Shown piece by piece: positions 1-33,167 of a stretch of 33,167 bases of DNA; the first letter of the stretch is position 1, and the number at the start of each line of letters is the position of its first letter. The DNA lies in assembly GCA_900318245.1 (NCBI GenBank), contig ONJT01000020.1, positions 1 through 33,167 of the forward strand, in the 5' to 3' direction. The position numbers and the translations under genes are program-made. The notes beneath the pieces were generated by a model. That model was not told the DNA's origin. It saw only the letters and a program-made list of their open reading frames with translations, and ran no database searches. The DNA comes from an uncultured Bacteroidales bacterium. GTDB taxonomy: Bacteria > Bacteroidota > Bacteroidia > Bacteroidales > Paludibacteraceae.

Positions 1-366
1 TTCCATGTGGATGGGAAATGCGATATTGATGTTTATTTGAAGTCCGGCTCCGGATCGGAAGATCGAACACTCAATATTGACAAAGGCAGTTTCGGTTCTG
101 CTTTGACAACTATTCCTGCGTTGAGCGCATCTATTTCCAAAGGAACCATACATTACACAGGTGGAGCTACCACGATTTATCTCTATTCCCCGAGCAGTGG
201 AGTAAACGTTTACGCAATTCGTGTAACAACTGGAGGAGGAAGTGAAGATATTGAGAATAATACATATTATCGAGAAGAACGCGCACAAAAAATATTGCGC
301 AATGGTCAGATTCTCATAATAAGAGGCGATCACACTTACACTCTCCAAGGACAAGAGGTAAAATAA
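1..366 (+). CDS. Secreted protein with C-terminal sorting-type tail, 3' end only
   Basis: The reading frame is open from base 1, so the 5' part lies outside the window; 121 residues remain. Residues 1-80 are rich in Ser, Gly, Thr and Tyr with alternating hydrophobic residues, like a beta-sandwich module. A linker follows, and then a C-terminal tail reading KILRNGQILIIRGDHTY and ending QGQEVK. The secreted protein at 15424-17115 ends with the same kind of tail (VLYNGQLFILRGEKIY, then QGQRIR). Such tails are common at the ends of Bacteroidales exported proteins and resemble type IX secretion C-terminal signals. The function of the missing part cannot be inferred. No strong terminator follows; only an AT-rich stretch at 367-400 was seen. 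Confidence 0.7.
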   Translation, partial: FHVDGKCDIDVYLKSGSGSEDRTLNIDKGSFGSALTTIPALSASISKGTIHYTGGATTIYLYSPSSGVNVYAIRVTTGGGSEDIENNTYYREERAQKILRNGQILIIRGDHTYTLQGQEVK

Positions 367-480
367 AAATCATAATTATATAATTTTAATGACATTTCCT
401 TTGCAACGAAATTTTAAACATACGGTTGACACCCCCTGCATACCGTCTACATACCTTTACCTATCCCGAAGCAGACCTTC

Positions 481-524
481 CCGTAGGATAACCGTAAGAT
501 AACCGTAGGATAGCCGTAGGATAA
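481..524. repeat. Four tandem copies of an 11-bp unit
   Basis: The unit CCGTAGGATAA occurs four times head to tail: at 481, 492 (one base changed), 503 (last base changed) and 514. Eleven bp is close to one helical turn, so all copies would present the same DNA face. The array lies 72 bp upstream of the acetyltransferase start. It could be a set of protein-binding sites, or simply a slippage-prone minisatellite. Nothing else was recognised in the 229-bp spacer apart from the palindromes at 558-587. Confidence 0.85.
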
Positions 525-557
525 CACTAAAACACCTGTAAATTCGTTAAATCTCCC

Positions 558-587
558 GTATATATACATAGTATATATACTATATAC
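558..587. promoter_or_regulatory. Repeated AT-rich palindromes upstream of the GNAT gene
   Basis: The palindrome GTATATATAC occurs at 558-567 and again at 571-580, followed by a partial third copy, TATATAC, at 581-587. The start codon of the acetyltransferase is at 596. The 13-bp spacing and the position just before the gene suggest an operator or a melting region, but no TAnnTTTG promoter box could be placed here, so the role is inferred. Confidence 0.45.
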
Positions 588-595
588 TTTCACTT

Positions 596-1444
596 ATGGC
601 AAAAGTTGATAACGCAGACCACTCCAAAAGACACGGAAAACTCAACAAGAAAGACAATGAGATCCACCGTGTCAGAAACGGCAAAGAACATGTCTATAGC
701 ATCCGCGATGAATACAACGGACCTGCTTCCGAAGCGCAGAACGCTAACCGTTCTAACTTCGGCAAGATCTCCGCTATCGTGAATCGTATCATCGCCGATC
801 CCGTTCAGGCAGCAGAATGGAAGCAACGTTTCGAGGACTTCAACCGCGGCTTCGTCTATTCCCCCACAAACCACAGACGCCCGTACCAAACGCTTCATCA
901 ATTCATCTTTGCCGTCATTCGCAAGCAGATAGACCAGACTCCTCCCCCGCCTACCCAACTGCCCAAAGGCGTCAGCCTGCATATTCGCACTTTTGCCGAC
1001 CTCTCTGCCGCCGAGATCTACGAGATTCTCAAAGCCCGCTATGCTGTCTTCACAGAGGAGCAGCATATCATCTACCTCGACGAAGATGACATCGACTACT
1101 TCGCGACACATATCTACATCACCCGCGGACCGCGCGTCATAGCCTACGCGCGCCTCTTCCAGGACAAACCGGAAAAGGCCTTCAATCCGCAAATATACCG
1201 GACAGAAAAACTCCCGCAAGCCTTCCTCTTAGGACGAATGCTGACCACCGAACGCGGACAAGGATTCGGTGCGCGACTCATGCACTCTATTATTGCTGAA
1301 ACGAAACGGCAAGGAGGCCAAATCCTCCGTCTCCACGCCCAAACCCAAGCGGTTCCTTTCTACGAGCATCTTGGATTCCACACGGTCGGAGAAGTCTTCA
1401 TCGAAGCCGACATCCCGCATATTTTGATGGAAATGTCGCTATAA
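596..1444 (+). CDS. GNAT N-acetyltransferase (ElaA-like) with an N-terminal Bacteroidales domain
   Basis: This is a 282-aa protein in two parts. Residues about 125-282 look like a GNAT acyl-CoA N-acetyltransferase of the ElaA/YjcF kind: AVFTEEQHIIY near residue 150, DDIDYFATHIYI and RVIAYARLF in the core strands, an acetyl-CoA-binding loop that reads LGRMLTTERGQGFGARLM, and the C-terminal VPFYEHLGFHTVGE typical of the fold. Residues 1-120 are charged and contain NRIIADPVQAAEWKQRF and RPYQTLHQFIF; I do not recognise a named domain there, although similar stretches occur in small Bacteroidales proteins. The substrate is unknown. The ATG at 596 follows the AT-rich palindromes; dnaN has its own promoter downstream, so this gene is probably monocistronic. 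Confidence 0.8.
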   Translation: MAKVDNADHSKRHGKLNKKDNEIHRVRNGKEHVYSIRDEYNGPASEAQNANRSNFGKISAIVNRIIADPVQAAEWKQRFEDFNRGFVYSPTNHRRPYQTLHQFIFAVIRKQIDQTPPPPTQLPKGVSLHIRTFADLSAAEIYEILKARYAVFTEEQHIIYLDEDDIDYFATHIYITRGPRVIAYARLFQDKPEKAFNPQIYRTEKLPQAFLLGRMLTTERGQGFGARLMHSIIAETKRQGGQILRLHAQTQAVPFYEHLGFHTVGEVFIEADIPHILMEMSL

Positions 1445-1476
1445 TCTCTGTTTTTTGACAGATTTTTGGCCCAAAA

Positions 1477-1508
1477 TTTGCATATGTCAAAAAAAAGTCG
1501 TAATTTTG
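1477..1508 (+). promoter_or_regulatory. Promoter of the dnaN operon
   Basis: The -33 box TTTG (1477-1480) and the -7 box TAATTTTG (1501-1508) are separated by exactly 20 bp, matching the Bacteroidota housekeeping promoter. The spacer begins CATATGTCA and continues into an A-tract; it differs from the minus-strand promoter-like site at 31695-31726 by one base. Transcription should start about 4-7 bp after 1508, giving a leader of about 100 nt. Confidence 0.85.
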
Positions 1509-1520
1509 CGGCCTGAATTA

Positions 1521-1557
1521 TGCGTATGTATATGCGAAGCGCGCGTATACATGTGCA
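1521..1557 (+). promoter_or_regulatory. Long stem-loop in the dnaN mRNA leader
   Basis: Bases 1521-1536 and 1542-1557 form a 16-bp RNA stem with no mismatch: 13 Watson-Crick pairs and three G-U pairs, closed by the 5-nt loop AAGCG. The three wobble positions mean the DNA palindrome is imperfect while the RNA helix is intact, which favours a role in RNA. It sits near the 5' end of the predicted transcript. No T-run follows, so it is not an intrinsic terminator; a 5' stabilising hairpin or a regulator-binding element is possible. Confidence 0.65.
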
Positions 1558-1613
1558 AGGCAAAGCAACACAGCGACAATAAATCGAACAAAATAACTAA
1601 AAAATATACGTAT

Positions 1614-2738
1614 ATGAAATTCAATGTTTCGAGTTCTAAACTCTTTTCGCAACTGCAGGCTGTAAGCCGCGTGATTAACAGTAAGAATGCGTTGCCGATC
1701 CTGGACGACGTGCTGTTCGACCTCGTAGGTAACGAGTTACGCTTGACCGCATCGGACGGCGAGACGACCATCCGTACCAGTGTAGAAGTAGAAGGCGCTG
1801 AGGGTTCGGGTAAGGTTGCTTCGGCTGCTAAACTGCTGTTGGAGACCCTGAAGGAGTTCAGCGAGCAGCCGCTGGCATTCACCATTGACGAGAACAACTT
1901 TGCGGTGAACATGATCAGCCAGAACGGTACCTATTCGTTCGTAGGCGTAAACGGCAACGAGTATCCGGAGATGCCGGCCGCAGAGGCAGAGGCACAGACG
2001 CTGGTTTTGCCGGCTAACGTGCTGCAGAGCGCGATCGAGAAGACGATCTTCTGCACCGCAGACGATGATCTGCGTCCTGTGATGAACGGTATCTTCTTCG
2101 ACATCGCAGCCGACAAAGTGACGATGGTAGCTACTGACGCACACCGCCTCGTTCGTTACGTCAACACAGGTGTGCAGGCAGGTGTGACAGCCAGCTTCAT
2201 CCTTCCGAAGAAACCCGCTGGTCTGTTGAAGAACCTGTTGGCGAAAGAGGAGAGCGACGTGAAGGTAACCTTCGGCGCCAAGAACGCACGCTTCGAGTTC
2301 GGCAGCACGATCATCGTGTGCCGTCAGATCGAGGGCCGCTTCCCGAACTACAACGCTGTCATCCCGCAGGGCAACAACAACGTGGTAACGGTAGATCGTC
2401 AAACGATCATCAATGCCTGCAAGCGCGTAGCTGTATTCGCCAACAACGGCACGGCACAACTTCGCTTGGCATTGAGCGAGAACAACATCAAGATTAGCGC
2501 ACAGGACATCGACTTCTCGACGAGCGCAGAAGAGACCATCTCTTGCGACTACAACGGCACGCCGATGGCTATCGGTTTCAAAGCGCCGTTCCTCATCGAC
2601 CTGCTCAGCTCGGTAGAGAGCGCAGAGGTGCAACTCAAACTCGCTGACCCCGCTCGCGCAGGCCTGATCTTGCCGGTTGAGAACGAGGCCAACGAAGATA
2701 TCGTGATGTTGTTGATGCCGATGCTCTTGAACGACTAA
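1614..2738 (+). CDS. dnaN: DNA polymerase III subunit beta (sliding clamp)
   Basis: This 374-aa protein is the ring-forming clamp that tethers the replicative polymerase and repair enzymes to DNA. It has the usual length (E. coli, 366 aa) and three-domain layout. Recognisable stretches are the start MKFNVSSSKLFSQLQAVSRV, NALPILDDVLFDL, TASDGETTIRT, the middle-domain TDAHRLVRY, EGRFPNYNAVIP, and the C-terminus LLMPMLLND. The frame is open back to 1455, but the ATG at 1614 is the family start and lies after the promoter and leader hairpin, so the longer start is rejected. It is the first gene of a tightly packed plus-strand operon. No dnaA or recF is next to it, unlike the classical origin arrangement. 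Confidence 0.97.
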   Translation: MKFNVSSSKLFSQLQAVSRVINSKNALPILDDVLFDLVGNELRLTASDGETTIRTSVEVEGAEGSGKVASAAKLLLETLKEFSEQPLAFTIDENNFAVNMISQNGTYSFVGVNGNEYPEMPAAEAEAQTLVLPANVLQSAIEKTIFCTADDDLRPVMNGIFFDIAADKVTMVATDAHRLVRYVNTGVQAGVTASFILPKKPAGLLKNLLAKEESDVKVTFGAKNARFEFGSTIIVCRQIEGRFPNYNAVIPQGNNNVVTVDRQTIINACKRVAVFANNGTAQLRLALSENNIKISAQDIDFSTSAEETISCDYNGTPMAIGFKAPFLIDLLSSVESAEVQLKLADPARAGLILPVENEANEDIVMLLMPMLLND

Positions 2739-2739
2739 T

Positions 2740-4725
2740 ATGGCTTTTCGTCCATTAACAAGCGCAGAGATCGCGCAATTAGAGGCGCAGGGTTGCAAGG
2801 CTACCGATTGGAAAGAGATCGAAGTAGCCGAGCACTTTGATGCCCGTTATGTGCGGCACTCCAACTTCTCCGGACACAACCGACTCGGCGTGTTCGGCAA
2901 GGAGATCGAGTTGCCGGGCGGCATCAAGGTGCACACGGGTATCTACAACACCATGCTGCATAACTGCGAAGTAGGCGACGATGCGCACTTATATAATATC
3001 CACAACTACATCGCCAACTACACCATCGGCGCGGAGACCTGCATCGAGAACGTGAACGCTATCCTTGTGGACGGCAAATCGACCTTCGGCAACGGCGTAC
3101 GTGTTCCGGTGATGAATGAAGGCGGTGGTCGTGAGATACCTATCTTCAACGAACTCTCTGCCAGCCTCGCGTATATCCTGACACTCTATCGCCATCGTCC
3201 GAAGATGATTGCGGAACTGGAGCGTCAGATCGATGCGTACGCCGAGGCACAGGCGTCCGACCACGGCTATATTGGCAAACACGTACGTATCTTGAACTGC
3301 GGAAGCATCAAGAACGTCAAGATCGGCGACTATGCCGAACTGAGTGGTGTAAGCCGTCTCAAGAACGGAACGATCAACTCCAACGAGTTCGCACCGGTTC
3401 GCTTAGGTAGCGGCGTGAAGTGTATTGACTTCATCCTCGCTTCGGGCGTAGAGATCGGAGATTCCACCCTTGTGGACAAGTGCTTCGTGGGTCAGGGAAC
3501 GATTTTCGACAAACACTACTCAGCGGGCGAGAGTCTGTTCTTCTCGAACTGCCAGGGTATGCACGGAGAGGCTTGCGCAATCTTCGCAGGACCGTACACC
3601 GTGACCCACCATAAATCGACCCTCCTCATCGCGGGTATGTTCTCGTTCCTCAACGCCGGTTCGGGTTCGAACCAATCGAACCACATGTACAAACTCGGTC
3701 CGATCCATCAGGGTGTGGCCGAGCGCGGCGCGAAGACGACGAGCGACAGTTACCTGCTGTGGCCGTCGAAGATCGGTGCGTTCAGTCTCGTGATGGGTCG
3801 TCATACCCACCATGCGGACACCTCCGAACTGCCGTTCTCGTACCTCATCGAGAACAACTCCGAGAGTTATCTCGTACCCGGCGCGAACCTCCGCACAGTA
3901 GGTACCATCCGCGATGCACAGAAATGGCCGAAACGTGACAACCGCAAAGACCCGCATAAACTGGACCAGATCAACTTCAACCTCCTTTCGCCGTACACCG
4001 TACAGAAGATGTGGCGCGGCCGCGAGGTATTGGATGAGTTGGTAGCACTGAGCGGCGAGAACACCGAGGTATTCGGCTATAAGAACTGTAAGATTCGCAA
4101 CTCGTCCCTCAAGCACGGTCGCGAACTCTATACCATCGGTATCCAGAAATTCCTGGGTAACAGCCTCATCAGCCGTCTCGAAAAGAGCGAGTGGCACACG
4201 ATGGACGAGGTACGCAAAGCCTTGCGTCCGGACAGCGAAATCGGTTCGGGCGATTGGGTAGATTTGGCCGGACTGATTGCGCCGAAGAGCGAAGTGACGC
4301 GTCTGCTGAACGATATCGAAGCCGGCAAACTGAATTTGGAGGCTATTCAAGCGCGACTCATCGAGATGCACGCGCACTACTACTCTTACGAATGGACCTG
4401 GGCGCTGGAGCACCTCGAGCAAGTATGGGGTTGCGACGTAGAGCACGTGACACTCGCGCAGATTCGTAAGACGGTTGAAGAGTGGAAAGAGGCTGTTGTA
4501 AACCTCGACAAAATGGTTTACAACGATGCCCGCAAGGAATTCGACATGAACAGCCAGACGGGCTTTGGTGTCGATGGCGATCGCGATCAGGCGCAAGCGG
4601 ACTTTGAAGAAGTACGTGGTAGTTTTGAGTCGAACTCGTTCGTCAAAGCCGTCCTCGAGCATATAGAGAAAAAATCGAAATTGGGCGATACAATCTTAGA
4701 ACGCTTAGGAACCCTAGAAGCCTAA
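2740..4725 (+). CDS. DUF4954 family protein with left-handed beta-helix repeats
   Basis: This is a 661-aa protein of the Bacteroidota family DUF4954, whose biochemical role is not established. Two stretches show hexapeptide-like repeats of a left-handed beta-helix, as in sugar-nucleotide acyl- and nucleotidyltransferases: residues about 50-130 (VHTGIYNTML, VGDDAHLYNI, IGAETCIENV) and about 175-270 (VRILNCGSIKNVKIGDYAEL, SGVEIGDSTLV). A conserved middle part includes NSESYLVPGANLRTVGTIRD. The C-terminal 150 residues are helical and charged. No signal peptide or membrane segment is visible, so it is probably cytoplasmic. Its ATG lies one base after the dnaN stop, which argues for translational coupling. 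A role in envelope sugar metabolism is only a guess from the fold and from uppS and murF downstream. Confidence 0.8.
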   Translation: MAFRPLTSAEIAQLEAQGCKATDWKEIEVAEHFDARYVRHSNFSGHNRLGVFGKEIELPGGIKVHTGIYNTMLHNCEVGDDAHLYNIHNYIANYTIGAETCIENVNAILVDGKSTFGNGVRVPVMNEGGGREIPIFNELSASLAYILTLYRHRPKMIAELERQIDAYAEAQASDHGYIGKHVRILNCGSIKNVKIGDYAELSGVSRLKNGTINSNEFAPVRLGSGVKCIDFILASGVEIGDSTLVDKCFVGQGTIFDKHYSAGESLFFSNCQGMHGEACAIFAGPYTVTHHKSTLLIAGMFSFLNAGSGSNQSNHMYKLGPIHQGVAERGAKTTSDSYLLWPSKIGAFSLVMGRHTHHADTSELPFSYLIENNSESYLVPGANLRTVGTIRDAQKWPKRDNRKDPHKLDQINFNLLSPYTVQKMWRGREVLDELVALSGENTEVFGYKNCKIRNSSLKHGRELYTIGIQKFLGNSLISRLEKSEWHTMDEVRKALRPDSEIGSGDWVDLAGLIAPKSEVTRLLNDIEAGKLNLEAIQARLIEMHAHYYSYEWTWALEHLEQVWGCDVEHVTLAQIRKTVEEWKEAVVNLDKMVYNDARKEFDMNSQTGFGVDGDRDQAQADFEEVRGSFESNSFVKAVLEHIEKKSKLGDTILERLGTLEA

Positions 4726-4741
4726 GCCCATAGTTGAAATA

Positions 4742-5551
4742 ATGAGTACAGGTAAGGTGACGATATTAGGTTGCGGCAGCGCGAAGCCGACGAGAACCAC
4801 TTCCCCTTCGGGGCAGTGGGTAGAGCTGTGCGATAAGTCCTTCCTCGTGGATTGCGGCGAAGGAGTGCTGCTGACGATGCAGAAACTCGGTTTACACACC
4901 GGGCGGCTGTATAATATCTTCATCTCCCACCTGCACGGCGACCACTGCTTTGGTCTGATCGGCTTGCTGACGACGCTCGGCATGCTCAAGCGCACGCAGC
5001 CGATGCATATCTATGCCCAGCCGGACTTGGAGAAATTGCTCACGCCGCTGTTGGAGTACCATGCCAACGACCGTCAGTACGATATCATCTTCCATCACAT
5101 CAACCCGCGCAAACACGAAGTGATCTTCGAGGATCGCACCGTTTCGGTGGAGACTATTCCCTTGAAACACGGTGTACCCACTTGCGGATTCCTCTTCAAA
5201 GAGACCCACCGCGTGCAGAAAGAAGACGGTTCGTTCGAGCGCGAGACGCGCAAGCGCTATGCGTATTGCTCGGACACGATGTACAGCGAGAAGATTGTCC
5301 CGATCATCGAAGGCGTCGACACCCTCTATCACGAGTCCACTTTCCTCGAGTCGATGGCCGAGCGCAGCAAAGAAGTGAAGCACTCCACGGCCGCTGATGC
5401 CGCTACGATAGCCCAAAAAGCCAATGCCGGAAAACTGATCTTAGGTCACTACTCCGCGCGGGTCGAAGACCATAGTCTCTTCCTGCAAGAAGCAAAACCG
5501 ATATTTGACAACACCGTCTTGGCGGAAGAAAACCTTGTATTTGAACTCTGA
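4742..5551 (+). CDS. rnz: Ribonuclease Z (tRNA 3' endonuclease)
   Basis: This 269-aa member of the metallo-beta-lactamase family removes 3' trailers from tRNA precursors. The metal-binding motif SHLHGDH is at residues 62-68 and is followed by CFGLIGLL. Other family landmarks are the start VTILGCGSAKPT, LVDCGEG, the loop LKHGVPTCGF, AYCSDT with a metal-ligand aspartate, YHESTF, and the C-terminal histidine motif LGHYSAR. It is somewhat shorter than many bacterial homologues (about 300 aa). It starts 16 nt after the DUF4954 stop and overlaps radA by one base (TGATG). A tRNA maturation partner, the CCA-adding enzyme, is encoded elsewhere in the window (30014-31483). Confidence 0.93.
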   Translation: MSTGKVTILGCGSAKPTRTTSPSGQWVELCDKSFLVDCGEGVLLTMQKLGLHTGRLYNIFISHLHGDHCFGLIGLLTTLGMLKRTQPMHIYAQPDLEKLLTPLLEYHANDRQYDIIFHHINPRKHEVIFEDRTVSVETIPLKHGVPTCGFLFKETHRVQKEDGSFERETRKRYAYCSDTMYSEKIVPIIEGVDTLYHESTFLESMAERSKEVKHSTAADAATIAQKANAGKLILGHYSARVEDHSLFLQEAKPIFDNTVLAEENLVFEL

Positions 5552-6906
5552 TGGCAAAGACAACGATTCAATATGTATGCTCATCCTGCGGCGCAAAAGC
5601 CCCGCAGCTCTTGGGCCGTTGTCCGGTTTGTGGCGAATGGGGCACCTACGAAGAGGAAGTGACGGAGATTCGTCAGAAAGCAGGAACCATTCGTCAGCGC
5701 TCCAACGATCTTCCGAAACGTCTTCAAGAAGTAGAAGCTTCCGAGGAGATGCGTCTCGATATGCATAACGGCGAGTTCAACCGCGTATTAGGCGGTGGTC
5801 TCGTTCCCGGCAGCCTGGTACTCTTGGGTGGCGAACCCGGTATCGGCAAATCGACCCTCGCCCTTCAAGTGCTGATGCAGCAAGGTGAGCGCAAGACATT
5901 CTATGCCTCGGGCGAAGAGAGTGTGCGCCAACTTAAACTGCGCGCCGAAAGACTCGCCGGAAACGCAGAGAACCTGTTTATCTCTTCGGAGACTTCGCTG
6001 GAACGCATCCTCGATCAGGTCAAAGAACTCGAACCCGAGATAGTCGTTATCGACTCCATCCAGACCATCGGAACCGAAGCCGTAGAAGCCACCATCGGTA
6101 GCATCACCCAAGTGCGCGAGTGCGCGGCACGCATCCTCGAATTCGCCAAGACCCGCAATATACCCTTTATCATCATCGGGCATATCAACAAAGAGGGTTC
6201 GCTGGCCGGTCCGAAAGTGCTGGAGCACATCGTGGACACCGTGCTGCAGTTTGAGGGCGACCAACAATATATGTACCGCATCCTCCGGGCACAGAAGAAC
6301 CGTTTCGGTTCGACGTCCGAGATAGGCATCTACGAGATGCGCCAGGAAGGACTGCGTGAAGTGACCAACCCGTCGGAGTTATTGCTTTCCACAGCGCGCG
6401 AAGGACTCTCAGGTATCGCGATCGCCGCAGCGGTAGAAGGAGTACGGCCGTTCCTCATCGAGGTACAAGCACTCGTCTCTTCCGCCGCTTACGGCACACC
6501 GCAGCGCTCGTCCACCGGTTTTGACGGCAGACGACTCAACATGCTGCTCGCGGTCTTAGAGAAACGCGTAGGCTTCAAACTACTGCAGAAAGATGTGTTC
6601 CTTAACATCGCCGGCGGACTGAAAGTGCAAGATCCGGCAATCGACTTGGCGGTACTCGCTGCCGTACTGAGCAGTAACATGGATATCGCGCTCGACGCAG
6701 GCACTTGCCTCTGCGGCGAAGTAGGATTGGCAGGAGAGATACGCTCCGTCAACCGTATTGAACAGCGTATCGCCGAAGCGCAGAAATTAGGATTCAAACG
6801 CATCCTCATTCCTGCGGAACAGAAAATAGACACCAAACGCTTCACCATCGAAGTAGTGGGTGTCAAAAAAGTGACGGACGCTTTCCGTCTGTTAATCAAA
6901 GGATAA
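5551..6906 (+). CDS. radA: DNA repair protein RadA
   Basis: This is a 451-aa RecA-related helicase that promotes branch migration during recombinational repair. It has the three expected parts. An N-terminal C4 zinc finger uses C10, C13, C24 and C27. A RecA-like ATPase core carries the Walker A sequence GGEPGIGKST, EIVVIDSIQT as Walker B, and the RadA-specific KNRFGS. A C-terminal Lon-protease-like domain follows (from about residue 290), including FLNIAGGLKVQDPAIDLAVL and CGEVGLAGEIR. The start overlaps the rnz stop (TGATG). Length and motifs are complete, so the gene should be functional. Confidence 0.96.
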   Translation: MAKTTIQYVCSSCGAKAPQLLGRCPVCGEWGTYEEEVTEIRQKAGTIRQRSNDLPKRLQEVEASEEMRLDMHNGEFNRVLGGGLVPGSLVLLGGEPGIGKSTLALQVLMQQGERKTFYASGEESVRQLKLRAERLAGNAENLFISSETSLERILDQVKELEPEIVVIDSIQTIGTEAVEATIGSITQVRECAARILEFAKTRNIPFIIIGHINKEGSLAGPKVLEHIVDTVLQFEGDQQYMYRILRAQKNRFGSTSEIGIYEMRQEGLREVTNPSELLLSTAREGLSGIAIAAAVEGVRPFLIEVQALVSSAAYGTPQRSSTGFDGRRLNMLLAVLEKRVGFKLLQKDVFLNIAGGLKVQDPAIDLAVLAAVLSSNMDIALDAGTCLCGEVGLAGEIRSVNRIEQRIAEAQKLGFKRILIPAEQKIDTKRFTIEVVGVKKVTDAFRLLIKG

Positions 6907-6912
6907 CAACAC

Positions 6913-7617
6913 GTGAAAAGAACGATATACATAGCGACCCTCATTCTTTGTTCCTTGCTCTTTGTTCCGAAAGCGCAAGCGCAAAACGAACAGCCGTACC
7001 TGTGTGAGATTGGTCTGCAGGCAGGTTGCGGATACTATGTAGGCGATGCCGCGCCGCATATCTTTATGCACCCGCGCGAAGCGTACGGAATTCATTTCCG
7101 GTATAAGTTCACCAAGCGCTGGGCGCTGCAAGTGAAGGCTTCCGGCCAACGTATCACAGGCAATGACTTCACGATGGATGGCAAACGGTTGGACACCTGG
7201 TGGGTAAACCAAATGGTGGGAGTGGATATCATGGCGGAGTTTAACTTCTTCCGATTCGGGTCCGCGAACAAATACGACCGACACATCCGCCCGTACACGC
7301 CGTATATCTTCATCGGTATCGGCGCCGGCATCTACGGCAACGATGCCAACAATCGTCCGACCTTCGGTTGCGTAGCACCTTACGTACCCCTGGGTATCGG
7401 TTTCAAGTGGAAATTCTATGACTGCGTAGGCCTGAACATCGCCTGGCAGCATAACATCTATATGGCAGATAATCTGGAAGGCCGCGAGAGTATGGACAAC
7501 AAGTACCAACTCAACGGCTGGAATTGGATGAACTGCGACCTCACGGGAATGTTTACCGTAGGTATCGTCTTTGAATTTGCCCGCGCACCCAAACCGTGCC
7601 GCATATGCAATTGGTAA
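6913..7617 (+). CDS. Outer-membrane beta-barrel protein, DUF6089-like
   Basis: This is a 234-aa protein with an N-terminal signal peptide ([19 protein letters not shown], cleaved near AQAQ). The mature part is built of amphipathic strands ending in aromatic residues: [67 protein letters not shown]. This resembles the small Bacteroidota barrels of the DUF6089/PorT-like type; the family assignment is tentative. The start is GTG at 6913, 6 nt after the radA stop. Directly downstream are uppS and bamA, so it sits in an envelope-assembly block. The C-terminus PKPCRICNW has two cysteines, which is unusual for a barrel end. Confidence 0.7.
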
Positions 7618-7622
7618 GAAAA

Positions 7623-8363
7623 ATGGATTATAAAGAACAGATAGACATCGCGCGTCTGCCGCGACATATCGCTATCATCATGGATGGCAATGGTCGTTGG
7701 GCCAAGAAACAAGGCCTGGCGCGTATGTTCGGTCATAAGCAAGGCGTAGAGACGGTGCATAACATCACCGTCGCTGCGACGAAGTTAGGCGTGGAATACC
7801 TCACGCTCTATACCTTCTCTACCGAGAACTGGAACCGACCGAAAGAAGAAGTGGATGCGTTGATGACGTTGCTCGTTGACACGATCGTCAAAGAGACGCC
7901 GACGCTCATGAACAACAACGTGCGAATGCAGACTATCGGCGATATCGACCGTCTGCCGGAAGGAGCAAAGAAGAAATTCCTCGCCTGCATTGAGCAGACG
8001 AGTCATAACACCGGTCTGACGATGGTGTTGGCCCTCAGTTATTCGGCGCGTTGGGAGATCACGGAAGCGATGCGCAAAGCCGTGCAGGCAGCGCAAGCAG
8101 GTACTGTGCGCCCGGAGGATGTCAACGAGCAAATGGTGTCGTCCCTCATGACAACTGCGCAGATCCCCGATCCGGACCTGTTGATTCGTACCAGCGGCGA
8201 ATATCGCATCAGCAACTTCCTGCTGTGGCAACTCGCCTACAGCGAATTGTACTTCACCGATTGCCTCTGGCCCGAGTTTACGGAGGAGGAGTTCTATAAG
8301 GCCATTGTTGATTATCAGAAACGCGAAAGAAGATTTGGAAAGACCAGTGAACAGATTCATTAA
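7623..8363 (+). CDS. uppS: Isoprenyl transferase (undecaprenyl diphosphate synthase)
   Basis: This 246-aa cis-prenyltransferase makes undecaprenyl diphosphate, the lipid carrier for peptidoglycan and surface glycans. The signature [17 protein letters not shown] places the catalytic aspartate at D21. [13 protein letters not shown] and the C-terminal [20 protein letters not shown] and LWPEF are also family landmarks. Length matches the E. coli enzyme (253 aa). The frame is open back to 7596, but that start lies inside the previous gene; the ATG at 7623, 5 nt after the upstream stop, gives the family start. The last 17 nt overlap bamA, so the two are probably translationally coupled. Confidence 0.95.
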
Positions 8364-10914
8364 CATATTTTTACTACTGCTGCTGAGCCTGAACGTGTGG
8401 GCGCAGGAGATCGAATACAGCCTCACCGGAAATAAGACCTATGAGATTGCCGGCATCGAGGTCGAAGGAGCGGACAGCTACGAAGACTTCGTACTGATCG
8501 GTTTCTCCGGCTTGGCTGTGGGCGACAAAGTCGAAGTGCCGGGTCCGCAAATCACCAAAGCTATCCGCCGATTCTGGAAACAGGGTCTGTTCTCGAACGT
8601 AAAGATCAAAGCCGACCGTATCGAAGGCAATAAGATCTGGCTCGTCATCGTGCTCGAGCAACGCCCGCGTGTGAGCGAGGTGCGCTACGAAGGACTCAAG
8701 AAGAGCGAACGCGAAGATATCGAAGTAAAAGCAGGTATCCGACAGGGCAGTCAGATGACGCCGAACCTTGAGGATCACGCCAAGACGGTCATCAAGAAAT
8801 ACCTGGCGGAGAAAGGCTTCCATAACGCCGATGTCGTCGTTCATCAGCAGCCTGACCGCGATCACCCGGGATACGTCAAAGTGGCTATCGCCGTGGATAA
8901 GAAAGTGAAGACCAAAGTCGGCAAGATATACATCACCGGAAACGAAGCCCTCTCGGATCGCCAGATCAACAAGGCGATGAAGAAAACCAATGATAACGAC
9001 ATTATCAACCTCTTCCGTACGAAGAAATTCGTCACCGAGGAGTACGAGAAAGATAAAGTTGCTGTCATCGAGAAATATAACGAGTACGGTTATCGCGACG
9101 CCTATATCGTAGCCGACAGTGTAGTTCCGAATCCGGAAGACCCGACGCGCGTAGACGTCTACATGACCATCCACGAGGGCGATAAATACTACGTCCGCTC
9201 CATCAAGTGGGTGGGTAACACCCTCTATCCTTACGAGTACTTAGACGCTACGCTGGGTGTCAAGCCTGGCGATGTGTATAACCTCAAGACCCTCAACGAA
9301 CGACTCCAGTCGGACGATGATGCGGTCAGCAAACTCTATACCGACCGCGGATACCTGTTCTTCAACGTCGATCCCGTTGAGGTCAATGTAGAGAATGACT
9401 CCATTGACTTCGAGATGCGTATCTACGAAGGCAAACCGGCTACCATCAATGAGGTGAAGATCATCGGTAACACCCGTGTCTATGAGCACGTCGTTCGCCG
9501 CGAGTTGTTCACCAAGCCGGGACAACTATATTCGCAATCGGATATCATGCGTTCGCTGCGTGAGTTGGCGCAGATGGGTCACTTTGACCAAGAGAAACTG
9601 GCGCCGGATATCCAACCGAACCCCGAAGATGGAACGGTGGATATCGCCTATAAGTTAGAGACAAAGTCCTCCGACCAGATTGAATTCTCTCTCGGTTGGG
9701 GTGCAACGGGTCTGACAGGTTCTATCGGACTGAAGTTCACCAACTTCGCCATCCAGAACCTCTTCAACAAGAAAGCCTATCGTATCGTGCCGCAAGGTGA
9801 GGGCCAGACTTTTGCCATCAACCTGCGTACCAATGGTATCTACTCCACCTCGTTGTCTATCTCGTTCCTCGAGCCATGGTTAGGTGGTAAGCGGCCGAAC
9901 AGCCTCAGCGCTTCCTTCGCTTTCTACAACCAAACCGGTTACTCGGCACGTTACCAGAAAGCTTACCAGCAGCTGTATAACACCTATTCGAATTATTACT
10001 ACTACTCTGGTAACAGCAACTACTATCAGCAGTTAGCGGAGGCCGAGGCCGATAAGGATAAGTTCATTCGCCAGTTCTATTTCGCGCTCGGATACGGTAA
10101 ACGTCTGCGCTGGCCCGATGACTATTTCATGTTCTACGGCGAGTTGAGTTATACGCTCTATTGGATGAAAGACTGGCCGTATCTGCTGATTGATAACGGA
10201 ACGAGTCACAACCTCGCGCTGAACCTCCAGATCAGTCGTTCGTCTATCGACAACCCGATTTATACCCGCCGCGGTAGCCAGTTCGTCTTGGGTGTCAAAC
10301 TCACACCGCCCTGGTCGCTGTTCAGCAAACAAGACTACTCGCATCTTACCACCGCAGAGAAATACCACCTCATTGAGTACCATAAATGGACTTTCAAAGG
10401 CAAGGTATTCACCCCGCTCACCCCGGATAGCAAGTTAGTGCTTATGGCCCGCGCGGAGTTCGGTTATCTCGGTCATTACAACAAACACGCGAAGTCGCCG
10501 TTTGAGACCTACTACATGGGTGGTGACGGTATGTCCAGTTACTCGACGCTGTCCACCGACTACGTGGCGATGCGTGGCTACTCGGCCGGTTCACTCACCC
10601 CGTACGACCCTGCTACGGGACGAAACATGGGATACGTGTATAACAAGTTCACCATGGAGTTGCGGTACCCCATCTCGCTTGAACAGAGCGCTACGATATG
10701 GGCGCTCGCCTTCCTCGAGGCAGGAAACTGCTTCGCGGACATCACCGACTACAATCCCTTCGACCTCAAGCGCGCCGCCGGCGTCGGCGTACGTATCTAC
10801 CTGCCGATGTTCGGACTGCTCGGTATAGACTGGGGCTGGGGCTTCGACGATATCAATGGCAGCAGACAGTATAGTGGAAGCCAATTCCACTTCGTCTTAG
10901 GACAAGAGTTATAA
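8347..10914 (+). CDS. bamA: Outer-membrane protein assembly factor BamA
   Basis: This 855-aa Omp85 protein inserts beta-barrel proteins into the outer membrane. The GTG at 8347 was chosen because it gives a clean signal peptide ([19 protein letters not shown]); the frame extends to 8305, but that would put uncharacteristic charged residues before it. Residues about 35-450 form successive POTRA domains (for example [80 protein letters not shown], split here only for display). The barrel follows and includes the substrate-binding region [20 protein letters not shown] with RGYSAGSL, and it ends FHFVLGQEL. Two Skp-like chaperones follow at once, the usual partner arrangement. Confidence 0.95.
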
Positions 10915-10919
10915 AGCAT

Positions 10920-11438
10920 ATGAAAAAAATTAGTATACTTTTATTCGCAGCCCTGCTGAGTTGTGGCACGGCTTTTGCAAAGGACCAGTCGATAGCGTAT
11001 ATCGACATGCAGTATATCCTGAAGAACCTGGCTCAGTACGAGCAGGCGAACGAACAGTTGACCATGCTCTCCAAGCGCTGGCAGAAAGAAGTGGACGCGA
11101 TGCAACAGGAAGCACGCGTCATGGCAACCAACTACCAAACCGAGCAGATCTTCCTCTCCGAGACCATGCGGGCACAACGCGAGGAAGAGATCGTGAAGAA
11201 AGAGCAGGAAGTGCTCGAACTCAAGCGTAAGTACTTCGGTCAGGACGGAGAACTGTACAAGAAGCGCGAAGCGCTCATCAAACCCATACAGGATGAGATA
11301 TACAATGCCATCCAGGACTTGGCGAACGAGAAACGTATTGACATTGTCAAAGACCGCTCCGCCGACCCGGCATTGATATACATGTCCTCCAAATTAGATA
11401 TTTCAGATCAAGTATTACATAAATTAGGAGCAAAATAA
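10920..11438 (+). CDS. OmpH/Skp family periplasmic chaperone (first copy)
   Basis: This 172-aa protein starts with a signal peptide (MKKISILLFAALLSCGTAFA). The mature part begins with the family sequence IAYIDMQYILKNLAQYEQA, then a long charged coiled coil rich in Gln, Glu and Lys (about residues 40-115), and a C-terminal segment IQDEIYNAIQDLANEKRIDIVKDR that belongs to the trimeric body of Skp. Skp holds unfolded outer-membrane proteins in the periplasm for delivery to BamA. The gene starts 5 nt after bamA. A cysteine in the signal peptide (C15) does not form a good lipobox, so a soluble periplasmic protein is more likely than a lipoprotein. Confidence 0.88.
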   Translation: MKKISILLFAALLSCGTAFAKDQSIAYIDMQYILKNLAQYEQANEQLTMLSKRWQKEVDAMQQEARVMATNYQTEQIFLSETMRAQREEEIVKKEQEVLELKRKYFGQDGELYKKREALIKPIQDEIYNAIQDLANEKRIDIVKDRSADPALIYMSSKLDISDQVLHKLGAK

Positions 11439-11455
11439 ACTAACAATTATAAACA

Positions 11456-11947
11456 ATGAAAAAAATTATTATCGCAATGATGCTGATCCTGCCGATGGCA
11501 GTCAGCGCACAGAAATTCGGTCACATCAACACGCAAGAACTCTTTGCGCAAATGCCTGAAGTGGCTAAGGTCAAACTGCAGATGGATACTGTTCAGGCGC
11601 AGTATGAGAACCAATTGGCTTCGATGAACGAGGAGTTTCAGAAGAAATACCAAGATTATCAGGCTCAGGAAGCAACCATGGCTGACGCTATCAAGCAGAT
11701 CCGTCAACAGGAACTGCAGGAGATGCAGCAACGTATCCAGTTGTTCTATCAGACCGCTGAGCAGGACATCCAGAAGAAACAGCAGGAACTGCTCACGCCG
11801 GTTCACGAGCGCATGGCTAAAGCTATCAAGGCCGTGGGCGAGCGCGAGGCATACACCTATATCTTCGACTCCGCAGCGATGGTACACGTCGGCGCTGACG
11901 CCAAGGATGTGACTCCCGCAGTCAAGAAAGAACTGGGTATCAAATAA
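11456..11947 (+). CDS. OmpH/Skp family periplasmic chaperone (second copy)
   Basis: This 163-aa paralogue of the preceding gene has a signal peptide (MKKIIIAMMLILPMAVSA) followed by KFGHINTQELFAQMPEVAKV, a coiled-coil middle with repeated QEL/QEM segments (residues about 45-110), and the C-terminal body VHERMAKAIKAVGERE, YIFDSAAM. Pairs of skp-like genes after bamA are common in Bacteroidota. The spacing to the first copy is 17 nt. The stop overlaps the next small ORF by one base (TAATG). The two copies differ clearly in sequence, so they are not a recent duplication and may have different clients. Confidence 0.9.
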   Translation: MKKIIIAMMLILPMAVSAQKFGHINTQELFAQMPEVAKVKLQMDTVQAQYENQLASMNEEFQKKYQDYQAQEATMADAIKQIRQQELQEMQQRIQLFYQTAEQDIQKKQQELLTPVHERMAKAIKAVGEREAYTYIFDSAAMVHVGADAKDVTPAVKKELGIK

Positions 11948-12072
11948 TGGCTGACGGCTATTTGGAATCCCATTATGCCGAGTACGAGAAGAAAAAGGCA
12001 GAATGGCTAAAAAAGAAAAACTCTTATTCTTACAATCATGGTAGAAAAGATTCAAAAGACACTCCGCGATAG
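11947..12072 (+). CDS. Small 41-aa charged protein between skp and the MFS gene
   Basis: An ATG overlapping the skp stop (TAATG) opens a 41-codon frame starting MADGYLESHYAEYEKKKAEW and ending KDSKDTPR. It is highly charged, with a predicted amphipathic helix in the first 25 residues and a basic KKK patch. It ends 35 nt inside the MFS gene. Short proteins starting MADxYLExxxxEYE are familiar to me from Bacteroidales annotations, where they have no reliable function. The stop-start overlap and the lack of any other use for this 90-bp gap support translation. It could alternatively be a coupling peptide for the transporter. Confidence 0.6.
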   Translation: MADGYLESHYAEYEKKKAEWLKKKNSYSYNHGRKDSKDTPR

Positions 12073-13408
12073 TGCGTTCGCGCGTTGGGCCGTTTTGGTA
12101 CTCGTCGCTTCGATGATGTTCTTCGCGTATATGTTCGTCGACATCCTCTCTCCGTTGGCTTCGCTCTTGGAGCAGAGTCTGAACTGGGACCGCGGAGACT
12201 TCGGAACCTATGCGGCAGGCGAATACCTGCTCAACGTCTTCGGTTTCCTCATCCTCGCCGGTATTATCCTCGACAAGATGGGTGTGCGCTTCACGGGTCT
12301 GTTAAGTGCCAGCCTAATGGTCATCGGTGCCGCGATTAAGTTCTGGGGTATCTCTTGGCCTGAGGCCAATACCGTAGAGTGGCTCAACGCATGGTGGCCC
12401 GCTATGCCGGGTAGCGCCAAGTTGGCCATGTTCGGTTTTATGATCTTCGGCTGCGGTTGCGAGATGGCTGGTACGACGGTTAGTAAGATTCTCGCCAAGT
12501 GGTTCAAAGGCAAAGAGATGGCGCTGGCGATGGGTCTCGAGATGGCTATTGCCCGTCTGGGTGTATTCGCTGCGATGTGGTTCGCGCCGATGCTTAGCGA
12601 GCGTTTTGCGGTCGATGGTGTCAACTCCATCGTCGCTCCGCTGCTCTTCGCGTCCGCGCTGCTCGTGATAGGTTTGCTCAACTTCTTCGTCTTCACCATC
12701 ATGGATACGAAGTTCGACCAGCAGCTCGTCGCTATCGGTGAGGCTACTTTAGAGAAAGATCCGGAGGATGAGTTCCACGTATCGGACCTCAAGCAGATCT
12801 TCAGCTCGAAGATGTTCTGGATCATCGCGCTGCTGTGCGTACTCTATTACTCGGCTATCTTCCCCTTCCAGCGTTTCGCAACGAACTTCCTGGAGGAGAC
12901 GCTGAGTATCACCAATACCGAAGCGGCAGGCCTCTTCAAGTGGTTCCCGATCCTCGCGATGGTGCTCACGCCTTTCCTCGGTGCGTTCATCGACTATAAG
13001 GGTAAAGGTGCCTCGATGATGCTCCTCGGCGCAGTTATCATGATTGCGTGCCACTGCGTCTTCGCCTTCGTGTTACCGGCATACCCGAGTAAGACACTCG
13101 CCCTCATCACCATCCTCATCCTCGGCGTGAGCTTCTCGCTCGTGCCCGCATCGATGTGGCCTTCTGTGCCGAAAATCATCGATGAAAAAGTGCTGGGCTC
13201 GGCGTACTGTCTTATCTTCTGGGTGCAGAACGTAGGCCTGTGCCTCGTGCCGCTGCTGATTGGTAAACTGCGCGTGGCGACCAACGGTTACCTCGTGCCG
13301 ATGATTGTATTTGCTTCCTTCGGCGTACTCGCTTTCCTGCTGAGTCTCGCATTGAAGGTAGAGGATAAACGGAAAGGTTATGGACTGGAACTTCCTAATA
13401 AGAAATAA
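12038..13408 (+). CDS. Major facilitator superfamily transporter
   Basis: This is a 456-aa inner-membrane transporter with about 12 hydrophobic segments in two six-helix halves separated by a charged loop near residues 225-250 (KFDQQLVAIGEATLEKDPED). The A-motif region reads GIILDKMGVRFTG. The second half carries FLGAFIDYKGKGASMM at the equivalent position. MAIARLGVFAAMWFAP and FSLVPASMWPSVPKIID resemble the MFSD1-like branch found in Bacteroidota; the substrate is not predictable. Its start lies inside the 41-aa ORF and its end overlaps murF by 29 nt. A cell-wall-related substrate is suggested only by context. Confidence 0.85.
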   Translation: MVEKIQKTLRDSAFARWAVLVLVASMMFFAYMFVDILSPLASLLEQSLNWDRGDFGTYAAGEYLLNVFGFLILAGIILDKMGVRFTGLLSASLMVIGAAIKFWGISWPEANTVEWLNAWWPAMPGSAKLAMFGFMIFGCGCEMAGTTVSKILAKWFKGKEMALAMGLEMAIARLGVFAAMWFAPMLSERFAVDGVNSIVAPLLFASALLVIGLLNFFVFTIMDTKFDQQLVAIGEATLEKDPEDEFHVSDLKQIFSSKMFWIIALLCVLYYSAIFPFQRFATNFLEETLSITNTEAAGLFKWFPILAMVLTPFLGAFIDYKGKGASMMLLGAVIMIACHCVFAFVLPAYPSKTLALITILILGVSFSLVPASMWPSVPKIIDEKVLGSAYCLIFWVQNVGLCLVPLLIGKLRVATNGYLVPMIVFASFGVLAFLLSLALKVEDKRKGYGLELPNKK

Positions 13409-14531
13409 GGAATCGATTCATGTCACAACAGATAGCCGGAAGGTCACTTCCGGCTCTGTCTTTGTTGCGCTCAAGGGTGAACATTTCGACGGCAATGACT
13501 TCGTAGAACAAGCCCGTAAGGACGGTGCGGCGTATGTCATATGCGGCGAGAACGCCTTACGCGACCTGCAGGACCTTGCCCGCGCTTGGCGCAGAGAGTT
13601 AGGTCTGCCTATCCTCGGCATCACCGGTACCAACGGCAAGACGACGACCAAGGAACTCTGCGCCGCCGTGCTCTCGACGAAGTATAATATCTATTATACG
13701 CAGGGAAATCTCAATAACCAGATCGGTGTGCCCCTTACCTTATTAAGTATAACGCGCGCGCATGAGATGGCGATCGTCGAGATGGGCGCTTCGCACCCGG
13801 GCGACATCAAAGAACTCGTCGAGATAGCCGAACCCAACTTCGGCCTCATCACTAACGTAGGTCGCGCCCACCTCCAGGGCTTCGGTTCGTTCGAAGGTGT
13901 GATGCGCACCAAAGCGGAGTTATACGACTACTTGCGCGAACACGGAGGATTCTGTTTCCGCAACACCGATAACCCTAATCTGGCGCAGATGGCAGGTGAC
14001 TTAAAGACCGTGCCCTATACTACCGGAACCATGCCGGAAGGCACGCATCTCGTCGGAGCTTACAACGCAGAGAACGTATCAGCGGCGCTATGCGTAGGCG
14101 AATACTTCGGAGTCCCGCACGACCAAGCCTTGGCGGCTATTCGTGCCTACATCCCTTCCAACAACCGCTCCCAACTCATGCAGACAGAGCGCAACACCGT
14201 CGTGGTCGATGCCTATAACGCCAACCCCACTTCCATGACCGCCGCTATCAATGCCTTCATGGGCAATTGCTATATCCTCGGCGCGATGAGGGAGTTAGGC
14301 GAATACAGCCATCTTGAGCACCAGAACATCGTCAACATGCTCCTGGAACGCAAGGCGGACAAAGTGCTGCTCGTCGGACCCGAGTACAAAGAGACGACCG
14401 CTCCTTATCCCGTCTTCGACGACGTGGACGCACTCTGCGAAGCATTGAAAAAAGAACCCCTCAACGGGTATAGAATACTGCTCAAAGGCAGTCGAAGCAA
14501 TCAATTAGAAAAAGTTATTCCTTTATTATGA
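13380..14531 (+). CDS. murF: UDP-N-acetylmuramoyl-tripeptide--D-alanyl-D-alanine ligase, short form
   Basis: This Mur ligase adds D-Ala-D-Ala to the peptidoglycan precursor in the cytoplasm. Landmarks are VTTDSRKVTSGSVFVALKGE in the N-terminal domain, the ATP-binding ILGITGTNGKTTTKELCAAV, NLNNQIGVPLTLL, IVEMGASHPGDIKEL, and in the C-terminal domain NNRSQLMQTERNT, VVDAYNANPTSM and the late LLKGSRSNQLE. At 383 aa it is shorter than usual (about 430-450). The missing part is the segment between the Asn of the central domain and the HLVGAYNAENVSAAL motif, where homologues carry about 40 extra residues forming a beta-hairpin. The frame is intact, so this appears to be a deletion tolerated by the enzyme. 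It overlaps the MFS gene by 29 nt and the next gene by 4 nt (ATGA). Confidence 0.93.
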   Translation: MDWNFLIRNKESIHVTTDSRKVTSGSVFVALKGEHFDGNDFVEQARKDGAAYVICGENALRDLQDLARAWRRELGLPILGITGTNGKTTTKELCAAVLSTKYNIYYTQGNLNNQIGVPLTLLSITRAHEMAIVEMGASHPGDIKELVEIAEPNFGLITNVGRAHLQGFGSFEGVMRTKAELYDYLREHGGFCFRNTDNPNLAQMAGDLKTVPYTTGTMPEGTHLVGAYNAENVSAALCVGEYFGVPHDQALAAIRAYIPSNNRSQLMQTERNTVVVDAYNANPTSMTAAINAFMGNCYILGAMRELGEYSHLEHQNIVNMLLERKADKVLLVGPEYKETTAPYPVFDDVDALCEALKKEPLNGYRILLKGSRSNQLEKVIPLL

Positions 14532-15421
14532 CAGAAGAAACGAAAAAGAACAACTCCGCCCTCCTTTGGGTCATCCTCGTTGTGCTGCTTGCCGCACTCG
14601 GCGTATTGGCGTATCTCTATTGGAACCAACATACGGAACTGAACGAACTCGTAGAGCAGATGACCATCGAGAAAGAAGAGCTGCAGGAGGAATACGAAGA
14701 CCTCGCCATTCAGTTCGACGGATACCAGAACATGGATATCCGCAACGATAGTCTGCAAGATCTGCTTGCGCGCGAGCAACAGCGTGTACAAGATTTACTC
14801 GAGGAACTGCGTCAGACCAAGGCCTCCAATGCCCGCCGCATCGCGGAACTGAAGAAAGAACTTGCTACGGTCCGTGCGGTGATGAAAGACTACGTGCGTC
14901 AGATAGACAGTCTCAACGCCACCAACCAGCGCCTCACGGCGGAGAATATCCAGGTACGCCGGGAGAACCAAATGGTACGTTCGCGCAACGAAGAACTCAC
15001 GCAGGCCAATACCCAACTGACGGAAACTGTCACCCGTGCCGCGATGCTTGAGGTGACGTCCTGCACCCTCACTACGCTCAACAAACGCGATAAGAAAACG
15101 CGTATGGTAGGTCATATCCGCAAACTGCAGTTCGACTTCGTCATTGCGAAGAATATCACTTGTACGCCGGGTCTGAAGAATCTCTACGCACGTATCACGG
15201 ACCCCGTCGGCAACCTGCTCGGAGAGAACGATGAGCACCTCTTCCCATTTGAGAATCAGGAGATCCACTACAGTCTCGTGCAACCCATCGAGTATAGTGG
15301 AGAGAACTACAATGGCACCTGCTATTGGCCCATCGATGAAGTCGAATCCGGCTTCTATACCATCGACTTCTTCTGCGACGGCAATCTCATCGGTTCCTTC
15401 CCCTTCCAGATAAAGAAATAA
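14528..15421 (+). CDS. Membrane-anchored coiled-coil protein, unknown function
   Basis: This is a 297-aa protein with a short charged N-terminus, one membrane helix (residues about 11-31, LLWVILVVLLAALGVLAYLY), and a long coiled coil (about 35-180) made of Glu/Gln/Leu/Arg heptads such as EELQEEYEDLA and QRVQDLLEELRQ. A compact C-terminal domain (about 185-297) looks like a beta-sandwich: KLQFDFVIAKNITCTPG, NLYARITDPVGNLLG, FYTIDFFCDGNLIGSFPF. The domain would face the periplasm. I recognise the type as a conserved Bacteroidales hypothetical protein but know no assigned function. It overlaps murF by 4 nt and is the last gene of the dnaN operon, so a role in the envelope is plausible. Confidence 0.78.
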   Translation: MTEETKKNNSALLWVILVVLLAALGVLAYLYWNQHTELNELVEQMTIEKEELQEEYEDLAIQFDGYQNMDIRNDSLQDLLAREQQRVQDLLEELRQTKASNARRIAELKKELATVRAVMKDYVRQIDSLNATNQRLTAENIQVRRENQMVRSRNEELTQANTQLTETVTRAAMLEVTSCTLTTLNKRDKKTRMVGHIRKLQFDFVIAKNITCTPGLKNLYARITDPVGNLLGENDEHLFPFENQEIHYSLVQPIEYSGENYNGTCYWPIDEVESGFYTIDFFCDGNLIGSFPFQIKK

Positions 15422-15423
15422 AA

Positions 15424-17115
15424 TTATCGGATACGTTGCCCTTGTGCATCGTATATCTTCTCTCCGCGAAGGATGAAGAGTTGTCCGTTATAGAGCACTT
15501 TAGTGCTCTTTTTTTCGGACGCGGTCTCGTCTATTCCTTGCGGTGCTTTGCGGGCCATGCGGATAGCGGCAATACCTCCATCGCCGCTCGACTGAGCCGA
15601 AACGACAGAGAGCATGAACGGCGCGGATTGCACTACGGCCAGCACTGTGCCTGCTTTGAGTAGTTTCTGCTTAGCGCCGAACTGCGTTCCATTGATATAA
15701 AAATAGACATCACGCTCGGTCTTCATCGACGTGAGCACCACGGTGTCGCAAGCGGGTAAGAACAACTCTACGTGCGTCTTACCTGCTATCTCACGGCTGT
15801 AGTCATCGTCCGTCTTGGAGAAACGCCATTTCTTGGTTTCATCCCATCCGTAAGCACTCTTCACCCAAGCTGCCTCATCGGCTGAGCCGTCAAAGACAAT
15901 CTCCTGATCGGTAAAAGCAACCGGGCTAACAGCCTCCGTGACGAGCGTATAACTGATGGCCGTCTCGTCCGAACCGGTCAAGGTGATGATGCTCCCGTTC
16001 TGTTCCCATTTTGTGCCCTCATTCACTTTGTATGTGCTAATCGTCGGCACACTGCTACCTGCTAGATAGAAGGCCTTGAGGTCGGATCCATCCACATAAG
16101 CGCTATAGGCATTGCTCATTATCACCTCATAGAGCGCAGGAGGAGTTACTTGGGGATCCGTAGGGATCGTATCGGTTTGGGTAGTGTCCGTTGGAACGGT
16201 AGGACTGTCCTCGCGGGTGTACTTATAAATCGGCACATCTTTCTTCTGGTCAGAAGTGGTGTAGAACGTGGAATTATCCTCCCATGCCAGCGACTCGCCT
16301 TGTGCTTCCTCTTGGTATGCGGCAATCTGGGTCGGACGGCGGGTAGCCGTTGAGGACAGACTTTCGCTGCCCTGACGCTCCCATAAGAGGATGTACTTTT
16401 TGTTCTTGATAGCCATCCACTTACCATCTGGCGTGATATCACCGCCGGTACACAGATTGAACTTCGAACCGTTACCTAAGTCACACACCTTCGTCAGCGT
16501 CTGTTTGCCCGAATAATCGGTCTTGAAGGGCAGGCTGTACAACGAGCAAACGCCGTCCGCCTTCGTAGCGATATAGAACACCTGCTCCACATTGTCGTAC
16601 ATCAACGTCTCGGTATTGTGCGCTTGGTTGTCCGGATAACCAAACACGATCTCGCTTGCCGTGATGGTCTTCGAACCGCTGGTGATGGCCGGCTCCTCAA
16701 AATAATAGATGTAATACTTGTCTTTGTAAGCTAAGTTATTGTCGCCGATAGCGCCGATGAAGACATAGTTCTTGCCGCCATAGACGCCGGTAGCGATATC
16801 TTCCCAATCATCGCGGCCGGAAGAAGTGCTGACTTTCACCTCCATCTGTTGGGTACCATCAGGTTTGATGGCCAGTATGCGGCGATCGCTATCGAGATTC
16901 TCATCGCCATGCTCCCAGATATAACCTGGTGTGACCCGAGAGCAAGCCATACCGCTTACCTCCTTCATTACGTTCTTTTTCTGCGTGCCGCACTCGGTGC
17001 GCGTGAAGTCATTGTTGAGTTCCAGGTTTGTGCCATCATAGTTGATGCCGCTTGCCGACCATACTGCGCAGGCCATGAATAGACCTAAGGCAACCAAACA
17101 AACTTTCGTCTTCAT
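15424..17115 (-). CDS. Secreted beta-propeller-like protein with C-terminal sorting tail
   Basis: This is a 563-aa exported protein. The ATG at 17115 was chosen over the one at 17133 because the promoter at 17144-17175 would leave almost no leader for the longer form, and because it gives a good signal peptide (MKTKVCLVALGLFMACAVW). Residues about 40-300 contain EVSGMACSRVTPGYIWEHGD, DDWEDIATGVYGG and FIGAIGDNN, a pattern of beta-propeller proteins that carry WEDIA and GDIGDN motifs. A Pro/Thr/Asp linker near 310-330 leads to a beta-rich region, and the end reads VLYNGQLFILRGEKIYDAQG. No catalytic role can be assigned. The 3' end is 2 bp from the convergent coiled-coil gene. Confidence 0.75.
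   Translation of the reverse strand: MKTKVCLVALGLFMACAVWSASGINYDGTNLELNNDFTRTECGTQKKNVMKEVSGMACSRVTPGYIWEHGDENLDSDRRILAIKPDGTQQMEVKVSTSSGRDDWEDIATGVYGGKNYVFIGAIGDNNLAYKDKYYIYYFEEPAITSGSKTITASEIVFGYPDNQAHNTETLMYDNVEQVFYIATKADGVCSLYSLPFKTDYSGKQTLTKVCDLGNGSKFNLCTGGDITPDGKWMAIKNKKYILLWERQGSESLSSTATRRPTQIAAYQEEAQGESLAWEDNSTFYTTSDQKKDVPIYKYTREDSPTVPTDTTQTDTIPTDPQVTPPALYEVIMSNAYSAYVDGSDLKAFYLAGSSVPTISTYKVNEGTKWEQNGSIITLTGSDETAISYTLVTEAVSPVAFTDQEIVFDGSADEAAWVKSAYGWDETKKWRFSKTDDDYSREIAGKTHVELFLPACDTVVLTSMKTERDVYFYINGTQFGAKQKLLKAGTVLAVVQSAPFMLSVVSAQSSGDGGIAAIRMARKAPQGIDETASEKKSTKVLYNGQLFILRGEKIYDAQGQRIR
15492..15515 (+). terminator. Intrinsic terminator for the dnaN operon, inside the convergent gene
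   Basis: AGAGCAC (15492-15498), loop TTTA and GTGCTCT (15503-15509) form a perfect 7-bp stem followed by a run of six further T on the plus strand. It lies 71 bp past the last plus-strand stop, within the coding sequence for the C-terminal part of the minus-strand protein. No other terminator lies between the two genes, whose stops are 2 bp apart. Confidence 0.75.
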
Positions 17116-17143
17116 GATAAATATGCGTTTCAAAAAAGTGACG

Positions 17144-17175
17144 CAAAGTTACTATTTTTCCTCGAACCAAACAAG
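17144..17175 (-). promoter_or_regulatory. Promoter of the secreted propeller-like gene
   Basis: Read on the minus strand, CTTG (17175-17172) is followed by a 20-bp spacer and TAACTTTG (17151-17144), a match to TTG-N20-TAnnTTTG. The start codon at 17115 would lie about 25 nt after the expected transcription start. Confidence 0.7.
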
Positions 17176-17273
17176 GATTGCACAAAATATCTACAAAAAA
17201 AGTCAAAATTTTGAATTAGGAAACAACGAAGACAACGAAAAAATATATAAAATTGCGTTTTTCTGCAAAAATA

Positions 17274-17305
17274 TTTGGTCATTTCAAAAAAAAGCAGTAC
17301 TTTTG
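17274..17305 (+). promoter_or_regulatory. Promoter of rplS
   Basis: TTTG (17274-17277), a 20-bp spacer with an 8-A tract, and TACTTTTG (17298-17305) match the Bacteroidota promoter. The leader to the rplS ATG is about 95 nt long. This promoter and the one at 17144-17175 are divergent and about 100 bp apart. Confidence 0.85.
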
Positions 17306-17315
17306 CACGCTTTTT

Positions 17316-17375
17316 CGCGTTATGCCTCTGGCGATTGCATTAGGTTCGACCGAATAGTAGTAAATGCCTAACGCG
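17316..17375 (+). promoter_or_regulatory. Folded leader RNA upstream of rplS
   Basis: CGCGTTA (17316-17322) and TAACGCG (17369-17375) form a perfect closing stem. Inside it, GCATT (17337-17341) pairs with AATGC (17363-17367), and GCCTCTGGC can form a small hairpin before that. TTAGG (17340-17344) and CCTAA (17367-17371) offer an alternative pairing that would open the closing stem. The fold ends 29 nt before the start codon. Ribosomal-protein leaders that bind their own product are known for L19 in other phyla; that this one works the same way is inference. Confidence 0.5.
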
Positions 17376-17404
17376 TATTATTGATCCATAAAAACATTGA
17401 AAGA

Positions 17405-17758
17405 ATGGATTTGATTAAAGTAGCCGAGCAAGCATTTGCCGGTGAGAAGAAAGAATTTCCTGCCTTCAAGGCAGGTGACCAGGTAACCATCGGTTACCGT
17501 ATTAAAGAAGGTAACAAAGAGCGTGTTCAGGAGTTCCGCGGTGACGTGATCGCTATTCACGGAAGCGGCGACAAGAAGCGCTTCACAGTTCGCAAGATGA
17601 GCGGCAACGTTGGTGTAGAGCGTATCTTCCCGATGGATAGCCCCTTCATCGAGAGCATCACGGTGAACAAGTACGGTAAAGTACGTCGTGCTAAGCTGTA
17701 TTACCTCCGCGAGCGTACGGGTAAGAAAGCCCGCATCCAGGAGCGCCGCGTTAAGTAA
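17405..17758 (+). CDS. rplS: 50S ribosomal protein L19
   Basis: This 117-aa ribosomal protein lies at the 30S-50S interface. The family sequence is clear: FKAGDQVTIGYRIKEGNKER, VQEFRGDVIA, RFTVRKMSGNVGVERIFP, FIESITVNKYGKVRRAKLYY, and the basic C-terminus with LRERTGKKARIQERR. The ATG at 17405 was chosen over the upstream ATG at 17381 because MDLIKVAEQAF is the usual N-terminus and the extra eight residues would overlap the folded leader region. The gene has its own promoter and leader. uvrB follows after 44 bp with a hairpin between them. Confidence 0.97.
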   Translation: MDLIKVAEQAFAGEKKEFPAFKAGDQVTIGYRIKEGNKERVQEFRGDVIAIHGSGDKKRFTVRKMSGNVGVERIFPMDSPFIESITVNKYGKVRRAKLYYLRERTGKKARIQERRVK

Positions 17759-17770
17759 GCTCAAGCAAAC

Positions 17771-17800
17771 AGGGGTCTCGAAAGGGATCCCTTTTGTTTT
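17771..17800 (+). terminator. Terminator or attenuator hairpin between rplS and uvrB
   Basis: AGGGGTC (17771-17777) pairs with GATCCCT (17786-17792) through seven base pairs, one of them G-U, and the T-rich run TTTGTTTT follows. AAAGGGATCCCTTT at 17781-17794 is also a local palindrome. The uvrB start codon is only 3 bp past the T-run, so the hairpin may control how much uvrB is transcribed or translated. Confidence 0.6.
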
Positions 17801-17802
17801 CT

Positions 17803-19821
17803 ATGTTCCAATTAGAAGCTCCATATAAACCGACAGGCGACCAGCCGGAAGCGATCAAGGCGCTGGTGGATGGTCTGAACGCAGGCGCTCCCGCGCAGGT
17901 GTTGCTTGGTGTGACGGGTAGCGGCAAGACGTTCACCGTGGCGAACGTGATCAAGGAGGTGAACCGCCCCACCCTCATCATGAGTCACAACAAGACGCTT
18001 GCGGCGCAGTTGTATTCAGAGATGAAGGCGTTCTTTCCGCACAACGCCGTGGAGTATTTCGTGAGTTACTACGACTACTACCAGCCTGAGGCGTATATCC
18101 CGGCGACCGACACGTATATCGACAAGGACCTGAGTATCAACGAAGAGATCGACCGTCTGCGTCTGAGTGCCGTAGCAGCTTTACTTAGCGGGCGAAAAGA
18201 CGTCATCATCGTCTCGTCCGTCAGTTGTATCTACGGGTTGGGCTCACCTCAGGACTTCACAGCCAACGTCATTGAGTTAAAGCGCGGGCAGAACATTCCG
18301 ATGGACACGCTGCTCAAACAGCTCGTAGGCGCACAGTACGTGCGTAATGATATAGAACTTGCGCGCGGACGATTCCGTGTCAAAGGAGACACCATCGATA
18401 TCGCTCTGGCCTATGCAGACTACCTCGTGCGCATCGAGTTTTTCGGCAATGAGATAGACGCGATCCTGACGGTTGACCCCATCAGCGGGCAGGTATTAGA
18501 AGAGTTCGACCAATACAACCTCAGCCCCGCGACGATCTTCCTCACGAGCGCCGAACGTATCGCCGCCGCGAAGGAACAAATCAAGATTGACCTCGCCAAA
18601 CAAATCGACTATTTCATCTCCATCGGTGAAGAACTTTACGCGAAGCGTATCGAAGAGCGCGTGAAGTACGACCTCGAGATGCTGGACGAACTGGGTTACT
18701 GCACGGGCGTAGAGAACTATAGCCGCTATTTCGACGGTCGCGAAGAAGGGACGCCGCCTTACTGTCTGTTGGATTATTTCCCAAAAGACATGCTACTTGT
18801 TATCGACGAGAGTCACGTGACGGTTCCTCAGATACGCGGTATGTACGGGGGCGACAAAGCGCGCAAAGACAACCTCGTGACATACGGATTCCGTCTGCCT
18901 GCCGCCCGCGATAACCGACCGCTGAAATTCGAGGAGTTCGAGGCCAAAACGGGCCAGACCATTTACGTCTCCGCGACACCCGACGAGTACGAACTCAACC
19001 GCTCCGAAGGTATCGTCATTGACCAACTCATCCGTCCGACGGGCCTACTCGATCCGGAGATTGAAGTGCGACCGACGGAGAACCAAGTCGACGACTTGAT
19101 GGACGAAATCAAGACGCGCATCCATCGCGGTGAACGCACCCTCGTCACCACCCTCACCAAGCGGATGGCGGAGGAACTCGACGAGTACCTGCGTAAGTAC
19201 CGCATCAAGTCCGCCTACATCCATTCAGACATAGACACCATCGAGCGCGTGAAGATCATGGAAGACCTGCGGCGCGGCGAATATGATGTGCTGGTGGGTG
19301 TGAACCTGCTGCGCGAAGGACTTGACTTGCCGGAAGTCTCGCTTGTGGCCATCCTCGATGCCGACAAGACGGGATTCTTACGCGATCAGCGAAGCCTCAC
19401 GCAAACCGTAGGACGCGCGGCGCGGCACGTACACGGCAAAGCCATTCTATACGGCGATAAGATCACGCCGGCTATGCAAGCCACCATCAACGAGACGAAC
19501 CGTCGTCGCGCTATTCAGATGCGGTATAACACCGAGCACGGCATCACACCGACCGCCATCAAAAAAGAGATCACCACTTCGGCACTCGCCTCGCTGTATA
19601 AAGATCCCGAAGAAGAAAAACGCCGCGTAGAAGAGGCAATACGCGAGAGTTGGAAGACGGCCGAGTGGCAGAAGATGAATATCCAGACGCTGACGAAAGC
19701 CATCGACAACAAACGCAAGCAGATGCTCGCCGCAGCGAAGGCTACCGATTTTGAGATGGCCGCCCGCTTACGCGACGAGATGATTGAGATGCAGGATCGC
19801 CTACAAGCCATCAGTCAATAA
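17803..19821 (+). CDS. uvrB: Excinuclease ABC subunit B
   Basis: This is a 672-aa DNA-damage recognition helicase of nucleotide excision repair, the same length as E. coli UvrB (673 aa). It shows Walker A LLGVTGSGKTFT, the beta-hairpin region FVSYYDYYQPEAYIPATDTY, VSSVSCIYGLG, the DEAD-like box VIDESHVT, helicase motif VGVNLLREGLDLPEVSLVAI, motif VI QTVGRAARHVHGKAI, and the C-terminal UVR domain (AAKATDFEMAARLRDEMIEM) that contacts UvrC. The ATG at 17803 gives the normal N-terminus; an upstream TTG in the same frame is not needed. No promoter was found between rplS and uvrB, so transcription probably reads through from rplS. uvrA and uvrC are not in the window. Confidence 0.97.
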   Translation: MFQLEAPYKPTGDQPEAIKALVDGLNAGAPAQVLLGVTGSGKTFTVANVIKEVNRPTLIMSHNKTLAAQLYSEMKAFFPHNAVEYFVSYYDYYQPEAYIPATDTYIDKDLSINEEIDRLRLSAVAALLSGRKDVIIVSSVSCIYGLGSPQDFTANVIELKRGQNIPMDTLLKQLVGAQYVRNDIELARGRFRVKGDTIDIALAYADYLVRIEFFGNEIDAILTVDPISGQVLEEFDQYNLSPATIFLTSAERIAAAKEQIKIDLAKQIDYFISIGEELYAKRIEERVKYDLEMLDELGYCTGVENYSRYFDGREEGTPPYCLLDYFPKDMLLVIDESHVTVPQIRGMYGGDKARKDNLVTYGFRLPAARDNRPLKFEEFEAKTGQTIYVSATPDEYELNRSEGIVIDQLIRPTGLLDPEIEVRPTENQVDDLMDEIKTRIHRGERTLVTTLTKRMAEELDEYLRKYRIKSAYIHSDIDTIERVKIMEDLRRGEYDVLVGVNLLREGLDLPEVSLVAILDADKTGFLRDQRSLTQTVGRAARHVHGKAILYGDKITPAMQATINETNRRRAIQMRYNTEHGITPTAIKKEITTSALASLYKDPEEEKRRVEEAIRESWKTAEWQKMNIQTLTKAIDNKRKQMLAAAKATDFEMAARLRDEMIEMQDRLQAISQ

Positions 19822-19822
19822 A

Positions 19823-19848
19823 AAAAAGAGCCCCGCAAGGCTCTTTTT
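19823..19848. terminator. Bidirectional terminator between uvrB and pulA
   Basis: A 10-bp perfect stem, AAAAAGAGCC (19823-19832) with GGCTCTTTTT (19839-19848), has a 6-nt loop and A/T runs on both sides. It ends transcription of uvrB on the plus strand and of the pullulanase gene on the minus strand; both stop codons lie within 4 bp of it. Confidence 0.9.
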
Positions 19849-19849
19849 C

Positions 19850-21727
19850 TTATTCCATGAGTATCGTTGCCGAATAGGGCTCCACAGAGATGTGACTACC
19901 GGCGTAGTCGCCCAGACTGCCGTCCGCTTTCGCTTCACCGTCAAAAGCCAAAATCGTATAAGCTCCTTCCGGGATCTGCGCTTCGATAGCCTCGTCGCCA
20001 CCGTTGAGCAAGACGATGAGCGTCTTCGCGCTGTCGATGCCCTCGAGGTCCTTGATGCGATATGCAATCAGGTGCTCGTTCTCTACCGGCAGGAAGTCCA
20101 CATGCTCTTTTACTGCCTCTGCACAACCCAGACGGAAACCCTTATGCGCGCGGCGGATAGCAATCATCTCGCGGTAGTAGTTAAAGAGGTTCTGCTGGTT
20201 GACCTTATTCTCCCACGGGATGATATTAATCGAATCGGGACTCTGATAACTATTGTCGATACCTTTCTTCGTGCGATAGAGTTCTTCGCCGCCGTAGAGG
20301 AAGGACATACCCTGCGAAACGAGCACCGCCGTCTGCGCGAGTTTATTCATACGGATATGATCGCCTTCGCTCTGGTCCTTCGTGCTGACCTCAATACGGT
20401 CGCGCAGGCAGTAGTTGTCGTGGCAGGTGATATAGCTTACATGCTGCATCGGTTCGCCGCTCCACTCCGGGCAAGCGATCAGACCGCGCATGACGTTCTC
20501 TTTGCAACCCGCGTTGCCGGAAGCAAAACCCGGGTCGTGGTCGAAGGGACTACCGATCAACGCATTGCGGATATCATCGCTGAACGCACCCACACGCGGC
20601 ATCTTATAGGTCCATTGCTTCATCGCCAACTCTTCGTATGGATAAGCCGGCGCCATAGCGGCCCAACCCTCACCATAAGTGAGAATAGACGGATCTATCT
20701 CATCGAGCGCCGCGCGAATCTGACGCATCGTTTCCTGGTCATGGATACCCATAAGGTCAAAGCGGAACCCGTCAATATGATACTCGCGTGCCCAATAGCA
20801 CACCGACTCCACCATGAAGCGGCGCATCATCTCGTGATCGGAAGCCGTCTCATTGCCGCAACCCGAACCGTTGGCGAACGAACCATCTTCGTTCATACGG
20901 TAGAAATACTTCGGAACCACGCGACCAAGCGCACAGCCGTTGGCATCATACGTATGGTTGTACACCACATCCATTACCACGCGGATACCCGCTTGATGCA
21001 GCGCCTGAATCATCGCTTTCGCTTCGCGAATACGGCAGGCGGGATCATACGGATTGGTCGAATAACCTCCGTCAGGTACGTTATAGTTCACCGGGTCGTA
21101 GCCCCAGTTATAGCGGTTCTGGTCGAGTGCCGTCTCGTCAATAGATCCGTAGTCGAAGATCGGCAGGAGCTGAATATGCGAGATACCCAGTTCCTTCAGG
21201 TGACTGAGCGGTTTTTCTTCCGTCAGTGCCAAGAATTTACCCTTATGCTCCACGCCTGAGTTGGGCGACATCGTGAAGTCGCGCAGGTGGGTCTCATACA
21301 CGACGATATCCGTCGGATCGGGCATCGCGGGACGCTGGTCTTTTGCCCATCCTTCGGGATTGGTCTGCTTGAGGTCAATAATCGCAGCCCGCTGGCCGTT
21401 CACACTCACTGCCTTCGCAAAGATACCCGGAGACTCCTGTCCCCACTCGCCGTTTTGGAACGAACGTACGGTATAGAATTTCCCGGCAAGGTCGCCTTTC
21501 ACTTTGGCGGTCCAGAAATCATTGTCGCCTTTCTTCAAAGCGATGGTTTCAAACGTCTCCGCATTGGCCTCATCATAGATGAGCACTTCCATCTGCTCGG
21601 CCTGATTGGACCAGAAAGAGAATTGGGTCTTGGAACTACTGTAGAGGCACTCGTCCTCCAGTTTGGGTTGCTTGGCGGTGCAAGCTACTAATGCTACAGA
21701 AAGCATAAAGAGAATTGTTTTACGCAT
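19850..21727 (-). CDS. pulA: Type I pullulanase (GH13), lipoprotein
   Basis: This 625-aa debranching enzyme hydrolyses alpha-1,6 links in pullulan, glycogen or limit dextrins. The start at 21727 gives a lipoprotein signal peptide with lipobox LVAC (C16); the frame extends to 21751, but that would precede the signal peptide. An N-terminal CBM48-like domain (about 30-120) precedes the catalytic barrel. The type I pullulanase motif YNWGYDP is at 206-212, VVYNHTY near 254-260, the nucleophile D324 in DGFRFDLMG, the acid/base E353 in YGEGW, and D437 in CHDN. It is transcribed from the promoter at 21749-21780, divergent from the operon that includes glgB. Export as a lipoprotein suggests use of external or periplasmic glucan rather than cytoplasmic glycogen. 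Confidence 0.93.
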   Translation of the reverse strand: MRKTILFMLSVALVACTAKQPKLEDECLYSSSKTQFSFWSNQAEQMEVLIYDEANAETFETIALKKGDNDFWTAKVKGDLAGKFYTVRSFQNGEWGQESPGIFAKAVSVNGQRAAIIDLKQTNPEGWAKDQRPAMPDPTDIVVYETHLRDFTMSPNSGVEHKGKFLALTEEKPLSHLKELGISHIQLLPIFDYGSIDETALDQNRYNWGYDPVNYNVPDGGYSTNPYDPACRIREAKAMIQALHQAGIRVVMDVVYNHTYDANGCALGRVVPKYFYRMNEDGSFANGSGCGNETASDHEMMRRFMVESVCYWAREYHIDGFRFDLMGIHDQETMRQIRAALDEIDPSILTYGEGWAAMAPAYPYEELAMKQWTYKMPRVGAFSDDIRNALIGSPFDHDPGFASGNAGCKENVMRGLIACPEWSGEPMQHVSYITCHDNYCLRDRIEVSTKDQSEGDHIRMNKLAQTAVLVSQGMSFLYGGEELYRTKKGIDNSYQSPDSINIIPWENKVNQQNLFNYYREMIAIRRAHKGFRLGCAEAVKEHVDFLPVENEHLIAYRIKDLEGIDSAKTLIVLLNGGDEAIEAQIPEGAYTILAFDGEAKADGSLGDYAGSHISVEPYSATILME

Positions 21728-21748
21728 GGTAGTTAAATTTTTCGGGCA

Positions 21749-21780
21749 CAAAATTACTACAAATATTGCACATGTGCAAA
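21749..21780 (-). promoter_or_regulatory. Promoter of pulA
   Basis: On the minus strand, TTTG (21780-21777), a 20-bp spacer and TAATTTTG (21756-21749) match the Bacteroidota promoter. The start of the spacer contains the palindrome TTTGCACATGTGCAAA spanning positions down to 21765 apart from its last two bases. The leader to the ATG is about 15-20 nt. Confidence 0.8.
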
Positions 21781-21796
21781 TTTTTGCGTGATTTTA

Positions 21797-21828
21797 TTTG
21801 CGTATATCAGATTTTTTCAGTAATTTTG
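21797..21828 (+). promoter_or_regulatory. Promoter of the yhcH-like/glgB operon
   Basis: TTTG (21797-21800), a 20-bp spacer starting CGTATATCA, and TAATTTTG (21821-21828) match the Bacteroidota promoter. Only 16 bp separate this -33 box from that of the divergent pulA promoter. An inverted repeat, AATTTTGC-ACC-GCAAAATT, at 21822-21840 includes the -7 box and the transcription start. Confidence 0.85.
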
Positions 21829-21850
21829 CACCGCAAAATTGCATAAAATT

Positions 21851-22306
21851 ATGATACTCGACAAATTAGAAAACGCTGATTGGTACTTCGACAGCGTACC
21901 CGGATTGAAAGAATTCATGAAGTTTTACAACGAGAATGATCTCGAAGAACTGCCTGCGTGCAAGATTTTCTTGGACGGCAAGGACCTGTTTGTGAACATT
22001 CTGGACTTCAAAGGCAAGGAGGAATCCAAATGCCGTATGGAGGCGCACAAGGACTATCTGGATATCCAGATCCCGCTGGGCGACGATGAGATTATGGGAT
22101 GGAAAGCCCAAGTGGACTGTCAGGAAGTGACGCAGGAGTACGACGAGGGCAAGGACGTGGAGTTTTACGGCGACCAAGCCACCACGAAGTTCACCGTGCC
22201 CGCCGGCCATTTCGCTGTCTTCTTCCCCTCGGATGCTCACCAGCCGGGTATCGCACCGGGCAAGGAGTACCGCAAGGTCATCGTCAAAGCACGCGTTAAC
22301 TCCTAA
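21851..22306 (+). CDS. YhcH/YjgK/YiaL (DUF386) family protein
   Basis: This 151-aa cupin-like protein belongs to the YhcH/YjgK/YiaL family, whose members are linked to sialic acid and other sugar catabolism, with a possible sugar isomerase or anomerase role. Family landmarks are AHKDYLDIQIPLGDDEIMGW, VEFYG, FAVFFPSDAHQPGIAPG and VIVKAR; the His, Glu and Asp residues in the first and third stretches are the likely metal ligands. The ATG at 21851 was chosen over the TTG at 21839, which lies inside the inverted repeat at the transcription start. It leads the operon that continues with glgB (33-bp gap) and nagB, which fits amino-sugar metabolism. Confidence 0.88.
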   Translation: MILDKLENADWYFDSVPGLKEFMKFYNENDLEELPACKIFLDGKDLFVNILDFKGKEESKCRMEAHKDYLDIQIPLGDDEIMGWKAQVDCQEVTQEYDEGKDVEFYGDQATTKFTVPAGHFAVFFPSDAHQPGIAPGKEYRKVIVKARVNS

Positions 22307-22339
22307 TTCTAAAATCTGCAATCATAAATATACTATACC

Positions 22340-24442
22340 ATGGCAACAAAAAAAGTAACTGCTCCGAAACATCTGAAGATTGTGGAGCGTGATCCGTACC
22401 TGCAGCCATATGAAGGTGCGTTGCAGGCGCGCGCGGATTATGCGAAGAACAAAGAGGCTGAATTGACAGGCGGTCAGTCCTTAGCGGACTGGGCAAGCGG
22501 TTATCTGTATTTCGGCCTTCACCATCAAAAACCCTACACCGATGCCAAAGGGAAGAAAGTAGCAGGCGAATGGGTGCTTCGCGAATGGGCGCCGAACGCG
22601 ACGGCCATCTATATCAAGGGCGACATGAATGGTTGGCAGAAAGATGAAGCCTATCGTCTGCAACCCATCGGCAACGGCGTATGGGAAGCCAAACTGCCGG
22701 AAAGCGCCATGCAGCACGGACAGATGTACAAACTGCTGGTAGAATGGCAAGGCGGCTACGGAGAGCGCATCCCGAGTTATGTGCGCCGCGTAGTGCAGGA
22801 CGATCAGACGAAAATCTTCTCTGCGCAGGTATGGAACGAACCCGAGTATCAGTGGAAGAACAAAGGGAAGAAGTTCAAAGAGAAAGGCGGTTTATATATC
22901 TACGAATGCCATATTGGTATGTCGTCGGAGCAGGAGAAAGTCAACTCCTACGAAGAGTTCCGCCGCGACGTGCTGCCGCGTATCGCGAAATTAGGTTATA
23001 ACTGCATCCAGATCATGGCCATCCAGGAGCACCCGTACTATGGTTCGTTTGGATACCATGTATCGAATTTCTTTGCGGCCTCCAGTCGTTTTGGTACGCC
23101 CAATGAGTTGAAAGCCCTCATCGACGATGCGCATGGTCGCGGAATGCATGTGATCATGGACCTGGTACACAGCCATGCCGTCAAGAATGAGTTGGAAGGA
23201 TTGGGCAACTTCGACGGAACAGGTTACCAGTATTTCCATGACGGCGGTCGCCGTGAGCACCCCGCTTGGGATAGTCTCTGTTTTAACTATGGCAAGAACG
23301 AAGTGCTGCATTTCCTGCTCTCGAACTGTAAGTTCTGGCTCGACGAATACGACTTCGACGGATTCCGTTTCGACGGCGTGACCTCGATGATCTACCGCAG
23401 CCACGGTCTTGGCGAAGACTTCAACGGCTATCCGTCATACTTCAATGGCAACGAAGACGGCGACGCACTGATGTATCTGACGCTCGCCAATAAAGTCATC
23501 CATGAGGTTAAACCCGAGGCCATCACCATCGCCGAAGAGATGAGCGGCATGCCGGGTCTTGCTGCAGCCATCGAAGACGGTGGCGTAGGATTTGACTATC
23601 GTCTGGCGATGGGTATTCCCGATTTCTGGATCAAGTATATCAAAGAAGTCAAGGACGAAGACTGGAAAGCCGGCCATATCCTCTATGAGATGACGAACAG
23701 ACGCGAGGACGAGAAGACCATCTCGTACGCCGAGTCGCATGACCAGGCGCTGGTGGGCGACAAGACCATCATCTTCCGTCTCGTGGATGCCGACATGTAC
23801 TGGCATTTCGAGCATGGACATTCGACCTATATGGTGGATCGCGGCATAGCGCTCCATAAGATGATTCGTCTCGTGACGGCTTCCACCATCAACGGCGGAT
23901 ACCTGACCTTCATGGGTAATGAGTTCGGCCATCCCGAATGGATTGACTTCCCGCGTGAGGGCAACGGATGGAGTTATAAGTATGCCCGCCGTCAGTGGAG
24001 TCTCGTGGACAACCCCAACTACTTCTTCGCAGACCTCAACCGCTTTGACGAGGCGATGATTCATCTGTTAAAGGAGCATCTGTTGACGCAAAAACCGACA
24101 GCCGAGGAGAAGAAATACCATGTAGGCAACCATCTGCCATGGGTGATGAAATGGTGGGACAACGAAGGCGACCAAGTTGTGGCTTATTCGCGTGGCGACC
24201 TGCTGTTCATCTTCAACTGGAACGGTCAGAAGTCCTTCGCCGACTATGGTATGCTCGTGCCGGAAGGCAAATACAAAGTGGTGCTCAACACTGACGCGAA
24301 AGAGTTCGCCGGCTTCGGCCTGAGCGACGACAGCGTGGAGCATTTCACCGAGCACGATAACCTATATGCAAAAGATGGTAAAGGTTGGCTCAAGATGTAC
24401 CTGCCGGCCCGCAGCGCAGTAGTATTACAAAAAATCGATTAA
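22340..24442 (+). CDS. glgB: 1,4-alpha-glucan branching enzyme
   Basis: This 700-aa GH13 enzyme forms alpha-1,6 branches in glycogen. It is of the compact, eukaryote-like branching enzyme type: a helical N-terminus, a CBM48 domain (about 50-150, GEWVLREWAPNATAIYIKGD), then the barrel with IQIMAIQEHPYYGSFGYHVS, DLVHSHAVKN, the nucleophile D345 in DGFRFDGVTSM, the acid/base E399 in IAEEMSGMPG, and ESHDQALVGDKT. The C-terminal beta-domain ends LPARSAVVLQ. A 33-bp gap without a promoter separates it from the yhcH-like gene. A divergent pullulanase next door makes this a small glucan-metabolism cluster, although no glycogen synthase is present in the window. Confidence 0.95.
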   Translation: MATKKVTAPKHLKIVERDPYLQPYEGALQARADYAKNKEAELTGGQSLADWASGYLYFGLHHQKPYTDAKGKKVAGEWVLREWAPNATAIYIKGDMNGWQKDEAYRLQPIGNGVWEAKLPESAMQHGQMYKLLVEWQGGYGERIPSYVRRVVQDDQTKIFSAQVWNEPEYQWKNKGKKFKEKGGLYIYECHIGMSSEQEKVNSYEEFRRDVLPRIAKLGYNCIQIMAIQEHPYYGSFGYHVSNFFAASSRFGTPNELKALIDDAHGRGMHVIMDLVHSHAVKNELEGLGNFDGTGYQYFHDGGRREHPAWDSLCFNYGKNEVLHFLLSNCKFWLDEYDFDGFRFDGVTSMIYRSHGLGEDFNGYPSYFNGNEDGDALMYLTLANKVIHEVKPEAITIAEEMSGMPGLAAAIEDGGVGFDYRLAMGIPDFWIKYIKEVKDEDWKAGHILYEMTNRREDEKTISYAESHDQALVGDKTIIFRLVDADMYWHFEHGHSTYMVDRGIALHKMIRLVTASTINGGYLTFMGNEFGHPEWIDFPREGNGWSYKYARRQWSLVDNPNYFFADLNRFDEAMIHLLKEHLLTQKPTAEEKKYHVGNHLPWVMKWWDNEGDQVVAYSRGDLLFIFNWNGQKSFADYGMLVPEGKYKVVLNTDAKEFAGFGLSDDSVEHFTEHDNLYAKDGKGWLKMYLPARSAVVLQKID

Positions 24443-24443
24443 T

Positions 24444-24980
24444 ATGAAGAAACTTTTTATCCTCATGGCCGCTGCCTTGACCTTGGTAGCCTGCCATAAA
24501 CCCGCTACCGAGGAGCAGAAACCTGCTGCCGACACAGTAGCTGCAGAAGAGATCGTAGTAGCCGTTCCCGAAGTAGGCGGACAGTTTATTGACTTCACCG
24601 CCCTCACGCCGGAAGGTCAGGAGTTGTCGCTCAGCGACCTCGTAGGCCAAACGGACTTCGTGCTCGTGGATTTCTGGGCAAGTTGGTGCGGCCCCTGCCG
24701 TCGCTTGATTCCGGTGCTCAAAGAGATATACAACAGCCAACCCGCAGGTCGTCTGCAGATCTTCTCGTGCTCCGTAGATCGCGAGGAAGAGGCTTGGCGT
24801 GCAGCGCTGGCTGAAGAGCAGATGCCCTGGGCACAGGCGCGCGAAGACGAGGCACATGTGTGCTCCGACAAGTACGGCGTGCAGTTTATCCCGCATACCG
24901 TCCTCATCGACCGCGAAGGCAAAATCCTCGGCATCAACCTTGAGGAACCTGAAATAGAACAAATATTATTTGGAGAATAA
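24444..24980 (+). CDS. Thioredoxin-fold lipoprotein, TlpA/ResA-like
   Basis: This is a 178-aa lipoprotein: the signal peptide [18 protein letters not shown] carries the lipobox LVAC (C17). An acidic linker rich in Ala and Glu (about 20-45) precedes a thioredoxin fold with the redox-active motif [20 protein letters not shown] and the cis-proline region [17 protein letters not shown]. Such proteins reduce or exchange disulfides in the periplasm, for example in cytochrome c maturation or in response to oxidants. The ATG is 1 bp after the glgB stop and the stop is 1 bp before nagB, so it is translated with sugar-metabolism genes, without an obvious functional link. Confidence 0.9.
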
Positions 24981-24981
24981 A

Positions 24982-25791
24982 ATGAGAGTAATTATCGAAC
25001 CTTCGTATGACCTGCTGAGCCAGTGGGCTGCGAATTATGTAGCAAAACGCATCAATGAGTTTGATCCCAAGGAGAGCAAACCTTTCGTATTGGGTCTGCC
25101 GACCGGTTCTTCGCCCCTCGGTATGTACAAAGCGCTGATTGAACTCAACAAAGCGGGCAAAGTGTCGTTCCGCAACGTAGTCACCTTCAATATGGACGAG
25201 TATGTCAACTTGCCCGAAGAGCATCCGGAGAGCTATCACAGCTTCATGTGGAATAACTTCTTCTCGCATATCGACATCCGCAAGGAGAACGTCAATATTC
25301 TTAACGGTAACGCTACTGACCTGGCAGCAGAATGCGCACGTTACGAAGAGAAAATCAAAAATATCGGTGGTATCCACCTCTTCCTCGGAGGCATCGGTCC
25401 GGACGGACATATCGCTTTCAACGAACCGGGTTCGTCGCTCACCAGCCGCACCCGCAAGAAAGAGCTCACCACCGACACCATCATCGCCAACAGCCGTTTC
25501 TTCGACAACGATGTGAATAAAGTGCCGAAGACCGCCCTCACCGTAGGTGTAGGCACCGTGATGGATGCCCAGGAAGTGCTGATCATGGTGAATGGTCACA
25601 ACAAAGCTCGTGCCCTCCAACACGCTATCGAAGAGCCGGTAAGCCACATGTGGACCGTCTCGATGCTCCAAATGCACCAGCATGGTATCATCGTCTGCGA
25701 CGAGGCTGCGTGCGACGAACTGAAAGTAGGCACGTTCAAGTACTTCAAAGACATCGAGCGTAATAACTTAGATCCGAAAACATTGTTATAA
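24982..25791 (+). CDS. nagB: Glucosamine-6-phosphate deaminase
   Basis: This 269-aa cytoplasmic enzyme converts glucosamine 6-phosphate to fructose 6-phosphate and ammonia. Landmarks are [17 protein letters not shown] (phosphate binding), FNMDEYVNL with the catalytic aspartate, [20 protein letters not shown] with the catalytic His, [19 protein letters not shown], and the C-terminal [11 protein letters not shown]. Length matches E. coli NagB (266 aa). The ATG at 24982 is chosen over one at 24970 inside the previous gene, because MRVIIEP is the usual start. The stop overlaps cysS by one base (TAATG). Confidence 0.96.
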
Positions 25792-27254
25792 TGCTGGAGA
25801 TTTATAACTCGTTAACACGATTCAAAGAGACCTTCACGCCGCTGCACGAAGGACACGTAGGCATGTATGTCTGCGGTCCTACCGTGTACGGTGATGCCCA
25901 TCTGGGACATGCGCGTCCTGCCATCACTTTCGATATCCTTTATCGCTATCTGCAGCACCTCGGTTATAAGGTGCGCTATGTGCGCAACATCACCGATGTG
26001 GGCCACCTTGAGCACGATGCGGACGAGGGTGAAGATAAGATAGCAAAGAAAGCGCGCCTCGAGCAACTCGAGCCGATGGAGGTAGTGCAGTTCTATACCA
26101 ACCGCTACCATCGCGACATGGCAGCACTCAATGTACTGCCGCCATCGATTGAACCGCACGCTTCGGGACATATTATCGAGCAGATTGCTTTCGTGCAGAA
26201 GATTCTGGACAAAGGCTACGCGTATGTATCCAACGGTTCCGTCTATATGGACGTAGAGAAATATGCCAAGGACTATCCGTACGGCAAACTCTCCGGTCGT
26301 AACCTCAACGATATCGTTACTGAGACGCGCGAATTGGACGGACAGGACGAGAAGAAGCATAGCTACGACTTCGCACTATGGAAGAAAGCCGCACCGGAAC
26401 ATATCATGCACTGGCCTTCGCCATGGAGTGAAGGCTTCCCCGGCTGGCACATGGAGTGCTCCACGATGGGCACCAAATACCTGGGCGAACGATTCGACAT
26501 CCACGGCGGCGGACTTGACCTCATCTTCCCGCACCACGAGGCAGAGATCGCGCAGAGCTGCGCTGCCCTTGGTCATGAGACCGTCCACTACTGGATGCAC
26601 AACAACATGATCACCATCGCGGGCAAGAAGATGGGTAAGAGTTATAATAACTTCATCACCCTCGAGCAGTTCTTCTCGGGTGACCACCCATTGCTGTCCA
26701 AACCCTTCGGACCAATGGTCATCCGTTTCTTCATCCTGCAAGCCCATTACCGCTCCACCGTGGATTTCTCTTCCGAAGCCCTCGAGGCGGCCGAGAAAGG
26801 ACTGCAGCGTCTGCAAGAAGCGTACACACGTCTGCAGAAACTGCAGGCAGGTAAAGAGACAACGGTCGAAGTAAGCAGTCTGCGCGAGCGCTGCTCCGAA
26901 GCGATGGACGACGACCTCAACACGCCGTTTGTCATTGCGGCCCTCTTTGACTCCACGCGCGCCATCAACACCGTGCACGACGGCAAGGGCACCATCAGCG
27001 AAGCGGACCTGAAAGAGTTGAAAGATGTTTGGCAGACCTTCGCCATTGACATCCTCGGTTTGCGTCTCGAAGAACAAGGCGCAGATGGAGGCAAACAGAA
27101 AGCCTTTAGCGGGGCTATCGACCTGCTGCTGAACATCCGTCTGCAGGCGAAGCAGAACAAAGACTGGCCGACCTCCGATAAGATTCGCAACGAACTGACG
27201 GCACTTGGTTTCCAGATCAAGGACACGAAAGATGGGTTTGAGTGGTCTATCTAA
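25791..27254 (+). CDS. cysS: Cysteinyl-tRNA synthetase
   Basis: This 487-aa class I synthetase charges tRNA-Cys. The HIGH-type motif reads DAHLGHARP, preceded by the zinc ligand in [10 protein letters not shown]; the other zinc-site residues are in GWHMECSTM and [11 protein letters not shown]. The KMSKS-type motif reads KKMGKSYNN. The C-terminal helical domain ends [11 protein letters not shown]. Length is typical. It overlaps nagB by one base and the DUF5715 gene by 23 nt. KMGKS in place of KMSKS is a permitted variant. Confidence 0.96.
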
Positions 27255-27924
27255 ATACGGCAAATTCATCGTTTTACTCATCGGCGCGGCTCTGTTAACG
27301 GGCTGCGCCGGTTGCAGTAAAAGCGATTCCGAACCGGAGATAGTCGAGGACAACCTCGTCTGGTATCCCGGTAGAACCTTCAACTACAAGCTCAAGTTCA
27401 ATGACCTGCAGGTCAAGCAACATGCCGTGGCTTCTGCGATTGGTTTGTCCCGTCCGCCGAAGGACCGCGACGACGCCGCTTCGATGCGTAAGAGACTCGT
27501 GGAAGTCAAGACGAACGACGACTATATCGTCGATAGTTTGACGCACTCTGTGCCTTTCTTGATTCCGTCCGCCAAGCGCGAACTGGATTCCATCGGCGAA
27601 GAATGGGCCGATATCTTACGGCGCAACAACCTGCCTCACTACCGGTTCTACGTCACTTCCGTACTGCGTACGCAACAAGACATCCAATACTTGCAGCGCA
27701 GCGGAAACATCAATTCTGTCACGCAATCATGCCATTGTTACGGCACCACCTTTGACCTCGCGTATATGCGATATAATAAGGTAACGCGCACGCGCGATTA
27801 CATGCACGAGGACAACCTCAAACTGGTCTTGGGACAAGTGCTACTCAATCATCAGCGAGCCGGAAAGATATACGTGAAGTACGAGGCAAAGCAATCCTGT
27901 TTCCACGTTACTGTACGGAAATAA
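27232..27924 (+). CDS. DUF5715 family lipoprotein
   Basis: This is a 230-aa exported protein. The N-terminus [21 protein letters not shown] is a signal peptide with lipobox LTGC (about residue 25). The body contains [20 protein letters not shown], a motif [20 protein letters not shown], and [16 protein letters not shown], which together match DUF5715, a Bacteroidota family resembling D-Ala-D-Ala carboxypeptidases of the M15 type (the SxHxxGxAxD metal site appears here as [10 protein letters not shown]). The enzymatic role in cell-wall trimming is therefore inferred. The ATG at 27232, inside cysS, is the best start; the frame extends to 27205 without an obvious need. It is the last gene before the terminator at 27927. 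Confidence 0.8.
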
Positions 27925-27926
27925 AA

Positions 27927-27951
27927 AAAACGGGCTTTAGCGGCCCGTTTT
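27927..27951. terminator. Bidirectional terminator between DUF5715 gene and the minus-strand small gene
   Basis: A 9-bp stem, AAAACGGGC (27927-27935) with GCCCGTTTT (27943-27951), has a 7-nt loop. T-rich runs follow on both strands, eight T in total on the minus strand. On that strand the stop codon of the 60-aa gene (27937-27939) lies in the loop, so the hairpin is partly coding. Confidence 0.88.
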
Positions 27952-28119
27952 CTTTTCTTTCTCGCATACATCCATCAATTCACAGCCCGAGCAGTCTTCT
28001 GCAGCGGGTTTGGTTTGCGGGCAGTCCTTCTTGGGACGCTTAGCCTTGATGCGTTCGTTGATCTCGATGAGCGTGAGGATCGCGAGCGCCATTACTATGA
28101 AGGCAATGAGTGCTTTCAT
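27937..28119 (-). CDS. 60-aa membrane protein with a C-terminal cysteine cluster
   Basis: The ATG overlaps the parE stop (ATGA), a sign of translational coupling. Residues 1-20 are a membrane helix ([20 protein letters not shown]), followed by a basic stretch KAKRPKKD and four cysteines at positions 33, 43, 46 and 52 (DCP, then [12 protein letters not shown]). The cysteines could bind zinc or an iron-sulfur cluster on the cytoplasmic side. FeoB-associated Cys-rich membrane proteins have a similar layout, but no feo gene is here and homology is not claimed. The last codons lie in the terminator stem. Confidence 0.72.
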
Positions 28120-30035
28120 GCTTCCTCAAAATCGTCTACGCGGTCTTCTTCGATCACAAGGTTGTCAATGATGAACTGCTGGCGCTCGGTGGTGTTCTTA
28201 CCCATATAGTAGGCGAGCAACTCTTTGACATTATCGTCCTTACGCAGGTTCACCTGGTCGAGACGGATACCATTACCGATGAAGCCCTTGAACTCGTCCG
28301 GCGAGATCTCTCCGAGGCCTTTGAATCGCGTGATCTCCGGATTCTTGATCTTGCGAAGTGCTTTCTGGCGTTCCTCTTCGGAATAGCAGTACACCGTCTG
28401 GTTCTTATCCTTCACGCGGAAGAGCGGCGTCTGCAGGATATAGACGTGTCCTTTCTTCACAAGGTCCGGGAAGAACTGGAGGAAGAACGTCAGCATCAGC
28501 AGACGAATGTGCATACCGTCCACATCGGCATCGGTAGCAATAATGACTTTGTTGTAGCGCAACTCATCCAAACCGTCTTCGATATTCAGCGCCGACTGCA
28601 GGCAGTTGAACTCTTCGTTCTCGTACACCACCGACTTGCTCAGTCCGTAACTATTGAGAGGTTTTCCGCGCAGCGAGAACACGGCTTGCGTACGCACGTC
28701 GCGGCTCTTGGTGATGGATCCCGACGCCGAGAGCCCCTCGGTGATGAATATACAACTCTCTAAGCGCAGATCATCGTCGGAGTCCTTGGAACTCTTTACG
28801 GGTTTGGTATCGTTGAGGTGAATCTGACAATCGCGCAACTTGGGATTGTTCACCAGGTTCTTCTTCGCCCGCTCGCGCGCCGCCTTGGTCACGCCGGCTA
28901 TCGCCTTACGCTCTTTCTCGGAATCCTGGATCTTCTGCAGCATGATCTCCACCGTCTGCGGATTCTTGTGCAGGTAGTTATCGAGATGCTGCTTCACGAA
29001 GTCATTGACGAATTTATTGATGCCTACGCCGCCGGTTGGACTCATGTCCTTCGAACCCAACTTCACCTTCGTCTGGCTCTCGAAGACGGGTTCCTCTACG
29101 TTGATGGCGATCGCGCCTACGACGCCGTTACGGATATCGGCGAGCTCCTGGTTCTTATTGAAGAACTCCTTGATCGTACGTCCTATCGCTTCGCGGAAAG
29201 CGGCTTGGTGGGTACCTCCTTGAATCGTGTGCTGACCGTTGACGAACGAGAAATACTCATCGCCGTTCTGGTCGGTATGCGTCAACGCGATCTCTATATC
29301 TTCGCCGACGATATGAATGATCGGATAGAGCGGACTGACGGTCATATTCTCCGTCAGCAAATCGAGCAGACCGTTCTTCGACATAAATTTCTTGCCGTTA
29401 TAGACAAGCGTCAAGCCCGTATTGAGGTAGGCGTAGTTGCGCAGCAACTCCTCGATATAGTCGTCGCGGAAATGGTAGTTCTCGAACAATCCTTTGCTGT
29501 CGTCGGGCACAAACTCGATGATCGTACCGCGCTTCTCCGGTCCGTTATAATCCAGAATACCGCTATCCTTGGTCAACTTACCTTCGCTAAACTCCGCCCG
29601 GCGGGTCTTACCTTCGCGGAAAGACTCCACGGCAAAGAAAGAACTCAAGGCATTCACGGCTTTCGTTCCGACACCGTTCAAACCTACGGATTTCTTGAAG
29701 GCCTTGCTGTCGTATTTACCACCGGTGTTGAGCACACTCACTACCTCGACCAACTTACCCAGAGGTATGCCGCGGCCGTAGTCACGCACGCGCACCCGGC
29801 CGTCCGCCACATCGACCTCGATCACTTTTCCTTCACCCATGCGATACTCATCGATCGAGTTATCGATACTCTCTTTGATGAGCACATAGATACCGTCGTC
29901 GGAGTGACTACCATCGCCCAACTTACCGATATACATACCCGGCCGGCGCCGGATATGTTCCATATCGTCAAGGTGAATGATGTTCTCTTCGCCGTACTCT
30001 ACGGCATTCAAATTTATATCTTTTTCTTCTGCCAT
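28116..30035 (-). CDS. parE: DNA topoisomerase IV subunit B
   Basis: This 639-aa ATPase subunit works with ParC to decatenate daughter chromosomes. The GHKL ATP site includes [20 protein letters not shown] and [14 protein letters not shown]; the transducer has [15 protein letters not shown]; the TOPRIM domain has [10 protein letters not shown] and [20 protein letters not shown]; and the C-terminus has [33 protein letters not shown] and the overall length fit the Bacteroidota type II B subunit annotated as ParE rather than GyrB; the two can be confused. It overlaps the cca gene by 22 nt upstream and the 60-aa gene by 4 nt downstream. parC is not in the window. Confidence 0.92.
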
Positions 30036-31483
30036 AATTCTATTACAAATTGCTTTGCCGCCTCGTGGTCATTAGGGATGACTCCGTCGAGGATTGCATC
30101 TTTGATCGCGCTCTTCAGTTCGCCGACCAACGAACAAGGTTCGAGATGGAATAGCTCCATGATCTCCTTGCCGTCCACAGGCGGTTGGAAATTACGAATG
30201 CGGTCGCGTTCTTCCAACTCCACCATCTTCTGGCGCACCAGCTGGTAGTTATGATGGAACCGGGCTTTCTTCTCTTCGTTGCGGCTGGTGATATCTGCAT
30301 CGCAAAGGAGCATCAGGTCGTCGATATCATCGCCCGCCTCAAAGAGCAAACGCCGAACCGCGCTGTCCGTCACCGTATCTTCTATCAGGTTGATCGGCCG
30401 CATATGGAGGTCCACCATCTTTTTCACATACTCCATCTTCTCGTTCAGCGGCAACTTCATCTTCGCAAAGATCTTCGGCACCATCTTTGCGCCGATATAG
30501 TTGTGATTTCGGAAGGTCCAACCCGCCTGCGGATCCCATGCCTTGCTCTTCGGTTTGCCTATATCGTGCAGCAAGGCTGCCCAGCGCAACCAGAGTTTAT
30601 CGGTGTTCTCCGATATATTATCTAATACCTTTAAGGTGTGATAGAACACGTCCTTGTGCCCGCGTCCTTCCTTCACCTCGATGCCCTTGAGTGCCACTAA
30701 CTCCGGGAAGATGAGCGGCAGTAGACCCGTCTTGTCGAGTAATATCCAGCCCTCCGAAGGACGGCGGCTAAGCATGATCTTATGCAACTCTTCCGCGATG
30801 CGCTCTTTGGTGATGATGCCGATACGTTCCTTATTGCGCACGATGGCATCGAAGGTCTCTGAGTCGATGTTAAAGCCTAACTGCGTAGCAAACCGTATCG
30901 CGCGCATCATACGCAGCGGATCATCGCTGAACGTGATATCCGGATCAAGCGGCGTGCGGATGATGCAACGCTCCAAGTCTCCCATGCCGTCAAATGGATC
31001 CAGCAACTCCCCATACTGAAGAACCCTTTCACCTTTCACCTTTAACCTTTCACCTTTATTCAAACATATCGCCATCGCGTTAATCGTGAAGTCCCTTCTA
31101 TTCTGGTCTTCCTGCAGCGTCCCATCTTCTACGATCGGGTTGCGACTGTCGCGCGTATAACTCTCTTTCCGCGCGCCAACGAATTCCAACTCAACAGAAT
31201 CAATCCTTTCACCTTTCACCTTTAACCTTTCACCTTTCACTTGCGCTGTGCCATAGGTCTTAAAAACCGACAAGTGCGCACCCTTGCCCAAACGCTTCGC
31301 CACTTCCTCTGCCAAGAGAATACCCGAACCCACCACGACGACATCTATATCGGTCGAAGGGCGATGCAGAAACAGATCCCTCACCCATCCGCCTATCACG
31401 TAGCACTCCAACCCCATTCGATCGGCCGTTTCTCCGATCAGATGCAGCACTTCATTCTCTATTTTCGGGTTCTCAACTCGCAT
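30014..31483 (-). CDS. cca: CCA tRNA nucleotidyltransferase with two in-frame repeat insertions
   Basis: This 489-aa enzyme adds or repairs the 3' CCA of tRNAs. The nucleotidyltransferase head shows [13 protein letters not shown], the catalytic aspartates in [26 protein letters not shown] and [17 protein letters not shown]; an HD domain follows ([14 protein letters not shown]), as in Bacteroidota homologues. The ATG at 31483 directly follows a GTG at 31486 and suits the promoter at 31503-31534. Two copies of the peptide [11 protein letters not shown] interrupt the head domain at residues 83-93 and 143-153, encoded by identical 33-bp DNA. Homologues have short turns there (between AQV and [11 protein letters not shown], and between LNK and GELLDPFDG). 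Both insertions keep the frame, so the protein is probably functional. Confidence 0.93.
31025..31057. repeat. 33-bp repeat, copy 1, inside cca
   Basis: This is built from the units CCTTTCACCTTT and CCTTTAACCTTT-type blocks (on the minus strand AAAGGTGAAAGG and TTAAAGGTG). It is identical over 33 bp to the copy at 31205-31237 in the same orientation and reading frame and encodes [11 protein letters not shown]. Internal 6-bp periodicity makes slippage possible. Confidence 0.9.
31205..31237. repeat. 33-bp repeat, copy 2, inside cca
   Basis: This is the second identical copy, starting 180 bp from the first. It encodes the same 11 residues between AQV and the strand [11 protein letters not shown]. 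The distance is a multiple of three, so both copies are read in the same frame. Confidence 0.9.
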
Positions 31484-31502
31484 CACCTGACTTTTGCGGC
31501 TG

Positions 31503-31534
31503 CAAAAGTACTACAAATTTTCCAAATTTGCAAG
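31503..31534 (-). promoter_or_regulatory. Promoter of the cca-parE operon
   Basis: On the minus strand, CTTG (31534-31531), a 20-bp spacer and TACTTTTG (31510-31503) match the Bacteroidota promoter. A perfect inverted repeat, ACTTTTGC-AGCC-GCAAAAGT (31509-31490 on the minus strand), covers the -7 box and the transcription start. The ATG is about 15 nt downstream. Confidence 0.8.
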
Positions 31535-31618
31535 ATTTTTAGCAAAAAAAGTAGTCTAAGCTTGCTTAAGCGTGGTTTTGTTTGCTAAAAAGATTGTTGT
31601 TTGCACGACAGTGCGAAC

Positions 31619-31703
31619 GTACTTTCGGCGGGCTAGGTGTCCCCGTTAATCGGGGAAACCGTAACACGGGAAGGGGTAATGTAGTCGGGAGGGCCGAAGG
31701 TAC
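31619..31703. other. GC-rich dyad island, possible structured RNA
   Basis: This part of the 445-bp cca-zeta spacer is much more GC-rich than its flanks. Arms GTACTTTCGG (31619-31628) and CCGAAGGTAC (31694-31703) pair over 10 positions (one G-U as RNA). Inside are the hairpins TCCCCG-TTAAT-CGGGGA (31640-31656) and CCGT-AAC-ACGG (31659-31669). An 8-T run follows at 31707-31714 on the plus strand. No protein frame or known RNA family was recognised. The minus-strand arm also forms the -7 box of the site at 31695-31726. Confidence 0.45.
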
Positions 31704-31726
31704 AACTTTTTTTTGACATATGCAAA
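31695..31726 (-). promoter_or_regulatory. Promoter-like site reading toward cca through the GC-rich island
   Basis: On the minus strand, TTTG (31726-31723), a 20-bp spacer and TACCTTCG (31702-31695) resemble the other promoters, with one departure (TTCG for TTTG). The -33 box plus spacer is identical to that of dnaN except for one base. A transcript would cross the GC-rich island and could end near a weak hairpin at 31600-31620 or run into cca. Confidence 0.5.
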
Positions 31727-31762
31727 TACCCGTGCGTTTTTCCAACTATTTTGTCAATTAGC

Positions 31763-31860
31763 CCGGCATTTTATGCCGGTTTTCTATGTTCATTATGCGG
31801 AATGCTATTCCGCTCTTAGTTCGTTTCCTGCTCCGCGTGATAGCGCGGAGTTCTTCTTTT
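31763..31860 (+). other. Three consecutive perfect hairpins upstream of the zeta gene
   Basis: CCGGCAT-TTT-ATGCCGG (31763-31779, then TTTT), GCGGAAT-GCT-ATTCCGC (31797-31813) and CTCCGCG-TGATAG-CGCGGAG (31831-31850, then a T-rich tract) are three 7-bp hairpins in 88 bp. The first and third look like intrinsic terminators on the plus strand, though no gene ends just upstream. They would insulate the zeta gene from upstream transcription or end a transcript from the GC-rich island. Confidence 0.65.
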
Positions 31861-31871
31861 TTTCACTTTTA

Positions 31872-31903
31872 TTTGCATATATCAAATTTTTGTTGTACCT
31901 TTG
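31872..31903 (+). promoter_or_regulatory. Promoter of the zeta kinase gene pair
   Basis: TTTG (31872-31875), a 20-bp spacer beginning CATATATCA, and TACCTTTG (31896-31903) match the Bacteroidota promoter. The start codon at 31929 lies about 20 nt after the expected transcription start. Confidence 0.85.
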
Positions 31904-31916
31904 CGGCCGCAAAGGT
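31897..31916. promoter_or_regulatory. 20-bp inverted repeat over the zeta promoter start site
   Basis: ACCTTTGC-GGCC-GCAAAGGT is a fully symmetric 20-bp sequence that contains the -7 box and the expected transcription start. It could be an operator bound by the antitoxin or by the complex, or form a 5' hairpin in the mRNA. Equivalent repeats occur at the cca and yhcH-like promoters, so it need not be specific to this gene pair. Confidence 0.6.
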
Positions 31917-31928
31917 TAAACAACATAG

Positions 31929-32507
31929 ATGCAACATCCTAATTTGTATATTATAGCTGGCCCGAACGGTGCAGGGAAGACCACAGCCGCGTATAACTTA
32001 TTACCGGAAGTGTTGCATTGCCCAAACTTTGTAAATGCGGATGAGATAGCACGTGGCTTGTCGCCCTTTGCGCCGGAGGCCGTTTCCTTTCAGGCTGGAC
32101 GAATAATGCTCCAACGCATAGATGAGTTATTGCCGCAGAAAGTGGATTTTGCGATAGAAACAACGCTCTCGACCCGTTCATACGTGCAACTCGTACGCCG
32201 CGCACATGCTTTAGGCTATAGGGTGCACCTGATCTTTTTCTTCTTGGAGAACGAAGAGCAAGCGATAGCTCGTGTCGCGCAGCGCGTGAAGAATGGCGGG
32301 CACGGCATTCCCGAAGAAGATATCCGTCGCCGTTTTACACGCGGCATCTTTAATTTGATCAACCTGTATATGCCGATTTGCGACAATGTACATGTATATA
32401 ATAATGCTCATGGTGATGCCATTTTAGTTGCTACGCACACTAAAACTATAGGCAAAATCCAGATATATGAACAAGAAATGTGGAATCAATTTATACAAAA
32501 GATATGA
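31929..32507 (+). CDS. Zeta-toxin family P-loop kinase
   Basis: This 192-aa protein has the zeta/PezT-type fold. The Walker A motif AGPNGAGKTT is at residues 10-19, then FVNADEIARGLSP with the polar residues that bind substrate (D38, E39), FAIETTLSTRSYVQLVRRA, and GIPEEDIRRRFTRGIFNL, the lid region with arginines. Zeta toxins phosphorylate UDP-N-acetylglucosamine and block cell-wall synthesis; shorter chromosomal relatives like this may have other substrates. The promoter and a 20-bp inverted repeat lie just upstream. A 50-aa ORF overlaps the stop by 4 nt, and a toxin-antitoxin pair with the partner downstream is inferred. The classical epsilon antitoxin is upstream and larger, so this is a different arrangement. 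Confidence 0.88.
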   Translation: MQHPNLYIIAGPNGAGKTTAAYNLLPEVLHCPNFVNADEIARGLSPFAPEAVSFQAGRIMLQRIDELLPQKVDFAIETTLSTRSYVQLVRRAHALGYRVHLIFFFLENEEQAIARVAQRVKNGGHGIPEEDIRRRFTRGIFNLINLYMPICDNVHVYNNAHGDAILVATHTKTIGKIQIYEQEMWNQFIQKI

Positions 32508-32656
32508 GCGAAAGAGAATTAACAGCAAAGTTAAGCGCAGGCTTAAAACAATCTTATCGTCGTGTTGTGGAGCAACATCGTCGTGACAACCAGCCGCTCA
32601 TCTTTAGTGAGAACGGTGTAGTTAAGCAAGTCGATCCGTTTACGGTAGCAATTTAA
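32504..32656 (+). CDS. 50-aa partner of the zeta kinase, probable antitoxin
   Basis: The ATG overlaps the kinase stop (ATGA) and opens a 50-codon frame, too short to be found by length alone. It begins MSERELTAKLSAGLKQSYRR and contains HRRDNQPLIFSENGVVKQVD. Small proteins with a helix followed by a His-basic-x-x-Gly/Asn-x-Pro segment and a short beta-hairpin ending in an acidic tail are often encoded next to zeta-like kinases; I recall the pattern but have not compared sequences. Translation coupling and the gene order suggest an antitoxin. A general accessory subunit is the alternative. Confidence 0.65.
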   Translation: MSERELTAKLSAGLKQSYRRVVEQHRRDNQPLIFSENGVVKQVDPFTVAI

Positions 32657-32664
32657 TAACCTAC

Positions 32665-32690
32665 CGCTGGCCTTGACAGCGTTAAAAAGC
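32665..32690 (+). terminator. Weak terminator-like hairpin after the zeta gene pair
   Basis: CGCTG (32665-32669) and CAGCG (32677-32681) form a 5-bp stem with a 7-nt loop, followed by TTAAAAAG rather than a T-run. It is a poor intrinsic terminator, so transcripts may continue into the structured region downstream. Confidence 0.3.
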
Positions 32691-32707
32691 AAGGACATAA
32701 TAAAAGG

Positions 32708-32896
32708 CGTTTATTGACGCTTGTTTTGGAAATCTGAAATCTGGTAAATTTCTTTCCCCCGAAACAAGATAGCGCAATAAACGTTCTCGTGGATATGTAT
32801 CATCCGTTCACGCCCGATGGGCGGGAGGGGCGTATATATCGGGCGTGGACGTTATTGTTTATTCTTGGGAAACGGTTTTACCAGAACCTCAGATTT
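32708..32896 (+). ncRNA. Long rod-shaped RNA candidate
   Basis: The 321-bp gap after the 50-aa gene holds a series of nested pairings: 32730-32736 with 32890-32896; 32740-32748 with 32877-32885 (TCTGGTAAA/TTTACCAGA); 32753-32757 with 32868-32872; 32765-32768 with 32864-32867; 32776-32782 with 32857-32863 (AATAAAC/GTTTATT); and a 14-bp apical stem, 32805-32818 with 32838-32851, with one G-U. A terminator follows at once. The left part can instead form a local hairpin, CGTTTATTG (32708-32716) with CAATAAACG (32775-32783) plus CTTGTTT with AAACAAG. Size and shape recall 6S RNA, but no family-specific sequence was recognised and no promoter was found. Confidence 0.5.
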
Positions 32897-32902
32897 GAGA
32901 AT

Positions 32903-32931
32903 AAGCGTGAATAATGTTCACGCTTTTCTTG
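32903..32931 (+). terminator. Terminator of the rod-shaped RNA candidate
   Basis: AAGCGTGAA (32903-32911), loop TAATG and TTCACGCTT (32917-32925) form a perfect 9-bp stem followed by TTCTT. It lies 6 bp past the closing stem of the RNA candidate. The right arm repeats TTCACGC, also present in the apical stem at 32807-32813, so the terminator's left arm has a second possible partner. Confidence 0.8.
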
Positions 32932-32977
32932 TGTTATACTATTTATTTTAAACTATAAACAATGAACTATAAACAAC

Positions 32978-33167
32978 ATGGAAACATTAAGTATTCCTTC
33001 TGAGAAAAAACATTTTGACTTAACAACGCCAGCCGGAAAAAGTACAGCCCTTGGTTTCATCGTGGGAGCTGGTGGTGTAATTCTAATTACCGGCCTTAGT
33101 ATTTGGTTAAACAAACATCTAAAACTCACTAAAGAGTCGAGTAAGACAATAACGGATATTATTGCAG
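32978..33167 (+). CDS. Small-N-terminus membrane protein, 5' end only
   Basis: The ATG at 32978 opens a frame that runs off the window after 63 codons. It begins METLSIPSEKKHFDL, then a membrane helix (about residues 24-45, ALGFIVGAGGVILITGLSIW) and a basic, helical stretch KHLKLTKESSKTITD. It is not recognisable from this part. Just before it is the direct repeat AACTATAAACAA at 32951-32962 and 32967-32977 (second copy shortened). No clear promoter was found in the 46 bp after the terminator at 32903-32931. Confidence 0.7.
   Translation, partial: METLSIPSEKKHFDLTTPAGKSTALGFIVGAGGVILITGLSIWLNKHLKLTKESSKTITDIIA

Follow-up and report, generated by a model that had tools for sequence, protein, structure and literature searches.

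A heptamer repeat, (AAAGGTG)n, is dispersed through the genome of this bacterium and those of some of its congeners, occurs in two sequence forms, lies in frame in many genes, and gives way to other sequences in the same protein loops from one species to the next. We estimate a probability of about two in three that these copies constitute a dispersed heptamer repeat of this genus in two forms, one pure and one sense-coding. Two of the arrays are located in the cca gene of the window (the whole 33,167-nt stretch of DNA analysed here). The features discussed in and around this gene are as follows.

30014-31486, minus strand: cca, encoding a CCA-adding tRNA nucleotidyltransferase of 490 aa; carries both arrays
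31205-31237, minus strand: heptamer array copy 1, residues 84-94, in a hairpin turn of the catalytic head (direct reading, TRF)
31223-31225, minus strand: TTA codon of copy 1, at the place of an in-frame TGA in the pure heptamer (direct reading)
31025-31057, minus strand: heptamer array copy 2, residues 144-154, in a second loop of the head (direct reading, TRF)
31043-31045, minus strand: TTA codon of copy 2, at the place of an in-frame TGA in the pure heptamer (direct reading)
31322-31333, minus strand: third cca loop, around residues 52-55, empty in the window (comparison of 59 cca genes of the genus)
30593-30613, minus strand: fourth cca loop, around residues 292-298, empty in the window (same comparison)

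The minus-strand stretches 31237-31205 and 31057-31025 both read AAAGGTGAAAGGTTAAAGGTGAAAGGTGAAAGG. Direct reading confirmed the claim of a preliminary description that the two 33-bp copies are exact, in frame and 180 bp apart, each encoding 11 residues of the cca product. That description had taken 33 bp as the unit, which has to be corrected: the 33-mer amounts to 4.7 units of the heptamer (AAAGGTG)n, and TRF identified a tandem unit with a period of 7 bp at both copies (5.1 units at 31205-31240 and 4.7 units at 31025-31057), so that each copy is itself a tandem array. A unique 33-bp mobile element was rejected on the same ground. The cca product contains the PolyA_pol head, RNA-binding and HD domains (Pfam); its top NCBIfam matches are CCA tRNA nucleotidyltransferases, all under the curated cut-offs, and cca is represented by a single match in its own genome (G000).

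Both copies occupy positions where homologues have short turns, as had been proposed. In an alignment to the solved chain 4WBY, copy 1 lies opposite a 10-residue gap and copy 2 opposite an 11-residue gap, which places the copies in what are short turns elsewhere. The alignment with relatives' cca genes that the preliminary description had recommended gave the same picture, 55 of 59 genes of the genus being without an insert of four or more residues at site 1 and 53 of 59 at site 2. Copy 1 with its flanks is unfolded (z +0.69) and non-palindromic, again as described, and copy 2 consists of the same 33 bases. An AlphaFold2 model of the window's CCA protein, built with 29 sequences, has an extended hairpin at copy 1 and coil at copy 2; it was given little weight, being of mediocre quality (mean pLDDT 66, pTM 0.45). 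Most likely, the two arrays are tolerated filler in two hairpin turns rather than a gain of function.

Other repeats are present in the window. Two 27-nt stretches 30 kb apart (1476-1502 and 31701-31727) form an inverted pair with 96% complementarity; one arm lies where the listed frame 1455-2738 has its 5' end and the other upstream of cca, and the two may mark a promoter region in common. Upstream of cca there is also a near-perfect palindrome around GCGGCCGC (31890-31923), and an 11-bp tandem repeat (CCGTAGGATAA) is present in 4.1 copies at 481-525.

The preliminary description had suggested that the genome be searched for the repeat. In the 2.26-Mb assembly (91.86% complete), a 26-base array form gave 76 matches with up to three mismatches, against 2 for its reversed control, and a 19-base form gave 119 matches with up to two mismatches, against 8 for its control; the array is thus not a product of chance. 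When the matches to the 26-base form were merged by eye, about 30 arrays were obtained. Together with the in-frame copies found in many unrelated genes, they bear out the proposal of a dispersed element that enters coding loops of essential genes. Across 121 sampled genomes of the genus, own genome included, the pattern AAAGGTGAAAGGNNAAAGGTGAAAGG was found in 39. A draw of 150 genomes from the family, 13 of which belong to this genus, contained the pattern in 2, both of this genus, and it occurred in 0 of the 137 sampled genomes from other genera of the family. The preliminary description had set against its own claim the case of many genera sharing the same residues with diverged DNA, and this distribution is not of that kind.

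The exact 33-mer was found in 28 stretches of genome_contigs, some of them from one genome or orthologous; by its own description, this collection holds one genome per species for 84,980 species. Titles of 26 of the stretches name Bacteroidales, Bacteroidetes or Paludibacteraceae, several from rumen or reticulum. The remaining two are a groundwater Deltaproteobacteria assembly and an unplaced bacterium; in these stretches (L112 at 4507 and L113 at 680) the 33-mer lies within longer AAAGGTT/AAAGGTG arrays, and convergence or mis-binning may account for them. A set of 125 arrays, each with two or more exact units, was collected from the surroundings of matches to a single search pattern, with orthologues counted separately; 51 of them have four full units and 33 have five. 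The genomes are fragmented drafts, mostly metagenome assemblies among those with titles, which speaks for an assembly artefact. The preliminary description had named such an artefact as a threat to its claim, and we find it scarcely credible: the array recurs at these cca sites in the separate genomes G030, G037 and G006 and in the named record L111, with diverged flanks.

The two forms of the repeat are distinguished by a stop codon. Since 7 is not divisible by 3, TGA turns up in every sense frame of a pure array once it reaches about three units; the antisense reading has no stop in any frame (SPFTFHLSP). The TGA place of the 33-mer is filled by TTA, and the T common to both cca copies is therefore the stop-removing base. 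This role of the T variant was absent from the preliminary description, as were the antisense and N-terminal uses of the repeat. The 125 arrays were classified with the sense reading tested first and a codon score required for the antisense class only. Of the 40 arrays with an internal AAAGGTTAAAGG, 34 lay in an open sense frame of 100 aa or longer, and the other 6 belonged to neither the sense-frame nor the antisense-coding class. The 85 arrays without an internal AAAGGTTAAAGG comprised 8 in a sense frame of at least 100 aa, 11 in antisense coding and 66 in neither class. Altogether 72 of the 125 arrays fell into neither class, as judged by open frames and codon score.

Gene context was further assigned to 151 arrays from the own genome and relatives, using open frames together with a codon score that had been trained on the long ones. 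We obtained 21 internal sense arrays, 11 internal antisense arrays and 91 that were not internal, a class that takes in N-terminal arrays as well as the RluA-type gene, whose codon score fell short; 26 were set aside as another heptamer type, and 2 were edge cases. The many arrays that are not internal, 91 of 151 by this codon-score test, count against our preferred explanation. At the TGA place, the 21 gene-internal sense arrays encode Leu (TTA) in 15 cases, Gly in 4, Arg in 1 and Ser in 1; AAAGGTT was seen in 0 of the 11 internal antisense arrays. The exact 33-mer itself has a single open sense frame, and 24 of its 28 stretches have a frame of at least 80 aa through the 33-mer there. In L119 the frame stops right after the array, and in L126 it begins shortly before it.

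When orthologues were merged and the RluA-type site was included manually, TTA was present at 14 of 18 distinct sites; were the five single-step codons that the search pattern admits equally likely, the probability of this would be 2.2e-7. This favours a shared source, although mutation or amino-acid bias could contribute to the prevalence of TTA; the stop has been removed more than once, as Gly, Arg and Ser at this place show. These alternatives would also suit a local origin with no dispersal, in which purine-rich loop codons expand independently by slippage and avoidance of TGA gives TTA. Empty alleles can indeed hold short purine-rich seeds, such as GTGAAGAAAGGAGA in L034, and a pure tract no longer than about 20 nt leaves one sense frame open. 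The prevalence of TTA speaks against such an origin, which we regard as unlikely while keeping it in view below.

To describe how the loops are filled within the genus, the window cca was compared with the cca genes of 58 relatives, giving 59 genes. Inserts of at least four residues were present in 18 of 59 genes at the loop near residue 53, in 4 at site 1, in 6 at site 2 and in 20 at the loop near residue 295, before which one gene (L089) ends. The array of the window is found at site 1 in L037 too, with 11/11 codons identical, and at site 2 in both L032 and L038, each of which has 10/11 codons identical to the window and a different first codon. The insert DNA is hence nearly unchanged where relatives share the insert, at odds with diverged DNA beneath the same residues. 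Other repeats occupy site 2 of L033, L037 and L040, and on a quick tree of shared codons the repeat type at this site needs 5 changes.

Fourfold-site identity of the window cca to L037, L032 and L038 is 0.535, 0.538 and 0.436. The runs of identical codons that contain the insert are 14, 11 and 11 codons long, respectively, and the next longest runs, in conserved motifs, reach 10, 10 and 11, a tie for L038. The preliminary description had deduced recent copying from exact identity; the identity is real, and the deduction is weakened by these conserved motifs with identical runs of 10-11 codons. Judged from sequence, the near identity of the inserts would fit re-copying, conversion or horizontal transfer without proving any of them. 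Filled and empty sites were compared by eye; no target duplication was evident, although the flanks have diverged enough to hide one. The net insert lengths are 30 nt at site 1 and 33 nt at site 2, not multiples of 7, which counts against simple slippage, as this would proceed in 7-bp steps. G+C-rich palindromic stretches of the CCCTCC...GGAGGG kind were also observed in frame in cca loops (L044 at site 3, L086 at site 0), and similar in-frame stretches occur in a gldG loop in L173, L176 and L180.

The distribution among relatives bears on two further explanations. The inserts might be ancestral and inherited vertically, selection on either the sequence or the peptide having kept their DNA nearly the same. 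The window and L037 share nine further bases beyond the site 1 array, and all carriers at site 2 fall inside one 13-row clade of the tree, which favours such inheritance. In sister species, however, a given site is filled by a different repeat or is empty, with the 5 changes at site 2 mentioned above, and the peptide is not conserved (GGLINGENGG and SRKSKVESRK occur in the same loop), which makes old vertical inheritance improbable. Alternatively, the encoded 11-residue peptide could have been recruited repeatedly for its usefulness, for example as a basic tRNA-gripping loop of the CCA enzyme. It is basic and located in the catalytic head, and a basic stretch is what an export signal requires at the N-terminus; neutral or acidic fillers are nonetheless found in the same loops of other species, and the same array or its Gly form appears in the unrelated GldG, M13 peptidase, TonB-type receptor and acyltransferase. 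We consider such recruitment decidedly improbable and, since sister species fill the same loops with other sequences, we rejected a conserved functional peptide as the main reading for the CCA enzyme.

A dispersed repeat in two forms remains the preferred reading, and in-frame insertions within genes of otherwise conserved proteins were found in cca, gldG, the RluA-type gene and others. In the own genome, arrays are carried by GldG (TIGR03521, above cut-off) and by an RluA-type pseudouridine synthase (a Pfam match, below the NCBIfam cut-off). Among other own-genome genes, those of the M13 peptidase, acyltransferase and TonB-type receptor contain internal copies in sense, and those of CoaE and a FemAB-like protein contain them in antisense. 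In relatives, the gldG and RluA-type loops hold heptamers of the AATCAC, CAAATCT or GGGTTAC type or a G+C-rich palindrome, and in some relatives an AAAGGTG array too, or nothing clear.

The 94 inserts of at least 30 nt at six loops have a lag-7 agreement of 0.396, compared with 0.263 in 1880 control windows, and a lag-8 agreement of 0.331, compared with 0.250. Under a strict periodicity cut (best-lag match of 0.7), 7 of the 94 inserts pass versus 4 of the 1880 control windows, so that many loop fillers are not clear heptamers. Genomes with AAAGGTG in a loop, the repeat family being assigned by eye, are richer in AAAGGTG genome-wide (5 versus 56 genomes, one-sided p 2.3e-5), and the p value is unchanged when the loop copies are removed. 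The AAAGGTG family in a loop thus tracks the genome's own content, a further point against independent local expansion. The relation is weaker for AATCAC loops (p 0.0032, or 0.0048 with loop copies removed), a family picked post hoc whose reversed control is itself frequent in some genomes.

Arrays are also found at the N-termini of putatively exported proteins, where export signals were judged by hydropathy and eye. Fifteen proteins have an N-terminal array inside a plausible, putative signal peptide; they are what remained of 17 rows once the uncertain L297 was set aside and an L306 protein that appeared in two rows was counted a single time. Read in sense, the array gives a basic start (12 residues); read in antisense, the array or a related heptamer gives the hydrophobic core of the putative signal (FLSPFTFHLSP, FLSTFNFQLS). 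The carriers of array-built signals include BamG, M23 peptidases, FKBP-type, TraB/GumN, TPR and DUF6048 proteins. BamG of L019 matches NF053685 above cut-off from residue 30 onwards, and three more BamG proteins were recognized by a matching mature start. Among 30 BamG loci examined by eye, an array-built signal is clear in 5 (L307, L309, L311, L312 and L323) and degenerate in 3 (L314, L316 and L321), 17 have an ordinary signal, and 5 were left unclassified (L318, L319, L324, L326 and L328).

The BamG search also matched other proteins over their first 32 to 44 residues only, in G000, G015, G026 and G030. An 84-nt cassette is common to genes of BamG (three genomes), a weakly PorV-like protein, whose match is far under the curated cut-off, and a third gene (G030 and G015) for a secreted protein, which matches a gene of the window:

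6913-7617, plus strand: comparator gene with an ordinary N-terminal export signal; its mature sequence matches the cassette genes in G030 and G015

Over the first 84 nt, 66-77 positions are identical in 11 between-gene pairs of cassette genes, only one of which lies within one genome, versus 21-55 (mean 33.75) in 36 control pairs of nine ordinary signals, mostly BamG orthologues, all comparisons being ungapped, which lowers the controls. The likeness extends to nt 4-48, before the array, where 32-41 of 45 positions are identical between cassette genes versus 9-27 (mean 17.4) in the controls, and 9-18 in the 8 control pairs that are between genes. The cassette was seen in L307, L337, L338, L340, L296 and L312, and other species have BamG and the third cassette gene with ordinary signals. 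Folding was better than in shuffled sequences for three array-built N-terminal DNAs (z -3.27, -7.12 and -2.74), unlike the cca insert. In L306 and L260, neighbouring genes of one stretch begin with nearly the same array-built N-terminus. Collectively, array-built export signals and their cassette common to unrelated genes are strongly suggested.

In our explanation, the two forms of the repeat correspond to two kinds of site. The pure form resides outside genes, or inside genes that read it in antisense, where stops are absent, and the sense-coding form has one base changed per 21 bp, by which the in-frame TGA is turned, in most cases, into TTA or otherwise into another sense codon. The arrays showed neither a mobility enzyme nor a target duplication nor fixed ends, and on that account we infer the copying step: recombination or template switching may carry short tracts from one dispersed array to another and into sites that tolerate them. 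In genes, only in-frame, stop-free results would survive, selection removing the others. Arrays may lengthen by three units (21 bp) per step, by which the frame would be kept; the own-genome M23 peptidase gene, with two TT units 21 bp apart, fits growth in 21-bp steps.

A slippage that changed the frame would instead make the heptamer a switch turning cca on and off, and repeat tracts are known as switches elsewhere (PMC4692102). For cca such phase variation is a very remote prospect, given that the gene has a single match in its own genome and is presumed essential, that the arrays are short and interrupted by TTA, and that L032, L037 and L038 have an open frame, as does the window. We tentatively extend the reading of a two-form dispersed repeat to a self-spreading, peptide-coding satellite, which is possible rather than probable; this coding-adapted heptamer would pass between genes in sense phase and, where sense and antisense arrays adjoin back to back, make portable, hairpin-forming cassettes that exchange the export signals of unrelated proteins, and each lineage would go on refilling the same loops with a heptamer family of its own.

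Short tandem repeats are usually regarded as noise or as on-off switches. The heptamer studied here looks like a recurring source of protein sequence from both strands, supplying basic loops and hydrophobic export-signal cores, and the stop-removing substitution would be a route from a noncoding to a coding satellite. With many sequenced relatives in which the sites are empty or filled, the entry of a repeat into essential genes and the origin of signal peptides become testable. Among the literature matches listed, we found neither the AAAGGTG repeat nor array-built signal peptides, and likewise no stop-edited coding form, use of both strands, loop turnover or common export-signal cassettes; the repeat's own letters gave a single match, an unrelated yeast paper.

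Heptamer repeats (TAACTGA and GGGAATC) and the in-frame Rickettsia palindromic elements (RPE) are known (PMC4679880, PMC4692102, PMC2229807, PMC2996958). TAACTGA repeats occur in Beggiatoaceae, some Cyanobacteria and five Bacteroidetes, and resemble the present repeat in their dispersed 7-bp arrays, a stop codon when read forward, patchy distribution and no evident mechanism (PMC4679880). Their arrays are placed mostly just upstream of start codons, with 24 sets in or overlapping coding regions, in 13 of these proteins at a stop codon (PMC4679880); unlike them, AAAGGTG has a stop-free variant that is common within genes. The heptamers GGGAATC and GGGGA(C/T)T of Xanthomonas and Nostoc are similarly dispersed with a preference for four units (PMC4692102), the number of full units in 51 of our 125 arrays. 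G-quadruplex formation by these heptamers has been observed in vitro, and within genes the coding strand holds fewer of them than expected (PMC4692102).

RPE are dispersed short repeats that lie between genes and in frame in housekeeping genes (PMC2229807, PMC2996958). The AAAGGTG repeat shares with them this intergenic and in-frame genic placement, typically in unstructured segments and apparently tolerated. RPE are 105-146 bp long and form long stem-loops (PMC2229807), whereas the cca insert is a 33-bp tandem array that is neither palindromic nor folded into a long stem-loop (z +0.69), and the AAAGGTG repeat, unlike RPE, needs one base changed per 21 bp for reading. Finally, the Yersinia YPAL/RU-2 elements offer a likeness in the N-terminal use: there too a dispersed repeat supplies a portion of the export signal, through certain in-frame fusions (PMC2229807). 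Compared with those elements, the present repeat provides 15 plausible array-built signals, orthologues with ordinary signals, and a cassette common to unrelated genes.
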